From Myxococcota bacterium (GTDB lineage Bacteria; Myxococcota_A; UBA9160; SMWR01), in the NCBI GenBank assembly GCA_039030075.1, contig JBCCEW010000005.1, positions 124,001 through 188,000 on the forward strand: 64,000 nt of DNA. Direction: 5' to 3'. Of this stretch, positions 1 through 64,000 are shown one piece after another. Each line of letters begins with the position of its first letter. The first letter of the stretch is position 1. The position numbers and the translations under genes were made by a program. Under the pieces are notes generated by a model, which was not told the origin of the DNA, ran no database searches, and worked only from the letters and a program-made list of their open reading frames with translations.

Positions 1-2671
1 CACCGGTGGTGATGTCGACCATCATGATGGCCCGACCCCGCAGGTACTTGTCCGGGTCGGCGCTGTCGCAGGCCAGCCCCGCCGTCTGCTGGTGGTAGGC
101 GATGTTGTTCGGGTCGCCGCAGACGTCGTAGCCCCCGCCGAACACCGCTACCCAGCGGTCGTGGGAGCCGTTGGGGTCACCGTCGACCCGTACCCGCACG
201 CGGGTGATCACCGGCTCGCTCCAGGTGTTCCCCATCAGCTGCTTCGGATCGGGGCCGCCGGTCACGACGTCGTCGTCCGAATTCGGGTTCACGGCGACGC
301 CACAGCTCTGGCAGGGGAACTCCCAGAAGTAGCGCGGGTAGGCCGTGTCACTCGGGTCGGTGACGTCGAGGGCGTAGTAGCTGCGGCCGCCGTCGCGGAG
401 ACCGCCGATCAGCACCGTGCGCCACTGCTCCTTCTGCTTCGTGGCGGCATCCGGGTCGACCACCGTCGTGAACTGACCGCCACTGATGGTGCGGTAGATC
501 CAGACGTCGCCTGCGGCGAGCGGACCGTCCACGAACGTGTCGGTACGCACGCTGCCCGGCGGCTGACTGAGCGGCAGCGACCAGATCTTGTCGCGGATCT
601 CGCTCGGCATGAAGCCCATCAGCTCGGCGCCAGTGCCGCGATCATGGCGCTTCGGCGTGAGCGCGTTGTCCCACATGCCGGCGTGGATGCCGTGTAGCCA
701 GCCGTCGTTGGCGCCCGCGTAGATCACGCGGTCGCGCTCGCGGTAGTCGTTGGCGAAGAGCTTGTAGGAGAGGCTGTTGATGGGTGCGTTCGGCGAGTCC
801 ACGATCACCGGAGTGGAGTGGAAGATGTCGCCGAGCAGCACGTCGTTGCCGTTCGCGTCTTCGCGGTTGTCGCAGTCGGTCCCCAAGAGGGTGCCGAACT
901 GGCAGCCGGCGATCTGACTCACCAGCTGGGGCACCAGCCCGTCGAGATCTGCCGTGGAGTTCGGGTTCGGGAGGTTGAAGGGCGCCTTCGCCAGCTGGGC
1001 GTCGGGAGCCGTGTCGAGCCCGAGGGTTGCGCGCGTCTGGGTGTGGGTGATGGTGCCCGAGGAGTTGTTGAAGAAGTTCGAGGCGCCCGCACCGAAGGCC
1101 AGCGAGCTGAAGCCGACCCGCAGCTTGCGGTCCGCCGGGTCCGGGACCTCATCCGCGGCATCCCACACCGCGTTCGACTCGGTCAGCAGGTTGCCGTTGG
1201 TCGGGCAGGGCGGGTCGAGCGTATCGTCGCCGATCGCGCACTTGTCGTCGGCGGTCAGGATGTCGCCCGTCGCCGTGAACTTGAAGCTCTTGAGGTGGCC
1301 CTCCCAGAAGGGGGTCAGGCCGCTCGGGCGGAAGTAACTGGTGTAGAAGGAGTCGCCGTCGGTGGTCCGGCTCGCGGGCACCGTCGCCGAAGTGAAGGCC
1401 TGGGTCTTCTGGAGAATGTCGACGATCTGCTCGATCAGCGCGTCGGCGAGCTCTTCCGCGTTGTTGCTCTGGCGGAACAGGCCGTTGGCGACGTCCGCGG
1501 TCTTCTGCAGCAGCTGGTTCGCCGGGCCGCCGGTGGTGAAGCCCACCGTGTAGACGTCGATCGTCTGAGTCCCGGCAAAATCTTCCTGGAAGTCGGCCGT
1601 CTGCATGTACATCGCGAGGTCGTCGAGGTACAGCGAGGTGTCGTTGCAGAAAGAGCAGGAGTCGTCGGGCTCTTCGTCGCCGGCCTCCGGCAGCAGGTCG
1701 TCGGGGTTGAAGTTGCCGACGAGGTCGTCGTAGCTGCCGTCCATGTTGTTGAAGTCGTCCTTCGTCGGCTCACCGTCGGTGATGATCACGACGAAGTTCC
1801 TCTGGCACTCGAGCTGGACTGGCGTGACAGGCGCACTCGCAATCGCCACTTCGACACCGGCGGTATCGAAGTCGTAGGCCGGGAAATCGTTGGTGTCGAC
1901 GCCGTCCGCGGGGTTCGTGCGACTCTGGAAGTAGCGGTAGACGTTGTAGAGGGTCTCGGCGAGGGGCGTCCACGTCTCACCCGAGAGGTCGTCGATGAAG
2001 GTGTCGATCGCCGTGGCGTGGGCGGTGGTATAGTCGTCGATCGGGACCGCGACGAAGCCGCCTTCCGGGTCGTCGTCGTCCCGGAACTGGGCCAGGCCGA
2101 AGCGCACCGCACCGGCCAGGTTCACCTGGCAGATCACCTCACGCAGCACTTCCTGGGCGGCGGTGATGCGCGAGCGGCGGTAGCGGCTGTAGGTGGTCGC
2201 GTAGCCCTCGTCGATCAGGCACTGCGAACGGGTGCCGTTCGCGAGGCTGTCCATGTTGTCGACGTCGTTGTTGCCGACACCCTTGAAGACGGGCGCAGCT
2301 TCGTCGCTGAAGTACCAGTTCAGGTAGCGGCCGAGGATTCGGGTGCTGCCGGTAATGGTGTCGTCGGCCCAGAGGGTGCGGGTGTTGCCGCACTGGGTCG
2401 AGGTGAGGTTGCCCGTGAACGAGTAGCTGACGTCGTTGTCGATATCGAAGCCGAAGTTGGCCACGCAGGTGGAGTTCACCGTCGGGTTGAAGGCCGGGTG
2501 CCACACCAGGTTGTTCATCGAACCCGAGTTGTCGACCACCAGCATCACGTTCGGGGGAACGCGGTTGGTGAACAGGTCGGTGTCCTGCGCGATGCTGGCG
2601 CTGGCCGGAAACAGCAGCGCGGCCGCGAAGGCAACCAGAAGGATCTTGTGTCGGGTGGCGATGGTCTTCAT
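1..2671 (-). CDS. pilY1: Type IV pilus tip/assembly protein PilY1 (C-terminus beyond the window)
   Basis: The frame starts at ATG 2671 and runs leftward off the window edge, so about 890 residues are visible and the C-terminus is missing. Residues 1-29 look like a signal peptide (basic start, hydrophobic core, SASIA before the mature end). A von Willebrand A domain follows, with the MIDAS motif DNSGS at residues 47-51. From about residue 600 the PilY1 propeller region begins, with GANDGWLHG near residue 653 and YYALDVTDP near 765. PilY1 proteins are exported, sit at the pilus tip and act in pilus biogenesis, adhesion or surface sensing. The ribosome-binding site before this ATG is weak. A small secreted protein lies 54 bases upstream in the same direction. 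Identity is firm from the combination of vWA and PilY1 propeller motifs. Confidence 0.9.
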   Translation of the reverse strand, partial: MKTIATRHKILLVAFAAALLFPASASIAQDTDLFTNRVPPNVMLVVDNSGSMNNLVWHPAFNPTVNSTCVANFGFDIDNDVSYSFTGNLTSTQCGNTRTLWADDTITGSTRILGRYLNWYFSDEAAPVFKGVGNNDVDNMDSLANGTRSQCLIDEGYATTYSRYRRSRITAAQEVLREVICQVNLAGAVRFGLAQFRDDDDPEGGFVAVPIDDYTTAHATAIDTFIDDLSGETWTPLAETLYNVYRYFQSRTNPADGVDTNDFPAYDFDTAGVEVAIASAPVTPVQLECQRNFVVIITDGEPTKDDFNNMDGSYDDLVGNFNPDDLLPEAGDEEPDDSCSFCNDTSLYLDDLAMYMQTADFQEDFAGTQTIDVYTVGFTTGGPANQLLQKTADVANGLFRQSNNAEELADALIEQIVDILQKTQAFTSATVPASRTTDGDSFYTSYFRPSGLTPFWEGHLKSFKFTATGDILTADDKCAIGDDTLDPPCPTNGNLLTESNAVWDAADEVPDPADRKLRVGFSSLAFGAGASNFFNNSSGTITHTQTRATLGLDTAPDAQLAKAPFNLPNPNSTADLDGLVPQLVSQIAGCQFGTLLGTDCDNREDANGNDVLLGDIFHSTPVIVDSPNAPINSLSYKLFANDYRERDRVIYAGANDGWLHGIHAGMWDNALTPKRHDRGTGAELMGFMPSEIRDKIWSLPLSQPPGSVRTDTFVDGPLAAGDVWIYRTISGGQFTTVVDPDAATKQKEQWRTVLIGGLRDGGRSYYALDVTDPSDTAYPRYFWEFPCQSCGVAVNPNSDDDVVTGGPDPKQLMGNTWSEPVITRVRVRVDGDPNGSHDRWVAVFGGGYDVCGDPNNIAYHQQTAGLACDSADPDKYLRGRAIMMVDITTG

Positions 2672-2725
2672 GGGATTCCCGTGTGGCTTGGGGGCTGGGG
2701 AAGGGCGCGCTCGAGTGGAGCGGAA

Positions 2726-3058
2726 CTATTCGGAGGCGTACCGGATGACGATGCGGTCGAGGACGTCGGGGTCGCTTCGGGTCGCGCCGTCGCTGCCCTC
2801 GTACTCGGCACGCAGGAGCGGCCAGAGACCGCCGGGCGCATCGATGTTCTGCGCCATCAGGGAGCTCATCGTGAACGCGTCGCCGTTCTCCCAGAGGAGC
2901 TGGGCTTCCGGATCCACGAGATAGACGGTGCCTTCGATCATCAGGCGTCCGGTCGCGGCGTCCTTGCCTTCGATCAGTCCCGAACCGTTGATGGGTCCGG
3001 CCTGAGCGACCGATGCGAGGAGCAGGCTGCTGAGGAGAAGGGCTGCGAAGCGTTTCAT
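2726..3058 (-). CDS. Small secreted protein upstream of pilY1, function unknown
   Basis: A 110-residue protein starting at ATG 3058, which has a strong GGAGG site just upstream; longer in-frame extensions have no such site. Residues 1-20 form a clear signal peptide (MKRFAALLLSSLLLASVAQA). The mature part is short and acidic, with GLIEGKDAATGRLMIEG followed by VYLVDPEAQLLWENGD, and no cysteines. I do not recognise the family. It is co-directional with pilY1, 54 bases away, so it may be co-transcribed and act in pilus assembly or at the cell surface; this rests on neighbourhood only. Confidence 0.7.
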   Translation of the reverse strand: MKRFAALLLSSLLLASVAQAGPINGSGLIEGKDAATGRLMIEGTVYLVDPEAQLLWENGDAFTMSSLMAQNIDAPGGLWPLLRAEYEGSDGATRSDPDVLDRIVIRYASE

Positions 3059-3300
3059 GATTCCTCCAGAGATCTGGGGCGATGCGCCGTGGCCCCCCAT
3101 GGAGCAAGCGCCGTACCAACTCGTGCCGGACCTTCGTATCGGTCGACCGCGCGAACGGTTGGAGCCCGAACTGCACATCGTCGGATGGGCGGGGTTCCGC
3201 AAAGCCTGGCGAGCGCTGCAAGTTGTTTCGCAGCGTCACCGACAGCGGTTTGCGTGGGCGAGCCGGTCGGTCGGGGCGGCCGTCCGCTGCCACCGGCGAG

Positions 3301-3317
3301 TTCCAACCGGGTTGGAA
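3301..3317. promoter_or_regulatory. 17-bp palindrome TTCCAACC-G-GGTTGGAA
   Basis: Perfect 8-base arms around a single central base. It lies 23 bases past the stop of the minus-strand GT-C/TPR gene and about 240 bases upstream of the small secreted protein. No T-run follows on either strand, so an operator is as likely as a terminator. The 280 bases between the two genes (3059-3339) contain no other structure I can support. Confidence 0.35.
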
Positions 3318-3339
3318 TCGCCAGGCAGATGGGGCTGGC

Positions 3340-4926
3340 TCAGCGATCGCGCGCGGCTTCGGCGGCCTCGAGTCGCTCACGCGCAGCCGCGAGCTCGGGC
3401 TGGAGCTGGAGCGCACGGCGGTAGCGATCGACGGCGGCGTCCAGGTCGCCCGAGGCCTCGTCTGCCACCCCGAGCGAGAGCTCGCCCTGGGCCGAGTCGA
3501 GCGGGATGTCCTGGGCGAGGAGCCAATGCCGTGTGGCACGTCGGAACTCGCGGCGCGCGCGCAGCTGGAGCGCGAGGTTGCGGTGGGCGACGCGGTGGCC
3601 CGGGTCGAGCGCAACGGCGCGTTCGTAGTGGTGGAGGGCGGCGTCCAGGGAGCCCGCATCGCCGTGCACGGCGCCGAGGTTGTTGTGGATCGTGGCGCTC
3701 GGCGCCACGGCGAGGGCATGTTCGAAGAGCGTGACCGAATCGCGCCAGGTGCGCGTCTGGTGCCAGGCGGCGACGGTCCAGGCCGCGAGCAGCAGGACGC
3801 CGCAGACGGCGGCCGCGCGACGTAGCCGCAGAGGTCGGTCGCGGAGCTGCGCTCGGATCGCCCAGGCGATCGCGATCGAGAGCCCGAGGCTCGGGTAGTA
3901 GGTGTAGCGATCCGCCATCCCCTGCAGTCCCGCCTGCACGAACCCGGATACCGGGAAGAGCGTTCCGATGAACCAGAGCCAACCGGTCCAGGCGGAGCCC
4001 TGGCGGCTCCAGGCGACGAGCGCCGTGATGGCCGCCAGCAAGGCGAGGGCCGCGGTCACCTCGCCCGAGGACGGGGCCACCCCGCTCGCCGAATAGGGAT
4101 GGGGGTAGAAGACGCCCAGCCCGATGGGCATCGCGCCCTTCCATAGGTAGGTCGCGTAGGCGACGGCACCGGAGGCGAGGCGCTCGCCCAGGTTCGGGTC
4201 GAGCCACGCGGTGGCCCCGCCCGCGCGCTGGGCTTCGAGCGTGACGACACTCGATCCGGCCGAGAGCAGGAAGAACGGGAGCTTCTCGAGCGCACGTACC
4301 AAACCCTCACGCCAGGATCCCAGTCGCGCGAGGGGCCAGCGGTCCAGAAGCAGGAAAACGCAGGGGAGCGTGACCCACATCGGCTTCGCCAGGAGACTGA
4401 GTGCGAAGCAACCGAGCGACACCCACCAGAGACGGCGGCGGTCTTCCCACGCGTAGCCCGCGTAAGCCCAGAGGGCGAGCAGACCGAAGGTCGAACTCAG
4501 CACGTCCTTGCGCTCGGCGATCCAGGCGACGGATTCCACGTGCAGGGGGTGCACCGCGAACACCGCCGCCACCCCGAACGACGGCGCGAGGTCACCGGTC
4601 AGGGCGCGAAGCGCGAAGAAGACGAGCCACGCGTTGAGCAGGTGCAGCAAGACACTGGTCGCGTGGTGTCCGGACGGGTCGAGTCCGAAGAGCTCGACGT
4701 CGAGCATGTGCGAGAGCCAGGTGAGCGGGTGCCAGTTCGACTTGTGAAAGGTGGTGAACGCCCAGCGGACGCTGTCCGCGGTCAGCCCAGCCTGCACCTG
4801 TGGATTCTCGGTGACGTAGCGCGGATCGTCGAAGCGGACGAATTCGAAGCCGAGCGCCTGGCCGTAGACCGCCAGCGTCAGAACAGCGAGGACGAGGCAC
4901 GCGATTCCGTTCTCACGGGTCCACAC
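3340..4926 (-). CDS. Polytopic GT-C-like membrane protein with C-terminal TPRs (TMTC-like)
   Basis: A 528-residue integral membrane protein. An N-terminal transmembrane helix is followed by FEFVRFDDP, placing an acidic pair in the first extracytoplasmic loop as in GT-C glycosyltransferases. HPLTWLSHMLD and HPLHVESVAWIAERKD are motifs shared with bacterial homologues of TMTC/protein O-mannosyltransferases. About ten hydrophobic segments run to roughly residue 400; the last 125 residues are tetratricopeptide repeats. The likely role is transfer of a sugar from a lipid carrier to protein or glycan at the membrane, but the substrate cannot be read from sequence. The start is GTG at 4926 with a poor ribosome-binding site. 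Confidence 0.78.
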   Translation of the reverse strand: MWTRENGIACLVLAVLTLAVYGQALGFEFVRFDDPRYVTENPQVQAGLTADSVRWAFTTFHKSNWHPLTWLSHMLDVELFGLDPSGHHATSVLLHLLNAWLVFFALRALTGDLAPSFGVAAVFAVHPLHVESVAWIAERKDVLSSTFGLLALWAYAGYAWEDRRRLWWVSLGCFALSLLAKPMWVTLPCVFLLLDRWPLARLGSWREGLVRALEKLPFFLLSAGSSVVTLEAQRAGGATAWLDPNLGERLASGAVAYATYLWKGAMPIGLGVFYPHPYSASGVAPSSGEVTAALALLAAITALVAWSRQGSAWTGWLWFIGTLFPVSGFVQAGLQGMADRYTYYPSLGLSIAIAWAIRAQLRDRPLRLRRAAAVCGVLLLAAWTVAAWHQTRTWRDSVTLFEHALAVAPSATIHNNLGAVHGDAGSLDAALHHYERAVALDPGHRVAHRNLALQLRARREFRRATRHWLLAQDIPLDSAQGELSLGVADEASGDLDAAVDRYRRALQLQPELAAARERLEAAEAARDR

Positions 4927-4991
4927 GCGCGCATGCTACGGCGCGCGCCGCTGGCGTGGCAAACCGGTGTCGAACGGGCCTCTTGCGGCGG

Positions 4992-5705
4992 CTAGCGCCT
5001 GCGGCGGGCGAGGAACCCGAGGCCGGCGAGCAAGAGACTGGCCGTCGCGGGTTCGGGGACGAGCACGAAGCTGGCGGTGCCGGTGAACTGGCCGATCTCC
5101 GTCGTGATGCCTTCGGCGTCGGCCTGGGATACGGACTCGAACTCCAGGCGATACCCGGTGAGGATGCCGAGGGTGATGTCCGTGACGCCGCTGGTCGTCA
5201 GATTCAGGATCTCCTGCTCGCCGCCACCGCCGAGGAGCTCGATCAAGCGGATCGAGCTGGCACCCTCCAGGACGCGATCGATCCGCAGCGCGAAGGGCGA
5301 TGTCGTCGTCGAAACGAGATCGATCGAGAACGCGGAGCGGCCGGATGCCGTTCCGGGAAGGCCTTCGAGACTCGCGTTGGCGCCGCTCAGGCCATTGAAG
5401 GAGATGCCGCCGCCGAAGGGGGCGGTGATCTCCTCGACATCGAGTGAGGCGGTGGCCACGACGACCCCAGGGGAGATGAAGCCAGCGCTGACCGAGACGT
5501 CGACCGGGAGTAGCTCGGTCTGCTGCAAGAGTTCGTCGTCATTGCCCGCGGCAGAGACGACGCTCGCTTCGAGCGTGTAGGCGATGTTCGCGGCGAAGGA
5601 ATTCGCCAGGGCGGGGATCGCCAGGAGCCCGACGACACCGAACACGAAGACAGCAGCGGCGCGGTTTCCGAGGGAACCGCGACGCGATCGAGGGAGGTCG
5701 CGCAT
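4992..5705 (-). CDS. PEP-CTERM surface-sorting domain protein
   Basis: A 237-residue exported protein. A basic start and hydrophobic segment at about residues 15-35 form the signal peptide. The C-terminus has the full PEP-CTERM tripartite signal: VPEPATAS, a hydrophobic stretch, then a run of arginines. Exosortases recognise this signal, and such proteins are usually linked to extracellular polysaccharide. The middle part is a low-complexity, Ser/Gly/Val-rich beta-type region without a recognisable catalytic motif. It is the first of four proteins here carrying this type of anchor. No exosortase gene is visible in the window. Confidence 0.8.
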   Translation of the reverse strand: MRDLPRSRRGSLGNRAAAVFVFGVVGLLAIPALANSFAANIAYTLEASVVSAAGNDDELLQQTELLPVDVSVSAGFISPGVVVATASLDVEEITAPFGGGISFNGLSGANASLEGLPGTASGRSAFSIDLVSTTTSPFALRIDRVLEGASSIRLIELLGGGGEQEILNLTTSGVTDITLGILTGYRLEFESVSQADAEGITTEIGQFTGTASFVLVPEPATASLLLAGLGFLARRRR

Positions 5706-5742
5706 GCGGCCATCCTACGCGGGACGGTCGCTTCGGGCGTCA

Positions 5743-5756
5743 CTTTCATGTGAAAG
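5743..5756. promoter_or_regulatory. Palindrome CTTTCA-TG-TGAAAG upstream of the PEP-CTERM gene
   Basis: Perfect 6-base arms separated by two bases, 38 bases upstream of the PEP-CTERM start at 5705 and adjoining the hairpin at 5757-5792. It could be an operator for the PEP-CTERM gene or simply the tail of the terminator from the other operon. Confidence 0.3.
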
Positions 5757-5792
5757 GCCGGCCCCGCAGGGGAACTCCCGCGCAGGGCCGGC
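5757..5792 (-). terminator. Probable terminator of the amidohydrolase/ADC operon
   Basis: An 8-bp perfect stem (GCCGGCCC at 5757-5764 with GGGCCGGC at 5785-5792) lies 9 bases beyond the stop of the acetoacetate-decarboxylase-like gene. Read on the minus strand, the stem is followed by CTTTCACATG, a short T-rich tail. Confidence 0.55.
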
Positions 5793-5800
5793 TCACGGAT

Positions 5801-6568
5801 CTAGCGCTTCGGGCCGCCCATTGTGCCCGGCCAGCGCGAGCTGCTGATGGTGTCGACGTGGGGCCAGAAGGCCTCCGGGTCGATCGGTCCCTCGAGCGTG
5901 ATGTCCCGCGCCGTGGGCATCGCCCACGAGAGATAGGCCGAGGCCGGGCCTGCCATCGGCAGCCGCTGGGCGATCGGATCCCAGGGGCTCTCGAGGAGGC
6001 GGAGTTCGCCCTCGATCTTTTCGCGGTGGATCGGCTGGTAGTCGGCGCGCACCTGCACGACGTGGGGCGGGAAGTCGTAGGCCTTCTCGGCGCCGCCGAC
6101 GGCGCGCGAGGCCTTGATCCACCACTCGTACTCGAGCTGGGTCTCGGGGAGCTCGGCCGGCCCGACCGTCTTCCCCTGGAACTCGATGAACGTGTAGCCC
6201 TGATGAATGCAGCGCGCGCGCACGGCTTCGCCGAGCCGGTAGTACTCGATCTCGGCGAGCACCTTCGGCTGGCCGTTCGTCTCCTTGCTGATGTGCACCG
6301 CCGACTCCTGGTCGATGCCGTAGACCAGCGAGTAGACGCCGGGCGTGCCGCGATAGTCGGCGTCGACGCTGACTACGACGCCGTACTCGGGCTCGTCCGG
6401 CACCGGTACGCAGTAGATCGACAGATGCACGTTCGACTCGGCGCTCGGGTCGATGCCCGGCGGGAGCAGTGCCGCGATGTTCTTCGGGTCGGTCGGGTAG
6501 TCGATCTTGAGGATCGGCCAGCCCATGATGTCGCCCGGCTGGATCTTGAAGTCGTCGAGGTTCGCCAT
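5801..6568 (-). CDS. Acetoacetate decarboxylase family protein
   Basis: A 255-residue soluble protein of the acetoacetate decarboxylase-like (ADC) superfamily, starting at ATG 6568 behind an AAGGAG site. Family features include the N-terminal strand with GWPILKIDYPTDP, the LPPGIDPS block common to ADC proteins, and the central barrel with QLEYEWWIK. True acetoacetate decarboxylases use a Schiff-base lysine; I cannot assign it confidently here, and many members of this family act on other keto acids or have no proven activity. It is the last gene of a five-gene block with two amidohydrolases, TetR and an SDR, so a role in the same degradative pathway is likely. Confidence 0.75.
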   Translation of the reverse strand: MANLDDFKIQPGDIMGWPILKIDYPTDPKNIAALLPPGIDPSAESNVHLSIYCVPVPDEPEYGVVVSVDADYRGTPGVYSLVYGIDQESAVHISKETNGQPKVLAEIEYYRLGEAVRARCIHQGYTFIEFQGKTVGPAELPETQLEYEWWIKASRAVGGAEKAYDFPPHVVQVRADYQPIHREKIEGELRLLESPWDPIAQRLPMAGPASAYLSWAMPTARDITLEGPIDPEAFWPHVDTISSSRWPGTMGGPKR

Positions 6569-6640
6569 GTCGGTCTCCTTGCGGGCATGCGCCCGGAATG
6601 CTCGATTGGGGTTTGGGATCAGAGAAGAGGACGGGGTTGC

Positions 6641-7873
6641 TCAGGCCTCGTCGCGAAACAGGTGACGCTCGGGCCCGATACGCGCGGCCAGCGGCGCGAG
6701 CTTCTCGGTGTCGAAGCCGTAGAAGGCGGCCGCGTTCTCCCCGAGCATCTTCGCGATGTCTTCCTCGGGGAAGCCCTTGAAGGTGTCGATCATGATCTGC
6801 TGGGTGATCGGCCAGGTGCCTTCCGGGTGCGGGTAGTCGGTGCCCCACATGATCGTCTCGAGTCCGATCTCGTGACGCAGTTCGGCCTCGCGCCGCGACA
6901 TCGCCGAGCTGCCGACGCGGATGTTGCGACGGAAGTAGTCGCTCGGCTTCATCGTCAGGTGGCTCTTGTAGCCGGTGCCGAGCTTCGCCGAGTAGTGGTG
7001 GTCGCTGAAGCGGTGGTCCATCAGCTCGAGGAGCTCGGGCACCCAGATGGTGCTGCCCTCGGTGACCACGGCCTTGAGCGTCGGGAACCGCTCGAATACG
7101 CCGCCCCAGATCATGTACCAGAGCGGGCGTGCCAACCACCACGCGACTTCCGTGACGTAGATGCCGAGCCCGCCGGGCAGATCGGGTCCGGGTTCGGCGG
7201 CGGGATTCGCACCGAAGATGTTCGCGCCGAAGTAGTCCTGCATCGGCGCAGCACCCGAGTGGTAGTGGACGATCATTCCGAGGCCTTCGCACTCGGCCCA
7301 CATCGGGTCGTACTTCGGGTGGTGGTAGGGATCCTGGTCGACCCACATGTGGGGCAGCATGATTCCGCGCAGCCCGTGCTCGCGGGCCCAGCGGATCTCC
7401 TTCACCGACTCGTCGACGCTCCAGAACGGCGGGATCAGCGCCAGCCCGAAGCGGCGCTCGGGGGACATGGCGACGAACTCGGAGAGCCAACGGTTGTGGG
7501 CGCGCGCGCCGGCCCACTGCAGCTCCGGGTCGGCCCCCATCGGGGAGAGCGAGAGGTCGCCACCGAAGGGCGGCGAATTGCGCTCGGTCAGCCCGTCCAC
7601 GAACAGGATCTCCGCGGCGATGCCGTCGGCGTCGAGGATCTCGTTGCGACGGTCCGAATCCCAGGCGCCCGACAGGCCCCAGGCCTTGTCCTCGGCCCAC
7701 CTCGCGCTCTCCTGCGCCATCTCCAGCCGTTCGCTCGCCTGTTCGAGGGCGGCCATGCGCGCCGCGTGCTGGACGTCGAACGCATCGCGGTGCTTCGGGT
7801 CGAGATAGTCGCGGTACACCTCGGGTCGCGGGCCCGCGTGTCCGTCGGAAGAGATGACGAGGAAGCGGTTCAT
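6641..7873 (-). CDS. Amidohydrolase-2 family metal-dependent hydrolase (copy B)
   Basis: A 410-residue protein starting at ATG 7873 (AAGGAG upstream); in-frame codons further upstream belong to the TetR region in another frame. The N-terminus has ISSDGHAG, the start of the metal-binding barrel in this subgroup of amidohydrolase-2 proteins. A middle segment has MIVHYHSG, and near the C-terminus WGTDYPHPEGTWP supplies the conserved Asp of the barrel. It is clearly a paralogue of the amidohydrolase at 8510-9760, with the same ISSD.HAG and GTDYPH.EGTWP blocks. Relatives hydrolyse or decarboxylate carboxylated ring or chain intermediates; the substrate is not evident. Confidence 0.85.
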   Translation of the reverse strand: MNRFLVISSDGHAGPRPEVYRDYLDPKHRDAFDVQHAARMAALEQASERLEMAQESARWAEDKAWGLSGAWDSDRRNEILDADGIAAEILFVDGLTERNSPPFGGDLSLSPMGADPELQWAGARAHNRWLSEFVAMSPERRFGLALIPPFWSVDESVKEIRWAREHGLRGIMLPHMWVDQDPYHHPKYDPMWAECEGLGMIVHYHSGAAPMQDYFGANIFGANPAAEPGPDLPGGLGIYVTEVAWWLARPLWYMIWGGVFERFPTLKAVVTEGSTIWVPELLELMDHRFSDHHYSAKLGTGYKSHLTMKPSDYFRRNIRVGSSAMSRREAELRHEIGLETIMWGTDYPHPEGTWPITQQIMIDTFKGFPEEDIAKMLGENAAAFYGFDTEKLAPLAARIGPERHLFRDEA

Positions 7874-7883
7874 CGGTTCTCCT

Positions 7884-8504
7884 TCAAGCGGGCGTCTTCG
7901 CTCGGAGGCTGTCGGCCAGGAAGCGTGAGGTCGCGGCGACCCGCGCGGCGAGCGGGTAGTCGTCGAAGTGCACCCAGGAAAGGAACATCGAGTACCAGGA
8001 GCCGACGACCACCTCGGAAAGGGTGTCGAGGTCGACGTCGTCGCGAACGCCACCGCTGGCGAGCCCTTCGCTCAGGAATTCCCGGAATGCGTCGTGGAAG
8101 CGCCGGTCGGCGGTGACGGCGCGCTCGGGGAACGCCACGGTCAAGAGCGTGCCGAGCAGCTCGCGGCGCCGCGGTCCCATCTCGAGCGCCCTGGCGGCCG
8201 CGTCCTCGAAGACGCGGACGAGCTGCTCCGAGAACGGGCCCGGCCGTTTGCTGACCTCTTCGATGCCCTCGAAGGTGGTGCGCAACAGCTGGTCCGAGAT
8301 CTCCTGGAGCAGATCGAGCTTCGACGGGAAGTGGTTGAAGAAGGTCCCGTAGGCGATGTCGGCCTGGGTGGCGATCTCGTTGACCGTGGTGGCCTCGTAC
8401 CCCTGGCTCTCGAACAGTGCGATCGCCGTGTCGATGATCCGCTCCCGGATCTCGAGGCGTCGCCGCTCGCGGCGGCTCGGCAGAAGCTCGGCCGCTTCGG
8501 CCAT
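7884..8504 (-). CDS. TetR/AcrR family transcriptional regulator
   Basis: A 206-residue regulator starting at ATG 8504. The N-terminal helix-turn-helix is textbook TetR: IRERIIDTAIALFESQGYEATT, then VNEIATQADIAYGTFFNHFPSK, covering residues 19-62. The rest is a helical ligand-binding and dimerisation domain. It sits between two amidohydrolase genes, 5 bases after the stop of the upstream one, so it is probably made from the operon it controls. A near-perfect 18-bp palindrome upstream of the SDR gene (10797-10814) is a candidate binding site. Confidence 0.9.
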   Translation of the reverse strand: MAEAAELLPSRRERRRLEIRERIIDTAIALFESQGYEATTVNEIATQADIAYGTFFNHFPSKLDLLQEISDQLLRTTFEGIEEVSKRPGPFSEQLVRVFEDAAARALEMGPRRRELLGTLLTVAFPERAVTADRRFHDAFREFLSEGLASGGVRDDVDLDTLSEVVVGSWYSMFLSWVHFDDYPLAARVAATSRFLADSLRAKTPA

Positions 8505-8509
8505 CGGGG

Positions 8510-9760
8510 CTAGGCCTCGCCCCGAATGCTGGCGAGCGACGGACCGATCTTGTCCGCGATGGGCTCGAGGAGGTCGCGATCGAAGTCGTAGACCTCGAAG
8601 GCGTTGAGCCCGAGGATCGCGCGGGTCTCGTCCTCGGGATACTCGGCGAACACCGACCGCAGCGCGTCCATCGTGTTCGGCCAGGTGCCCTCGAGGTGGG
8701 GGTAGTCGGTGCCGTACATAAGCTTGTCGAGGCCGATCTTGTAGCGATCGCGACCCTCGTGGTCGGGCATGAAGGACGCGCCGATGTAGCACTGGCGCTG
8801 GAAGTACTCGGTGGGCGTGAGCGAGAGGTCCTTCGTGAAGTGCTTGAAGATCGGGTTCGCGCTCTTGAACTCGAGGAGTCGCAGCGTCTCCAGGATCCAC
8901 GAACAGCCCGTCTCCGAGAGTACGTACTTGAGGTTCGGGTGCCGCTCGAAGGCGCCCGACCACAAGAGCGCCGTGAACGGCCGGTGGGCCCACATGTCGA
9001 CTTCCGAGATGAACATCGCGGTTGCGCACTCGAGGTCGCCGTAGTCGGGAGACCAGCCCGAGTGCGACTGCAGCGGCAGCTCGAGCTCTTCGCAGACCGC
9101 CCAGATCGGCTCGTAGCGCGGGTGGTGGTAGAAGGGCTGGTCGCCGGTGCTGGACGGGAGCAGTACGCCGCCCCACAGGCCCGACTCGCGGGCCCGGCGG
9201 ATCTCGGCGACGGTCACGTCGATGTCGTCGACGTTGATCAGCGCGACCCCCGCATGGCGCCCCGGATGCTCGTTGCAGAGGTCCGCGAGCCAGCGGTTGT
9301 AGGCCTCGATCCCCGCCTGGTTCCACTCCGGATCCACCGGGTTGCGGTACTGCATGAGGCCGGCACCGAAGGGCGCCATCTGGGGAAAGATCACCTCGGC
9401 CGCGACGCCGTCGGCTTCGAGGTCGCGGAGCCGGACCGTGGCGTCCCACTCGCCCTGCCGCGGAGCGAACGGGCTGTTGCCGTCGGTGAGCATGGCGCTG
9501 AGCACGGCGTCGTCGATGTCGCCCTTCACCGTGCGCGCCATCAGCTTCATCTTCTCACCGCCCTGCCCTGCCTTGTCGGCGTAGGCGTCGACCGCCTCCT
9601 GGTCGAAGAAGGTGCCCGCGCGCGACACCATCTCGCGGGCGTAGCCGAGCCACCAGCGATCGGCGTGCTCGTGGAATTTCTTCGGCATGTACTCGTTGTA
9701 GGTCACGGGCAGCGCGCCGGCGTGACAATCCGAGCTGATCATCAGGACGTTCTTGGACAT
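8510..9760 (-). CDS. Amidohydrolase-2 family metal-dependent hydrolase (copy A)
   Basis: A 416-residue protein starting at ATG 9760. ISSDCHAG at residues 8-15 and MYGTDYPHLEGTWP near the C-terminus are the paired metal-site blocks also found in the paralogue at 6641-7873. QSHSGWSPDYGD in the middle provides further conserved histidine. Members of this family are TIM-barrel hydrolases or decarboxylases. It is the second gene of the operon, after the SDR and before TetR. Two diverged amidohydrolases in one operon suggest two steps or two related substrates of one pathway. Confidence 0.85.
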   Translation of the reverse strand: MSKNVLMISSDCHAGALPVTYNEYMPKKFHEHADRWWLGYAREMVSRAGTFFDQEAVDAYADKAGQGGEKMKLMARTVKGDIDDAVLSAMLTDGNSPFAPRQGEWDATVRLRDLEADGVAAEVIFPQMAPFGAGLMQYRNPVDPEWNQAGIEAYNRWLADLCNEHPGRHAGVALINVDDIDVTVAEIRRARESGLWGGVLLPSSTGDQPFYHHPRYEPIWAVCEELELPLQSHSGWSPDYGDLECATAMFISEVDMWAHRPFTALLWSGAFERHPNLKYVLSETGCSWILETLRLLEFKSANPIFKHFTKDLSLTPTEYFQRQCYIGASFMPDHEGRDRYKIGLDKLMYGTDYPHLEGTWPNTMDALRSVFAEYPEDETRAILGLNAFEVYDFDRDLLEPIADKIGPSLASIRGEA

Positions 9761-9794
9761 GGTGGTTCCCCCAGGAGACGGACGGACGCGCGCG

Positions 9795-10670
9795 CTAGCT
9801 CAGGCCCATGTGCTGGAGCTCGATCGGGCACTCGCCGCGCGCGAGCTTCTCGGCGCGCTCCTTCAGGGTCGCTTCCATCGACTGGCGATCGATCATGATC
9901 ACGAAGTCCTCGTTGCGGATGCCGGCGAGGAGGAACTGGGCGAGTTCGTCGAGGTCTTGCACGGGCAGCTCGAAGCCCGCCGCCTTCGCGCCCTGCATGA
10001 ACGCGTCGAAGGTCGTCTCCTGGGAAGCGTCTACCTGCACCTTGCGCGCGAGCTCGGCCGGACGGTTCCGCTTCGTCGTCCAGATCCCCGTGTCGAGCAT
10101 GCCGCCCGAGGGATAGAAGATCGCGGCGCGCAGCTTCGTGTCGCGTCCGATCAGCTGGGCGGCGAGGCACTCGGTCATGATCGAGACGGCGGCCTTGCTC
10201 GAGGCGTAGACGACCTGCTGGGCCAGGGGCGAGATGCCGCCGTCGCCCGAAGAGGTGTTCACCACGAAGCCCTCTTCGCCCGAGGCGAGCATGCGCGGGA
10301 CGAAGGCCTGCACACCGTGGGCGACGCCTGCGATGTTGACGCCGTGCACCCACTGGAAGTCGGAGGGCTCGGTCTCCCAGAGGTCGAGGTTCGCGACCGA
10401 CACGCCGGCGTTGTTGCAAAGCAGGTGGCAGGCACCGTGCTCGTCGAACACGCGATCGGCGAGGGCGTTCACCGAGCTCGCATCGGACACGTCGGTGACG
10501 ACCCCGGTGATCGAGCCGCCCAGTTCTTCGGTGGCGGCCTTGAGAGCGGGTTCTTCGACGTCGGCGATCACCACCTTCATGCCTTCGCCGAGGAAGGCCT
10601 TCGCCATGGCCTTGCCGATGCCACTGGCACCGCCGGTGACGACTGCGACGCGATCTCGAAACTCCTGCAT
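9795..10670 (-). CDS. Short-chain dehydrogenase/reductase (classical SDR)
   Basis: A 291-residue NAD(P)-dependent oxidoreductase starting at ATG 10670 (GGAGGG upstream). The Rossmann dinucleotide motif TGGASGIG is at residues 12-19, NNAG at 86-89, catalytic serine at about 140-141, and YASSK with Tyr155 and Lys159. About 40 residues extend beyond the usual 250, rich in charged helices. It leads the operon that continues through two amidohydrolases, TetR and an ADC-like protein, so it probably oxidises or reduces an alcohol or ketone intermediate of that pathway. Confidence 0.9.
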   Translation of the reverse strand: MQEFRDRVAVVTGGASGIGKAMAKAFLGEGMKVVIADVEEPALKAATEELGGSITGVVTDVSDASSVNALADRVFDEHGACHLLCNNAGVSVANLDLWETEPSDFQWVHGVNIAGVAHGVQAFVPRMLASGEEGFVVNTSSGDGGISPLAQQVVYASSKAAVSIMTECLAAQLIGRDTKLRAAIFYPSGGMLDTGIWTTKRNRPAELARKVQVDASQETTFDAFMQGAKAAGFELPVQDLDELAQFLLAGIRNEDFVIMIDRQSMEATLKERAEKLARGECPIELQHMGLS

Positions 10671-10747
10671 CGAACCCTCCTGCCGAATGTGGGCGCACCC
10701 GGCGTTCGGCACCGGGCCAGGCGGGCATGCTGAAGGACGGGCGTGTG

Positions 10748-10822
10748 AACCGCAATCAAAAAATGATCGGAGTTCAATAATTTGGAAAACGCAATAATTC
10801 CGAATATTTGGAATATCGCGCA
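10748..10822 (-). promoter_or_regulatory. AT-rich promoter region with palindromic operator for the SDR operon
   Basis: This is one of the few AT-rich stretches in the window and lies 78-152 bases upstream of the SDR start. It contains an 18-bp palindrome at 10797-10814 (16 of 18 positions symmetric, outer arms ATTCC/GGAAT). A related half-site, AATAATTTGGAA, lies about 20 bases nearer the gene. Size and symmetry suit a TetR-type operator, and the operon encodes a TetR protein. Confidence 0.5.
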
Positions 10823-10857
10823 GCCGACCGTGCCGGCCGATCATCGGCCTCGGGCCG

Positions 10858-12390
10858 CTAGACCACCAGCTTGCGCAGCAGCCGGTTCCCGAACACGAAC
10901 TTGATGAACTTCTGCATCCCGTCCGCCCCTTCCTTCGTGTAGGGGTACCCGCCCTGGGCCTTCTTCGCGGTGTCCACGAGGATGGGGTGGGCGTGGCAGT
11001 AGCCGCGGATGCCGGTCTCGCCGTTCACCTGTCCGACGCCGCTCGCCTTCAGGCCGCCGAAGGGCGCCTCGGGGATGCCGTAGGTCATGGCGATGTTGTT
11101 CACGTTGACGCTGCCGGTCTCCATGCGCTCGCCCAAGGCGACGCCCTTGTCGGCGTCGCTCGTCCAAACGTTGCCCGACAGTCCGTAGTCCGAGTCGTTC
11201 GCCAGGGCGATCGCCTCTTCCTCGTCCTTCACCTTCTGGATCGCCACGATCGGCCCGAAGGTTTCGCTGCGCATCAGCTCCATGTCGTGATCCACGTCGA
11301 CCACGACGGTCGGCTGAAAATAGAAGCCCTTGAGGTCCGGGTTGCGGTTGCCGCCCACCAGCACCTTCGCGCCCTTCGCGCGCGCGTCGTCCATGTGGCG
11401 TTCGATGATGTCCATCTGCTTGTCCCAGAACACGGCGCCGACGTCGCCATCGGGGGCGTCGGTCTGCACGAGCTGCTTCGTCTGCTCGACCACCTTGTCG
11501 ACGAAGGGTTCGTAGATCGACTCGGGCACGTAGATGCGCTCGGTGCCGCAGCAGAAGTGGCCGTTGTTGAAGCAGGAGCCGCGCACGGCTCCGTCGGCCG
11601 CCTTGTCGAGATCGGCGTCCTTGCAAACGACCATCGCATCCTTGCCGCCGAGCTCGAGGGTGACGGGGATCAGCAGGCGCCCGCAGGCCTCGCCCACCTT
11701 GCGACCCGTCGCGACGCTCCCGGTGAAGGAGACCTTGTCGACGCCGGCCTCAATCAACGCCGCGCCGGTCGCGCCATCGCCCTGCACCACCTGATAGAGA
11801 TCTTCCGGGAAGCCGGCGGCGTCGGTCAGCTCCTTCAAGAGTACCGCCGAGAAGGGCGTGACCTCGCTGGGCTTGTGCACGACGGCGTTGCCGGCCATCA
11901 CCGCCTGGGCGAGGGGATTCGCCGCGAGCGCCACCGGGCCGTTCCACGGCGTGATCAGGCCGACCACTCCGAGGGGCTGGTAGACGAGGGTGACCTTCGT
12001 GGTGAAGCGCATCATCCCGGACGCGGGGCGCTTCTGGGTCTGCAGGTACTTCTTCGCCCGCTTCGCGTAGTGGGAGATCTGCATGCAGGGCGCCATCACC
12101 TCCATGCTGATCGCTTCGCTGCGCGGCTTTCCGGTTTCCTTCCGCACGAGATCGACGATGTCGTCCTGGCGGGCGACGATCTGATCGACGAGACGCCACA
12201 GGTACTCGGCGCGCTGATCGAAGGAGAGCTTCCGCCACTCGGTCTGGGCCTTGCGCGCTCGCTCGACCGCGGCGCGGACGTCGTCGGCGGTGCCCGCCTC
12301 GAAGTCGCCGATCGGTTCGAGCGTAACTGGGCTGGTGATCCGATAGCGCTGGCGCGGGCCGTCGGAAGCGATGGGTTCGAACAGGGCCAT
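10858..12390 (-). CDS. NAD(P)-dependent aldehyde dehydrogenase
   Basis: A 510-residue aldehyde dehydrogenase starting at ATG 12390 behind GAGGAG. Family motifs are in order: TPWNGP near 148 (substrate/cofactor entry), HKPSE at 172-176, SFTGS at 221-225, catalytic glutamate in LELGGKD (Glu246), and the nucleophile in GHFCCGTER (Cys280 by alignment with the GQxC motif). It oxidises aldehydes to acids. The class cannot be told from sequence alone. It lies upstream of, and reads toward, the SDR operon, with 187 bases and a separate promoter region between them, so it probably belongs to the same pathway but may have its own regulation. Confidence 0.93.
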   Translation of the reverse strand: MALFEPIASDGPRQRYRITSPVTLEPIGDFEAGTADDVRAAVERARKAQTEWRKLSFDQRAEYLWRLVDQIVARQDDIVDLVRKETGKPRSEAISMEVMAPCMQISHYAKRAKKYLQTQKRPASGMMRFTTKVTLVYQPLGVVGLITPWNGPVALAANPLAQAVMAGNAVVHKPSEVTPFSAVLLKELTDAAGFPEDLYQVVQGDGATGAALIEAGVDKVSFTGSVATGRKVGEACGRLLIPVTLELGGKDAMVVCKDADLDKAADGAVRGSCFNNGHFCCGTERIYVPESIYEPFVDKVVEQTKQLVQTDAPDGDVGAVFWDKQMDIIERHMDDARAKGAKVLVGGNRNPDLKGFYFQPTVVVDVDHDMELMRSETFGPIVAIQKVKDEEEAIALANDSDYGLSGNVWTSDADKGVALGERMETGSVNVNNIAMTYGIPEAPFGGLKASGVGQVNGETGIRGYCHAHPILVDTAKKAQGGYPYTKEGADGMQKFIKFVFGNRLLRKLVV

Positions 12391-12412
12391 GGCATTCTCC
12401 TCGTAGCAGCGG

Positions 12413-12466
12413 GCGGTTCCTACGAACCGCGTAGGCTCCCAGCATGCGATCGGAGGCGGGCCTCCG
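12413..12466. promoter_or_regulatory. Two inverted repeats in the ALDH/DUF1214 divergent promoter region
   Basis: A perfect inverted repeat GCGGTTC-CTAC-GAACCGC spans 12413-12430, 23 bases upstream of the ALDH start. A second, CGGAGG-CGGG-CCTCCG, spans 12451-12466. Both lie between two divergent genes and could serve as operators for either side. Confidence 0.4.
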
Positions 12467-12584
12467 CAATCGACGGCTCGCGAACCGGATTCGCAGGCGC
12501 TCTTGACCACCGCGGCGCTTGTCTCGGCGGCCGCCGGAGCGCAGCATGGAGCGGGCGGGCCGATCCCGCCGAGAGGAGAGCCGG

Positions 12585-13718
12585 ATGTCTGGAGCTGCAG
12601 CCGAAAGTCGCGTCGCCTTCGACGAGTTGCTCGACCTGTTGCGCGAGTTTGCCGATCGCTACGCGGGGCCCGAGTGGGGTGTCGAACAGCCGGACGCCAC
12701 GGCCGAGGCCCTGCGCGCCGTCCTGCACCTGCTCGAGGCCTCCCTCGTGACGCGTCAGGAGTCGCACCCGACCCGGCCCTGGTTTCGCGAGTTTCCGCTG
12801 CCGACCCGCAAGTTCCTGGGCGACAACTCGGACGCGGTCTACTTCGAGACCGCGATCTCACCGGATCATCGCTACCGCCTGACCGGCAACATGGCTGGGG
12901 CCGTGTACGTCTCGATCACCATCGAGTCGGGCGCTCCGAACGGGGAGTTCTCCCGCAGCACGGGCGGCGTGATCAACGACAGCGAGTTCGACGTCGCCGC
13001 CGACGGCAGCTTCGAGATCTTTCTGGGAGGCGAACCGCGCGACCGCAACTACCTGCCGCTGCCGCCCGACGCCGACCGTCTCACCACCCGCCACTACTAC
13101 GAAGACGAGAAGCCGGCGCCGATCGAGCCGCGCCATACCGACCTGCGCATCGAGGTGCTCGACCCGGGTCCGGCGCCCGACGCGCCGAACGACGCCAACG
13201 TCGCGGCGGCGATCCGGCGGGTCGCGGCGTTCATGCGGACGTCGACCCTCGACATGGGTCCGCCGCCGCGCGAACAACCCGACTTCGTCTCGCGCGTGCC
13301 CAACGAGTTCCCGCAGCCGGTGAAGCCGGGCAACTTCGCCCAGGCGGCGGCCGACGCCGCGTACAGCATGGCGCCCTTCGTCGTCGGTCCGGATCAGGCG
13401 CTGGTGATGACCGGCCGTTGGCCCGACCATGTGCGCTGCGCGAACGTGTGCCTGTGGAACACCCACATGCAGACCTACGACTACCTGAACCGCTCGGTCA
13501 CGCTCAACCGCAAGAAGACGGTGCTCGAGCCCGACGGCAGCTACCGGATCGTGATCGCCCACGAAGACCCGGGCGTCCCGAACTGGCTCGATACGGAAGG
13601 CCGCGCCTTCGGTCTCGTGTTCTGGCGCTTCATGCTGCCCGAAGGCGAGATCGACACGCCCCAGGCCGAGCTCGTCCCTGTGGCGTCACTGAAGGCCCAG
13701 GGACGCGAGGGCGCCTGA
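12585..13718 (+). CDS. DUF1214 domain protein
   Basis: A 377-residue protein starting at ATG 12585, chosen over upstream in-frame codons because of the AGGAGAG site before it. The C-terminal half carries the DUF1214 signature: RCANVCLWNTHMQTYDY, followed by DGSYRIVIAHEDPGVPNWLDTEG and FWRFMLPEGE. The N-terminal half (about 1-120) is helical. DUF1214 proteins are soluble beta-sandwich proteins of unknown biochemical role, often found near catabolic and lipid genes. It is divergent from the ALDH gene and may share regulation with it through the palindromes between them. Confidence 0.85.
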   Translation: MSGAAAESRVAFDELLDLLREFADRYAGPEWGVEQPDATAEALRAVLHLLEASLVTRQESHPTRPWFREFPLPTRKFLGDNSDAVYFETAISPDHRYRLTGNMAGAVYVSITIESGAPNGEFSRSTGGVINDSEFDVAADGSFEIFLGGEPRDRNYLPLPPDADRLTTRHYYEDEKPAPIEPRHTDLRIEVLDPGPAPDAPNDANVAAAIRRVAAFMRTSTLDMGPPPREQPDFVSRVPNEFPQPVKPGNFAQAAADAAYSMAPFVVGPDQALVMTGRWPDHVRCANVCLWNTHMQTYDYLNRSVTLNRKKTVLEPDGSYRIVIAHEDPGVPNWLDTEGRAFGLVFWRFMLPEGEIDTPQAELVPVASLKAQGREGA

Positions 13719-13765
13719 CCGCTCCAATCTGCCGCGAGCCTTCCGAGGGCACGGCGGGCGCTGTC

Positions 13766-13990
13766 GCCCCGGTACGGGGCTATTCTGCGGTTGGGGGGGC
13801 GAGGGAGTGAAACCTCCGGTTCGGCGGAGCGTCGAAGACCCCAACACAGCCCGGGGGGACGGCCGGGTAACCGAGTGGCCCGGGGCTGCGTAGGAAGGGG
13901 CACGTGTTCCCCGACGAGCGTCGGGGTGCTGCCGACGACCGGGTTTCCGGCCGCTTGCGCAACGGCTGCACGACAGCCAAGGAGAACGAC
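13766..13990 (+). ncRNA. Putative structured leader RNA upstream of the bufferin precursor
   Basis: No gene occupies 13719-13990, but the strand leading into bufA is unusually rich in potential RNA stems. They are: GCCCC/GGGGC (13766-13780); CTCCG/CGGAG (13814-13829); CAGCCC (13847-13852) with GGGCTG (13883-13888), enclosing a CGG-GTAA-CCG hairpin at 13864-13873; CCCC (13839-13842) with GGGG (13897-13900); a 7-bp hairpin CCCCGAC/GTCGGGG (13909-13926); and GGCTG/CAGCC (13964-13978) ending just before the ribosome-binding site. CAGCC and GGCTG each occur twice, so partners can be exchanged. It matches no riboswitch consensus I know. The call is inference from base pairing in GC-rich DNA. Confidence 0.45.
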
Positions 13991-14251
13991 ATGAAGATGA
14001 AGGGATTGCTGGTGGCGAGTGCCGCCCTGGGCCTGATGGCGGCTGCGCCGGGTGTGGCGACGGCGGACGACCACGGTGATGGCGGCGACAAGGTGAAGTG
14101 CGAAGGCATCAACTCGTGCGCCGGCACGGGTGCCTGCGGCGCCGCCGACGGCAGCCACGACTGCGGTGGCAAGAACAGCTGCAAGGGCAAGGGCTGGGTG
14201 TACACCTCGGCCGACGAGTGCGCCGAGAAGGGCGGCACCGTCCTCGAGTAG
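13991..14251 (+). CDS. bufA: Bufferin-type RiPP precursor peptide (BufA-like, six cysteines)
   Basis: An 86-residue secreted peptide starting at ATG 13991 (AAGGAG upstream). Residues 1-25 are a Sec signal peptide ending GVATA. The mature part carries Cys37, 43, 49, 58, 64 and 77 in Gly/Ser-rich contexts (CEGINSC, CGGKNSCKGKGW). This layout is characteristic of BufA-family precursors: a long signal peptide as leader and repeated Cys-containing core motifs. In studied bufferins, an MNIO enzyme converts core cysteines to modified heterocycles, and the exported peptide binds copper. The enzyme (14347) and partner (15192) follow on the same strand, which makes the identity strong. Confidence 0.85.
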   Translation: MKMKGLLVASAALGLMAAAPGVATADDHGDGGDKVKCEGINSCAGTGACGAADGSHDCGGKNSCKGKGWVYTSADECAEKGGTVLE

Positions 14252-14261
14252 CGGGACTCAC

Positions 14262-14296
14262 AGCGCCCCGGTCGCCGATAGGGCGCCCGGGGCGCT
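14262..14296 (+). terminator. Stem-loop between bufA and bufB
   Basis: A perfect 10-bp stem (AGCGCCCCGG at 14262-14271 with CCGGGGCGCT at 14287-14296) lies 10 bases after the bufA stop and is followed by CGTCCTTTC. The T-run is weak, so partial termination or a 3'-end stabiliser is more likely than full termination. Either would give more precursor than enzyme mRNA. Confidence 0.55.
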
Positions 14297-14346
14297 CGTC
14301 CTTTCGCTCGACGTCTCCCCATGACCGCCTCCTCGGACCGAAGCGC

Positions 14347-15195
14347 ATGAGCGCACGTCGCTCCGTACCCGATCTCGGCCACGGTGTGGGCCTGCGCCGC
14401 GATCACTACGAGGACGTGCTGGCGGGGGACGTCCGGGTCGACTGGTTCGAGGTCGTCTCGGAGAACTTCATGGTCGCCGGGGGACGCCCGCGCGACATCC
14501 TCGCCCGCGTTCGCCGCGACTATCCGGTGGTGCTCCACGGCGTCAGTCTGTCGATCGGTTCGACGGACCCGCTCTCGAATCCCTACCTCGACGAACTCGC
14601 AGCGCTGATCGAGCGCGTCGAACCCGCCTGGGTGTCGGACCACCTGTGTTGGACCGGCGTCGGCGGACACAACGCGCACGACCTGCTGCCGCTTCCCTAT
14701 ACCGAGGAAGCGCTGGCCCACGTCATCGACCGGGTCGCGCGCGTGCAAGACCACCTCGGACGCCGGATCGCCCTCGAGAACGTGTCCACCTATCTGCAGT
14801 TCGCTGGAAGCGCCCTACCCGAGTGGGAGTTCCTCGCCGCCGTCGCCGAGGGCGCCGACTGCGGAATCCTGCTCGACGTGAACAACATCTTCGTGAGTGC
14901 GCACAATCACGGCTTCGACCCCGAGACCTACCTCGCGGCGGTGCCGTCCGAACGCGTGTGGCAGATCCACCTGGCGGGCCACACCGATCAGGGCACCCAC
15001 CTGCTCGACACCCACAGTGCACCGGTGCGCGAAGAGGTCTGGGCGCTCTACCGCAGCGCGACGCGTCGCGTCGGCGCGGTTTCCAGTCTGATCGAATGGG
15101 ACGACGACATTCCCGCGTGGTCGGTCCTCGAAACCGAGAGTCTGCGCGCGCGGGAAGAACGCGCAGGCGTACTCGCCGAGGCACCCGCGGCATGA
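14347..15195 (+). CDS. bufB: MNIO (DUF692) multinuclear iron oxidase, RiPP-modifying enzyme
   Basis: A 282-residue DUF692 protein starting at ATG 14347. MNIO enzymes are TIM barrels with two or three iron ions that oxidatively modify cysteines of RiPP precursors. Conserved metal-binding blocks are visible in order: VLHGVSLSIGS, WVSDHLCW, IALENVSTY, LLDVNNIFVSAHNHGFD, IHLAGH, and LIEWDDDIP. The length is normal for the family. The stop overlaps the start of the DUF2063 partner by four bases (ATGA), indicating coupled translation. With the six-Cys precursor upstream this is the maturase of the locus. Confidence 0.92.
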   Translation: MSARRSVPDLGHGVGLRRDHYEDVLAGDVRVDWFEVVSENFMVAGGRPRDILARVRRDYPVVLHGVSLSIGSTDPLSNPYLDELAALIERVEPAWVSDHLCWTGVGGHNAHDLLPLPYTEEALAHVIDRVARVQDHLGRRIALENVSTYLQFAGSALPEWEFLAAVAEGADCGILLDVNNIFVSAHNHGFDPETYLAAVPSERVWQIHLAGHTDQGTHLLDTHSAPVREEVWALYRSATRRVGAVSSLIEWDDDIPAWSVLETESLRAREERAGVLAEAPAA

Positions 15196-16043
15196 GCGAG
15201 ATCACGCTGGCCGAGGCCCAGCAGCTGCTCTGGGAGCTGATTGCGGCTCCCGAAGGCGCGGCATCCGGTGCCGCGGCGCTCCAACGGGCAGGACGGATCG
15301 AGGATCCGAGCCTTGCGTTCCTGGTGCGCGAAACCCCGCGCATGACGGCCGTCGATTGCGTCGACGTGTACGCCAACATGTACTTCTACCGGCTGCATGA
15401 CTGCCTGCGCGACGACTTTCCCGGGTTGGCCGCCGAACTCGAAACCGGACGCTTCAACGATCTGGTGACCGACTATCTGCTTGCCCACCCACCCCGGCAC
15501 CCGTCGCTGCGCGAGTTGGGGCGGGCGCTCCCCGACTTCGTGGCGGGGCACGCATTGGGGGCATCGCATCCCCTGGTTCCGGGGCTGGCGCGTCTCGAGT
15601 GGGCACGCGTCGATGTCTTCGACGCGGAAGACGCCGAGCTCCTGACCCGCGACGCGATCATCGCGCTGGGTTCGCACGACCCGGAGACGTTTCGGATGCA
15701 CGCGATCCCCGCCCTGCGCACGTTCCGGGTGCCGGTGGGCGTGTTGCCGCGTTGGCGTCGCCACGTGGAAGCGAGCGAAGAAGCCGAACCGTCCGCGGAT
15801 CCGGCAGACACGGTCGCCGTCCGGGCCTGGCGAAACGACTTCGCCGTCTGGCACCGCTCGATGGAGGCAGACGAAGCCGCTTGCCTGGACCGCCTCATCG
15901 CCGAGGGCGTCGGTCTGGGAGCCCTCGCCGAGACGCTCCTCACCTATCACGAGGGGGACGAGGAGCGCGCGATGGGACGACTCGCGGGGCTGCTCGAACG
16001 TTGGGCCGCCGACGGGATCGTGACGGACGGACCGAGCGCCTAG
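15192..16043 (+). CDS. bufC: DUF2063 partner protein of the MNIO enzyme (BufC-like)
   Basis: A 283-residue protein starting at ATG 15192, overlapping the MNIO gene by four bases. The N-terminal 100 residues match DUF2063: VDVYANMYFYRLHDCLRDDFP and DYLLAHPPRHPSLRELGRALPDF. The C-terminal half is a less conserved alpha/beta region. DUF2063 proteins pair with DUF692 enzymes and are thought to recruit the precursor peptide; despite a common label as DNA-binding, no helix-turn-helix is apparent. Its TAG stop shares the four bases CTAG at 16040-16043 with the stop of the convergent gene. Confidence 0.88.
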   Translation: MSEITLAEAQQLLWELIAAPEGAASGAAALQRAGRIEDPSLAFLVRETPRMTAVDCVDVYANMYFYRLHDCLRDDFPGLAAELETGRFNDLVTDYLLAHPPRHPSLRELGRALPDFVAGHALGASHPLVPGLARLEWARVDVFDAEDAELLTRDAIIALGSHDPETFRMHAIPALRTFRVPVGVLPRWRRHVEASEEAEPSADPADTVAVRAWRNDFAVWHRSMEADEAACLDRLIAEGVGLGALAETLLTYHEGDEERAMGRLAGLLERWAADGIVTDGPSA

Positions 16044-17362
16044 CGCGCATCCAGCGCGCGTCCGAGGGATTCCCCGACGTGGCGCCCGAGCCGCTCGAGG
16101 CCCGTAGCGTTGAAGTGGCAACACGTGTCGGCGTAGACCGTCGCTTCGACCGCGGCGAACAAGGCGCTCAGGTCTTCGAAGAGGACGCCTTCCTCGGTCA
16201 GCTGCGCCGCCGCTTCGCGCAGGAGCGGGTAGCCGAGATGCACTCCGCGTCGGTACGGGTGACGCGGGTCGAACGCCGAGCGCCGCTCTTCCTCGCTGAG
16301 GGGCTTCGAATCGGGGACGTACTGATTCGGTTGCAGGAAGTGGGCGTAGAGCGCGCCGTTCGCCTCTGCGAGGCGCGCCATCTGCACCGAACTCTCGGCC
16401 CAGATGCGCGCGACCTCGCGATACAGCGCCTCCTCGCCCTGCAGGCCGGCGTCGGGGCCTCGCGCCGCGTAGGGCAGGGCACTCGACTCGGTTTCGAACT
16501 GCTGGAGCTCGAGGCCGAGGGCCGCAGCGCGCCGAGCGAGGGCGCGGTCGCGGAACTTCCACACGAGCGCCGCCGTCGAGCTTCTGCCCAGCGGCAGCGC
16601 GAGCCAACGCTCGGCCCAGGCCCGACGCTCGGCTTCGGCGAGGCCCTTCGCGCCGATCAGCTTCTGGAGACCCGGCTCGGGGACGCTGGCGACGCGCAGG
16701 GACCATCCGCGCGGATAGGCAGGATGGACGCCTTTGCGTGCGTTCTCCAGCGCCAGGGCCATCTCGTTGAAGCCGTCGAGATTGATCACGGCGTCGAAGT
16801 GCGCCCCCAGCGCGTACAGATAGGCGAGCGCCTGGATCTGCTGGGGCTGCTTGTGACTGCCCAGCGCCGCGCGCACCACGACGACTTCCCGTCCGTTCAA
16901 TGCCCCGCTGTCGTCGAGGGCGGCCTCCAGGGCCGCCACCGCATCGAGACCGAACTGCAACGCGACCGAGCCCCCGAAGACACCGACGACGAAGCGCTCT
17001 TCGCTCTTCGGAAGGATCGGCGCCTTGTCGTCGACGAAGCCGAAGTCCGAAACCGGAACGCCCCCGTGTTGGCCCTCGCGTTCGCTCGAGTTCCAGTCGT
17101 CCGGGTCATAGACGAACCCCAGGTAGGGGTGGAGTGCGTCGGCCGCCATCATGCGCTCGAGGTTCGTCTGGGGCGCGGGGTCGAGCGGATCCAGGGCGCT
17201 GGCCTCGGCGAGTGCGCGCTGGCGCTCGCGGACCTCCTCGAGCGAGTGGGGCGCTTCCCCGGTCCAGCGCAGGACGCCGAAGCAGAGCGCCTCGATGGCG
17301 AGCCCCACGAGGGCCGCGACGACGACGCCGAGCAGGAGCGGGTTTCGGCCCGCCGCGGCCAT
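16040..17362 (-). CDS. Membrane-anchored SGNH/GDSL-like hydrolase
   Basis: A 440-residue protein starting at ATG 17362, with an N-terminal transmembrane anchor (about residues 8-32). SGNH features are present: FGGSVALQF with the likely nucleophile at Ser132, an Asn-containing block LDGFNEMAL, and a C-terminal D-x-x-x-H block (YADTCCHFN) supplying the acid and base. Such anchored hydrolases usually act on ester or acyl groups of envelope glycans in the periplasm; the substrate is unknown. It lies 5 bases downstream of the F420-type oxidoreductase gene and is probably co-transcribed. It converges on bufC with a shared CTAG stop. Confidence 0.7.
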   Translation of the reverse strand: MAAAGRNPLLLGVVVAALVGLAIEALCFGVLRWTGEAPHSLEEVRERQRALAEASALDPLDPAPQTNLERMMAADALHPYLGFVYDPDDWNSSEREGQHGGVPVSDFGFVDDKAPILPKSEERFVVGVFGGSVALQFGLDAVAALEAALDDSGALNGREVVVVRAALGSHKQPQQIQALAYLYALGAHFDAVINLDGFNEMALALENARKGVHPAYPRGWSLRVASVPEPGLQKLIGAKGLAEAERRAWAERWLALPLGRSSTAALVWKFRDRALARRAAALGLELQQFETESSALPYAARGPDAGLQGEEALYREVARIWAESSVQMARLAEANGALYAHFLQPNQYVPDSKPLSEEERRSAFDPRHPYRRGVHLGYPLLREAAAQLTEEGVLFEDLSALFAAVEATVYADTCCHFNATGLERLGRHVGESLGRALDAR

Positions 17363-17367
17363 TCGGT

Positions 17368-18381
17368 CTAGCGCCCCGTGAGGGTTGCGACCGTCGAGGC
17401 CCAGTGGTCGGGGTCGGGTGCGCGGTTGTGGGTGAGGCTGACGCCGTCCGCGATGCCGTCCAGGCGTGCGCGTAGCTTGTCGACCAGGGTCGGACGTTCT
17501 CCGACGACGGCGAGGGTCTCGAGGATCTCGTCGTCGACCAGCTCCGCCATCGCGTCCCACTCTCCGCGCTTCGACATGCGGTTCAGCTCGACGTGCAGAT
17601 CGCCCCAGCCGTGGCAATCGAGGGTCGAGCGGTAAGCGGGCGTCGATCCGTAGAAGGCGAGATGCTTGCGCGCCGTTTCCTTGCTGTGCGCGAAGGACTC
17701 CTCGGTATCCCCAGTCACGACCATCGTCGCGCAGATCACATCCAGCTGGCCGCGCTGCTTTCCCCCCTTTGCGAGTCCTCGTTCGAGGGCGGGCAGCGTG
17801 TTCTCGAGGAGGGATTGGCGGGAGTTGAAGGGGTGCCCGAAGAACCCGTCGGCGACCTCGCCCGCCACCTCGGTCATGCGCGGCCCGAAGCCGCCCACGT
17901 AGACCGGCGGCGGGCCGAACGGGTTCGGCCCGGGATCGAAGGCCGGGATCATCAGCGTGTGGCGATAGAACTCGCCTTCGAAGCGAAGCTCCGACTTCCC
18001 CTCCCAGCGGTCGAAGATGGCCTTCGTCGCGAGCACGATCTCGCGCATGCGCGCCGCGGGTCGTGACCAGGGCATGCTGAAGCGCTTCTCGATGTGCGGC
18101 TTCACCTGGGAGCCGAGGCCCAGGATGAAGCGGCCACCGCAGATCGTCTGCAGACCGTGGGCGGCGCTCGCCAGGTTCATCGGGTTGCGGCCGAAGGCGA
18201 TCGCGATCGCCGTACCGAGTTGCAAGCGGTCCGTCCGATCGGCTGCCAGGGCCAGCGGGAGGAAGGGGTCGAGCTTCGCCTCGAAGCTGAAGGCGCCGTC
18301 GTAGCCGATCTCCTCGAGCCGTTGGAACGCCTCGGCGGCGTCGCGCGGATTCTCCATCGGAGCGGTCGTGTACACCTTCAT
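17368..18381 (-). CDS. LLM-class F420-dependent oxidoreductase
   Basis: A 337-residue luciferase-like TIM-barrel protein starting at ATG 18381. Signatures include the EEIGYDGAFSFE strand near the N-terminus, LQLGTAIAIAFGRNPM, the GRFILGLGSQVKPHIEKRF block, and PPVYVGGFGPRM. The family uses reduced F420 or FMN for hydride transfer; the close resemblance to the TIGR03617-type group favours F420. F420 use is common in myxobacteria-like and related environmental lineages. It sits in a run of minus-strand genes with a DUF3565-DUF1971 protein upstream and an SGNH hydrolase downstream. Substrate unknown. Confidence 0.87.
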   Translation of the reverse strand: MKVYTTAPMENPRDAAEAFQRLEEIGYDGAFSFEAKLDPFLPLALAADRTDRLQLGTAIAIAFGRNPMNLASAAHGLQTICGGRFILGLGSQVKPHIEKRFSMPWSRPAARMREIVLATKAIFDRWEGKSELRFEGEFYRHTLMIPAFDPGPNPFGPPPVYVGGFGPRMTEVAGEVADGFFGHPFNSRQSLLENTLPALERGLAKGGKQRGQLDVICATMVVTGDTEESFAHSKETARKHLAFYGSTPAYRSTLDCHGWGDLHVELNRMSKRGEWDAMAELVDDEILETLAVVGERPTLVDKLRARLDGIADGVSLTHNRAPDPDHWASTVATLTGR

Positions 18382-18410
18382 GCGCGTTCCCTTCCCTTCG
18401 GGCGCTGACC

Positions 18411-18875
18411 CTATCTCGGGACGCGCAGGAACTCCACGAAGAAGCGCACCGGCCCGTCGGGAACGACGTGATGGGTGAGCTCCGGCACGACGATTCCCGG
18501 CGTCTCCGGCGTAAGGGTGTGTCGGACGTCGGAAGCGGCGTCGGGGACGTAGCCGAGCGAGCCCTCCAGGACGACGATACGCGCCCAGACGCCCGCGGCG
18601 GTGCGGTGATCGCGGGTCAAGCCCGCAGGTACGGAATCGGCGTCGAACTCGGGCGTGCGCTTGTAGGGCTCGACGGCGCGCGGGAGCTGGGCCCGGTCGC
18701 AGCCCTTGCAGTCGAATGCGGACCCGATCCGAGCCTCGCGTTCGTCGGCCTCGAGCACCCAGGCCCGCTCCTGCCAGGGCGGGTCGTGACGGACGTGTCG
18801 CCGGTGGCCGCAGTCCAGAGAGACGAGCCAGTCGCCGTCGTCGTCCTGGGCGAAGGCCGTGACGCGTCGCTCCAC
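18411..18875 (-). CDS. DUF3565-DUF1971 fusion protein
   Basis: A 154-residue two-domain protein with a GTG start at 18875. Residues 1-65 match DUF3565, including LDCGHRRHVRHDPPWQ and FDCKGCDRA, a probable metal-binding Cys/His set. Residues 70-154 match DUF1971, the cupin-like domain of TehB N-termini and YeaR: YKRTPEFDADSVPAGL, RDHRTAAGVWARIVVLEG, and HHVVPDGPVRFFVEF. Stand-alone DUF1971 proteins are linked to tellurite or nitrosative stress; the fused function is not established. The gene starts 8 bases after the VOC gene stop, so the two are probably one transcript. Confidence 0.85.
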   Translation of the reverse strand: MERRVTAFAQDDDGDWLVSLDCGHRRHVRHDPPWQERAWVLEADEREARIGSAFDCKGCDRAQLPRAVEPYKRTPEFDADSVPAGLTRDHRTAAGVWARIVVLEGSLGYVPDAASDVRHTLTPETPGIVVPELTHHVVPDGPVRFFVEFLRVPR

Positions 18876-18883
18876 CGCCCCGA

Positions 18884-19414
18884 CTAGCCGCCCATCGGTC
18901 GGATGGGATCGCCGCCGTCCCAGCTGCGCGCCACCTCGGCGATGTGCGCAAAGAAGCGGCCCTTGGTGCCGCTGATCTCCGAGAGTTCGATCACGGTGCC
19001 GGGGTGTGTTTCCGTCTCGTAGTAGACGAAGCGGCCATCGGGCCCGCCCACCTGACCCGATTGCCCGATGTCGAGGCCCCGGGCGTCGAGCCGGGCGAGG
19101 TCGTCGTCGAAGCGCTCGGTCCAGTATGCGAGGTGCTGGAGGCCCTCGGAGCCCGTCTCGAGGAAGTCGCGATACATCGACGGCGCCGTGTTGCGCGGCT
19201 GGATCAACTCGATCTGGAGCGCGCCGGTCTGGGCGAGCGCGATGCTGACCTCGAGCGGAGAGGTTTCGCCCCGGTAGCGAAACTCCTCGATCGGAGCGCG
19301 TTCGAAATAGAAGAAGGGCCCGACGCCGAGGACCGTGGTCCAGTGCTGCATCGCGGCCTCGATGTCGTGGACCACGTAGCCGTTCTGCCGGATCTCGCCG
19401 AAGTGCCGACTCAT
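18884..19414 (-). CDS. VOC superfamily (glyoxalase/bleomycin-resistance-like) protein
   Basis: A 176-residue protein starting at ATG 19414. It has the paired beta-alpha-beta modules of the vicinal oxygen chelate fold: GYVVHDIEAAMQHWTTVLGVGPFF at the N-terminus, LQIELIQPR with a metal-ligand Glu, GLQHLAYWTERFDDDL, and HPGTVIELSE near the C-terminus. The metal site His/Glu pattern suggests a lyase, isomerase or dioxygenase rather than a binding protein. It follows the Gfo/Idh/MocA gene by 16 bases. Confidence 0.85.
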   Translation of the reverse strand: MSRHFGEIRQNGYVVHDIEAAMQHWTTVLGVGPFFYFERAPIEEFRYRGETSPLEVSIALAQTGALQIELIQPRNTAPSMYRDFLETGSEGLQHLAYWTERFDDDLARLDARGLDIGQSGQVGGPDGRFVYYETETHPGTVIELSEISGTKGRFFAHIAEVARSWDGGDPIRPMGG

Positions 19415-19430
19415 CGCCCCTCGCGGCTCC

Positions 19431-20492
19431 TCAAAGCGCCACCGGCTGGCCACTGCGGACCGAGGCCTCGGCGGCCGCGCCGATCTCGACGGCACGCAGG
19501 CCGTCGTGGGCGGTGACTTCGACTTCGCTCTCGCCGCGCACCGCGCGACCGAAGGCCTGGTGGGCGTAGTAGGTGGCGCCGTGATGAAAGCCCGCCTCCA
19601 GCGCGATCGGGTCGACCGGGACGTTCTCGACGCGGACTGCGGGCAGACCGTCCTCGCCGCGGCGCCGCCCCTCGACGAAGTCGGAAGAAGGAACGAAGGA
19701 CTCCACCTTGCCCGCGTCGCCGGTGGCCGCGATCTCTTCCTGATTGCGGGAGCCTTCGGCGAACATGCACAGGTCGAGCAGCGCACGGGTTCCACTCGCG
19801 AAGTCCACCACGACGAACGCGTTGTCGAGGATGTCCGGCTGCTCGCCTGCATAGCGCTCGTCGAGGTGGTTCACGTCCTGGGCGCCCGATGCATAGACGC
19901 GCACCGCCTCGCTCTGGGTGATCAGCCGCATCAGGTCGAAGTAATGGCAGCACTTCTCGACGAGGGTGCCGCCCGTGTTGCGCTCGAAGCGGTTCCAGTC
20001 GTCGACCTTCGGCAAGAAGGGAAAGCGGTGCTCGCGGATGGCGAGCATCCGCAGCGTGCCCACCGCGCCGTCGTGCACGGCCGCGACCAGCCGCGCGACG
20101 GGAGCCATGTAGCGGTACTCCATGCCGCACCAGAAGACACCGCCGTACGCCTCGGCGCGGTCGGCGACCCAGCGCGCGTCCTCGACGCTGGTGCACATGG
20201 GCTTCTCGCAGAGGATGTGTTTCCCGGTCGCGAAGAGGTCCTCGAGTACCGCGCGGTGGGTGTGATTCGGCGTCGCCACGATCACCGCATCGACGTCGGC
20301 GTCGTCCAGGAGGTCCCGGTAGTCGCTGTAGCCGCGCGCGTCGGGACAGGTCAGCGCTCCGAACCCGCGGCTGGGTTCGTGCGGATCGGCGTAGGCGACG
20401 ACGTCGGCGCCGTCGACGACCGCGATGTTGCGCATGTGCTCGGTGCCCATCATTCCCGAGCCGATGATTCCGTAGCGCAGGGTGTCGCCCAT
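19431..20492 (-). CDS. Gfo/Idh/MocA family oxidoreductase
   Basis: A 353-residue NAD(P)-dependent sugar or cyclitol dehydrogenase-like protein starting at ATG 20492. The Rossmann motif GIIGSGMMG is at residues 8-16, followed by DAVIVATPNHTH and HILCEKPM, the family's catalytic lysine block. The C-terminal domain contains GGTLVEKCCHYFDLMRLI with the conserved D/H pair. The most likely substrate is a sugar or inositol derivative. It heads the cluster that continues with the VOC and DUF3565-DUF1971 genes. Confidence 0.9.
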   Translation of the reverse strand: MGDTLRYGIIGSGMMGTEHMRNIAVVDGADVVAYADPHEPSRGFGALTCPDARGYSDYRDLLDDADVDAVIVATPNHTHRAVLEDLFATGKHILCEKPMCTSVEDARWVADRAEAYGGVFWCGMEYRYMAPVARLVAAVHDGAVGTLRMLAIREHRFPFLPKVDDWNRFERNTGGTLVEKCCHYFDLMRLITQSEAVRVYASGAQDVNHLDERYAGEQPDILDNAFVVVDFASGTRALLDLCMFAEGSRNQEEIAATGDAGKVESFVPSSDFVEGRRRGEDGLPAVRVENVPVDPIALEAGFHHGATYYAHQAFGRAVRGESEVEVTAHDGLRAVEIGAAAEASVRSGQPVAL

Positions 20493-20531
20493 CGCGCCCG
20501 ATGCTAGGCGATTCGGCGACGGCCGGGCGCG

Positions 20532-20924
20532 CTACTCCGCGGGCGGCGCGGGCCCGGACCGCGGGAAGAGGCCCTCCACGACTGCGACGAGAACGGCACA
20601 CACCCCGAGTCCGTTGATCGCGACGCCGAGGTAGCGGGCGAGGTCCGAGGGCCAGAGGCTCGGATCGGCCCGAAACGCATTCGAGATGGCCTGGAGCGCG
20701 GCGGCTCCGGCCAGTGCAGCGAGTCCCAGGAACGGGACGCGCCGGTTGCGGGTCCACCAGAGCAGGCCCGCTACCGCCAGCGCGATCGCCGCGGTGACGA
20801 GGGACGCCGAGGGGCCGAGGGCGCGGCCTCCCGCAGCGATCCGGGCGATCCCGACGATCTGCCAGGCCATGACCAGCGCGGCGTAGCCGAGCAGCAGCGG
20901 AAGTGACCGCGGAAAGTGGTGCAT
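20532..20924 (-). CDS. Small four-helix membrane protein, unknown function
   Basis: A 130-residue protein starting at ATG 20924 behind GGGGG. Four hydrophobic segments (about residues 8-30, 38-58, 64-84 and 95-118) with positive residues between them describe a small polytopic membrane protein. I recognise no family. It is divergent from the histidine kinase gene at 21132 across a 207-base spacer. Confidence 0.65.
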   Translation of the reverse strand: MHHFPRSLPLLLGYAALVMAWQIVGIARIAAGGRALGPSASLVTAAIALAVAGLLWWTRNRRVPFLGLAALAGAAALQAISNAFRADPSLWPSDLARYLGVAINGLGVCAVLVAVVEGLFPRSGPAPPAE

Positions 20925-21131
20925 CGCGAAACCCCCAGAGACCGCCCAGCCCCACGGCTCCCTCCAAATGGGGGGTGTCCTGGGCCTCGCGGCCGGCGCC
21001 TCCCCGCGCCTGAGTCCGGTCGTAGTTGCCGACACCGTAACGAGTCGTTCGATTTCGGACACAAAGTCTTGAGCCTCGGAGCCCGTGGCGCCAGACTGGG
21101 CCCGCTGAGCGGTTCTAGCGGAGAGGAGTCC

Positions 21132-22901
21132 ATGGATCGGGTGTCGACATCCGACGACGAACGTCCCGGCATGCGCCGCGGGAGAGGTTTCGCCACCCCG
21201 TTGGTGCCACCGCAGCTCTCGGAGGAGCGCTGGTCTTCGCAGCTGCTGCATCGCCTGGGCTTCCGGCCGTCCACGCGCCTCGCGCCCTCGATGCTCTTCT
21301 TTCGGAACGTCGGCGCGGTGGCGATCGCAGCGGTCGCGTGCCTGCTGCCCGAAGTCGGACCGAATCGGTTCTGGCTCGCTGGAATCCTGGTCTTCGTCTC
21401 GATTCCCTGTGCGATCTGGCTCGAGCGTCATTTCCCCGTATCGGAGACCGGTTGGAGTGAACCGCTCTTCGACCTCGTGATGGTCGTCTCGCTGGTGCAC
21501 CTGGTGCCGAGCATGTGGTTCCCCGCGCTCGTGATCGGGCTGATGGTGGTGCAGGCGCCCAGTGTGGGCAGTCACCAGCGCAGCTTCCTGTTCTACGCGT
21601 TGTTCGCCGCGATCCTGACCAGCGGGATGACCTTCGCCGCGTGGTTGCACGACGTGGAGGACTGGAAGCTCCCCATCCTTTGCATGGCGGTGCTCTATCC
21701 CTCGGTGATTTTCTACTCGTACCAGCAGGCCCGGCGCACGCGCGCGCTGCGTGCGCACACCGAGGCGCTGGAGAGCCTCTATCGCGTGGCCGGCGGTGTG
21801 GCCCACGACTTCAACAACGTGCTGACCAGCGTCATGGGACATGCCGAGCTGGCGATGGCGGATCTCCCCGGGACGCATCCGGCCCGGACCTCCTTGACCG
21901 AGGTGGTGCGTGGTGCGAACCGCGCGAGCCTGTTGTCAGGGCGCCTGCTCGCGTTTTCGGGTCGGGGTCAGGAAGCGGACGCCTTCGTCGACGTCGAAGG
22001 CGAGGTGCGAGACCTCGTCGAGCTGCTGCGGCCGATCGTCTCCAGCGAGATCGCGCTCGAGGTGCACTCGAAGCTCCAGGGCGAGACGGTGCGTTGCCCG
22101 CGCAGCCAGTTCCAACAGGCGCTGATGAACCTGGTCATCAACGCCTGCGAGGCCACGGCCGTGTCGAAGGCACCCGTTCGGATCCATCTCGAGTCACCGC
22201 AGGGCGAGATCTCGGGGCGTCGCTGGGTGCGGATCCGCGTGGTCGATCAGGGCGTCGGCATTCCCGCGCAACACCAGGACCGCATCTTCGACCCGTTCTT
22301 TACCTCGAAGGGACGGGGCCATGGGCTCGGACTCGCCAGCGCGCGCCAGACGATCGAGGAAGTCGACGGCCGGATCTTCGTCGAGAGCCGCGAGGGGAGT
22401 GGAACCCAGGTCACGGTCTACCTCCCGGCGCAGACACGCGTGCCCAGCGTGCGGGCGTCGCTGGCCGGGGTGTCGCAGGGTGCACGGGTGGCGCTCGTCG
22501 TCGACGACGAGGATGAAGTGCGCAGGACGATGGCGAGTCTGCTCGAGCATCTGCGCTTCGAGGTGATCGAGGCCGAAAGCGGAACACGCGCGCTGGAGAT
22601 CGTCGAGGAGTACGGCCGCGACATCGAGCTCGCCGTGCTCGACGTACGCATGCCGGGCATGAGCGGCTGGGACCTGTTGGCGTCGCTCCGCGGTCGCGGC
22701 TGGGACCGACCCGTCGTCGTGTGCAGCGGCTACGACGTCGCGGGCAGCGGCCGCTCGGCGACCGACCCGCGGCTACGCTTCATCGCCAAGCCGTTTCGCC
22801 TCGGGGAGCTGCGTGACACGCTCGAGGGGTTGGGGCTCGTCCTGGAGGCGCCGGGCGCGGCGGCGCGCGGAGCCCAGCCTCCGCCCGAGGGGCGGTCCTA
22901 G
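21132..22901 (+). CDS. Membrane hybrid histidine kinase with C-terminal receiver domain
   Basis: A 589-residue protein starting at ATG 21132 (GGAGAGGAG upstream). Residues about 50-205 carry five or six transmembrane helices as the input region. The dimerisation helix has GGVAHDFNNVLTSVMGH with phospho-acceptor His225. The HATPase domain shows the N-box (NLVINACEA), DQGVGIP and GHGLGLAS. A receiver domain follows from about residue 455, with the phospho-acceptor in LDVRMPG (Asp504). No output regulator is adjacent, so it probably signals through a distant phosphotransfer protein or an orphan regulator. Its TAG stop shares CTAG with the next, convergent gene. Confidence 0.92.
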   Translation: MDRVSTSDDERPGMRRGRGFATPLVPPQLSEERWSSQLLHRLGFRPSTRLAPSMLFFRNVGAVAIAAVACLLPEVGPNRFWLAGILVFVSIPCAIWLERHFPVSETGWSEPLFDLVMVVSLVHLVPSMWFPALVIGLMVVQAPSVGSHQRSFLFYALFAAILTSGMTFAAWLHDVEDWKLPILCMAVLYPSVIFYSYQQARRTRALRAHTEALESLYRVAGGVAHDFNNVLTSVMGHAELAMADLPGTHPARTSLTEVVRGANRASLLSGRLLAFSGRGQEADAFVDVEGEVRDLVELLRPIVSSEIALEVHSKLQGETVRCPRSQFQQALMNLVINACEATAVSKAPVRIHLESPQGEISGRRWVRIRVVDQGVGIPAQHQDRIFDPFFTSKGRGHGLGLASARQTIEEVDGRIFVESREGSGTQVTVYLPAQTRVPSVRASLAGVSQGARVALVVDDEDEVRRTMASLLEHLRFEVIEAESGTRALEIVEEYGRDIELAVLDVRMPGMSGWDLLASLRGRGWDRPVVVCSGYDVAGSGRSATDPRLRFIAKPFRLGELRDTLEGLGLVLEAPGAAARGAQPPPEGRS

Positions 22902-23200
22902 CCCACGAACCGGAGCTGGACGAGCGCGACGAGGACCATCGCGAGGCAGAGCTGTCCCGTGCGTTGGGCGAGGACCCAGCGATGCAGCGTCGGGTCGGGC
23001 AGCCGCGCGGGCTGCCCCGACCAGTAGAAGGCGGTGAGGGATCGACTCCCCGACCAGTTCCCGAACGGCAGGAAACCCGGCTGCCCGAGTGCGTCCCAGA
23101 CCTGCGGGTGGTGCCGTCGCAGCCGGCGCAGACAGCCCGCCGAAGAGACGAGCAGGCAGGCCAGGCAGAGCCAGAAGGCGTCGAAGGGGACGAAGGGCAC
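22898..23200 (-). CDS. Small two-helix membrane protein
   Basis: A 100-residue protein with a GTG start at 23200 and no strong ribosome-binding site. One hydrophobic segment lies at residues 5-22 and another at about 78-97. Between them is HPQVWDALGQPGFLPF, a motif common in small UspB-like and other uncharacterised inner-membrane proteins. I cannot assign a function. It converges on the kinase gene, sharing CTAG at the stops. Confidence 0.6.
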   Translation of the reverse strand: MPFVPFDAFWLCLACLLVSSAGCLRRLRRHHPQVWDALGQPGFLPFGNWSGSRSLTAFYWSGQPARLPDPTLHRWVLAQRTGQLCLAMVLVALVQLRFVG

Positions 23201-23261
23201 TCTGTGGAAGTGCCGCTGCCGGTGCGCTGAGTGACGCGCCCGGCTTCGCCCCCGCGCCTAC

Positions 23262-25031
23262 CTAGTCTTCGGAGTCCTCGGAGCTGGAATCTGCCGCTCC
23301 GTTGCCGCCTTCCGAGGCGGCAGCCGTCAGGCCCGAGAGGCTCGAGCCGTCCAGGCCGATCTCCTGCATCAGCGAATCGAGGAGCGGCGCCTGTCCGCGG
23401 TAGCGCAGAGCCGCGGCGACGGCCTGGTCGGCGAGGTTGCCGTTCGCGGCATTGCCCGAACCCGAGCCCGAAGGCGCGTGCCCGTTCAGCCCGTTGAGCC
23501 CGTCGACCTGGACGATCTTGATGCCGTCGATCGACTCCATCGGCTTCACGCTCTCGGCGACGATGCGATCCAGGTTCTCGATGAGGGCGAGCTTCACCCG
23601 CATCGTGATCACTTCCTGGCTCAACAGGTTCTCGGCCTCGTGCAGGGCGCGCTTGCCCTCCGCGTCGACCGAGTACCGGATCTGGGCGGCGTCGGCGCGG
23701 AGCTTCTCCGCTTCGGATTCACCGCTCGCCTCGATGCGGGATTCGGCGGCCTTCGCCTCGGCGATGGTCTTCACCGCTTCGGCCTGGTCCTCGGCGGCCT
23801 GCTTCTCGGCCTCCGCCGCGACCGTGATCCCGATCGCGTTGCGCTCGGCGGCCTTGCGCGCCTCGATCAGCTCGATCTGCTTCAAGCGATCCGCCGTCGC
23901 GGTGTCGCGGACGGTGACCACGGCCTCCTCGGCCTCGACCGCGAGGGCGCGGGCCCGATCGGCCTCGGCCCGCGACTCGGATTCTTCCTTCGACTTCAGC
24001 GCGACCGCGATCTGCTTCGACTGCTCGGTGATGGAGACGCTCTCCTGGCGCTGAATGTCGGCGGTCTCGATCGCACGGGCGCGCGCGATGTCCGACTCCT
24101 TGACCGAGCGCTCCTTCTCGATGCGCTGCTCTTCGATCGCGCGGTCCGCCTTGATGCGGGATTGCTCGACCTCCTGGTGCGCCGCGATGTCGGCTTCTTC
24201 CGCGTGGCGCTTCTGGGCGGCTTGCTCCTGGGCGATCTGGGCCGACTGCTGCGCGCGGCGCACCTCCACCTCGCGCTGCTGCTCGAGGACCGCGTACTCC
24301 TTGTCGCGCTTGACCTCGAGCTTCTGCCGCTCGGCCTCGAGGTTCTTCTGTTCGACGGCGACCTCGGTGTCCTGCTCGATGTCGTTGCGCTTCTTGCGGC
24401 GCGCCTCGATCTCCTCGGTCAGGCGCGTCAGGCCCTCGGCGTCGAATGCGTTGTTCGGGTTGAAGAACTCCCGATCGGTCTGGTCGAGTGAGGTCAGCGA
24501 GACACTCTCGAGCTCGAGACCGTTCTTCAGGAGATCCTCGGAGACCGCGGCCTGGACCTTCTGGACGAAGTCGACCCGCTGTTCGTGGAGCTCCTCCATG
24601 CGCATCTCGGCCGCCACCGCGCGCAGGGCATCGACGAACTTGCCCTCGACCAGCTCTTTCAGCCGGTCGGTTTCGAGGGTCCGGTGTCCGAGGGTCTGGG
24701 CCGAGTCCGCGATCGCCTCTTCCGTCGGCTTCACCCGGACGTAGAACTCGGCCGCCACGTCGACCCGCATCCGGTCCTTGGTGATCAGGGCTCCCTGCGC
24801 CGCCCGGCGTACCTCGAGGCGCAGCGTGTTCATGTTGATCGCGATGACTTCGTGGAGCACCGGGAAGACGAGCGAGCCGCCGTCCATGATGACTTTCTGG
24901 CCGCCGAAACCGGTGCGCACGTAGGCGATCTCCTTCGTGGAGCGCCGATACAGGCGGGCCAGGATCATCCCGACGGTGAGAATGGCGACGAGGATGACGA
25001 CGGCGGCGAAGATGGGCAGGCCATTGATCAT
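23262..25031 (-). CDS. yqiK: Flotillin-family (YqiK/FloT-like) SPFH membrane scaffold protein
   Basis: A 589-residue protein starting at ATG 25031. An N-terminal transmembrane helix (about residues 5-27) is followed by an SPFH/band-7 domain to about 200, with TGFGGQKVIMDGG and TKDRMRVDVAAEFYVRVKP. A long Glu/Ala/Lys-rich coiled coil follows to about 490, and the tail ends in a Gly/Ser-rich, acidic stretch (DSSSEDSED). Flotillins oligomerise at the inner membrane and organise microdomains that protect membrane integrity. The start overlaps the YqiJ-like gene by four bases (ATGA). Together with the PspA and YqiJ-like genes it forms the typical flotillin operon. Confidence 0.92.
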   Translation of the reverse strand: MINGLPIFAAVVILVAILTVGMILARLYRRSTKEIAYVRTGFGGQKVIMDGGSLVFPVLHEVIAINMNTLRLEVRRAAQGALITKDRMRVDVAAEFYVRVKPTEEAIADSAQTLGHRTLETDRLKELVEGKFVDALRAVAAEMRMEELHEQRVDFVQKVQAAVSEDLLKNGLELESVSLTSLDQTDREFFNPNNAFDAEGLTRLTEEIEARRKKRNDIEQDTEVAVEQKNLEAERQKLEVKRDKEYAVLEQQREVEVRRAQQSAQIAQEQAAQKRHAEEADIAAHQEVEQSRIKADRAIEEQRIEKERSVKESDIARARAIETADIQRQESVSITEQSKQIAVALKSKEESESRAEADRARALAVEAEEAVVTVRDTATADRLKQIELIEARKAAERNAIGITVAAEAEKQAAEDQAEAVKTIAEAKAAESRIEASGESEAEKLRADAAQIRYSVDAEGKRALHEAENLLSQEVITMRVKLALIENLDRIVAESVKPMESIDGIKIVQVDGLNGLNGHAPSGSGSGNAANGNLADQAVAAALRYRGQAPLLDSLMQEIGLDGSSLSGLTAAASEGGNGAADSSSEDSED

Positions 25032-25765
25032 CGGGGTTCTCCTTTGTTTACGAGTAGGGCGTCGCTCGGCGGTCGGATCACGCGGAAGCGCGCACCGTCA
25101 CTGCGGACGAGCAACACCTCGTCTCCCTGGCCGAACTCCTCGCCCGGCACGTCGGGTTCGACCATCACGTAGTGCGTGCGTCCGTGTTCGTCGCGGAGCC
25201 GGGCCTCCGCAGGGGTCTGCTGCCTGGCGGTGCCGATGACGATCGTCGCGACGCGGCCGACGAAGGTCTCGCGCGACACGGCACTGGTCTCTTCCTTGGG
25301 CATGATGCGTGCGACCCAGCCGCCGAAGATCCGGACGCTCGGCAGCGCGACCGCGAGTGCCGGGGCCGACGCCAGCAGCGCGGGCAGCGCGTGCCCGCTG
25401 AGCTCCCGCGCGAACGATTGCACGAGCAGGCCCGACAGGCCGAACGCGGTCAGGAAGATCACGAGCAGTACAAGGATGGGAACGCGGCCGATCTGCAGCC
25501 AAGCCAGGATCGGCGTGAAGAGCCCGGCCTCGGCCGCAGCGAGGCCACTCGGACCTCCGCTCGGATCGGCATCCAGGTCGACGTCCACATCGAGATCGAG
25601 ATCGAGATCGACGTCGAGGTCCGCCTCCGGGAGCATCGCGTCGATCACCTGGGATACGCCGCCCCACAGCAGGGTGGCGACCCCCTCGAGCACCGCGATT
25701 CCCAGCATCACCAACAACGCGATGTTGAAGACCTGGTTTCCGGGGGCTGAGAGGAAGTCCCACAT
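25028..25765 (-). CDS. yqiJ: YqiJ/NfeD-like membrane OB-fold partner of flotillin
   Basis: A 245-residue protein starting at ATG 25765. Hydrophobic segments at about 13-37, 98-118 and 125-145 anchor it in the membrane. The C-terminal 80 residues form a soluble OB-fold-type domain (VGRVATIVIGTARQ, HYVMVEPDVPGEEFGQGDEVLLVR) as in YqiJ and NfeD proteins, which pair with flotillins. Between the first helix and the rest lies an alternating Asp-Leu/Asp-Val run (about residues 48-67) that looks like low-complexity or a divalent-cation-binding segment. It overlaps the flotillin gene and follows PspA by three bases. Confidence 0.87.
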   Translation of the reverse strand: MWDFLSAPGNQVFNIALLVMLGIAVLEGVATLLWGGVSQVIDAMLPEADLDVDLDLDLDVDVDLDADPSGGPSGLAAAEAGLFTPILAWLQIGRVPILVLLVIFLTAFGLSGLLVQSFARELSGHALPALLASAPALAVALPSVRIFGGWVARIMPKEETSAVSRETFVGRVATIVIGTARQQTPAEARLRDEHGRTHYVMVEPDVPGEEFGQGDEVLLVRSDGARFRVIRPPSDALLVNKGEPR

Positions 25766-25768
25766 GGA

Positions 25769-26428
25769 CTAGTCGTTCCCGAGCTGTGCTTTCGCGGCGG
25801 CCAGTCGCTCTTTGACACGGTTGGCCCGGGCCAGCTCGTCGAGTTCGGCGAGCTTCTTCTCGGTATCGATCGTCGCCTTCGACCCAGCGACACCCGCGTT
25901 GCGTGCGAGGACCCGGTCGAAGGCATCCTTCGCCTGCTCCGCCCGGTTTCCGGGAGTCGCGGGAGCGGTGGTGTCGGGCTGCGTCTTGCGGGACTGGGCA
26001 AAGATCTCCAGCTCGCCTTCCATCTCGCGCCGGCGCGCCAGCAGAGCGGCGATGAAGCCCTCGAACTCGGTCTCCTGCTCGGCGCACTCGGCCACGGTCC
26101 GCTCGATGACGGGGATCTGGGCCTCGATATCGAGCTGTCGCGCGATGGCGGCCTCGGCCAGATCGTCGCGGCCTTCCGCGATCGCAACCTCGAGCTGACC
26201 GGCCAGCTCTTCGTGGCGTCGGTTCTCTTCGAGCAGTCGCGTCGTGGCGAGGTGCTTCTTCGCGAGGAGCTTGCCGAGCTCCGTGCGAACGTCATCGACT
26301 GCGAGGTCGACTTCGCGAATCGCCTGCTGCATCAGCATCTCGGGCGCGCTGTCCTCCACGGCGCCCACGAGCGCGTTGAGGCTACCGCTGACGATGCGAC
26401 CTACACGGGAAGCGAGAGTTTCTGCCAT
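25769..26428 (-). CDS. PspA/IM30 family envelope-stress protein
   Basis: A 219-residue, mostly coiled-coil protein starting at ATG 26428. The N-terminus SRVGRIVSGSLNALVGAVEDSAPEML matches the membrane-binding helix and first core helix of PspA/IM30 (ESCRT-III-like) proteins. A long heptad region runs to about residue 150, and a Pro/Thr-rich break at about 151-165 precedes the last helices. Members polymerise on damaged inner membrane. The ATG overlaps the TGA of the upstream RHH-type gene by one base (TGATG), and the YqiJ-like gene follows at once, so the four genes are one operon. Confidence 0.88.
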   Translation of the reverse strand: MAETLASRVGRIVSGSLNALVGAVEDSAPEMLMQQAIREVDLAVDDVRTELGKLLAKKHLATTRLLEENRRHEELAGQLEVAIAEGRDDLAEAAIARQLDIEAQIPVIERTVAECAEQETEFEGFIAALLARRREMEGELEIFAQSRKTQPDTTAPATPGNRAEQAKDAFDRVLARNAGVAGSKATIDTEKKLAELDELARANRVKERLAAAKAQLGND

Positions 26429-26949
26429 CACGACTCCTCCTTCTTCGGGTTTCGACCTCTTCGAATTAAATCGGCGACCTCGAGGGTCGGCTCGAGCCGA
26501 TTGGAGACCACGCGCGGATCGTACGCCTGGCACTCGTCGGTCACTCCAAGACGAAGGAACTTCTGCACGAGGCGGAACACGCGGTCGGTGACCCCGCGCT
26601 CGAGCGCCTCGATCTGGGCGAGGTCATTGTGCTCTCCGTCGTCGGGAAACGCAGTCAGGAAGAACGCCAGGGTCTCGGGCAGCCAGTCCGCGAGCTGGGC
26701 GACGGGCTCCGAGTGGATGGAGCTCCGCTGCTCCAGGTCTCGGAGCAGGTTGAGGGTGGGAGCCACCATCTCGTGGGCCATCCCCAGGCAGCCCGCGTAG
26801 TCCTGGAACCCCTGGTGACGCCTACGTGCGTCGGCCAGCAGCGCGCGGACCTTGTCACTGGGGGTGGAAGCCCCCTCCATCTGGAGCTGCGCCAGGAACT
26901 CGGCGTCCTCTTGGGGCACCCGAACGCTGATCGGGATGTTCTTCGACAT
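26428..26949 (-). CDS. Predicted ribbon-helix-helix regulator, first gene of the flotillin operon
   Basis: A 173-residue protein starting at ATG 26949 (AGGAG upstream). Residues 1-45 (IPISVRVPQEDAEFLAQLQ, then TPSDKVRALLADARRRH) have the strand-helix-helix pattern of CopG/Arc-type DNA-binding domains. The remaining 125 residues are helical with no recognised family. Because it is first in the operon with PspA, YqiJ-like and flotillin genes, and AT-rich palindromes lie just upstream, autoregulation of the operon is a reasonable inference. It could instead be an adaptor that senses membrane state through its C-terminal domain. Confidence 0.65.
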   Translation of the reverse strand: MSKNIPISVRVPQEDAEFLAQLQMEGASTPSDKVRALLADARRRHQGFQDYAGCLGMAHEMVAPTLNLLRDLEQRSSIHSEPVAQLADWLPETLAFFLTAFPDDGEHNDLAQIEALERGVTDRVFRLVQKFLRLGVTDECQAYDPRVVSNRLEPTLEVADLIRRGRNPKKEES

Positions 26950-26982
26950 GCGCGAGACACTCCTGCTGATTTCGTATTCGTA

Positions 26983-27003
26983 TGTATACAAATGAAATCA
27001 TTT
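26983..27003 (-). promoter_or_regulatory. Adjacent AT-rich palindromes upstream of the RHH-PspA-flotillin operon
   Basis: TGTATACA at 26983-26990 is a perfect 8-bp palindrome. It adjoins AAATGA-AA-TCATTT at 26990-27003. They lie 34-54 bases upstream of the RHH gene start in an AT-rich island. Short tandem palindromes suit RHH dimers binding side by side. Confidence 0.45.
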
Positions 27004-27122
27004 CGCGACAAGGGGGTCGCGAACGAAATCGTACGCGGAGCGATCGATTCCGGGCCCGATTCGCGATCGGGTGCGGGGGCGTGGCTGACGCGGTTGCCGG
27101 TCGCTGAGGGGAGCGACTTTTT

Positions 27123-27839
27123 CTAGGCGAGCGCGCCCAGCAGCTTCGACGCCTGCTTCGCGGCGGGTCGCGCCAGCCGCCGCACGTGGCGCGGCGCGTG
27201 GTTGAAGTCGTCGAGTCCGCGGGAGAGCTCGGCGCGCGCCTCGCTCTCGCGCCCGGCGTCGATCAGCGCCGTCGACAGGGCGACGGTGTGATCGAGGCGC
27301 GGGTTCGCGCGAACCAGTTCCCGCAGCGCCTCGATGCGCTCCTCGGTGCGTTCGAGGACGCCGAGTGCGTCGGCCAGGTCGAGCCAGACGGCGTACTGGG
27401 CATAGGCGCGGTCGCGCGCGAGCACCTCGCGAAACGCATCGACGGCTTCGGCGTCCCGTCCCAGACCGCGCCGACACAGGCCGAGCCCGTAGTGCCCGCG
27501 CAGGGAGTCGGGGTCGCGGCGTAAGAGTCGTTCATAGAGTTCGCGCGCGCGATCGAACTCGCCCTCGTCGTGGAGTCGCGCGGCGAGATGCCCCTCGTTC
27601 GCGACGCACGGGTTCTCGCGGTAGGCGTGTTCGAGGGCGGCGGTGGGTACCGGACGTTGGAACCAGCTCGCCGCTGACCCCCAGCCGAGGTTCGGCGCCT
27701 TCTCGGTGACGAAGTAGGCGATCGCGCCACCCGGCACGAAGAAGATCAGCGAGTACCAGATGCAACCGACGCCGCGTTGGATCGCGTCGACGAGCATCCA
27801 CAGCTTGAAGCCAGCCCAGGCGTAGAGGAGCAGGATCAC
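27123..27839 (-). CDS. Membrane-anchored TPR protein
   Basis: A 238-residue protein with a GTG start at 27839, chosen because AGGAG lies upstream and the following residues form the first of two transmembrane helices (about 1-15 and 25-45). From about residue 65 onward it is tetratricopeptide repeats (EGEFDRARELYERLLRRDPDS, GRDAEAVDAFREVLARDR). Proteins of this shape are common assembly or scaffolding factors; no specific partner is indicated. It is divergent from the VIT-domain gene at 28115. Confidence 0.75.
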   Translation of the reverse strand: MILLLYAWAGFKLWMLVDAIQRGVGCIWYSLIFFVPGGAIAYFVTEKAPNLGWGSAASWFQRPVPTAALEHAYRENPCVANEGHLAARLHDEGEFDRARELYERLLRRDPDSLRGHYGLGLCRRGLGRDAEAVDAFREVLARDRAYAQYAVWLDLADALGVLERTEERIEALRELVRANPRLDHTVALSTALIDAGRESEARAELSRGLDDFNHAPRHVRRLARPAAKQASKLLGALA

Positions 27840-28114
27840 GGGGGGATCTCCTGTGAACTCCCTCGGTGTATCGGCGGACGCCCGCGCCGGCTGGAGGCGG
27901 TGGCAGGCGCAACCCGGGCGGTTCTGCTGCGAGCGTTCCGGGGCCGAAGGGGGAGGCAGCATCCGCGAGCGGGTCTCCGACCACAGTTGCGCGCGCCTTG
28001 CCGTCGCAAGCGACGGTCCCCGTCCGCTGTCTCGCGAATGCGACGGCCCTCGCGCGTCGGGAACCCCTCGCGCCCTTCGCGTGTCGAACCGAAGAAACAC
28101 ACGAAGGAGACACC

Positions 28115-30526
28115 TTGAGCGAAGACGTCGCCTCCCCTCGCTCTCAGCGGACGATCGCCGCCCACCTCCTCTTCGGCGTCCTGTTCCCGCTCTTCGCCCT
28201 CGGCTTCGAGGTCTTCACCTATTCGAGCGGGTCGATCTACTTCGATCCCATCCCGTCCTGGTGGCACCTCGCTCTGGTGGGTGCGGTGCCCATCGCCAAC
28301 GCCTGGCTCCTGCGGGTCTGGCGAGACGGCTCCGAGGAGCACGTCGCCCGGGCGTGCGCTGCCTCGAGTTTCACGCTGGTGGTCGCGTGGTTCTACACGC
28401 TCCTCTACCTGCCCATCCTCCCGTTCTCGATCCTCGCGATCTTGTTCCTGGGCATGGGCCTGCTCCCCTACGCGCCGCTCTTCGGGCTGCTCTCCAACTG
28501 GCGGCTTCGACGCCGGCTGCGGCGCGAGCGACCGGAACTCGAACCCGCCTTCCGTCGGCGGACCCCGGTGTTTGCCGCGATCGCGCTGATCGCGCTCCTC
28601 GAACTCCCGGGCTGGGTGGCCCAAACCGGTTTCGTACTCGCGGAATCCCACGAGCCCACGCGCCAACGCCTCGGCGTTCAGCTCTTGCGCGGGTTGGGTT
28701 CGGAGGACGCCCTCCTGCGCGTCCTCCACTTCGGTAGGGGCCAGGCGAATCTCACGGGTCACTGGATCTTCGGGGACAACTGGCTGCGTCACGCCTCGCT
28801 GAACCCCCTCGACCGCGACGCGAAGGCCTTCTACCGCGCCAGCGGGATTCCCCCGGAAACTACGGAGCCGCCCGGCCGGCCGTTGGGAACGCGAGAAGAC
28901 TTCCTGTTCAGCGGCGGGGAACGGTTCGACCGGACGACCACCGTGGTCCTCGAGACGTCGGAGCTGACCGCTCGGGTGATTCCCGAGGCCCAGCTCGTGT
29001 ACGTCGAATGGACCTGGGTGCTGCGCAACCGCTTCGGCTTCGACGCCGAGGCGCGCACCGTGGTGGAGTTGCCGCCGGGGGCCGCCCTGACCCGCGCGAC
29101 TCTCTGGGTGCGCGGCGAGCCGCGGGAGGCCGCCTTCGGTTCGACCGAAGGCGTCACCGCGGCCTACGAAGCCGTCACCGCGCGCCGCCTCGACCCCTTG
29201 CTCGTCACCGACGCGGGGAAGGACCGCGTTGCGGTGCGCTGCTTCCCGGTCCCGGCGAAAGGCGACATGCGCGTTCGCCTCGGCATGACCGTGCCGCTCG
29301 CGCTGGTCGGCTCGTCGGCCGAGTGGCGGTTGCCGACCCTCGTCGAGCCCGACTTCGGCGTGCCCGAGCACCTCGAGAAGGACGTCCTGCTGCGCGCACC
29401 GAAGACGCTGGTCGGGGATTTCTCGGGTTGGGAGGACGCTCCAGGCGATCTGGGTTTCGGGAAGCGACGCGGGTTCACCCATGCCACCGAAGCCTGGGTG
29501 CGTTGGGAGCGCGACCCCGAACTCGTCTACTGGGGGGCCGACCCGCACGACCCGCGCGGGCTCGCGATCGAACAGCGCTTCGAGCCGTCGCGCTTCGTCG
29601 CGGACCGGCTCCTGGTGGTGATCGATGCGTCGAAGCGGCTCGCGCCTCACGCAGACACGATCGCCGACACGCTGGCCACGCTTCCCGAAACGACGGACCT
29701 CGGGATCGTGATCGCCAGCGAACCGCCCCTCTGGCTGTTGGAGCCGGGAGGGTCTCGCGAGCTCGCCATCCAGACGCTGCGCCGCTTCCCCTTCGCCGGG
29801 GGCCACGACAACGCACCCGCTCTCGCCCTGGCCCTCGAAGCTCTCGAGGGAGCCCGGGCGCCCTCCCTGTTCTGGGTGCACGCACCGGTCTCCACCGAGC
29901 TCTCCCTCGCGGTGACGCTGCAGTCTCGTCTCGCCGCGCTGGGCGACCGCCTGCGGATCGGCGTGCTGGCCACCGAGCCCGGCGCAGATGCCCTCGCGAA
30001 GCGCTTGCACGCGAGGACGAATCTCGCGATCGCGCCGCGCAGGGGAGCGCTCGGTTCGGATCTGTCGCGGGCCCTGGGTCACATGACAGGAGAGGCTGCG
30101 GAGCTTCGTGCGACGCGGACCCGTCTGCGGGCCCCCGCCGAGGTGGCGATCGGTCCCGCCGGTACGGCGGCCAGCGAACACGTGGCGCGCCTCTGGGCGC
30201 GCGACACCGCGCTCGCGAGATCGCGCAGCGGAAACACGGCCGACGCGACCGCCCTCGCCGTGCGCGACCGGGTGGTCACGCCCGTCTCGGGGGCCGTGGT
30301 CCTGGAGACCGACACCCAGTACGAAGAGAACGACCTCGACGCACCCGCTGAGGGGGCGGATGACGCGCTCGTCGAGGGTGCCGCACCCATGTTCCCCGCC
30401 CAGGGAGCGGGGCCGATCGGGTCGATACCCGAGCCCGGCACCGGCAGCCTGACCGCGTTCGGGCTGACCCTGCTCGCGGCCTGGCGCCGTCGGCGGCGGG
30501 CGCGCGTGGCACAGCGCGCGGCCTGA
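28115..30526 (+). CDS. VIT-domain membrane protein with degenerate vWA and PEP-CTERM-type tail
   Basis: An 803-residue protein with a TTG start at 28115, supported by the AAGGAG site six bases before it. Residues 1-200 hold several transmembrane helices. A VIT domain (about 270-400) contains VYVEWTWVLRNRFG and VVELPPGAALTRATLWVRGEPREAAF. The next region resembles a vWA domain, but its MIDAS reads DASKR at residue 504, so metal-dependent adhesion is doubtful. The C-terminus has IPEPGTGS, a hydrophobic stretch and a run of arginines, the PEP-CTERM layout. Proteins pairing N-terminal helices, VIT and a PEP-CTERM-like tail occur in exosortase-associated clusters; no exosortase lies nearby. Confidence 0.75.
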   Translation: MSEDVASPRSQRTIAAHLLFGVLFPLFALGFEVFTYSSGSIYFDPIPSWWHLALVGAVPIANAWLLRVWRDGSEEHVARACAASSFTLVVAWFYTLLYLPILPFSILAILFLGMGLLPYAPLFGLLSNWRLRRRLRRERPELEPAFRRRTPVFAAIALIALLELPGWVAQTGFVLAESHEPTRQRLGVQLLRGLGSEDALLRVLHFGRGQANLTGHWIFGDNWLRHASLNPLDRDAKAFYRASGIPPETTEPPGRPLGTREDFLFSGGERFDRTTTVVLETSELTARVIPEAQLVYVEWTWVLRNRFGFDAEARTVVELPPGAALTRATLWVRGEPREAAFGSTEGVTAAYEAVTARRLDPLLVTDAGKDRVAVRCFPVPAKGDMRVRLGMTVPLALVGSSAEWRLPTLVEPDFGVPEHLEKDVLLRAPKTLVGDFSGWEDAPGDLGFGKRRGFTHATEAWVRWERDPELVYWGADPHDPRGLAIEQRFEPSRFVADRLLVVIDASKRLAPHADTIADTLATLPETTDLGIVIASEPPLWLLEPGGSRELAIQTLRRFPFAGGHDNAPALALALEALEGARAPSLFWVHAPVSTELSLAVTLQSRLAALGDRLRIGVLATEPGADALAKRLHARTNLAIAPRRGALGSDLSRALGHMTGEAAELRATRTRLRAPAEVAIGPAGTAASEHVARLWARDTALARSRSGNTADATALAVRDRVVTPVSGAVVLETDTQYEENDLDAPAEGADDALVEGAAPMFPAQGAGPIGSIPEPGTGSLTAFGLTLLAAWRRRRRARVAQRAA

Positions 30527-30550
30527 GGCGCTCGCGGTATGCTCCTCCTT

Positions 30551-30589
30551 CGCCGCTGCCGGGGAGACACGGGAAGGACCCCCGCGGCG
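30551..30589 (+). other. Stem-loop just upstream of the acyl-CoA ligase ribosome-binding site
   Basis: CGCCGC (30551-30556) pairs with GCGGCG (30584-30589), and an inner GGGG (30561-30564) pairs with CCCC (30579-30582). It lies between the VIT gene stop and the ligase ribosome-binding site. It may terminate the upstream transcript or affect ligase translation; without a T-run neither is certain. Confidence 0.35.
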
Positions 30590-30603
30590 GCCGAGGAGGA
30601 ACG

Positions 30604-32301
30604 ATGTACGCCGAGCTGCGCGAGGTCTGGCAGGAACTGACGGGACCAGGAGGTCCGTTCGAGATCGGCCGTGTCGACGTTCGCGGCGACGCGTTGCTCG
30701 CCTACGCGAATGCACCCGGCTCCTTGCGCGACCTGTGGCTGGCCGCTGGCGCGCACGGCGACGCCGACTACCTCGTCTACGAAGACGAGCGCTGGACCTA
30801 CGCAGACGCGCAGCGTGACGTCCGTGCCATCGCCCGGTGGTTGGTCGATGCCGGTGTTCGGCCGGGGGACCGGGTCGCCATCGCCATGCGAAACTACCCC
30901 GAGTGGATGCTCGCCTACTGGGCCACGACCGCGGTGGGCGCCGTTTCGGTGGGGATGAACGCCTGGTGGACCGGTCCCGAGATGGTCTTCGGCGTCGAGG
31001 ACGCCACGCCGAAGGTGCTGATCTGCGACGACGAGCGGCTCGAGCGTTTCCTCCCCGAGCGCGGTGTCGCGCCGCAATGCCAGATCGTCTCGGTGCGTGC
31101 GAAACAGGCGCTGCCCGAGGCGGTGATCCCGTGGAGCGACCTGCTCGCGAAACCAGGCGAGCTTCCGTCCGTCGAGATCGATCCGGACTCGGACGCCTGC
31201 ATCTTCTACACCTCGGGCACCACCGGGCGGCCGAAGGGGGCACAGCTCACCCACCGGGGCTGTGTGAACAACCTGATGAGCCTCGGGTTCTGGAACACGG
31301 CGGCCGCGATGGCGAGTCAGCGCGCCGGAAAGAGCGAGCGCGGCGGCGGAGCGCCCACGACGCTCGGTGCGTTGGTCGTGACCCCGCTCTTCCACGTCAC
31401 CGCGAACAATTGCGTCGCTCACTCGATGACCGCGAGCGGTGGCAAGCTCGTGCTCATGTACAAGTGGGAGGCGGGCCAGGCTCTCGGGATCATCGAGCGC
31501 GAGAAGATCACCAATCTGAGCGGCGTCCCGACCATGGCCCGCGAGCTGATCACACACCCCGATTTTGCGACGACGGACACGTCGACCCTCAAGGCCCTGG
31601 GCGGCGGCGGCGCCCCCCTGCAGCCCGACCTGGTGGGCAAGATCGAGTCGAAGGTCGAAACCGCACGGCCGAGTACGGGCTACGGCATGACCGAGACCTG
31701 CGGGATCATCACCGCGAATTCGGCCGATTTCTTCGTCGACAAGCCGGCGAGTGCGGGACCTGCGATGCCGGTCTTCGAGACGAAATGCATCGACGCGGAC
31801 GGCAACGACCTGCCGCCCGGCGAAGTAGGCGAGCTCTGCGTGAAGGGCGCCCAGGTGATTCGTGGCTACCTCAACCGGCCAGAAGCCACGGCAGACACGA
31901 TTCAGGACGGGTGGCTTCGCACCGGAGACATTGCGCGCATCGACGAGGACGGGTTCATCTTCATCGTGGACCGGGCGAAGGACATGGTGTTGCGCGGCGG
32001 CGAGAACGTCTATTGCGCCGAGGTGGAGGCGACGATCTTCTCCTACGAAGGGGTTGCCGAGTGCGCGGTCTTCGGAGTCGAGGACGAGCGTCTGGGTGAA
32101 GAGGTGGCCGCGGCCGTGATGGTGAAGCCGGGCGCCGAGATCGACGTGCAGGCTCTGCGCGCCCACTGCGCCGAGCGGATCGCGAAGTACAAGGTGCCCC
32201 GCTACATCTGGTTGCTGGACGAGGCCCTGCCGCGCAACGCGAGCGGCAAGTTCCTGAAGCGCCAGCTCCGCGACGAGCTGAAGCTCCCCGACGCGGTCTA
32301 G
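30604..32301 (+). CDS. Acyl-CoA synthetase / AMP-dependent ligase (fatty-acid type)
   Basis: A 565-residue ANL-superfamily ligase starting at ATG 30604 behind GAGGAGG. The P-loop-like motif YTSGTTGRPKGA is at residues 202-213, GYGMTE at 359-364, GWLRTGD follows, then VDRAKDMVLRGGENVY with the hinge region, and NASGKFLKR with the adenylation lysine near the C-terminus. It activates a carboxylic acid with ATP and CoA. Similarity of motif spacing favours a medium- or long-chain fatty acyl substrate. No adjacent beta-oxidation gene lies in the window. Confidence 0.93.
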   Translation: MYAELREVWQELTGPGGPFEIGRVDVRGDALLAYANAPGSLRDLWLAAGAHGDADYLVYEDERWTYADAQRDVRAIARWLVDAGVRPGDRVAIAMRNYPEWMLAYWATTAVGAVSVGMNAWWTGPEMVFGVEDATPKVLICDDERLERFLPERGVAPQCQIVSVRAKQALPEAVIPWSDLLAKPGELPSVEIDPDSDACIFYTSGTTGRPKGAQLTHRGCVNNLMSLGFWNTAAAMASQRAGKSERGGGAPTTLGALVVTPLFHVTANNCVAHSMTASGGKLVLMYKWEAGQALGIIEREKITNLSGVPTMARELITHPDFATTDTSTLKALGGGGAPLQPDLVGKIESKVETARPSTGYGMTETCGIITANSADFFVDKPASAGPAMPVFETKCIDADGNDLPPGEVGELCVKGAQVIRGYLNRPEATADTIQDGWLRTGDIARIDEDGFIFIVDRAKDMVLRGGENVYCAEVEATIFSYEGVAECAVFGVEDERLGEEVAAAVMVKPGAEIDVQALRAHCAERIAKYKVPRYIWLLDEALPRNASGKFLKRQLRDELKLPDAV

Positions 32302-32331
32302 CGTCGGGCGCGCGCACAGCGCGCCTTGGGG

Positions 32332-32952
32332 TCAATGCTCGTGTTCCCAGATCGGCTTCACCGGCGCGGTGCCCGCGAGCTGTTCCGCGCTGTAGCCGCC
32401 CCGGTGATGCCGCGGACCTGGATAGCGCGAGACTTTCCAGCCCGCGTAGTCTCGGTTTCCGCCGTACTTCGGATCGGCGAGGAAGCCCAGGATCGTCTGC
32501 ACGCGGACCGTCTCGAAGAAGACGGCGGGCGGCACCGGGGCCCCACTCGGCCACAGGTCGACCTGGTTGGCCTCGAAGCGGGTCAGGAGCTCGTCCTGCT
32601 GGTCGACGTCGAGGGCGTGGAAGGCGGTGCCGTGGCGCTTCTCGGCTTCGCCGTTCAACACCGGCAGGCCGAGTCGATAGAGCGGCACCGCCGCGGCGTC
32701 CTCGTGAGCAAGTGCCTTGTCGATGAAGTTCACGCAGTTCGCTTCGCGGGCGCCCGGCTCGTGATCGGTGGGGAGAATCCGCGCCGTCATCGCCTCGACC
32801 GTCTTCCACTCGTCGGCGGTGAAGGTCGCGGGCTCGCTCGATTCGGCGGCGGCCGCCTGGGCCGCGGGCTTCGGCAGCTGGGCCGCGATCCAGAGGCCGG
32901 CGCCCCACAGCGAACCCGACACGAGGAAGTTTCGACGCGAGACGTCGGTCAC
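32332..32952 (-). CDS. Gluconate 2-dehydrogenase subunit 3-like protein, Tat-exported
   Basis: A 206-residue protein with a GTG start at 32952. SRRNFLVSG near the N-terminus, followed by a hydrophobic stretch and an Ala-rich end at about residue 36, is a twin-arginine signal. The rest matches gluconate 2-dehydrogenase subunit 3: FTADEWKTVEAMTARILPTDHEPGA, CVNFIDKAL and a C-terminal GGNRDYAGWKVSRYPGP. These small subunits accompany FAD-dependent GMC-type dehydrogenases in the periplasm and carry them through the Tat pathway. The GTG overlaps the TGA of the GMC gene (GTGA at 32949-32952), giving coupled translation. Confidence 0.9.
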   Translation of the reverse strand: MTDVSRRNFLVSGSLWGAGLWIAAQLPKPAAQAAAAESSEPATFTADEWKTVEAMTARILPTDHEPGAREANCVNFIDKALAHEDAAAVPLYRLGLPVLNGEAEKRHGTAFHALDVDQQDELLTRFEANQVDLWPSGAPVPPAVFFETVRVQTILGFLADPKYGGNRDYAGWKVSRYPGPRHHRGGYSAEQLAGTAPVKPIWEHEH

Positions 32953-34607
32953 AGCGATTGCCTCTTCGCCTCGGCGATGAAGTGGTCGGCCACGCGGTAG
33001 GCGTTGGCCAATATCGTGAGCGTCGGGTTGTAGCCGCCGTTGGTGGGCAACACGCTCCCGTCGACGACCCAGAGGTTGGGCACCTCGTGGCTGCGGCACC
33101 AGGCATCGACCACCGAGCCCTTGGGGTCGTCTCCCATTCGACAGGTACCGTGGTTGTGGGCGTTGCTCGGCTGGTGGGTGTTCTCGTCGATGTGCACGCC
33201 GTGCAGCCGTCCGGAGTGCACTTCGCTCGCCCCGGCGGCTTCGGCGACCTCGACGAGCTTCTTCTCGTACCAGCGGTACATCGCGAGGTCGTTCGGGTGC
33301 TGCCGCTTCGTCATGCGCGGCACCGGCAGGCCGAAGCGGTCCTTGACCTCGGGGTCGAGGTCGACGCGGTTGTCGGGCATGGGGAGTTCTTCGCAGATCC
33401 CGGCGAGCACGACGGTACGCGGGAAGCCCCGCAGCTTCTGTTTCAGGGCGGCGCCCCAGCGCGGCCCAGGCAGCGCATCGGCCACGAGCGTGCCGTAGGC
33501 CAACGGCTGGTGTGTGAAGGTGTTGAGTTCGGCGACGACGCCGCCACGGATGAAGCCGCGCTTCGGGTCGCTCGCGTGGAGGTCGTCGATCGCGGCATGG
33601 CTCTCGAAGCCGGTGTAGCCGCGGACGTCCTCGTCGAAGAGCGCGACGCAGGACGGATGGTGGTGGAACGTGAAGTGGCGGCCGACCTGCCCCGAACCGT
33701 TCGCGAGGCCGTCGGGAAATCGGCTCGAGGTCGACAGCAACAGGAGATGCGGGCTCCCGATGGAGCCGGCGGCCACCACGACCTGGCGTGCCCGCACCTC
33801 GTGGGTGTTGCCGTCGCGGTCGAAGTAGCGCGCTCCCAGGAGGCGCCCGTCCTCGCCGACGGGCAGCTCGAAGACCCGCGCCTCCGCGCGCAGATCCAGC
33901 TTCCCGGTGGCTTCGGCCCGGGGAATGGAGACCGAGAAGGGCGTGCCCTTCGCGTGGATCGGACAGCCGTAGGAGCGGCACGCGCCGCCGTACATGCAGG
34001 CCGGTCGTCCGCCGTAGGGCTGCGAGTTGATCGCCATCGGCACGGGGAAGGGCGTGTAGCCGAGCTTCTTCGCGCCGCGTGCGAAGAGCTCGGCCGAGCG
34101 CCGGGTCGGATGGGGCGGGTTCGGAAACCCGTTCTTGCGCGGGCCCGCGAAGGGGTTGGCGTCGCCGACGCCCGCTACGCCGAAGTCGCGCTCGGCCCGC
34201 TCGTAGAATCGCTCGAGGTCGTCGTAGCCGTAGGGCCAGTCGGCCAGGCTCGCGCCCGCCACAGGGCCATCGACCGACAGGACCCGAAACTCGTCGGGCC
34301 GAAAGCGCCAGGACCAGGCGGCCCAGTGCGTGATCGAACCTCCGACGCAGTGGGCGATCTGACTGATCCGACCCTGCTGGGCGGGTGCGCCCGGTTCGGT
34401 GCGCACGGTTTCGAGCTGATCGCGCGAGAACACCTGGTCGCGGATCACGTTGCGGAGCTCATCGTCGTCGAAGTCGGTGAGCGACAGCCGCGGCCCGCGC
34501 TCCAGGGCGACCACGCGCATGCCTGCGGCGGTCAACTGATCGATCATGACGCCGCCGCCCGCGCCGGTTCCGATCACGCAGACGTCGAAGACTTCAGGCT
34601 TGGCCAC
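32949..34607 (-). CDS. GMC-family FAD-dependent dehydrogenase
   Basis: A 552-residue flavoprotein with a GTG start at 34607. The FAD-binding motif VIGTGAGGGVMIDQL is at residues 11-25, and the GMC C-terminal domain has HNHGTCRMGDD and VVDGSVLPTNGGYNPTLTILANAYRVADH, providing the catalytic His and Asn. A Cys-rich segment (CMYGGACRSYGCPIHAKG) is typical of the gluconate/cholesterol-dehydrogenase-like branch. It has no signal peptide of its own; the Tat signal lies on the small subunit encoded next. The pair should oxidise a sugar, alcohol or sterol and pass electrons to the respiratory chain. Confidence 0.92.
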   Translation of the reverse strand: MAKPEVFDVCVIGTGAGGGVMIDQLTAAGMRVVALERGPRLSLTDFDDDELRNVIRDQVFSRDQLETVRTEPGAPAQQGRISQIAHCVGGSITHWAAWSWRFRPDEFRVLSVDGPVAGASLADWPYGYDDLERFYERAERDFGVAGVGDANPFAGPRKNGFPNPPHPTRRSAELFARGAKKLGYTPFPVPMAINSQPYGGRPACMYGGACRSYGCPIHAKGTPFSVSIPRAEATGKLDLRAEARVFELPVGEDGRLLGARYFDRDGNTHEVRARQVVVAAGSIGSPHLLLLSTSSRFPDGLANGSGQVGRHFTFHHHPSCVALFDEDVRGYTGFESHAAIDDLHASDPKRGFIRGGVVAELNTFTHQPLAYGTLVADALPGPRWGAALKQKLRGFPRTVVLAGICEELPMPDNRVDLDPEVKDRFGLPVPRMTKRQHPNDLAMYRWYEKKLVEVAEAAGASEVHSGRLHGVHIDENTHQPSNAHNHGTCRMGDDPKGSVVDAWCRSHEVPNLWVVDGSVLPTNGGYNPTLTILANAYRVADHFIAEAKRQSL

Positions 34608-34674
34608 GCGCCCACTCTACCCGAAGCGGCGTTCCGCGAGGCGACAGAAGCGCCTGCGACGCGGGCCATGTGCG

Positions 34675-36060
34675 CTAGACGAGGTCGCCCGTATCCAGCG
34701 GGACGGCGTCGATGCCTTCGGCCGGAACCTCGAACCGGGCGCGCACCGCTTCGAGCGGTCGGTCGAACTCGGAGCGCCAATCCACGAGGGCGAGCGGTGC
34801 CACCCGCCGCGCGAGAATCCAACCGCGGGCCACGCCATCGAGGTGTCGGGTGGCGAGATCCATGTCCCAGATCGCGGTCTTCAGGATGCAGCGGGCGACG
34901 TAGGCCAGCTGCACCGGCAGGGGGCTCAACTGCCCCGTGTAGAACGAGTGCAGGGCGCATTCCCCCGCCTTGTCCGTCCGCGCTCCCGTCACCACGTGCC
35001 AGAGGTCGTGGGTCTCGATGATGTGCGCGGTGAAATAGCGGGCGAAGTCGCTCTCGTTCTCGGGGACCGCCGGCGGCGGCTCGAACTCCTTCAGCGCCAT
35101 GTGGTCACCGAAGATGCGTCCCAGACTTCCCTCCGGCAGCTCGTGGAGTGACGCGAGGTCGAGATCGCCGAGGCGCGGGCGCTCCTGGCCGCGCGCGGCG
35201 AGCGCCTCCTGCGAGAACATCTGCTTCGCGAACTCACCCACCCGCGGCGGGTTGACGAGGGCCTCGCGCAGCGCGGCGCCGGTTTCGAAGCCGGTTCCGC
35301 CATAGGGCAGGAGCACGATGCGACCCATGGCTTCGAGGAAGGCCTCGGTGTCGACGTCGTCCATCAACACCGGATCGCCTGCGCGCAGGGCACTGGAGCA
35401 GCGGCGGTTCTTGGCGGCGTCGGCCGCCGTGATCCCGAAGTCGGCGCGTACCTCTTCGAGGGGGCGGCGCGTCAAGGCAGGCCAGTCGGCTCCGAGCAGG
35501 GAGCGTGCGCGCCGCCCGAGGGTCCAACCCTGGACCAGGGAGCCCATCGCCGCGTCGTGCCGGTCGAAGCGCTCGAGCCCGACCTTCGAGAGATTGCGCG
35601 CGAGGAAGGCGAGCACCGGTGCGGTCGGTACCTGCGCCGCCACGAACGCGAGCTGAAGGAGGCGGGTGTCGTCCTCGGGGTCGGTGTCGAGCACCGTGTT
35701 CCAGAGAGGGGCCGTCTCGAGCAAGTGACACACGAGGTAGGTGTGCACCGGGCTACCGCCGAAGTCGAAGCAAACGAACGGATCGTCGCCGTGGCGCGCG
35801 TGCAGCGCGGCACCGAGACTGCCGACTGGAGAGTCGGCCAGCGCATCGAAGTCGACGCCGACATCCGGGCGCTCGATCAGCAGCCGCACCACCGCAGGAT
35901 CGTCTTCGAAGCTGCGGACGAGGGCATGGAAGTCGTCGTAGCGATACAGCACGCGTGCGAGATCGATGAGCGTGTCCATATCGTTCCAGGGACGCCGCAC
36001 CCCCTCGGCGAATGCGTCGAAGGCGGGGTTGGCGATCGGGTCGGTGGAGTCGAGGGGCAT
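34675..36060 (-). CDS. Tandem Coq4 domain protein
   Basis: A 461-residue protein starting at ATG 36060 (AGGAG upstream). The C-terminal half (about 230-461) is a full Coq4 domain with HDLWHVVTGARTDKAGE, which satisfies the HDxxHx(11)E metal/quinone-site motif, and a REALVNPP..GEFAKQMF block. The N-terminal half (about 40-225) has the same succession of helices (HTYLVCHLLETAPLW) but lacks the HD..H residues, so it looks like a degenerate second copy. Coq4 proteins act in ubiquinone assembly, with a recently proposed decarboxylase/hydroxylase role. The adjacent quinone oxidoreductase and GMC dehydrogenase both depend on quinone chemistry. Confidence 0.82.
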   Translation of the reverse strand: MPLDSTDPIANPAFDAFAEGVRRPWNDMDTLIDLARVLYRYDDFHALVRSFEDDPAVVRLLIERPDVGVDFDALADSPVGSLGAALHARHGDDPFVCFDFGGSPVHTYLVCHLLETAPLWNTVLDTDPEDDTRLLQLAFVAAQVPTAPVLAFLARNLSKVGLERFDRHDAAMGSLVQGWTLGRRARSLLGADWPALTRRPLEEVRADFGITAADAAKNRRCSSALRAGDPVLMDDVDTEAFLEAMGRIVLLPYGGTGFETGAALREALVNPPRVGEFAKQMFSQEALAARGQERPRLGDLDLASLHELPEGSLGRIFGDHMALKEFEPPPAVPENESDFARYFTAHIIETHDLWHVVTGARTDKAGECALHSFYTGQLSPLPVQLAYVARCILKTAIWDMDLATRHLDGVARGWILARRVAPLALVDWRSEFDRPLEAVRARFEVPAEGIDAVPLDTGDLV

Positions 36061-36134
36061 GACGTCGCTCCTGGTCGCGGGAGGCGGGGCGGTCCGACCG
36101 CCAGTGCCTCCTCGGATGCGGGCCTCGCGGTCCA

Positions 36135-36160
36135 GGTTACGCCGTAACCCGGCCGCCGGG
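36135..36160. promoter_or_regulatory. Inverted repeats in the Coq4/gamma-carbonic-anhydrase divergent region
   Basis: GGTTAC-GCC-GTAACC at 36135-36149 is perfect. It runs into CCCGG-CCG-CCGGG at 36148-36160. They lie 75-100 bases upstream of the Coq4 start and about 50 bases upstream of the gamma-CA start, a suitable position for an operator shared by both genes. Confidence 0.4.
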
Positions 36161-36208
36161 CTGGAATCCGAACGGCAACACCCCAAGCGCCCCACACCGG
36201 AGACGACC

Positions 36209-36766
36209 ATGAACGGCCTGCGACTCGACCCTGCACTCCTCGACCTCGACCCCGACGCCTTCGTGGCACAGGGCGCGACGCTGATCGGCGACGTGAAGGT
36301 GGGTGCGGGCAGCAGCATCTGGTTCCAGGCGGTCGTCCGCGGCGACGAGGAGGCGATCCGGATCGGCGCGGGCTCGAATATCCAGGACGGCGCGATCCTC
36401 CACGCCGACCCGGGCTTCGCCTGCGAGATCGGGGACGGCGTGACCGTCGGCCACGGTGCCGTGGTGCACGGGGCGCGGGTCGAAGACGGCGCCGTCATCG
36501 GGATGAACGCCACCGTGTTGAACGGTGCTGTGATCGGCGCAGGCGCCATCATCGCCGCCGGAGCTGTCGTGCCCGAGAACAGCGTGATCCCGCCGCATAC
36601 CCTCGCGGCGGGCGTACCGGCGAAGGTGCGCCGGGAGCTGCACGAGCACGAGTCGGCCCCGCTGGGCGCGGTGGCGCGCTACTACGCCGAGAACGGGCGC
36701 ACCTACCGGGCGGCGGGATACGCGCAGGAAGCGCCCGCGGGTCCCGCGCTCCGAGAAGTCGCCTGA
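36209..36766 (+). CDS. Gamma-class carbonic anhydrase-like hexapeptide protein
   Basis: A 185-residue left-handed beta-helix protein starting at ATG 36209. Repeated hexapeptides (IGDVKVGAGSSIW, IGAGSNIQDGAIL) build the helix. The three zinc-ligand histidines of the gamma-CA family are in ILHAD, VGHG and VVHG at the expected spacing. The C-terminal helix (VRRELHEHESAPL) is also typical. Relatives include YrdA, PaaY and CamH; carbonic anhydrase activity is plausible but not certain for this subgroup. Confidence 0.9.
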   Translation: MNGLRLDPALLDLDPDAFVAQGATLIGDVKVGAGSSIWFQAVVRGDEEAIRIGAGSNIQDGAILHADPGFACEIGDGVTVGHGAVVHGARVEDGAVIGMNATVLNGAVIGAGAIIAAGAVVPENSVIPPHTLAAGVPAKVRRELHEHESAPLGAVARYYAENGRTYRAAGYAQEAPAGPALREVA

Positions 36767-36769
36767 CCT

Positions 36770-37807
36770 TCAGCCCGCGACTTCGACGACGATGCGACCG
36801 ACCGTGCGGCGCTCTTCCAGCGCGGTGAGCCAGCGCGGCAGGTCGGCGAAGGGAACCACCTCCGCCACGATCGGGCGCACGCGCTGCGCTGCGAGCAGCG
36901 CCCCGAGTTCGGCGTGCACGGCGTCGCCGACCGATCGCGGCATGAAGTTCCAGCCCATCGCCTGCTTCAGTGGGGCCGGGTCGGCGCTGTAGGCGAGCAG
37001 CACGCCCCCGACGAAGAAGTTCCCGAAGCACAGGGGGCGGGGGGTGATCCCGGCTTCGTCCTCGGCCTCGATGCCGGCCGAGAAACCGACCAGGATGTGC
37101 CGTCCGTTGCGCGCGATGCAGCGAAAGCTCTGCTCGGTGACGCTGCCCCCGACGGTGTCGAAGACCACGTCGACGCCGCGTCCCTCGGTGGCTTCGAGGG
37201 TGCGCGCAGCGAAGTCCTCGGCGAGGTAGTCGAGGGCCGTGTCGGCACCGAGCCGCGCGCAGAAGTCGCGCTTCGCTTCGCCGCCGGCGGTGGTGATGAC
37301 TCGCGCGCCCGCCACCTTCGCGAGCTGCACCGCAGCCGAACCGACGCCGCCTGCCGCGGCATGGATCAGGACGGTTTCGCCGGCGCGCAGGCCTGCGCGT
37401 TCGTGCAGGGCGAGGTGAGAGAGATGGAAGGGGTAGAAGAAGCCCGCAGCGTCCGAACCCTCCAGCGCACTCGGCGCTTCGAAGGTCATGTCGACGGGGG
37501 CGATCGCCTGTTCGGCGTAACCGCCGGTCGCGCCGCTGGGACAGGCCACGACCCGCTTCCCGAGCCAGGCCTCGGCGCCGGTACCCGCGGCGTCGACCTG
37601 GCCGGTGACTTCCATGCCGGCGGTGTAGGGCAGCGGCGGGTTCACCGTGGCGTAGCGACCGAAGCAGCCGTCGACGTCGTTCTTGTTGAGGACCGTGTGG
37701 CTGACCGCGATGCGAACCTCATCCGGGCCCGGCTCGGGAGCCGGGATCTCGCGCAGGGCCAGGGCCTTCTCCGGAGGTCCGTGTTGTTCGACCCGCCACG
37801 CCTTCAC
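36770..37807 (-). CDS. Quinone oxidoreductase-like MDR protein (zinc-free)
   Basis: A 345-residue medium-chain dehydrogenase/reductase with a GTG start at 37807, overlapping the TGA of the upstream kinase gene (GTGA). The GroES-like N-domain has VLNKNDVDGCFGRYATVNPPLPYTAGMEVTG, and the Rossmann motif is AAAGGVGSAAVQLAK. The zinc ligands of alcohol dehydrogenases are absent, which favours the quinone oxidoreductase/crotonase-reductase branch using NADPH. It is translationally coupled to the hybrid histidine kinase. Confidence 0.9.
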   Translation of the reverse strand: MKAWRVEQHGPPEKALALREIPAPEPGPDEVRIAVSHTVLNKNDVDGCFGRYATVNPPLPYTAGMEVTGQVDAAGTGAEAWLGKRVVACPSGATGGYAEQAIAPVDMTFEAPSALEGSDAAGFFYPFHLSHLALHERAGLRAGETVLIHAAAGGVGSAAVQLAKVAGARVITTAGGEAKRDFCARLGADTALDYLAEDFAARTLEATEGRGVDVVFDTVGGSVTEQSFRCIARNGRHILVGFSAGIEAEDEAGITPRPLCFGNFFVGGVLLAYSADPAPLKQAMGWNFMPRSVGDAVHAELGALLAAQRVRPIVAEVVPFADLPRWLTALEERRTVGRIVVEVAG

Positions 37808-39603
37808 GTCTCGTCTGCCTCCTGCTCGGGGCGCGCAATGGCGCGAATCGCCGCCTGCTGGAGCGCGGCGGCGCGGTAGGGCTTCGGGAGCCACAACACC
37901 TGGTCGGGGCCGAGGTCGGCCTGGGCGAAACCCTGGGCGTTCCCCGTCGACAGCACGACCGGGAGTTCGGGGCGCTTCTTGCGCAGCTCCGCGAGCACTT
38001 CTTCGCCGGAGAGGCCCGGCATGCGTGCATCGAGCAGGACGACTCGGAGATCCCGAAGCGCTTCGATGCGGGTGAGTGCTTCGTGACCATCCCGAGCCTC
38101 GTGCACGTCGAGTCCGAGCTCGCGCAGCGCTCGTCCAGCGAAGCGCCGCACGGATTCCTCGTCGTCCACGACCAGCGCCGCCCCCGCCATCTCGACCGCG
38201 AGGTGGAGCCGCTTCTTCGCCTCGGTCTGGGCGGGCTCGGCGTCGACGAAGGGAACCGAGACGCGAATGCGCGTCCCGCGCCCGGACTCGGTGTACACGT
38301 GGATGTTCCCGCCGTGGGACCGCACGATGCCGAGAACCGCCGAAAGGCCGAGCCCCCGACCCGCCGGTTTGGTGGTGAAGAACGGGTCGAAGATGCGCGA
38401 GGTCAGGTCCTCGTCCATGCCGCTGCCGTCGTCCTCGACTTCGAGGAAGACGATCGGGCCCGCGAGGGCGATGTCCGGGATGACGCCGCCGGGCGCGGCT
38501 TCCTCTCGGCCCGTGCGCACGGTGACCGTGCCGAACCGATCGATCGCGGCGCCCGCGTTCGTGATCAGGTTCAGCACCACCTGTCGCAGCTGTCCCGCGT
38601 CGGCGATCACCGTCGAGGGGGCGTCGCTCAAGTGGAAGCGCAGGGAAACGTCGGCCGGAAGTGCCGTGCGCGCGAGCGAGTCGACGTCGCGAACGAGCGC
38701 CGAGACCGATACCGCGCCGCGCACCGAGCGACTGCGACCGGCGTAGGTCATCAGCTGGTCGGTGAGATCGCGGGCCTGCTCGGCGGAGAGCGCGATCTCC
38801 TCGGCCAGTGTCGCCGTGTCCTCGGGTGAATCGCCGGGCAGCATCGAGGCATTGCCCAGGATGCCGGTGAGCAGGTTGTTGAAGTCGTGGGCGACCCCGC
38901 CCGCCAGTACGCCGAGGCTCTCCAGGCTCTGCGACTCGGTCATCGCTTCTTCGAGACGCCGACGAGCGCGCTCGTTCTCGAGGGCTTGCTGCTGGGCCGC
39001 GGCGAGGTCGCGCAGCGCGCGCTTCTTCACCCATTCCGAGAGCAGGACCACGCCGGCAGTACCCAGCGTCAGGGCGATCACGCCAGGGAACTTCGCGGTT
39101 GCGGTGGTGGTCGGATCGAGCTGAATCGGAAAGGCGACGCCGCTTGCGCGCAACCACCAGAGACCCGCTGTGAAGGCGCATGCCACACCCAACCAGCCGA
39201 GCCCCACGCGCCAGCCGGAGAGCAGTACCGAGACCGCCGGGATCACGGCGACCGTATGCAACGCGGCGTTGGCATCGCCGCCGGAACCGCCTGCGATGCC
39301 GGCCACGAAGAGCATCAGCCCGAGGACCAGCGCGTTCGCCACGAAGGTGAGAGAGACTCCAGCGCTCAGCAAGAAGAGCAACGCGGCCGAGCAAGCCATT
39401 GCCGCACCGTTGCCGATGGCGACGGGCCACTGGCCTTGGAGGGTCATCACGACGGAAGTCGCGCCCTGGATGAGGGCCGACAACGTGCACGCGATCACCG
39501 TGATGCGCGCCTGGCTCAGACGATCCGGTTCGGCTCCGCTGAGGTCCGGCGGAAGGAACCCGTCGATCCAGCGGAAGGCGCGCTCGGGAAGGTTCGTGTT
39601 CAA
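37804..39603 (-). CDS. Membrane hybrid histidine kinase with C-terminal receiver domain
   Basis: A 599-residue protein starting at ATG 39603. Residues about 33-190 hold six transmembrane segments as the input region. The dimerisation helix has GGVAHDFNNLLTGILGN with phospho-acceptor His239. The ATPase domain shows NLITNAGAA, DDGSGMD and GRGLGLSA. A receiver domain from about residue 475 carries LLDARMPG with Asp525. The layout is the same as that of the kinase at 21132-22901, but the membrane parts are unrelated. Overlap with the quinone oxidoreductase gene suggests the kinase may regulate, or sense through, redox metabolism; this is inference. Confidence 0.92.
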   Translation of the reverse strand: MNTNLPERAFRWIDGFLPPDLSGAEPDRLSQARITVIACTLSALIQGATSVVMTLQGQWPVAIGNGAAMACSAALLFLLSAGVSLTFVANALVLGLMLFVAGIAGGSGGDANAALHTVAVIPAVSVLLSGWRVGLGWLGVACAFTAGLWWLRASGVAFPIQLDPTTTATAKFPGVIALTLGTAGVVLLSEWVKKRALRDLAAAQQQALENERARRRLEEAMTESQSLESLGVLAGGVAHDFNNLLTGILGNASMLPGDSPEDTATLAEEIALSAEQARDLTDQLMTYAGRSRSVRGAVSVSALVRDVDSLARTALPADVSLRFHLSDAPSTVIADAGQLRQVVLNLITNAGAAIDRFGTVTVRTGREEAAPGGVIPDIALAGPIVFLEVEDDGSGMDEDLTSRIFDPFFTTKPAGRGLGLSAVLGIVRSHGGNIHVYTESGRGTRIRVSVPFVDAEPAQTEAKKRLHLAVEMAGAALVVDDEESVRRFAGRALRELGLDVHEARDGHEALTRIEALRDLRVVLLDARMPGLSGEEVLAELRKKRPELPVVLSTGNAQGFAQADLGPDQVLWLPKPYRAAALQQAAIRAIARPEQEADET

Positions 39604-39660
39604 CCCTGCTCTCCGTCGGAGCGCCTCAGGGTACCCGACTCGAGCGCCGGGCGAGTGGGA

Positions 39661-40725
39661 TCAACGCGCTTCGCGGACGTGGAGCTCGGCGAGTCCGATG
39701 CCGCTCTCGCCGCCGACGGCGTAGAGCAGGTAGCTGCGCCCTTCCTCATGGAAGAGGGCGGGATCCCGCAGCTGGTTCACGAGACCGTAGGCGACACTAC
39801 GCTGCGACGGCTCGACCGGCCCTGCGGAGCCCTCCCAGGCGCGCTCGGGCCGCAGGACCTCGGTGGTCGTGCCCTGCCGCCAATCGAGCCAGTTCGCGCC
39901 GAGCTCGACCCGGGTGAGGAGGATCCGCTCCGGGGCGTCCCCCACTCGGGTCCAGAAGACCCACAGTGTGTCGCCCCGGACCCAGACGGCCGAGTGCCGC
40001 ATGTTGCGGTCGAAGAGGCGGGGACCTGGCTCGAGATCGAAGAGTCCGTCACCCGAACGGTAGAACTGGCCGGGCATGGCGAGGGCGTAGGTCGTGTCGC
40101 GATAGCGGAACGCGCGCAGGTAGGTCTTCGGAGCGGTTTCCGGGAGCGCCTCGAAGTGGATCCCGTCGGACGACAGCGCGACGCGGCTGGTCTGTTCCGC
40201 GAAGCCCGAGAGCCCGTGGAAGTACATGACGATCTGCCGTCGCTCGTGATCGACATGGACGTCCGGCGACGCGATGTGGGGGGTCGTGAAATCCAGCCGG
40301 GGGCTGTGGGGGAGCTTCACGCCCGCGAGGCGATACAGGAGCGCCATGCGGCGGACTTCGCCGTCCGAGGCCTCGGGGGGTTCGGTGGGAAACCCGGAGT
40401 CCTCGAGTTGGAGACTCCCCGGCGCATGGATCGACCACGGTCCTTCGAGCGTATCCGCGTACGCGAGTCGGATGTAGCGACCCTTGTGATCGGCGAAGTA
40501 GAGGTAGTAGCGACCCAGCCGGTTCGGGGCCCAATCGGGGACGCGGATCAGCGAAGGCCCTTGGATGTTCTCGCCCAGCGAGGGGTGAAGGCCCGGGTGG
40601 ATGATCGGAGCGTCGACGAGTCGCTGGGCACGCACGCTCTCGTCGCGCGGTTCCGGTGTGTGCGCACAGGCGATCGCGAAGGTGGCCGCCAGCAGCAGCG
40701 CGGCGAGCCCGGCCGCGCCCCTCAC
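39661..40725 (-). CDS. Secreted GH43-like five-bladed propeller protein
   Basis: A 354-residue protein with a GTG start at 40725 that overlaps the hydrolase TGA (GTGA). Residues 1-20 form an export signal ending FAIAC, a weak lipobox, so it may be a lipoprotein. Repeated blade motifs (GRYYLYFADHKGRYIRLAYADTLEGPW, HIASPDVHVD, RDPALFHEEGRSYLLYAVGGE) match the propeller of GH43/GH32-like glycoside hydrolases. The catalytic triad of GH43 cannot be placed with certainty, so it may bind rather than cleave glycans. It is coupled to an alpha/beta hydrolase gene. Confidence 0.7.
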   Translation of the reverse strand: MRGAAGLAALLLAATFAIACAHTPEPRDESVRAQRLVDAPIIHPGLHPSLGENIQGPSLIRVPDWAPNRLGRYYLYFADHKGRYIRLAYADTLEGPWSIHAPGSLQLEDSGFPTEPPEASDGEVRRMALLYRLAGVKLPHSPRLDFTTPHIASPDVHVDHERRQIVMYFHGLSGFAEQTSRVALSSDGIHFEALPETAPKTYLRAFRYRDTTYALAMPGQFYRSGDGLFDLEPGPRLFDRNMRHSAVWVRGDTLWVFWTRVGDAPERILLTRVELGANWLDWRQGTTTEVLRPERAWEGSAGPVEPSQRSVAYGLVNQLRDPALFHEEGRSYLLYAVGGESGIGLAELHVREAR

Positions 40726-41606
40726 TCGGTCTCGAATACGCCGTCGAGGAAGGCGAGCACCGCGTCGCAGAAGACATCGTTGCGGTCGCCGGCCACCATG
40801 TGGCCTGCATCCGAGATGTCGGCGAACTGGGCGTGGGGCACCTGATCGAGGAAGATGCGCGCGCCTTCTTCGCTCAAGATGTCGCTCATGCGGCCGCGCA
40901 CGAGCAGGGTGGGCACTCGCAGCGATTCGGCGGCCGCATCGATGTCGGTGTGCTCCCGCGGCGGCTCGGCGGGTTCCTTCCCCTGGATGAAGCGCGGGTC
41001 CCAGTGCCAGCGCCAGCGTCCGTCCTCGCCGTGGCGCAGATTCTTCTCGAGGCCCGAGAGATCCTTGGGGCGCGGACGATGCGGGTTGTAGGCCGCGATC
41101 GCGTCGGCGGCCTCGTCGAGGTTGGCGAAGCCGTCGGGCCGCGCCCGCATGAACTCGAAGATGCGCTCGAGCCCCTTCGTCTCCATGCGCGTGGCGATGT
41201 CCACCATCACGAGTGCAGCGGCGAGGTCACCGCCACCGCGGTGCAGTGCCAGGAGGGAGGACATGCCGCCCAGCGAGGCTCCGACCAGCACCGGCGGTTG
41301 CGGGAGGGCGCGGGCCACGGCCACGACGTCGTCGGCGTAGGTCGTGCGGTGGTAGTCGCCGTCGGGGGCCCAACTGCTGTCGCCGTGCCCGCGTTGGTCG
41401 AGGGAGATGGCGCGCCAGCCCCGCTTCGCCAGGGCTGCCGCCGTGCCCGACCAGGCATGCCGGGTCTGGCCGCCGCCGTGGAGCAGGACGACGGGCCGCC
41501 CCGCCTCGGGACCCCAGTCGTCCCCGGCGAGGGTGACGCCGGGAGCGACGTCGAAGGCGATCGGACGGGGGGCGAGGAGGTCGTCGGGGAGGGACTCGGC
41601 GGACAT
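40722..41606 (-). CDS. Alpha/beta hydrolase
   Basis: A 294-residue soluble hydrolase starting at ATG 41606. The oxyanion-hole strand VVLLHGGGQTRHAW, the nucleophile elbow GASLGG, an acid in LLVRGRMSDILS, and the catalytic His in DAGHMVAGD are all present in the right order. It belongs to the broad epoxide-hydrolase/esterase group; the substrate is unknown. The last four bases overlap the GH43-like gene. Confidence 0.9.
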   Translation of the reverse strand: MSAESLPDDLLAPRPIAFDVAPGVTLAGDDWGPEAGRPVVLLHGGGQTRHAWSGTAAALAKRGWRAISLDQRGHGDSSWAPDGDYHRTTYADDVVAVARALPQPPVLVGASLGGMSSLLALHRGGGDLAAALVMVDIATRMETKGLERIFEFMRARPDGFANLDEAADAIAAYNPHRPRPKDLSGLEKNLRHGEDGRWRWHWDPRFIQGKEPAEPPREHTDIDAAAESLRVPTLLVRGRMSDILSEEGARIFLDQVPHAQFADISDAGHMVAGDRNDVFCDAVLAFLDGVFETE

Positions 41607-41687
41607 GGTCGTCCCAACCTATCGTGGCAGGGCGCCCGGCGCCGGCGGGAGCGGTCACGCTACCCTGCTCGTTTCGGAGGACCCCCC

Positions 41688-42107
41688 ATGATCGACCAGA
41701 CCATCGAGAACTGGCACGCCCACATCGCCGGCAAGTTCCCCGGCGGCCTCGACGAGCTGCTCGCCGACGACGTGGTGTTCTACTCGCCGGTCGTGTTCAC
41801 CCCCCAGAAGGGGAAGGACATCACCAAGCTCTACCTCGGCGCAGCCGGGAACACCCTGGGTGGCGGCGACGCGAGCGGCGGCAGTACCGGCGCGTTCCGG
41901 TACACGAAGGAGATCCTCTCCGGAAACCACGCCATGCTCGAGTTCGAGACCGAGATGAACGGCAAGCACGTGAACGGCGTCGACATCATCACCTGCAACG
42001 ACGACGGGAAGATCATCGAGTTCAAGGTGCTGATCCGCCCGCTGCAGGCGGTGAACGCAGTGCATCAGCAGATGGCTTCGATGCTCGAGAAGATGAAGGA
42101 CCGCTAG
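41688..42107 (+). CDS. NTF2-like (SnoaL-type) protein
   Basis: A 139-residue protein starting at ATG 41688 behind CGGAGG. WHAHIAGKFPGGLDELLADDVVFYSPVVFTP at the start, VDIITCNDDGKIIEFKVLIRPL in the middle and a helical end define an NTF2-like cone fold. Members are small enzymes or ligand-binding proteins (isomerases, cyclases). It is followed 15 bases later by the selenocysteine-containing AhpD-like gene and is probably co-transcribed with it. Confidence 0.8.
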   Translation: MIDQTIENWHAHIAGKFPGGLDELLADDVVFYSPVVFTPQKGKDITKLYLGAAGNTLGGGDASGGSTGAFRYTKEILSGNHAMLEFETEMNGKHVNGVDIITCNDDGKIIEFKVLIRPLQAVNAVHQQMASMLEKMKDR

Positions 42108-42122
42108 TCGGAGGTTCTCCCG

Positions 42123-43247
42123 ATGGGATCGAACGACGCGACCGCCCCCTACCCTCTGCGCGACGACCTCGTCTCCGTGCACGAGGAACTCCGCGCACGC
42201 ATCGCGGCCCCCGGCACCTGGTGGAGCGGCGCCGAGCGAACGGCCATTGCCGCTGAGGCGCGGGCGGCGCGCGACTGTCCGTTCAACAAGGAGCGCAAGC
42301 AGGCGCTCTCCCCGACGGCCGTCGAGGGATCCTGCACGTCGGTGACCGATCTCCCGCATCGCGTCGTGGACACGATCCATCGCATCGTCACCGATCCGGG
42401 ACGACTCTCGCGATCCTGGTACGAGAAGCTGCTCGCCGACGACGTCCTCACCGACGCCGCGTACGTCGAGCTGGCGGCCGTCGCGATCCTGCAGAACGCG
42501 CTCGATGTGTTCGCCCTCGCCGTCGGCGTGACGCCAGCGCCCCTGCACGAGCCGCTGACCGGCGAGCCGACGCGTGCACGCCCGGCGACGGCGCGGCACG
42601 ACGGGGCCTGGGTGCCGCAGATCCCGCCGGGCGAAGACGGTGGCGAGGATTGGCGCGACGTCTACGGCGACCGCGAGAGCGTGCCGCAAATCGGCCGGGC
42701 GCTGAGTCTCGTCCCCGACGAGGTGCGGATGATGAACCTCGTGGCCCAGCCTCACTACATGAAGCTCGAGCACGTGATCGACCCGTCGTACGTCGAGCCG
42801 GGCCGCACCCTCGATCGCCTGCAGACCGAGCTGATAGCGGCCCGCGTCTCGGCGATCAACGAGTGCTTCTACTGAACGACGGCGCACGCCAGCCTGCTCC
42901 GTGTGAGCGGCGCGATGACGGGAACCGAGATCGAGCTCGGAAGCGTGGCCGACGGCAAGGGGACCGGGGGCGTCGCCCACGGCGACGTGCTGATTGCCTT
43001 CACCGACGCCGTGATGGCGAACGAGCCCGAGGCCATGGCGCGCACCCGCGATGCGGTCACAGCAGCGCTGGGCGAGCAGGCGGTGGCCGATGCAGCAGGG
43101 GTGATCGCGATGTTCAACATCGTCGATCGGGTCGCCGACGCCACGGGCATTCCGATCGACGAGGGCGGCACCCACGACCTGCGCTACGCGATCGGGAGCG
43201 AGCTCGGCATGGACGGTCAGACCCCCGAGGCGCGCGCGGCGCGCTGA
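42123..43247 (+). CDS. AhpD-like selenoprotein, in-frame TGA read as selenocysteine (Sec251)
   Basis: The frame from ATG 42123 (GGAGG upstream) reaches TGA at 42873-42875 and continues without change of frame to a stop at 43247, giving 374 residues. The TGA falls inside the AhpD active site: Cys248-Phe-Tyr-[TGA]-Thr-Thr-Ala-His255. AhpD-family proteins have C-x-x-C-x-x-x-H, and here the second Cys position is the TGA, so the protein would have C-x-x-U. After the TGA the sequence continues with family-like helices (GGVAHGDVLIAFTDAVM). Sec-containing AhpD-like proteins are an established bacterial selenoprotein group, and read as two genes each half would be broken. The full frame covers an otherwise unannotated start near 42903. 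Peroxide reduction is the probable role. Confidence 0.87.
42882..42908 (+). promoter_or_regulatory. Candidate bacterial SECIS stem-loop after the Sec TGA
   Basis: Beginning 6 bases after the TGA, GC at 42882-42883 can pair with GC at 42907-42908, CACGC (42885-42889) with GTGTG (42901-42905), and AG with CU in the apical part, leaving a CCTG loop. A stem-loop a short distance after the UGA, with G in the apical loop, is what bacterial SelB-dependent decoding needs. This hairpin is modest, with one mismatch and one G-U pair. Confidence 0.4.
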
Positions 43248-43264
43248 GCCGACGGAGCCAAGCG

Positions 43265-44020
43265 ATGCGCGCTGTGGGACGCGCACTTCTGCCGACGCTG
43301 CTGGTCCTGCTGGGCGCGGTCTCCCTCGCGGCGGGAGACGCACGGGTGGACATCGCCGCCGTCGAGACGGCGCACCGGCAGAACGATCTGCCGGCGCTCG
43401 AGACCCAGTACAAGGCGCTCGACCGCGAAGGAACGCTCGGGCTTCGCAGGCGCTACCTGCGGGCGTTCATCGCGTGGCGTGCGAACCATGTGCTCCGCGC
43501 GAAGCCTGACAGCGCGTCGGCGCGCAACGCCTGGCTCGAGACGGCCCGCGTCGATCTCGACGCGGTGCTCGCGACCGATCCGCACCACGTCGAGGCGCTC
43601 GTTCTCCAGGCCGCCGTGCTCGGGGAGCTCTCCGAGCGCAGCGTCTGGGAACGGCTCACGCTCGGCCGCACCGCCTACGAGCTGCTCGAGCGCGCGATCG
43701 CGCGGGGGCCGGGCAACCCGCGCGCGGCCCTCCAGCGGGGCGTGTTCCGGCTGTACGCGCCCGGCTTCGCGGGGGGCGGAACCGACGCGGCGCTCGCCGA
43801 ACTGGAGCGCGCCGAGCTGCTCTTCAAGACCGAGCCGCCCGATGCCTGGCCCGGCTGGGGGCGCGTCGACGTCGCGGCCTGGCTCGGCCAGGCGCTGGTA
43901 GCGGCGGGCCGACCCGAGGAAGCCCGCGCCCACTACCTCGAAGGGCTGGCCTACGCGCCGCCTTCGCCTTGGATCCGCGAGGTGCTGTTGCCCGAGCTGG
44001 GGCCTTCGCCGAAGCCCTGA
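43265..44020 (+). CDS. Exported TPR-like protein
   Basis: A 251-residue protein starting at ATG 43265. Residues 1-23 are a signal peptide (ALLPTLLVLLGAVSLAAG). The mature protein is alpha-helical with repeat-like blocks (DLPALETQYKALDREG, ALVLQAAVLGELSE, AELERAELLFKTEPPDAW, GRPEEARAHYLEGLAYAPPS), a TPR-like solenoid without a recognised family name. It follows the selenoprotein by 17 bases and overlaps the 3' end of the convergent AgpS-like gene by 70 bases. Confidence 0.72.
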   Translation: MRAVGRALLPTLLVLLGAVSLAAGDARVDIAAVETAHRQNDLPALETQYKALDREGTLGLRRRYLRAFIAWRANHVLRAKPDSASARNAWLETARVDLDAVLATDPHHVEALVLQAAVLGELSERSVWERLTLGRTAYELLERAIARGPGNPRAALQRGVFRLYAPGFAGGGTDAALAELERAELLFKTEPPDAWPGWGRVDVAAWLGQALVAAGRPEEARAHYLEGLAYAPPSPWIREVLLPELGPSPKP

Positions 44021-45774
44021 TTCCCCACCCCGAACACGTTGGTCGGGTCGACCGCCCGTTTCAGCTGGCGTCCCCACTCGAGCATGCCGCCGGATTGGAT
44101 CCGGCCGAGGAACGGGCTGCGGATCTTGCCGATGCCGTGGTGATGCGAGAGGGAACCGCCGCAGCGCAGCACCTCGTCGCGCGCCGCGTGCTCGATCTCG
44201 GCATAGACTTGGCTCGGATTCTCGACGCCCTTGTAGTACGTGGCGAAGTAGAAGTAGACGGCGACGCCCGTGTCGTAGAGCTGGGTGATGCGACAGGTGA
44301 TGAAGGGTTTCCCGGGGAGACCGCGCTCCCGGTGCTCATCGCGGATGCGTTGCTTCACCCGTTCGCAGAGGTCGAGGGCCTGACTCCACGGGACCGACGT
44401 CTCGAAGGACTCGGCCAGCATCCAGTGGTTCATGATCCAATCGCGGATGTAGGCGATTCCAAAGGTCAGCTGGTAGCCGCGGCGACCGTTCTCGGCGCCC
44501 CCGGCCAGGCCGCCGTGGCGCGACGCGAGACGGCGGACGTGACGCTGCTGCGTCCGGACTTCCTCGGCGCCGCCCTCGTAGACGAGCGTGCACGCGCACA
44601 TCGTTTCGGGATCGAACCCCTTGAGCCCGACGACGAACGCCTTCTCGAGCTTCGACTTCCAGGCCTTCCAGCCGGTGCGCTTTCCCTTGAGCATCTGGCT
44701 CAGCTGGAACTGCATGTTGTCGACCAGGCGCACACTCGCGGGCGGGATGCCTTCGCGCTCGAGGTCGCGCAGGAACCGGAAGCCGCTCTCGAAATCGCGG
44801 AACACGATCGAGCCGTAGACCTGCTTCTCGGGCAGGGGGAAGAGCTTCACGACGGCGCGGGTCACGATCCCCAGGCCGCCCTCGGACCCGAAGATCCAGC
44901 GTCGCGCGTCGGCGATGCCGACCGATTCGCGGGGAACCGTCGCGCTGCGTTCGAGCACACCCCGGGCGGTGACGGCCGTGACATCGAGGACGATCTGCTC
45001 GATGTTCCCGTAGCGGTTCTTCTTCATGCCGCTGGCATGGGTGGCGATCCAACCGCCGAGGGTCGAGAACTCGACGCTGTCGGGTTCGTGACCCAGCGTG
45101 AAGCCGTGCTCGGCGAGCTGCTCGACGAGCTGCCGTCCGACCGCCCCGGCCTCGATGCAGGCCATCCGGTTCTCGGGGTCGATCCACAGGATGCGGTTCA
45201 TACGCGAGAGGTCGACCGACACGATCGTGCGCGACTCGTTCGTCGGGCAGCGCAGCGCATCGGTGACGTTCGTCCCACCGCCGTAGGGCACCAGGCAGAC
45301 GTCGTGTCGCAGGGCCGCTTCCACCAGGGCGACGACCTGCTCGTGTTCGGTGGGGAACACGACCAGATCCGGCACCCGCTCGATGCGCCCATACTTGATG
45401 GCGTACATCTCTTCCTGGGTGTGTCCATGGCCGTGGCGCAACCGGACTTCCGGGTCGCGGGAGATCTGATCGTCGGCCAGAACCTTCGCCATCTCGTCTT
45501 CGAAGGCCGCGTGGGAACGCGCGGACGGAATCTCGGGGGGGTAGCGAGCCGGGTGGCGATCGTCGGAGCGCACGGCCGGGTGGATCGTGTCGTGCACCCA
45601 GCCCAACAGCTCGGCCAGCTCTTCGCCGCAGAGCGGATAGCGCGAGCCGGTGAGCACGACGGTTCCGTCGTCGCGGAGCTGGAAGGCGGTGTCGCGGAAG
45701 CCCCAGACGTCGAAGCTCTCGACGTCCTGGGGGTCGGGAACCCAGGGTTCGGGCACGATGCGCTTCGCTTCCAA
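43951..45774 (-). CDS. agpS: Alkyl-dihydroxyacetone-phosphate synthase-like FAD enzyme
   Basis: A 607-residue FAD-binding (VAO-type) protein with a TTG start at 45774 behind GGGGG. PYGGGTNVT and HEPDSVEFSTLGGWIATHASGMKKNRYGNIE form the FAD site, GSEGGLGIVT follows, and the C-terminus has the alkyl-DHAP synthase signatures YDTGVAVYFYF and GGSLSHHHGIGKIR, where the His cluster is part of the active site. AGPS exchanges the acyl chain of acyl-DHAP for a fatty alcohol and starts ether-lipid synthesis; an AgpS has that role in myxobacteria. The closest alternative is a D-lactate/glycolate-type oxidase, but the His cluster argues for AGPS. Confidence 0.85.
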   Translation of the reverse strand: MEAKRIVPEPWVPDPQDVESFDVWGFRDTAFQLRDDGTVVLTGSRYPLCGEELAELLGWVHDTIHPAVRSDDRHPARYPPEIPSARSHAAFEDEMAKVLADDQISRDPEVRLRHGHGHTQEEMYAIKYGRIERVPDLVVFPTEHEQVVALVEAALRHDVCLVPYGGGTNVTDALRCPTNESRTIVSVDLSRMNRILWIDPENRMACIEAGAVGRQLVEQLAEHGFTLGHEPDSVEFSTLGGWIATHASGMKKNRYGNIEQIVLDVTAVTARGVLERSATVPRESVGIADARRWIFGSEGGLGIVTRAVVKLFPLPEKQVYGSIVFRDFESGFRFLRDLEREGIPPASVRLVDNMQFQLSQMLKGKRTGWKAWKSKLEKAFVVGLKGFDPETMCACTLVYEGGAEEVRTQQRHVRRLASRHGGLAGGAENGRRGYQLTFGIAYIRDWIMNHWMLAESFETSVPWSQALDLCERVKQRIRDEHRERGLPGKPFITCRITQLYDTGVAVYFYFATYYKGVENPSQVYAEIEHAARDEVLRCGGSLSHHHGIGKIRSPFLGRIQSGGMLEWGRQLKRAVDPTNVFGVGNQGFGEGPSSGNSTSRIQGEGGA

Positions 45775-45797
45775 GACGTCCCCCCGTTGGCGCGACT

Positions 45798-46463
45798 CTA
45801 GTCTGACGCGGGCATCGCAGCCGGCGCAACGGGCGGCCCGGTCAGCGAGGGGGGTGCCGACGACCGCTCGAGCGCCTCGAGGATGCGCGGATCGTCGCGC
45901 GACGCGAGGTCGTAGAGGTCGAGGAACACCTCGCGGAGGTTGTCCTGGCGCCGCCGGCGGAGTCCATCGAGGAGCGGCCCCAGGCCCCGGGCGCCGGGGC
46001 CGAGCAACGTCCGTACGAGCTCGGCGAGCAGCGCCGGATCGACCCGGGTCTCGTGAACCACGGGGAGGGACCCGCGGTCGTGGGCGGTGAAGAGCCAGCC
46101 GTGTGCGCGGCTGGCTGCTCGCACCAGCCCGAGCCGCGCGGCCGCGGAGAGCTGCTCCACCCCGTCGACGAAGAGCACCGCCTCGGGCGGCAAGCGCCGC
46201 GCCTGGGACCAGAGCGCGCGCGCGGTGGGGACGGGCTGGGCCTCGCTGAACCGCCAGGAGACGACCCGCTTCCCGCCGGCGGTGAAGCGGGCTGCGAGGG
46301 CGCGCAGCAACGTGGTCTTTCCCGATCCGTGGGCTCCCACCACGACGCCGCGGCGCCCCTGGCGTTCCCAGCGCGCGAGCAAGCGCTCGATGGACTCGCC
46401 ACGCGGGCGGTAGGCGAGGGCGTCGAGTCGCGACGTGCGGAACGGGTTCTCGCGTGCGCGCAC
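45798..46463 (-). CDS. P-loop ATPase of the DUF3592 operon
   Basis: A 221-residue protein with a GTG start at 46463, one base after the stop of the gene upstream. The Walker A motif GAHGSGKTT lies at about residues 42-50, and a Walker B-like strand AVLFVDGVEQL at about 95-105. The rest is helical and ends in a Pro/Ala-rich tail. It is a small AAA-type or ABC-type nucleotide hydrolase without recognised partner domains. Its position after a beta-sandwich protein and the DUF3592 protein suggests a common function. Confidence 0.7.
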   Translation of the reverse strand: MRARENPFRTSRLDALAYRPRGESIERLLARWERQGRRGVVVGAHGSGKTTLLRALAARFTAGGKRVVSWRFSEAQPVPTARALWSQARRLPPEAVLFVDGVEQLSAAARLGLVRAASRAHGWLFTAHDRGSLPVVHETRVDPALLAELVRTLLGPGARGLGPLLDGLRRRRQDNLREVFLDLYDLASRDDPRILEALERSSAPPSLTGPPVAPAAMPASD

Positions 46464-46464
46464 G

Positions 46465-46836
46465 TCAGTCGCCCTCGTCTTCCCCGAGCACGACTTCGCG
46501 TCGATCGGGCCCGAGCACGAGTTCGAGACGTCCCACGTCGCGCGGGCTGTCGGAAACGGCCTCGATCGCCCAGCGCACCGAGACGAGCTGCCCCGAGCAC
46601 GAGTAGGGACCCGAGGGCAGGGTGAAACGGAAGGGGCTCGAGCCGCTCGCGACGGGGGCTCCCAGCGGGATCTCCTCCGCAATGCCGACGTCGCGGTCGC
46701 CGCGCCCTTCGGTGTACCAGAGCAGACGCAGGCGGATCGTCTCCGGGGCGGCGTCGCACATCCACTGCAGGTCCCCCCGCAGCGTTGCTTTGGGAGCGAA
46801 GGCGGTCTCGCCGCCCTCGGTGCGGATCTCGATCAT
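46465..46836 (-). CDS. Arrestin-like beta-sandwich protein, unknown function
   Basis: A 123-residue protein starting at ATG 46836. It is predicted all-beta: MIEIRTEGGETAFAPKATLRGDLQW, IRLRLLWYTEG and FRFTLPSGPYSCSGQLVSVRWAIEAVS. The GPYSCSGQLVSVRWAIEA block resembles one strand of arrestin/SpoOM-like sandwiches and also part of the upstream DUF3592 protein. No catalytic residues are apparent. Confidence 0.6.
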   Translation of the reverse strand: MIEIRTEGGETAFAPKATLRGDLQWMCDAAPETIRLRLLWYTEGRGDRDVGIAEEIPLGAPVASGSSPFRFTLPSGPYSCSGQLVSVRWAIEAVSDSPRDVGRLELVLGPDRREVVLGEDEGD

Positions 46837-46840
46837 GCGC

Positions 46841-48574
46841 TCACCCCTCTGCGCGCCGTGGCAGCACGACGATCGGGTACTTCTCGGACACGTCGGGCCA
46901 GCGCCGGATGTCTCCCTCGACCGCCAGCGACCAGACGACCGCATTGTGTTCGGCTTCGAAGCTGTGCATCGACGTGGCCGGGATCTCGACGCGGACGTGC
47001 CCGCCCATCCCGCACGCAGGCGCCGGGAGGTCGGCCAGGACACGCTCCATGAAGGTCTCGGTGGCGGTGTGGGTGTTGGTGCCGACGGTGTAGGTGGCGC
47101 GCTCTTCGCCGCGGAGCACGATGCGCACCTGCTGCAGTCGCTGTGCGTTCCCGTGGAAGCGCCACTGGAGATCGAGGGCGTCCCCGAGTCGCGGCGTCGG
47201 CTGGCTCGCGACGAGCTCGGGCTTCGGGTTTCGGAGCGCGAGGATGCCGTAGCCGATGCCGAAGACGAGGCCGATCCCGACCAACACGAAGGGAACGAGG
47301 AACAGGATCAAGAACCAGTCGGTGCGGCCCCGCGCGTACTCCTGCCACGCCTGGTACACGAAGAAGCTCATGATGCCGTTCCAGAACAGGGCGGCGAAGA
47401 CGATCCCGGCGAGGCGCATGCCGCGCGACGACTCGGGCGCGAGCGGTGCCGAGCCGGAGCGCGGATCGTGCTCGGGGAGCACCGCGTCGTGGGCGTCGCG
47501 CGTTTCCGAGGGAGCCGTTCCCGAGAGCATCCCGAGCGACTCCGCCTTTGCCAGTCGCCTTCGCCCCTGGTGGATGAGCAGCGCCCCGACCCCGAAGAAC
47601 ACCAGCGGGATCACGGCGAGCCAGGCGTGCGCCGTCAGCCCGCGTTCGAGCACGGCTTCGTTCGATCGCTCGGGGTGGATCCAGCAGTCGACTTCTGCGC
47701 CGACCGGATGCGCGCGAACGATCTCGCGCTTGCCCTCGATGCCCGAGCTGGATCCGCCGAAGAAGCCGTGGCGGCTCGAGCGCTCCTCGCCGCGACCGCG
47801 GTCCCAGCGATACAGGATGTCGACGCTGTAGGTGGTGCCGTCGTCACTCGAATGCGACCGGACCGAGCTGTGCTCGACGATGCAACGGTGGGCGTTCCAG
47901 CGCTGGGCGTCGAGGATCTGCAGGAGGGGCTGGAAGGCGAGGAACCAGCCGGCGAGGGCCCCCACCGCCGCGAAGAGAACACCCATCCCGATGAGCCCGC
48001 GGCCGGTTCCGGTCTTCTTCGCGTGCCGTCCCAGGTCCTCGGGGAGCGGGCGTCCCTGGGCGTCGGTGGCGTCGCGACGCCACATGGCCACGATGCCGAT
48101 CCCCCCGATCGCCACGAAGATCAGCGGCAGCAGGAGGAAGGCCGCCATCCAGAGCGGGCCGCGCTGGAGCACCAGATCGCCTTCGCTCGAAGCGAAGCAC
48201 GCCACTGTGGCACCCGCCGGATAGGGAGCGAGCTGGTTCGCCGCGCTTCCGTAGTCGCCGAAGGTCGGGTCGTCGCGACGCAGCTGCTGGCCCTGGAGCT
48301 CCGGTCCCGCGTCGAGGGTGCGGTAGCGCACGACCGGCACGTAGGGGTCTTCGCCCCCATCCCGTGACACTTCGCTGTGAAGGATCTCGCAGCGACGCTC
48401 TTGCCACTGGTAGGTGTCGGCGCTCTTCAGGAGCTCCTGGCCGAGGAGCCAGGTGAACACCGCTCCCATCGCGAAGAAGAAGCCGAAGAAGAGGGTTCCG
48501 ACGAGCTTCGCACCGAACCCCATGGGCTCGTTGCTGGCCTTCCTCTTCCCCATCCGTAGGCGCAGTCGCGACAC
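46841..48574 (-). CDS. DUF3592 membrane protein with C-terminal arrestin-like region
   Basis: A 577-residue polytopic membrane protein. DUF3592-type modules occur twice: a transmembrane helix, an extracytoplasmic beta segment with a Cys (about 60-130 and 225-300) and another helix. The C-terminal third has further helices and an arrestin-like beta segment with PATSMHSFEAEHNAVVWSLAV and RWPDVSEKYPIVVLPR. The start may be GTG 48574 or ATG 48550 (residue 9); neither has a strong ribosome-binding site. The next two genes (46465, 45798) follow within four bases and one base, so the three form an operon. Confidence 0.75.
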   Translation of the reverse strand: MSRLRLRMGKRKASNEPMGFGAKLVGTLFFGFFFAMGAVFTWLLGQELLKSADTYQWQERRCEILHSEVSRDGGEDPYVPVVRYRTLDAGPELQGQQLRRDDPTFGDYGSAANQLAPYPAGATVACFASSEGDLVLQRGPLWMAAFLLLPLIFVAIGGIGIVAMWRRDATDAQGRPLPEDLGRHAKKTGTGRGLIGMGVLFAAVGALAGWFLAFQPLLQILDAQRWNAHRCIVEHSSVRSHSSDDGTTYSVDILYRWDRGRGEERSSRHGFFGGSSSGIEGKREIVRAHPVGAEVDCWIHPERSNEAVLERGLTAHAWLAVIPLVFFGVGALLIHQGRRRLAKAESLGMLSGTAPSETRDAHDAVLPEHDPRSGSAPLAPESSRGMRLAGIVFAALFWNGIMSFFVYQAWQEYARGRTDWFLILFLVPFVLVGIGLVFGIGYGILALRNPKPELVASQPTPRLGDALDLQWRFHGNAQRLQQVRIVLRGEERATYTVGTNTHTATETFMERVLADLPAPACGMGGHVRVEIPATSMHSFEAEHNAVVWSLAVEGDIRRWPDVSEKYPIVVLPRRAEG

Positions 48575-48651
48575 GGGCCTCGGCGAACCTCCGACACACG
48601 CAGGTGGTCACCCGCGTCGGGGGGGATGCGACCTGTTCGGGGGGATCGAAC

Positions 48652-49947
48652 CTATGCGGGGGCCGGCGCTGGCGTCTCCGCGGGCTCGTCGCCCGGGATC
48701 CGCACGAACGACAGCAACACCCCCCCGAAGAACAGTAGCGCCAGCTGCATCAGGAAGGCGGTGCGATAGGTGCCGGTGGCGTCGTAGAGGGCTCCCGCGA
48801 TCGCGGGCGCGGCGGCGACCAGCGGCAGGGTGGCCAGGCCCCCGAGGCCCTGGGCGCGTCCGAAGGCGAGGCGACCGAAGCAGCGACCGAGGATCACCCC
48901 GAAGAGCGGCATGGCGGCGCCGATGCCCAACCCGTAGAGGGCGCCGGTCGCGACGAACAGCGGGTAGCTGGGTTCGAGGTAGAGGAGCGCCCACACGGCG
49001 AGGTTGGTCAGCACCAGCCCCCAGATGGCCGCATGAGGCGGAATGCGATCGGCCAGGGCGCCGAAGGCGATCTTCCCGAACAGGGAGAACGGCACCATCG
49101 CGGTGAAGAAGCGGGCCGCTTCCTGGGCCGAGAACCCGAGCTCGCGTCCAAAGGGGATCCCGACCAGGGTCATCACGATCGGCGAGGTGAAGATCAACCC
49201 GAAGCCGACGGCGAGCATCCAGAGCCGCGGGTCGCGGGCCAGCTCGGAGGTCTCGGGAATGGCTTCTCCGGTGACGGCTTCGCCGTCCGTCGCATCGGGG
49301 ACGGGTTCGCCATCGGGCAACTGGCCCACCAGCTCGGGGCGTCCGATCGCGCCGAAGGCGAAGGCCGGCACGCCCAACCCAAGTGCCAGCAGCCCGAAGT
49401 AGAAGATGGCGGCGCGCCAACCCTGGTTCTCGATCCAGTAGGCAGCCAGCTCGGGCCCGACGGCCCCGGCGATCGTGGCTCCGGCGACCGCGATGCCGAG
49501 GGCCAACCCGCGCTTACGCACGAACCAGTTGGCGACGAGGGACGAAGAGGGGATGGGTCCGAAGCCGGCTGCGCCGATCGCCACGACGCTGCAATAGAGC
49601 AACCCGAACAGCCAGAAGGCTTCGACGCGGCTCATCAGGATCAGGCCACCACCCGCGACCGCTGCGCCCAGGGGCATGATGACGCGGGCGTATCCCCGGT
49701 CGAGGAACTGGCCGAGGATCGGACCCGAGAGTCCCATCACCACGAACACGATCGACATCGCCCGGCTGAGCTCGCCCACCGACTTGTCGAAGGTCTCGGT
49801 CAGGGGTTCGAGGAAGACGCCGAAGCTCGACAGCGTCACCGTGTTCGAGAGCAGCTGCGCCAGGAACGCGATGAAGACGACGCGCCAGCCGAGGAATCCC
49901 CGCACACCAGCGGCAGCCTTCTCGGTATGGGGGGCCGGGGCGTTCAT
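48652..49947 (-). CDS. MFS transporter (monocarboxylate/OFA-like)
   Basis: A 431-residue membrane protein starting at ATG 49947; the in-frame codons further upstream have no ribosome-binding site. Twelve hydrophobic segments are present with the MFS loop motif between helices 2 and 3 (GQFLDRGYAR) and the matching motif GALADRIPP between helices 8 and 9. The central cytoplasmic loop (about 205-240) is acidic. The pattern is closest to monocarboxylate/oxalate-formate antiporters, so the likely substrate is an organic acid. Confidence 0.87.
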   Translation of the reverse strand: MNAPAPHTEKAAAGVRGFLGWRVVFIAFLAQLLSNTVTLSSFGVFLEPLTETFDKSVGELSRAMSIVFVVMGLSGPILGQFLDRGYARVIMPLGAAVAGGGLILMSRVEAFWLFGLLYCSVVAIGAAGFGPIPSSSLVANWFVRKRGLALGIAVAGATIAGAVGPELAAYWIENQGWRAAIFYFGLLALGLGVPAFAFGAIGRPELVGQLPDGEPVPDATDGEAVTGEAIPETSELARDPRLWMLAVGFGLIFTSPIVMTLVGIPFGRELGFSAQEAARFFTAMVPFSLFGKIAFGALADRIPPHAAIWGLVLTNLAVWALLYLEPSYPLFVATGALYGLGIGAAMPLFGVILGRCFGRLAFGRAQGLGGLATLPLVAAAPAIAGALYDATGTYRTAFLMQLALLFFGGVLLSFVRIPGDEPAETPAPAPA

Positions 49948-50258
49948 GCGCGCCCGAGCATCGCACCTTTTCGGCAGCGCCCCCAATCCACGCGGAACGA
50001 CCCATCACCCGCTGGCAGCGATTCCAACCGTGCTGGAGTCGTTCCACCCGGTGGTAGGAAAAGTGCAACGGTTCGCGAACCGCGCCGCTCACGCCTGCGC
50101 AACCCGAACCGCGAACCGCGCGCGCCTTCGGAAGAACCGCAACCCATTGTGTTCCCTGTCACTTTTCCCAGAGGAGCGGTCACTTCTCGAACAAGCCGCC
50201 GGTGAACCTGCGGTGGCGATTTCCCGACTGCACCCACCTGCACCACGAGGAGCCCCCC
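49948..50258 (+). promoter_or_regulatory. 311-base intergenic region with long-range inverted repeats
   Basis: No gene is present. GGAACGAC (49994-50001) is repeated inverted as GTCGTTCC (50038-50045). GGAAAAGTG (50057-50065) is repeated inverted as CACTTTTCC (50160-50168), 94 bases away. A GAACCGCG-like unit recurs at 50076-50119. The region separates the divergent MFS and coiled-coil genes, so it should contain promoters for both; an RNA leader on the coiled-coil side is possible. Confidence 0.4.
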
Positions 50259-50768
50259 ATGGCGAAACTCAATCTCAAGAAGATCTCGAAGAAGTCGGCG
50301 GAGGCGCCCGAAGCGCCCGCGACCGAAACCGAAGCGACCGAGACGACGCCCGCGTCCACTGCCGAGGCCGACGAGCTCTCGCGGCTGCGCGGCATTCTGT
50401 TCGGCTCGGCGATCAACGAGCAGGAACAGGCCCTCGCGCGGATCGAGAACCGGATGGCAGCCCACGCCGCCGAGGTGCGCGGTGAGATCGATGCCCTCGG
50501 TCGTCGCCTCGAGAATCGCATCTCCGAACTGGGCGCGCGGGCGAACCAGGATCAGAACTCGGTCCGCGAGCAGCTGCTCGGTCAGTCCGAGCTGCTGAAG
50601 AACTCGGTCCAGGAGCGCTCGGACCAGACCCTGCTGCTGGTGAACCGCGGGATCGAGGAGCTGCGCGAGCACAAGATCGATCGCACGAAGCTCTCCGAGT
50701 TCCTGCTCGACCTCGGTTCCCGCCTCGAAGGCGAGCACACCGACGTGGCGAACGAGGACGCGCGATGA
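50259..50768 (+). CDS. Coiled-coil protein 1 of a paralogous pair
   Basis: A 169-residue soluble protein starting at ATG 50259 (GAGGAG upstream). A basic N-terminus (KLNLKKISKKS) is followed by an Ala/Thr/Glu-rich linker (about 12-45), then ELSRLRGILFGSAINEQEQALARIENRMA and a continuous coiled coil. The next gene contains the same block (ELDRLREIVFGSQISDFDTAVAGLEAKLA) before its own coil, so the two are diverged copies. The L-x-RLR-x-(I/L)-(L/V)-FG motif also occurs in some OmpA- and stress-linked bacterial proteins; the function is unknown. The end overlaps the next gene by four bases (ATGA). Confidence 0.75.
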   Translation: MAKLNLKKISKKSAEAPEAPATETEATETTPASTAEADELSRLRGILFGSAINEQEQALARIENRMAAHAAEVRGEIDALGRRLENRISELGARANQDQNSVREQLLGQSELLKNSVQERSDQTLLLVNRGIEELREHKIDRTKLSEFLLDLGSRLEGEHTDVANEDAR

Positions 50769-51355
50769 CCAAGGTATACGACGCCCTGCGCCGCGCCGAG
50801 GAGACTCGGGCGCAGCGCCAAGAGAACGACACCGAGAGCGAAGCCAAGACCCACACGCTCTCCGACCTGTTCACGGCTCCGAAGACCGAGACCGCCTCGG
50901 CGCCCGCGACCCCCGATGCGTCGGCGGCAGCGGCTCCCGAAGCGGCACCGGCCCCGGCTGCGACTCCGACCGGCGGTGAGTTGGATCGCCTGCGGGAGAT
51001 CGTCTTCGGCTCTCAGATCAGCGACTTCGATACGGCCGTCGCCGGACTCGAGGCGAAGCTTGCTCACGAAGAGGAGCAGGTGAAGCTCGAGATGGAGAAG
51101 CTGGAGAAGCGTCTCGAGGAGCGGCTCGTCGAGATCGACACGCGCACCACGCGCGGTCAGACCGAGCTCCGCGATCAGATCCTCAAGATGTCGAACGAGC
51201 TCTGCGAGATGATCACCACGCGCGGTGATCACGTGCTCAAGATCGCGAACGAGGGCCTGGCGGACCTGCGCCAGCGCAAGCTCGACGAAGGGCAGTTCAC
51301 CGGACTGCTGCGGAAGTTGGCCTCCGAGATCGAGACGAAGTCGAAGGCCGCCTAG
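50765..51355 (+). CDS. Coiled-coil protein 2 of a paralogous pair, kinase-like N-terminus
   Basis: A 196-residue protein starting at ATG 50765, translationally coupled to the preceding paralogue. The first residues MTKVYDALRRAEETRAQR match the N-terminal motif of BY-kinases and related exopolysaccharide ATPases, but no Walker motif follows. An Ala/Pro-rich linker (about 38-75) leads to the shared ELDRLREIVFGS block and a long coiled coil with EEEQVKLEMEKLEKRLEERL. The combination suggests a cytoplasmic filament or adaptor that may dock to a polysaccharide-export machine; this is inference. The TAG stop shares CTAG with the convergent gene. Confidence 0.75.
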   Translation: MTKVYDALRRAEETRAQRQENDTESEAKTHTLSDLFTAPKTETASAPATPDASAAAAPEAAPAPAATPTGGELDRLREIVFGSQISDFDTAVAGLEAKLAHEEEQVKLEMEKLEKRLEERLVEIDTRTTRGQTELRDQILKMSNELCEMITTRGDHVLKIANEGLADLRQRKLDEGQFTGLLRKLASEIETKSKAA

Positions 51356-52212
51356 GCGAGAGAAGCCGCCGCCCGTTCGCTTTCGGTGCAGGGAGTGGAC
51401 GGGCGGCGGCGTTTGCGTCCGACCCACGCCAACGCGCCCAAACCTGCACCCATCAAGAGCACCGTCTTCGGCTCCGGCGCGAGTAGGAGCGAACTCGCTC
51501 CGAGCGCATCTCCGTCGATCCGGACCTCGTCGATCGTCCCGTTGAAGGCGGCGGCGTAGTCCATGCGGACGCCGATCTCGACGGGTGCACTCGGGTCCCA
51601 GTAGAGCGCTCGACCCGCCGCGCCCTGGACGCGGCCCACCTCGCCGCCGTCCACGAAGAACTGGCCGAGGCCGGTGCCGGCGTCGTACATGAACGCGAAG
51701 TGATGCCAGTTGGCGTCCATGTCGAAGAGGTTGAGCATCTGCAGCGGACTCGCGCCGCCGGCACCGTCGTCGACCCAGAACACGACGTCGAGCGAGCTCG
51801 GATTTCCGATGCGGAGGCCATTGTTTCCGGTGGTGCGCAGGAAGAGGTCGGCGTCGTTCTCGACGGTTCGGCCCCAGAACTCGACGGTGAGGCTCGGGCT
51901 GTTCAGCGCCGCGTAGGCGACCACCGAGCCATTGATACCCGCAGAGCCGCCCTGGCGCGTGCCACCGAGGCTGCCGTTGTTCGGCGTGCCCGTCTGGGGA
52001 ACCGAGGTCGTCGGGAGGTTCGAGTCCACGAAGGCGCTGCTCGAGAGCAGATCGTTCCCGCCCAGCACTTCGTTCGGCACCCGCAGCCCTTCCGCGCTCG
52101 GCTCGAGGTCCGTCTCCATGCGCCAGTAGCCGAGGGTCACGGCCTGGGCCGACGATCCCAGGCACAGGGCGGCGACGAATGCGCAGAGGAGGTGAGAGGT
52201 GGGGGGAAACAC
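51352..52212 (-). CDS. LamG-type lectin domain protein with PEP-CTERM-type anchor
   Basis: A 286-residue exported protein starting at ATG 52212, with a signal peptide at residues 1-24. The middle (about 95-225) matches a LamG/concanavalin-type jelly roll (SLTVEFWGRTVENDADLF, NWHHFAFMYDAGTG, NGTIDEVRIDG). The end carries LAPEPKTVLLMGAG, a hydrophobic stretch and KRRR, the PEP-CTERM layout, plus an unusual extra tail of about 15 residues. It converges on the coiled-coil pair (shared CTAG) and is divergent from the PA14-PQQ-cytochrome protein. Confidence 0.8.
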   Translation of the reverse strand: MFPPTSHLLCAFVAALCLGSSAQAVTLGYWRMETDLEPSAEGLRVPNEVLGGNDLLSSSAFVDSNLPTTSVPQTGTPNNGSLGGTRQGGSAGINGSVVAYAALNSPSLTVEFWGRTVENDADLFLRTTGNNGLRIGNPSSLDVVFWVDDGAGGASPLQMLNLFDMDANWHHFAFMYDAGTGLGQFFVDGGEVGRVQGAAGRALYWDPSAPVEIGVRMDYAAAFNGTIDEVRIDGDALGASSLLLAPEPKTVLLMGAGLGALAWVGRKRRRPSTPCTESERAAASLA

Positions 52213-52390
52213 CTAGAGAGTGTCGGCTGAAGCGCGTCGTGAGTTGAGAGCGGGACGGCGCCGCGCCGCGGTCGGACGGCAGAAGTGACACTGTTCTGAG
52301 GAGCTAGCCGCCCAGGTTGCACGTGGGCGAGTTCCCGGACCGTGCCGTCCTGCGCCCAGCTGCGCGTGCAACTCACCGTGGTTGCGGCTG

Positions 52391-52440
52391 CCGCGATCGC
52401 GGAAAACGCGACACGAGACCGGGTCGGAGGGCAACTCCGA
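52391..52440. promoter_or_regulatory. Palindromes in the LamG/PA14-PQQ divergent region
   Basis: CCGCGATCGCGG at 52391-52402 is a perfect 12-bp palindrome. TCGGAG (52424-52429) pairs with CTCCGA (52435-52440) in a short hairpin. They lie between divergent genes for two PEP-CTERM proteins and may help co-regulate them. I see nothing else of note in the remaining spacer from 52213. Confidence 0.35.
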
Positions 52441-52505
52441 TCACGTTGACCCTCAACTGCTGAGCGGCGAGTATGCGCTGTTGCGTTCTTCCTGAGGTGC
52501 TGTTG

Positions 52506-55500
52506 ATGCTCTGCTCCTGCCGTGACGTCCCGATTTTCCTGGGCACCTGCGCATGGCTCGCCGGACTGCTTGCCGTCGTGTTGCCGGTTCCCGCCGCGGC
52601 CCAGTACCTCGCCGAGCTCTACGACGACATCACGCTCACGACGAAGGTCGCCGAGCGCAGTCACGCCGTGATCGACTTCGATTGGGGCACCGGCGAGATC
52701 GATCCCGCGGTCGGCAGCGACAACGCGTCGATCCGCTGGACCGGCAACCTCCAGGCGAGCTACGACGAGACCTACACCTTCTACGCCACCACCGACGACG
52801 GCGTGCGGCTGTGGGTGGATGGTGTCCTGGTGATCGACGACTGGACGGTCCACCCGGCCCAGGAGTTCAGCGCGAACGTCGCGCTCTCGGCCGGCCAGAT
52901 CGTGCCCGTCGTCATGGAGTTCTACGAGCAGGCCGGACACGCGGTGGCCCGGCTCGAATGGGCGTCGCCCAGCCAGGCGCGGACGACCCCGGCCGCGTTG
53001 CCGATCGATCCGCCCGGCTTCGACGCCCTCGTGCCGGTGGACCCGTTCTTCAATGGGGTCTTCCCGAGCACCACGCCCGGGCCCGGCGGCATCGAAGCCC
53101 AGGCGGTCTCCGCGAACCTCGGCGTCGGCTTGATCCTGACCCTCACCCGTGGCGACGGCGTGATGTACGCGGGCAGCCGCAACGGCGAGATCGTCGAGAT
53201 CGTGCCGGGATCGACGAGTGAGACGGGGACGCTCTTTCTCGACATCACCGACCGCGTCTGGACCGGCCAGGACTCGGGGCTGCTGGGGATGGCGTTCCAC
53301 CCCGACTACGACGATCCGGTCTCGGCGAACCGCAACTACCTCTACCTCTACTACGTCCACTCCGACGGATCCGACGAGTTCATCCGACTCTCGCGCTTCG
53401 AGCGTCCCGACGGTCAGAGCACCGCCAGCCCCGGCTCCGAGCTGATCCTGCTCCAACAGAAGCTCGGCCCGACGTTGCACCGCGGCGGCGGCCTGCTCTT
53501 CGGCAACGATGGCTACCTCTACCTGTCGATCGGCGACCTCGGCTGGCCGAACGAATCCCAGGAGATCGACGATCTCTTCGTCGGCGGGGTGCTGCGCATC
53601 GACGTCGATCAGGGTGCTTCGAGCCACCCGATCCCCCGGCAGCCCGACCCGGCGGATCCGAGCACGTTCACCCAGAACTACACCATCCCCGACGACAACC
53701 CGTTCGTGGGTGTCACCGGCGTGCTCGAGGAGTACTACAGCCTCGGGTCGCGCAATCCGCACCGCATGACGATCGACCCGGAGACCGGCGTGATCGTGAT
53801 CGGGAACGTCGGCTCGAACATGGCCAGCAGCGTCGAGGAGCTGAACGTCCTGGTCGCTGGCGCCAACTACGGGTGGCCCTTCCGCGAAGGCTACGCGGAC
53901 ATCGGTACGCCGCCGGCGAGCCCGATCGGGGTCGTCACGGATCCCGTCCTGACCTACCCGCGGGCGGAGGGCGCCTGCATCATCGGGGGGCACGTCTACC
54001 GCGGCAGCAGCATTCCATCGCTGCAGGGCCGCTACATCTTCGGCGACTGCACCAACAACAACGTGTGGGCGGCCCAGGATGCCTCGGGCAACGGACCGAA
54101 GCAGCTGATCACCACCGCGCCCGCCCAGCTCGTGACCTTCGGGCGCGACGACGCCGGCGAGGTCTATCTGGGCACGGCGTCGTCGGTGCTCTACCGGCTC
54201 GCCCCGAGCACCATCGTGCCCGAGCCCCCGGCGCTGCTTTCGCAGACGGGGGTGTTCAGCGATCTGACGAGCCTCACGATCGACCCCGCCTTCATCCCCT
54301 ACGAGGTCATCAACCCGCTCTGGTCCGACGGATCCCTGAAGCGGCGCTGGTTCGCGGTCCCCAACGGAAACGGGAACAACGATCGCATCCAGTACTCGGA
54401 GACCTCCGAGTGGGGCTTCCCCTCCGGCTCGGTCTTCGTGAAACACTTCGAGATCCCGGTCGCGGGTGCGCCGGCACGCCGGGTCGAAACGCGCGTGCTC
54501 GCGCAGGGAACCGACGGCCAGCTCTGGGGCGTGACCTATCGCTGGCGGCCAGATGGTCTCGAAGCCGATCTCCTCAGTGACGGGATGGAGGAGATGATCG
54601 AGGGGCAACTCTGGCAGTACCCCTCGCGCACCGAGTGCAACCTCTGCCACAACCCGGTCGCAGGCGGGGTGCTCGGGCTCCGCACCTCACAACAGAACGC
54701 CGAGCTCTTCTACCCGAGCACGGGACGTACCGCCCATCAGCTCGAAACCTTCGACCACGTGGGTCTGCTGGTGCCGGGGCTCGGCGGCGCGACCCCCGAC
54801 GATCTGCCCGCGCTGTCGGCGCTCGATGACCTGACGGCGTTCACCCAGCAGCGGGTGCGTTCCTATCTGCAGTCGAACTGCGCCCAGTGCCACCGACCGG
54901 GAGGGCAGGGGCGCGGGGACTTCGACACGCGCTACGAGACGCCCTTTGCCCAGCAGGATCTGCTGAACACCGACGTCGCCGAGGACCTCGGCGTGACAGG
55001 GGCGAAGGTGGTGGTGCCGGGAGACGTCCTGCTCTCGGCGCTCTTCCACCGCGATGCGCTGCTGGGGACCTCCCAGATGCCGCCGCTGGCGAAGAACGTG
55101 GTCGACTTCGCGTGGCTGGCCGTCCTGCGCGACTGGATCGGCGTCGTCAACGAACCGCCGGTCGCTCCGCTCTCGGGCGACTACTACGACGGTCGTAACT
55201 TCGACACCTTCGTCTTCCAGCGGGACGATGTCGTGATCGACTTCGATTGGGGCGGCGGGACGCCCGACGCATCCGTCGGAAACGACGAGTTCTCGATCCG
55301 CTGGACCGGGACCCTGATCCCCGAGTTCAGCGAGACCTACACCTTCACGGCGACCTCCGACGACGGTGTTCGCGTCTTCGTGGACGGCACGTTGGTGGTC
55401 GACGACTGGTCGGTGCACGCGGCGCGCGAGGCCAGCGGCACGATCGCGCTCGTGGCGGGGCAGGCCGTGCCCTTCGTCGTGGAGTACTACGAAGCGGGTG

Positions 55501-55916
55501 GCCGGGCCGTGATCCAGGTCGATTGGGAATCGGCGAGTCTGCCGCGCACACCGGTGACGGCGAGCCTGCCCAACACGGCGCCGAGCGCGACGCCCCAGGC
55601 GATCAACGTGGCGTCCGGCGTGCCCCTCGCCATCGCCCTGGGTGGCAGCGATGCGGAACAGTCGACCCTCGACGTCGCCATCGTCGATCCGCCGAGCGCG
55701 GGCACCCTGATCGGAACCGGGCCCGTGCTCTTCTATACCTCGGCGCCCGGCTATACGGGCTCCGACAGCTTCACCTTCAAGACGAGCGATGGCGCGCTCG
55801 AGAGCGCACCCGCCACCGTGGCGTTGACCGTGCCCGAGCCGACTGGCCCCTGGGCGCTGTTCGCCGGGGCGCTGCTGGTCTTGGGGCTCCGGGCGCGACG
55901 CGGTCGGCGGCGCTAG
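52506..55916 (+). CDS. PA14-PQQ dehydrogenase-cytochrome c-PA14 surface protein with PEP-CTERM anchor
   Basis: A large exported protein of about 1136 residues. I favour ATG 52506 (GAGGTG upstream) over ATG 52473 because the signal peptide is then normal. Domains in order: signal peptide (1-33); PA14 (about 36-165); PQQ sugar dehydrogenase-like propeller (about 170-570) with LHRGGGLLFGNDGYLYLSIGD near 323 and GSRNPHRMTIDPETG; an HNE_0200-like region (about 580-870) with haem-binding CNLCH at 711-715 and CAQCH at 792-796; a second PA14 (about 890-1010); an Ig/cadherin-like domain; and VPEPTG with an Arg-rich end from about 1107. It should be a surface-tethered sugar-oxidising, electron-transferring enzyme. 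Confidence 0.85.
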   Translation: MLCSCRDVPIFLGTCAWLAGLLAVVLPVPAAAQYLAELYDDITLTTKVAERSHAVIDFDWGTGEIDPAVGSDNASIRWTGNLQASYDETYTFYATTDDGVRLWVDGVLVIDDWTVHPAQEFSANVALSAGQIVPVVMEFYEQAGHAVARLEWASPSQARTTPAALPIDPPGFDALVPVDPFFNGVFPSTTPGPGGIEAQAVSANLGVGLILTLTRGDGVMYAGSRNGEIVEIVPGSTSETGTLFLDITDRVWTGQDSGLLGMAFHPDYDDPVSANRNYLYLYYVHSDGSDEFIRLSRFERPDGQSTASPGSELILLQQKLGPTLHRGGGLLFGNDGYLYLSIGDLGWPNESQEIDDLFVGGVLRIDVDQGASSHPIPRQPDPADPSTFTQNYTIPDDNPFVGVTGVLEEYYSLGSRNPHRMTIDPETGVIVIGNVGSNMASSVEELNVLVAGANYGWPFREGYADIGTPPASPIGVVTDPVLTYPRAEGACIIGGHVYRGSSIPSLQGRYIFGDCTNNNVWAAQDASGNGPKQLITTAPAQLVTFGRDDAGEVYLGTASSVLYRLAPSTIVPEPPALLSQTGVFSDLTSLTIDPAFIPYEVINPLWSDGSLKRRWFAVPNGNGNNDRIQYSETSEWGFPSGSVFVKHFEIPVAGAPARRVETRVLAQGTDGQLWGVTYRWRPDGLEADLLSDGMEEMIEGQLWQYPSRTECNLCHNPVAGGVLGLRTSQQNAELFYPSTGRTAHQLETFDHVGLLVPGLGGATPDDLPALSALDDLTAFTQQRVRSYLQSNCAQCHRPGGQGRGDFDTRYETPFAQQDLLNTDVAEDLGVTGAKVVVPGDVLLSALFHRDALLGTSQMPPLAKNVVDFAWLAVLRDWIGVVNEPPVAPLSGDYYDGRNFDTFVFQRDDVVIDFDWGGGTPDASVGNDEFSIRWTGTLIPEFSETYTFTATSDDGVRVFVDGTLVVDDWSVHAAREASGTIALVAGQAVPFVVEYYEAGGRAVIQVDWESASLPRTPVTASLPNTAPSATPQAINVASGVPLAIALGGSDAEQSTLDVAIVDPPSAGTLIGTGPVLFYTSAPGYTGSDSFTFKTSDGALESAPATVALTVPEPTGPWALFAGALLVLGLRARRGRRR

Positions 55917-55925
55917 GCGGCTCGC

Positions 55926-56948
55926 TCAGCCGGCGAGTCGCTCGATCACCGCGTCCGCGAAGGCGCGGGTGCCGAGCGTCCCGCCGATGTCGCGCGTCTT
56001 CTGTCCGTCGCGCAGGGCGGCGTCGTAGGCATCGCGGATGCGCGTCCCGACGCTGCGGAAGCGCGGCTCGGTGTCTCGCTCGCTGAGATGGTTGAGCATC
56101 ATGACCGCGCTCATCACGAGGGCGAGGGGGTTCGCGAGATCCTGGCCGGCGATGTCCGGCGCCGAGCCGTGGACGGCTTCGAACACGGCCGCCGCGTCGC
56201 CGAAGTTCGCGCCGGGCGTGACGCCCAGCCCACCGACGAGTCCGGCGCAGAGGTCCGACACGATGTCGCCGTAGAGGTTCTCGCAGAGCACGACGTCGAA
56301 GGAGGCCGGGTCCTGCACGAGTCGCATGCAGCCCGCGTCGATGATGCGCTCGTCGTACTCGACCTCGCTGCCTTCGAAGACGGCGCGCGCGCAGTCGAGG
56401 AAGAGCCCGTCGCTCTTCTTCATGATGTTGGCTTTGTGGAACGCCGTGACGCGCCTTCGATCACGGGCTCTCGCGTAGTCGAGAGAGAAGCGCGCAATTC
56501 GCTGGCAACCCTTCTCGGTCGCCACCTTCAGCGAGGTCACGACGCCCTCGGTGATGACGTTCTCGATGCCCGAGTACAGGCCCTCGGTGTTCTCGCGAAC
56601 GATCACGAGGTCGACGCCGTCGTAGCGGCTCTCGACGCCGGGCAGGTTTCGTACGGGGCGCACCGCCGCGTAGAGATCGAGTTCGCGGCGGAGCGCGACG
56701 TTCACCGAAGAGAAACCGCCGCCGATGGGCGTCGTGCAGGGGCCCTTGAGCGCCACACCGTGGCGGCGGATCGCGGCCCGCGTCGCTTCGGGCAGGACGT
56801 CGTCGTCGCCCGCTTCGAGGGCCGCAACCCCGGCGCGCTGGGTCTCCCAGTCGATTCCGGCGTCCGCCGCTTCCAAGATGCGGACAGCCGCATCACTGAC
56901 TTCCGGACCGATCCCATCACCGGGGATCAGGACACAGGTTCGACTCAT
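55926..56948 (-). CDS. NAD-dependent isocitrate dehydrogenase family protein
   Basis: A 340-residue protein starting at ATG 56948. IPGDGIGPEV at residues 8-17, ENTEGLYSG, the substrate-site Lys in FHKANIMKKSDGLF, and LCENLYGDIVSDLCAGLVGG with metal-binding Asp are all present. The length and GDIVSDLCAGLVGGLG favour NAD-dependent isocitrate dehydrogenase over isopropylmalate dehydrogenase, although tartrate dehydrogenase-like relatives cannot be excluded. It overlaps the glycosyltransferase stop by four bases (ATGA). Confidence 0.88.
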   Translation of the reverse strand: MSRTCVLIPGDGIGPEVSDAAVRILEAADAGIDWETQRAGVAALEAGDDDVLPEATRAAIRRHGVALKGPCTTPIGGGFSSVNVALRRELDLYAAVRPVRNLPGVESRYDGVDLVIVRENTEGLYSGIENVITEGVVTSLKVATEKGCQRIARFSLDYARARDRRRVTAFHKANIMKKSDGLFLDCARAVFEGSEVEYDERIIDAGCMRLVQDPASFDVVLCENLYGDIVSDLCAGLVGGLGVTPGANFGDAAAVFEAVHGSAPDIAGQDLANPLALVMSAVMMLNHLSERDTEPRFRSVGTRIRDAYDAALRDGQKTRDIGGTLGTRAFADAVIERLAG

Positions 56949-58120
56949 CGGGCGTGGGTCTCCTCGCGGCGCACTGGGAGGGCGCGGCGAGGGTACCGAC
57001 TCGTTGCGCGCTTGCCGGTGGCCCCGCGCAAGAGTTGGGCGACCCGCGGCGCCTGGGTTTCGAGTGCGTAGTGGCGCAGCACGTGACTGCGCCCGGCGCG
57101 TCCCAACTGGGCACGCAGGGGAGCGCTCTGGATCAGCCGTTCCAGCGCCGGTTCCCAGGCTGCGATGTCCGCCGGGAGGTAGCCGGTGACGCCCTCCAGG
57201 ACGACGTCGGCATTCGCACCCACCGGGCTGGCGACGACGGGAATGCCGCTCGCCATGTACTGGATGGCCTTGAACGCGCACTTGCCCGCGGTGTAGGGCG
57301 TCTCGGGGAGCGGCATCAGACCGATGTCGATGCCGGCGAGGTCGCGGGCTTCATCGTCCGTGTTCGCGTAGCTGCGCCATGGCCGGGTCTCGACGCGCAC
57401 GCCTGGGCATGAGAAGTCAGTCACGCCGCGCAGCACCAGACGCAGATCGTGACGCCGTGCGAGGGACCGGAGCACCGGGCGGAGCGGTTCGAGGTAGGCG
57501 CGCCCGGCCGGCGCACCGACCCAGCCCAGCGTGAGGGTCTGGTCGTCGCGGACCGGTCGCACCGGATACGCGGCGGCGTCGACCACCGTCGGGACCCGAC
57601 TCACGCGGTCCGTGTGCCGACGCGCCCAGCCTTCCAGCTCGGCCGAGCCGGCGAAGACGCGCGCGCAGCGGGGAAGCAGCGCGGCCAGGGCCGTGTCACG
57701 CTGTCGCCAGCGATCGGCGATCGCGCGGATCCCGCGACCGAAGCCGTCGTCGCCGGGCGGCGGCGCGTAGATGGCGTCGTCGAAGTCGAAGACCCAGGGC
57801 GTTCCGGTGCGGGCAAGCGTCGGGAGCAAGGCGGTCGGGAGCGTTTCCTTCTGGAGCCACACCAGGTCGAAGCCTGCCGCCGACCACCAGTCGCGGGCGC
57901 GTCGTACGCTGCGGCGGGCCAGGCTCGCCCCCAACAGGCCGAGCCGAGTCGCGGCCGACGGTGCGCGCAATCCGTAGCCGACCTCGAAGAAGCGCTGGTC
58001 GACCCGCGGACGTACGTCGAGCTCGATCCCCAGACGGGCCAGCGGCGCGCGGTACTGGTAGACGCGAAAACGACTCGAGGGTTCGGCTTCCGGGCCGATG
58101 GTGAGACAGAGGACACGCAT
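56945..58120 (-). CDS. Glycosyltransferase (GT4-like)
   Basis: A 391-residue GT-B-type glycosyltransferase starting at ATG 58120. Features are an N-terminal RFRVYQYRAPLARLGIELDV strand, FDFDDAIY, RVFAGSAELEGWARRH, and the C-terminal nucleotide-sugar site (FKAIQYMASGIPVVASPVGANADVVLEGVTGYL) with the E-x7-E-like spacing. GT4 enzymes build cell-surface glycans or glycolipids. The coupling to isocitrate dehydrogenase has no obvious functional reason. Confidence 0.88.
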   Translation of the reverse strand: MRVLCLTIGPEAEPSSRFRVYQYRAPLARLGIELDVRPRVDQRFFEVGYGLRAPSAATRLGLLGASLARRSVRRARDWWSAAGFDLVWLQKETLPTALLPTLARTGTPWVFDFDDAIYAPPPGDDGFGRGIRAIADRWRQRDTALAALLPRCARVFAGSAELEGWARRHTDRVSRVPTVVDAAAYPVRPVRDDQTLTLGWVGAPAGRAYLEPLRPVLRSLARRHDLRLVLRGVTDFSCPGVRVETRPWRSYANTDDEARDLAGIDIGLMPLPETPYTAGKCAFKAIQYMASGIPVVASPVGANADVVLEGVTGYLPADIAAWEPALERLIQSAPLRAQLGRAGRSHVLRHYALETQAPRVAQLLRGATGKRATSRYPRRALPVRREETHAR

Positions 58121-58176
58121 GGGACTCGTTCCGGCGGATCGGCCGTCCGGAACAAGCGCTTGAGGGACGAGGGGTT

Positions 58177-59217
58177 GTGACGGCGTCTGCGCGCGAACTA
58201 CTCTCGTTCGACATGCCCGTTCCCGCGATCGTCACGGCCGGTGACCGCAAGGCTTCCCGTGCGATCTACGGCGAGAGCAAGGCCTACCTGGTCATTGCCG
58301 GGGTGCCGCTGGTCGCCCAGGTGGTCACGACCCTGCAAGCCGTTCCCGAAGTGTCCGAGGTGTGGGTGGTGGGCAACCTCGAGCGCCTCGAAGCCGTCCT
58401 GCGCGATCCCGCTTTCGCCCGCACGCTCACGAAGCCGCTCCATCTCGTGCCCCAGTTCCGCAACCTCTATGAGAATGGGTGGGAGACCTACCGCCGCGCC
58501 TTGCCAGGCGCGCCTCCCGAGGGCCGCGATCCGACCGTCGAGGACGGGCCCGCACTCTTCCTCTCGACCGACCTGCCCTTCGCGACGCCCCACGAGATCT
58601 CGGCGTTCATCCAGCGCTCCTTCGAGATCGACGTCGACTACAGCCTCGGGCTCGTGACCGAGGAGTCGATGCAGGCCTTCTATCCGGAAGCGCCCGGCAA
58701 GGGCGGGATCCACATGGCGTACTTCAACCTGCGCGAGGGACGCTTCCGGCAGAGCAACCTGCACCTGATCCGACCGGGCCGCGTGGCGAACCGCTTCTAC
58801 GTCGAAGAGATGTACGAGCATCGCTACCAGCGCGAATGGGGGCCGATCCTCGGGCTCGCCTGGCGGCTCTTACGCAGCGAACGCGGCGGCTTCGCAGTCG
58901 TCGCCTACTACGGCCTGATGCACCTCGCCGGTGCGCTCGATCGCCGGGGCTGGCGACGCATCGCCGATCGCGTGCGCCGTTGGATTCCGCTCGGCCGGAT
59001 CGAGGGTGGAATCGAGGGCCTCTTGCGCGGCGGGTTCCGCTTCGTCATTACCGAGGGCGGAGGCTGCGGCGTGGACATCGACAACGAGCACGACTTCGAC
59101 GTGGCGAACGAACGCTTCGAGAGCTGGCAGACCGCCCAGCGCGAGCGCGTCGAGCGCATCTACGGACCGCTCTCCCTGCCCTCCTCGACGGACGGCCCAG
59201 CGAGCGGCGACGCATGA
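58177..59217 (+). CDS. MobA-like NTP-transferase domain protein
   Basis: A 346-residue protein with a GTG start at 58177 (an ATG at 58213 is possible). The N-terminal part resembles NTP_transf_3/MobA-like domains: PAIVTAGDRKASRAIYGESKAYLVIAGVPLVAQVVTTL, with an aligned LFLSTDLPF acid pair. The C-terminal half (about 170-346) is an extra domain with GGFRFVITEGGGCGVDIDNEHDFDVANE, which supplies another metal-type motif. It leads an operon with YgfZ and DUF2064, all overlapping by four bases. Confidence 0.75.
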   Translation: MTASARELLSFDMPVPAIVTAGDRKASRAIYGESKAYLVIAGVPLVAQVVTTLQAVPEVSEVWVVGNLERLEAVLRDPAFARTLTKPLHLVPQFRNLYENGWETYRRALPGAPPEGRDPTVEDGPALFLSTDLPFATPHEISAFIQRSFEIDVDYSLGLVTEESMQAFYPEAPGKGGIHMAYFNLREGRFRQSNLHLIRPGRVANRFYVEEMYEHRYQREWGPILGLAWRLLRSERGGFAVVAYYGLMHLAGALDRRGWRRIADRVRRWIPLGRIEGGIEGLLRGGFRFVITEGGGCGVDIDNEHDFDVANERFESWQTAQRERVERIYGPLSLPSSTDGPASGDA

Positions 59218-60224
59218 GCGCGGCGCAGGGAACCGACGCACCGTCGCGGATTCGTTGCGGCGCCGGGTTCTTCCGGCGACCCGACCGCGCGCTGATCCAG
59301 GTCTCGGGCAGCGACCGGGTGCGCTGGCTGCAAGGCATGGTCAGCAACGACGTCGCGGTCCTGGTGCCCGGGCTCGAGCGATCGGGCTGCTACGCGTTGC
59401 TGCTGACACCCCAGGGTCGAATCCTGGCCGATCTCCACGTCTTCGAACGCGGCGATCACTACTGGCTCGAGAGCGCCCGGTCGGCGCGCGACACCCTGCT
59501 CGAGCGCCTCGACGCCTTCATCATCGCCGACGACGTCACGCTCGGCGATCACACCGATGCGTGGGAGCGCGCGTCGCTGGAGGGCCCGCGCGCGGTCGAA
59601 TGGTTCGCAGGATGGGCCGAGCAACCCCTCGACGCGTTGCAACGGCACTGCGGTGTCGACGTGGGCACTCCGGTCGGTGCCGCGTTCGTCGCGCGTTGGG
59701 GCGCCTGCCTCGACGACGGTCTGCAGCTCTTCCTGCCGACGGCGAGCATCGATGGCGTGCTCGCCGATCTGCGCGAGGTCGCGGCGCGCGCCGACGGAGA
59801 GTGTGTCGAGGGAGATCCCTCCGACTTCGAGCGGCTCCGCGTCGAGTCCGGCATTCCCCAGTTCGGCAGCGAGCTCGGGCCCGACGTGCTTCCCGCGGAG
59901 GTCGGGCTCATCGGCGAGGCGGTCAGCCTGAGCAAGGGGTGTTACACGGGCCAGGAGGTGGTGGCTCGCATGGAGTCGCGCGGTGCCCTCTCCCATCGCC
60001 TGCTCGGCGTGCGTTTCGACGCGAACGCCGCCGCACCGCCGACGGGAACCGCGCTAGAGGTCGCCGGCAAGGTCGTCGGCGAGCTGACCAGTGTGGTCGC
60101 GTCCGACGATTCGGCATTGGGGCTCGCCTTCGTGCGTAAGGCCCACGCCGAACCGGGTGGGGTGGTGCGCGTCGGCGACGCGGAGGCCACGCTGTTCGCG
60201 ATCCCGCCGGAGCCCGCGTCGTGA
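59214..60224 (+). CDS. ygfZ: YgfZ/GcvT-type folate-binding protein (Fe-S cluster repair)
   Basis: A 336-residue protein starting at ATG 59214, overlapping the preceding gene by four bases. The YgfZ signature K-G-C-Y-T-G-Q-E appears as SKGCYTGQEVVARM, preceded by the GcvT-like domain (RVRWLQGMVSNDVAVLVPG, YALLLTPQGRILADLHVF). YgfZ proteins support Fe-S cluster enzymes using tetrahydrofolate. The end overlaps the DUF2064 gene (GTGA). Confidence 0.93.
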   Translation: MSAAQGTDAPSRIRCGAGFFRRPDRALIQVSGSDRVRWLQGMVSNDVAVLVPGLERSGCYALLLTPQGRILADLHVFERGDHYWLESARSARDTLLERLDAFIIADDVTLGDHTDAWERASLEGPRAVEWFAGWAEQPLDALQRHCGVDVGTPVGAAFVARWGACLDDGLQLFLPTASIDGVLADLREVAARADGECVEGDPSDFERLRVESGIPQFGSELGPDVLPAEVGLIGEAVSLSKGCYTGQEVVARMESRGALSHRLLGVRFDANAAAPPTGTALEVAGKVVGELTSVVASDDSALGLAFVRKAHAEPGGVVRVGDAEATLFAIPPEPAS

Positions 60225-60937
60225 GCCAACCGACGGCGCGTGCTCAGAGTCGGCCGGTGCTCATCGTCTTCGCGAAGCGGCCGGCACCCGGCGAGGTGAA
60301 GACCCGGATGTGTCCGCCCTTCCAACCCGACGAGGCGGCGGATCTCTACGCGGCGATGTTGGACGACGTGCTCGAGGCGAGCCTCGATGCCGCCCGCGCC
60401 GTCGGTGCCGAAGCCTGGCTGCTGGTGCACCCCGCGTCGGCGGCACGCGAACTCACGCTCCGCTGTCCGCCCGGGTTTCGGGTGCTGCCCCAGCGCGGTG
60501 CCGATCTGGCCGAGCGGATGACGGATGCAGTGGCAACGGCGGCGGCCGCGGGGTTCGGACGCATCCTGCTCCGCGGCAGCGACAGCCCGGCACTGCCCGT
60601 CGAGCACCTGGTGGACGGGTTTCGCGCCCTCGTCGACGTCGACCTCGTCGTCGGACCGGATCGAGACGGCGGCTACAGCTGGATCGGCGTGCGTCGGCCG
60701 ACGCCTGGCCTCTTCGACCATCCGATGAGTACGTCGACGGTGCTCGAGGACACGCTGGCGAACGCCGCCGCGGTCGGCTGGACCACGCGGCGCCTCGCGG
60801 CGCACTTCGACTTCGACACGGCGGAAGATCTGGCGCACTGGTTGGGGAAGCGCGAGGCTGGCGGCGCCGAGCCGTGTCCGCGCACCCTTGCGTGGCTCGA
60901 AAGCCACACGTCATGGCAGGCGCATCGCCCTACCTGA
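60221..60937 (+). CDS. DUF2064 / TIGR04282-type glycosyltransferase-like protein
   Basis: A 238-residue protein with a GTG start at 60221 overlapping the YgfZ TGA. It has VFAKRPAPGEVKTRM at the N-terminus (nucleotide-sugar site), LRGSDSPALP, and VVGPDRDGGYSWIGV with the acid pair of GT-A-like folds. The family, TIGR04282, is associated with arsenosugar-type pathways and other small GT-A enzymes. No arsenic genes are present, so the substrate remains open. Confidence 0.85.
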   Translation: MSQPTARAQSRPVLIVFAKRPAPGEVKTRMCPPFQPDEAADLYAAMLDDVLEASLDAARAVGAEAWLLVHPASAARELTLRCPPGFRVLPQRGADLAERMTDAVATAAAAGFGRILLRGSDSPALPVEHLVDGFRALVDVDLVVGPDRDGGYSWIGVRRPTPGLFDHPMSTSTVLEDTLANAAAVGWTTRRLAAHFDFDTAEDLAHWLGKREAGGAEPCPRTLAWLESHTSWQAHRPT

Positions 60938-61584
<647 letters not shown>

Positions 61585-61595
61585 GTCGCTCGCGC

Positions 61596-61618
61596 GCCGC
61601 GGGGACACGTTCCGCGGC
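61596..61618 (+). terminator. Hairpin after glnB
   Basis: GCCGCGG (61596-61602) pairs with CCGCGGC (61612-61618), 12 bases after the glnB stop. No T-run follows, so rho-dependent termination or mRNA end protection is more likely than intrinsic termination. Confidence 0.4.
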
Positions 61619-61801
61619 ACCCCGGATCTCCATCCACCTCGCTGCGGACGGTCTGCCCCGGGGGTAGATTCCAGGTTCGCTACGCTTCCACCCGTCGTCG
61701 GGAGGAGCCGTGGGCTCCGGCGCACGACTTCCCGAGGCAACGCGAGGCCAGCGCGGGACGCCCAGTCGCCCGCAGCGCGCCCGCAGAAGGGAATCGCGGT
61801 G

Positions 61802-62092
61802 ATGGCGATGATGGAGATGACGTTTCCGGAACCGCGCGATCGCTGGAGCGACGCGCAGGATGCCGACTTCGAGGCCGGCTCGGAGGCCGGGGCCGATCCC
61901 CGCTCCGCGACGAGCCGGTTCCCCCAGGCCTGGTGGCGATTCGCCAGCGAGTTCGGGGAGGACGTCGCGTCCGAGTGGAAGGCGCTGGCCGAGGCCCTGA
62001 CGGCCCCGGGCAGCGGCGAACCCCGCAAGTGGCTCGGCTGGGCCCTGTTCCGGCTGGCGGCGCGGGTGAACCCCGAGGTTCGCGAGCGCTAG
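61802..62092 (+). CDS. Small acidic hypothetical protein
   Basis: A 96-residue protein from ATG 61802 (a GTG lies one codon upstream), with AAGGGA as a moderate ribosome-binding site. Two amphipathic helices with conserved-looking tryptophans (FPQAWWRFASEFGEDVASEWKAL, RKWLGWALFRLAARV) are the only distinct features. I recognise no family. It may be a real small protein or a spurious frame; codon use fits its neighbours. Confidence 0.45.
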   Translation: MAMMEMTFPEPRDRWSDAQDADFEAGSEAGADPRSATSRFPQAWWRFASEFGEDVASEWKALAEALTAPGSGEPRKWLGWALFRLAARVNPEVRER

Positions 62093-62219
62093 TCGCGGAC
62101 CCCGCCGCGGAACGCGGCCGACCTGCCTTGCCTTTGAGCAACCCGGGGTTCGCGGCGCCCGGACGTTGCGTCGCAGCTGGCCCGCCTCTTGCTTCTGCAG
62201 AGAGGCGGAGGCCCTATCC

Positions 62220-62471
62220 ATGCGCGTGTACGTCCTGACCTTTGGAAGCCGCAGCGATCTCTCTCGCGCCTTCGACCGGGTTCTCGAGGATCCCCAGGTG
62301 GCGAGCTGCATGATCGAGCCCGAGCACCGTCGGCTCCGGTTCCTGGGCCCGCTGCGGTTGACCGAGCGCCTCGTCGAGCGGATCTACCAGGATGGCGGGC
62401 TGGCCTGGTGCAGCCGCCACGATTTCCGCGACCCCGCCGAAGAACGACTGGGGGCGCTCACCGCGGCCTGA
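62220..62471 (+). CDS. Small hypothetical protein
   Basis: An 83-residue protein from ATG 62220. An alternating beta-alpha pattern (MRVYVLTFGSRSDLSRAFDRVLEDPQVASCMIE, LRFLGPLRLTERLVERIYQDGG) suggests a small alpha/beta fold. No family is recognised. AGAGAGGCGGAGG upstream is a plausible ribosome-binding region. Confidence 0.55.
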   Translation: MRVYVLTFGSRSDLSRAFDRVLEDPQVASCMIEPEHRRLRFLGPLRLTERLVERIYQDGGLAWCSRHDFRDPAEERLGALTAA

Positions 62472-62520
62472 GCCGCCCCCGCCGCGCGCTTGCCAGCCGC
62501 GTTTCCGCTTGCAGACTCGT

Positions 62521-62537
62521 CCGGATCGACGATCCGG
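62521..62537. promoter_or_regulatory. Perfect palindrome upstream of the DUF4349 gene
   Basis: CCGGATC-GAC-GATCCGG, 7-base arms, ends 10 bases before the DUF4349 start codon, next to the ribosome-binding site. It could act as an operator or as an RNA hairpin affecting translation. Confidence 0.35.
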
Positions 62538-62547
62538 GGGGTGACCC

Positions 62548-63261
62548 ATGCGAGTGGTTCCGTGTCTGTGGGCGATCGGGATGGGTGTCGTGCTCCTGGC
62601 GTGCACGAGCACGCCCGATGCTGAGTTCGCGCGCGCCGGGCGTGAGGCGTCGACGGCCGGAGCCATGGCCGCGTCCGACACGGCCGCGCCTCCGCCGTCG
62701 GCTGCTGCGGTGCAGCGCCTGCTGATCCGCAACGCCGATCTGGCCCTCGATGTCGAAGACCTGGACGCGGCGACCGCTGCGGTGGAAGCGCGCGTTGTCG
62801 CGATCGGCGGCCTCGTCCGGCACTCGGGTGGCGACGACGATCGCCGCTCCCTGCAAGTGGGCGTTCCGAACGATCGGCTCGAGGCCTTCCTCGACCACGT
62901 CGCCGAGCTCGGCGAGGTCACCCGCCGCTCGCTGCGCAGCGAGGACGTCACCGAGCAGCATGCGGATCTGGTCGCCGAGATCGAGAACACGCGGTCGTTC
63001 CGCGACCGGCTGCGTCAGCTCCTCGAGCGCGCGAAGTCGGTCGAAGAGGTGCTCCAGGTCGAACGCGAGCTCACCCGTGTGCAGACCCAGCTCGACCGTC
63101 TCGAGGCGCGGAAGCGGCGCCTGGACTCGGACGTCGCGTTGGCGACGGTCTACGTGCATCTCGAGCGCGCCGAACGCGCGGTGCCCGGGCCCCTGGCGAT
63201 CGCGGGGTACGGGGTCTACTGGCTCGTCGAGAAGCTCTGGAAGATCCCGCTCCCGCGCTGA
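62548..63261 (+). CDS. DUF4349 lipoprotein
   Basis: A 237-residue protein starting at ATG 62548. A lipobox (VVLLAC) ends the signal peptide at about residue 18-19. DUF4349 follows: LLIRNADLALDVEDLDAATAAVEARVVAIGGLV, a SLQVGVPNDRLEAFLDHV strand, and a coiled coil (HADLVAEIENTRSFRDRLRQLLERA, VEEVLQVERELTRVQTQLDRLEARK). The C-terminus usually has a membrane helix; here it ends at LVEKLWKIPLPR. DUF4349 proteins are envelope proteins of unknown role. Confidence 0.85.
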   Translation: MRVVPCLWAIGMGVVLLACTSTPDAEFARAGREASTAGAMAASDTAAPPPSAAAVQRLLIRNADLALDVEDLDAATAAVEARVVAIGGLVRHSGGDDDRRSLQVGVPNDRLEAFLDHVAELGEVTRRSLRSEDVTEQHADLVAEIENTRSFRDRLRQLLERAKSVEEVLQVERELTRVQTQLDRLEARKRRLDSDVALATVYVHLERAERAVPGPLAIAGYGVYWLVEKLWKIPLPR

Positions 63262-63276
63262 CGCGCTTCGAAGAGA

Positions 63277-63327
63277 AAGGGCGCCCGGGTCCGAGCGGCG
63301 CGCCCACGCCGAGACCCGAGCGCCCTT
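63277..63327 (-). terminator. Terminator downstream of glnK
   Basis: A 15-base arm (63277-63291) pairs with 63313-63327 with one mismatch. On the minus strand it is followed by TTTCTCTTCG, so it should terminate the amtB-glnK transcript. It may also serve the convergent DUF4349 gene. Confidence 0.7.
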
Positions 63328-63351
63328 GGGCACCCGACAGGTGTCCTCAAA

Positions 63352-63702
<351 letters not shown>

Positions 63703-64000
63703 CTAAGCGCTTTCGCTGGTGGCGAGGCGACTGGCGACGCCCGCCGGTGCGGTCGACTGGCCGCTGGGCAGCGACGAGAAGGCACCGCTGCCCGCGGTGC
63801 CGACGTCGTAGGCGTGCTGCCCGTGCTCGGCGTAGTCGAGACCTTCGATTTCCTCTTCCTCGCTCACGCGCAGGCCCATCGTGGCCTTCACGAGTGCGAA
63901 GATCGCGAACGCGCAGACCAGCGTCGTGATGCCGTAGGCCACCACACCGATCAGCTGAACCAGGAAGCTGTGCTCCGGGTTCGTGGAGAAGATGCCGACG
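63703..64000 (-). CDS. amtB: AmtB ammonium channel, C-terminal end only
   Basis: The frame enters from the right edge of the window and ends at TAG 63703-63705. The visible part has the last transmembrane helix (LIGVVAYGITTLVCAFAIFALVK) followed by the conserved AmtB C-terminal tail start (GLRVSEEEEIEGLDYAEHGQHAYD) that docks PII, then an extended Ser/Ala-rich end. The N-terminal majority lies outside the window. Confidence 0.92.
   Translation of the reverse strand, partial: VGIFSTNPEHSFLVQLIGVVAYGITTLVCAFAIFALVKATMGLRVSEEEEIEGLDYAEHGQHAYDVGTAGSGAFSSLPSGQSTAPAGVASRLATSESA

Follow-up and report, generated by a model that had tools for sequence, protein, structure and literature searches.

The window, by which we mean the whole stretch of 64,000 nucleotides that was analysed, carries on its forward strand a gene for an AhpD-related selenoprotein, and the coordinates of its parts are collected in Table 1. 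Between the ATG and the final stop, the sequence and its translation contain a single in-frame break, the TGA at 42873-42875. This codon is residue 251, it lies in the context NECFY-U-TTAH, and 123 residues follow it. The sequence-only reading had located the TGA at the second Cys of the AhpD motif, with coordinates that proved right, and had the frame continuing for 124 more residues; the continuation is borne out, but that count includes Sec itself. It had further warned that a gene finder would yield a truncated enzyme and a false 114-residue protein, and mechanical open reading frames under translation table 11 split the gene in exactly this way, into 42123-42875 (250 aa) and 42903-43247 (114 aa). 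Both halves score as coding by codon usage, in a model trained on the window's own sequence, the NF041238 family profile aligns without a break to residues 13-364 of the read-through product, and E236, C248, U251 and H255 are matched in 61 of 61 aligned family members (U shown as C). These results indicate that the read-through frame is not a matter of chance.

Table 1. Features of the selenoprotein gene and its immediate surroundings (window coordinates)
Feature	Position	Strand	Remarks
SnoaL-like protein	41688..42107	+	PF12680, 28 bits; 15 nt gap to the selenoprotein gene
GGAGG, likely ribosome-binding site	42110..42114	+	from the sequence; 8 nt 5' of ATG 42123
AhpD-related selenoprotein CDS	42123..43247	+	374 residues, Sec at 251; TGA read as U
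N-terminal lobe	42225..42572	+	about residues 35-150; degenerate AhpD-type domain, C52-P-F-N55
C-terminal lobe	42714..43151	+	about residues 198-343; active site E236, C248, Y250, U251, H255
Predicted SECIS hairpin	42892..42913	+	stem 42892-42899 with 42905-42910 and 42912-42913
Predicted SECIS hairpin, loop and bulge	42900-42904; 42911	+	loop CGUGU 42900-42904, G at 42901; bulged C 42911
Final stop TGA	43245-43247	+	ends the frame of the AhpD-related selenoprotein gene

The SnoaL-like gene directly upstream is possibly co-transcribed with the selenoprotein gene. It is not a conserved partner: among the fetched family loci, such a gene lies near only one other copy (L096). Clustering of the neighbours of family loci returned mostly antisense shadow reading frames of the selenoprotein gene itself. 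The real neighbours of some relatives, judged by eye and with no background control, encode enoyl-CoA hydratase, CoA-transferase, acyl-CoA dehydrogenase and hydrolases, all common in such genomes, and the neighbours at family loci give no clear functional partner.

Two other parts of the window are recorded here. At 14386-16043 (+), a gene for an MbnB/TglH/ChrH-type RiPP-modification enzyme (PF05114, 361.9 bits) is followed by one for a DUF2063 protein, and a small Cys-containing, secreted-looking reading frame lies 5' of the PF05114 enzyme gene at 13955-14251 (+); the set has the appearance of a bufferin-type RiPP operon. At 61246-61584 (+) and 63355-63693 (-) lie two PII (GlnB/GlnK) genes of close similarity, which face each other 1.8 kb apart.

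Against NCBIfam NF041238.1 (AhpD_rel_CFYUT, 'alkylhydroperoxidase-related (seleno)protein'), the read-through 374-residue product scores 415.8 bits, with a cut-off of 175, and covers model positions 2-353 of 357. The C-F-Y-U/C-T motif of the family and its downstream His are present as CFY-UGA-TTAH and are invariant across the 61 aligned members. Pfam detects the CMD core alone (PF02627, residues 229-264, 26.5 bits, cut-off 23), whose proton-relay Glu, CxxC and His are all found, with one Cys replaced by Sec; TIGR00778 matches residues 230-264. The product is not a member of TIGR01926 (peroxidase-related enzyme), since it scores 44.5 bits against a cut-off of 81.8, and it reaches 16.1 bits against the cut-off of 191.95 for TIGR00777 (AhpD subfamily). 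NF041238 stands among the CxxU selenoprotein families in Table 1 of a 2026 review, where it is equated with 'hypothetical protein 1' (PMC13188914), which the Sargasso Sea survey of 2005 reported from four Sec sequences and some Cys homologues (PMC1088965). The window protein agrees with that family in its full-length match, CFYUT, CxxU, Sec position and downstream SECIS, and differs in nothing essential, apart from the Cys homologues of 2005 (PMC1088965), none of which has a counterpart above cut-off in the present sample. This selenoprotein family was therefore already described in 2005; the window copy adds a member, and its novelty is low.

The conservation of the TGA was followed through 379 sampled genomes of the phylum. 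Above-cut-off NF041238 matches occur in 57 of them, and every one of their 92 copies has exactly one TGA. Homologues that truly end at this codon, which the sequence-only reading had named as evidence against itself, do not appear above the cut-off, all 92 copies reading through; the Cys that it had expected at position 251 in homologues was not seen either, as each family member found carries Sec. A Cys-tolerant census was then made over GTDB genomes with a DNA pattern that allows TGH (TGA, TGC or TGT) at the Sec codon and holds NECFY and T fixed, a profile score of 140 or more being taken as family membership. It gave at least 120 loci, and among the matches listed 114 score as family, all 114 with TGA, their record titles covering Myxococcota/Deltaproteobacteria, Acidimicrobiia, Gammaproteobacteria, Binatia, Chloroflexota and others. 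Among the matches listed, TGC occurs at a single locus, L115, which encodes another kind of AhpD-like protein and has a score of 37.9. No Cys form lies above the NF041238 cut-off in the sampled phylum genomes, and the family is apparently without one; this absence holds for the sample only, because NECFY and T are fixed in the pattern, the census figures refer to the matches listed, and the 2005 survey did report Cys homologues. That the locus is a pseudogene, a sequencing error or a truncated enzyme, with the TGA a stop and the downstream frame a remnant, is vanishingly improbable: table 11 translation does end at the TGA and the source is a draft assembly, but this view is refuted by the intact downstream frame and by a TGA that stands at the same codon in every above-cut-off copy and is kept across Myxococcota, Acidimicrobiia, Gammaproteobacteria, Chloroflexota and other records, with conserved residues on both its sides and Sec machinery present.

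Several arrangements of family copies were seen along the way. Tandem pairs about 1.1 kb apart, with a TGA in each copy, occur at L100, L121 and L126, whose record titles are Chloroflexi/Chloroflexota, and at L164, L172 and L173. Two copies adjoin on opposite strands at L045, L042 and L043 (genomes G056, G046 and G073). One copy, G053:C62:273338-273906, is apparently broken, with model positions 24-98 and 255-354 left and a TAG inside; selA is present in that genome.

A hairpin is predicted 3' of the TGA, beginning about 17 nt past it. The published bSECIS rules give a loop of 3-9 nt, a stem of 4-16 bp, a G at one of the two opening positions of the loop, a distance of 16-37 nt from UGA to loop and a minimum free energy (MFE) of at most -7.5 kcal/mol (PMC13188914). 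The window hairpin agrees with them, having a 5-nt loop with G second, a UGA-to-loop distance of 24 nt and, when the hairpin is folded alone, -10.8 kcal/mol. Within the 51-nt stretch that follows the TGA, however, this hairpin is not the MFE fold, and the stretch is no more stable than its shuffles (z +1.04); the short hairpin of the window copy, taken alone, does fold as expected (z -1.46). The case for a SECIS is thus built on alignment and not on a single fold, and alignment was also the route taken since Rfam has no gathering-level match within the window.

For the alignment, 151 distinct family sequences were numbered from the T of TGA as 0, with stem arms at 20-26 and 32-38 around a 5-nt loop. 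The aligned stem has a mean of 6.44 of 7 pairs, against 3.43 in synonymous codon-resampled controls (sd 0.12, maximum 3.76 of 300), kinship being ignored, and controls in which one arm was slid or the centre moved reach at most 4.5 pairs. Pair 21/37 changes on both sides, from C-G to A-T, and the amino acids change with it (CTG/GGC to ATG/ATC). Position 28, in the loop, is G in all 151 sequences, and the base after it is T or G. The Arg codon that spans the loop is CGT in 84 cases, CGG in 31 and AGG in one. It is never CGC, which these genes otherwise use for Arg more often than any other codon, and this is what the G[G/U] rule of bSECIS elements predicts (PMC13188914). These comparisons of family sequences point to a bSECIS-type hairpin 3' of the TGA that is under selection.

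The source genome, a 5.76 Mb draft in 55 contigs that is 95% complete, has the apparatus for Sec insertion. A tRNA-Sec lies on contig C16 (69.7 bits, anticodon UCA by ARAGORN), selB on C3 (322.6 bits, cut-off 242), selA on the window's own contig, C5, at 243676-245016 (517 bits), and selD on C6 (271 bits). A genome without selA, selB or selC, the other observation that had been said to count against a selenoprotein, is consequently not what we are dealing with. A second above-cut-off match to the tRNA-Sec model, on C3, is a tRNA-Ser by ARAGORN. The selD sequence sits inside a 732-aa reading frame (L018:337-2535 on C6) whose N-terminal part appears by eye to be an NADH-dehydrogenase-like oxidoreductase, and the frame resembles the Ndh-SelD fusions named in PMC2398784. 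There are three NF041238 copies in the source genome, each with one TGA; the pattern TGYTTYTAYTGA..CAY finds exactly these three, and its reversed control finds none. Among 148 relatives, selA was found in 56 of the 57 genomes with an above-cut-off family copy, versus 53 of the 91 without one, kinship being ignored; the family-bearing genome in which no selA was found, G050, is 85% complete. Two selA matches each were seen in G061, as partial pieces on different contigs, and in G075, as near-full copies.

An altered code, or suppression by a near-cognate tRNA, could place another residue such as Trp or Cys at the TGA, and this would go unnoticed by sequence tools, to which the inserted residue is not visible. 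We nevertheless consider such a reading very improbable, as the same gene uses TGA for its final stop, so that TGA is also a stop here, and as tRNA-Sec(UCA), SelA, SelB and SelD accompany a bSECIS-type hairpin that appears to be under selection. The in-frame TGA at 42873-42875 is almost certainly a real selenocysteine codon, and the product of 42123-43247 a true selenoprotein that belongs to the known NF041238 family, both parts of that statement taken jointly.

An AlphaFold2 model of the whole read-through chain, made with 61 family sequences, has a pLDDT of 96.0 and a pTM of 0.94 and is almost all helical. The chain appears to be composed of two AhpD-type lobes, a C-terminal one with the catalytic set and an N-terminal one, with modelled helices at 36-49, 53-60, 79-90, 97-105 and 111-133, that is a degenerate copy. 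In hhalign the profiles of the two lobes match over 125 columns with a score of 34.6, column-shuffled controls reaching no more than 13.9, and the 'CxLC' of the N-lobe falls on the 'CFYC' of the C-lobe; from these profiles, the two lobes would seem to be a repeat that is weak but real. A CxxC within the first 90 residues occurs in 66 of 133 full-length members, and the window copy, which has CPFN, is without it. The role of the N-lobe is probably structural or one of docking.

Comparison with solved proteins places the active site in the AhpD type. The catalytic residues of M. tuberculosis AhpD are Glu118, Cys130, His132, Cys133 and His137 (PMC3141380), and the spacing of Glu118, Cys130, Cys133 and His137 (-15, -3, 0, +4) equals that of E236, C248, U251 and H255 in the window protein (PMC3141380), with Sec251 at the position of Cys133. 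Y250 replaces His132, as Tyr50 does in PA0269 (PMC3141380). The relay of Glu, Cys, Tyr/His, Cys and His in a helix hairpin is thus the same as in AhpD and PA0269-type proteins (PMC3141380), whereas the window protein has Sec for the second Cys, about twice the chain length and a degenerate extra lobe. In sequence searches the C-lobe matches 6k40, 2pfx, 3c1l and 2oyo, and the best solved matches in the fold search are the AhpD peroxidase-related 6k40 and 2prr (probability 1.00, with E-values only near 0.01-0.1). By sequence and fold, the best solved relatives of the C-lobe are 2PRR, 6K40, 2OYO, 2PFX and 3C1L (TIGR01926 type), which differ in that they have one lobe, are about 190 residues long and use Cys. 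Sestrin2 (5T0N, 5DJ4) consists of two fused 2PRR-like lobes, of which one is active and the other degenerate (PMC4674687), and the window protein would resemble it as a single chain of two AhpD-type lobes in those two states; the active lobe of sestrin2, however, is N-terminal, with one Cys and no Sec, while that of the window protein is C-terminal. Since the fold match is weak (TM 0.43 over the whole chain, rmsd about 13 A), we regard the comparison as a likeness of layout and not of membership. The debrominase Bmp8 (6ohi, 6ohj) was also found, with TM 0.60-0.64 on the target.

The conserved parts suggest how the protein could be made and could work. SelB with Sec-tRNA(Sec) would bind the hairpin 3' of the UGA, and Sec would be inserted at residue 251. 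Activated by Glu236 and His255, the Sec251 selenolate could then attack an organic hydroperoxide; the selenenic acid would be resolved by Cys248 to a selenenylsulfide, which a thiol donor may reduce. Judged from sequence, a peroxidase reaction of this kind is somewhat more probable than not, and the set of Glu, Cys, Tyr, Cys and His and the PDB sequence matches, which are of the AhpD peroxidase-related type, speak for it. Sec also serves in reductive deiodination, and the occurrence of Bmp8 among the fold matches lends some weight to a true Sec protein that is a reductive dehalogenase of that kind and not a peroxidase. A disulfide reductase or adaptor could also be envisaged, as AhpD serves AhpC as an adaptor (PMC3141380), and the enoyl-CoA hydratase, CoA-transferase and acyl-CoA dehydrogenase genes that lie near some loci (subject to the same proviso as above) may be counted for these non-peroxidase readings together. 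By analogy with these proteins, a role other than that of a peroxidase is a possibility to be taken seriously, though a doubtful one. Going beyond the peroxidase reaction that we favour, one may imagine NF041238 as an obligate-Sec family with a two-lobe chain derived from AhpD duplication, in which, among members that retain CxLC in the N-lobe, this dithiol would feed electrons to the C-lobe Sec intramolecularly, this built-in reductant having later been lost in copies like that of the window; taken jointly, these propositions are unlikely.

In summary, a reader of raw sequence can detect a true Sec codon where standard gene finding would report two spurious genes. To the specialist, the analysis offers a well-sampled SECIS consensus for NF041238. 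To what is known of the family it makes two modest additions: the apparent lack of a Cys form, none being above cut-off in the sampled genomes, in contrast to the usual exchange of Sec and Cys, and a two-lobe architecture that would be sestrin-like in its layout, with a second redox motif that is fading.
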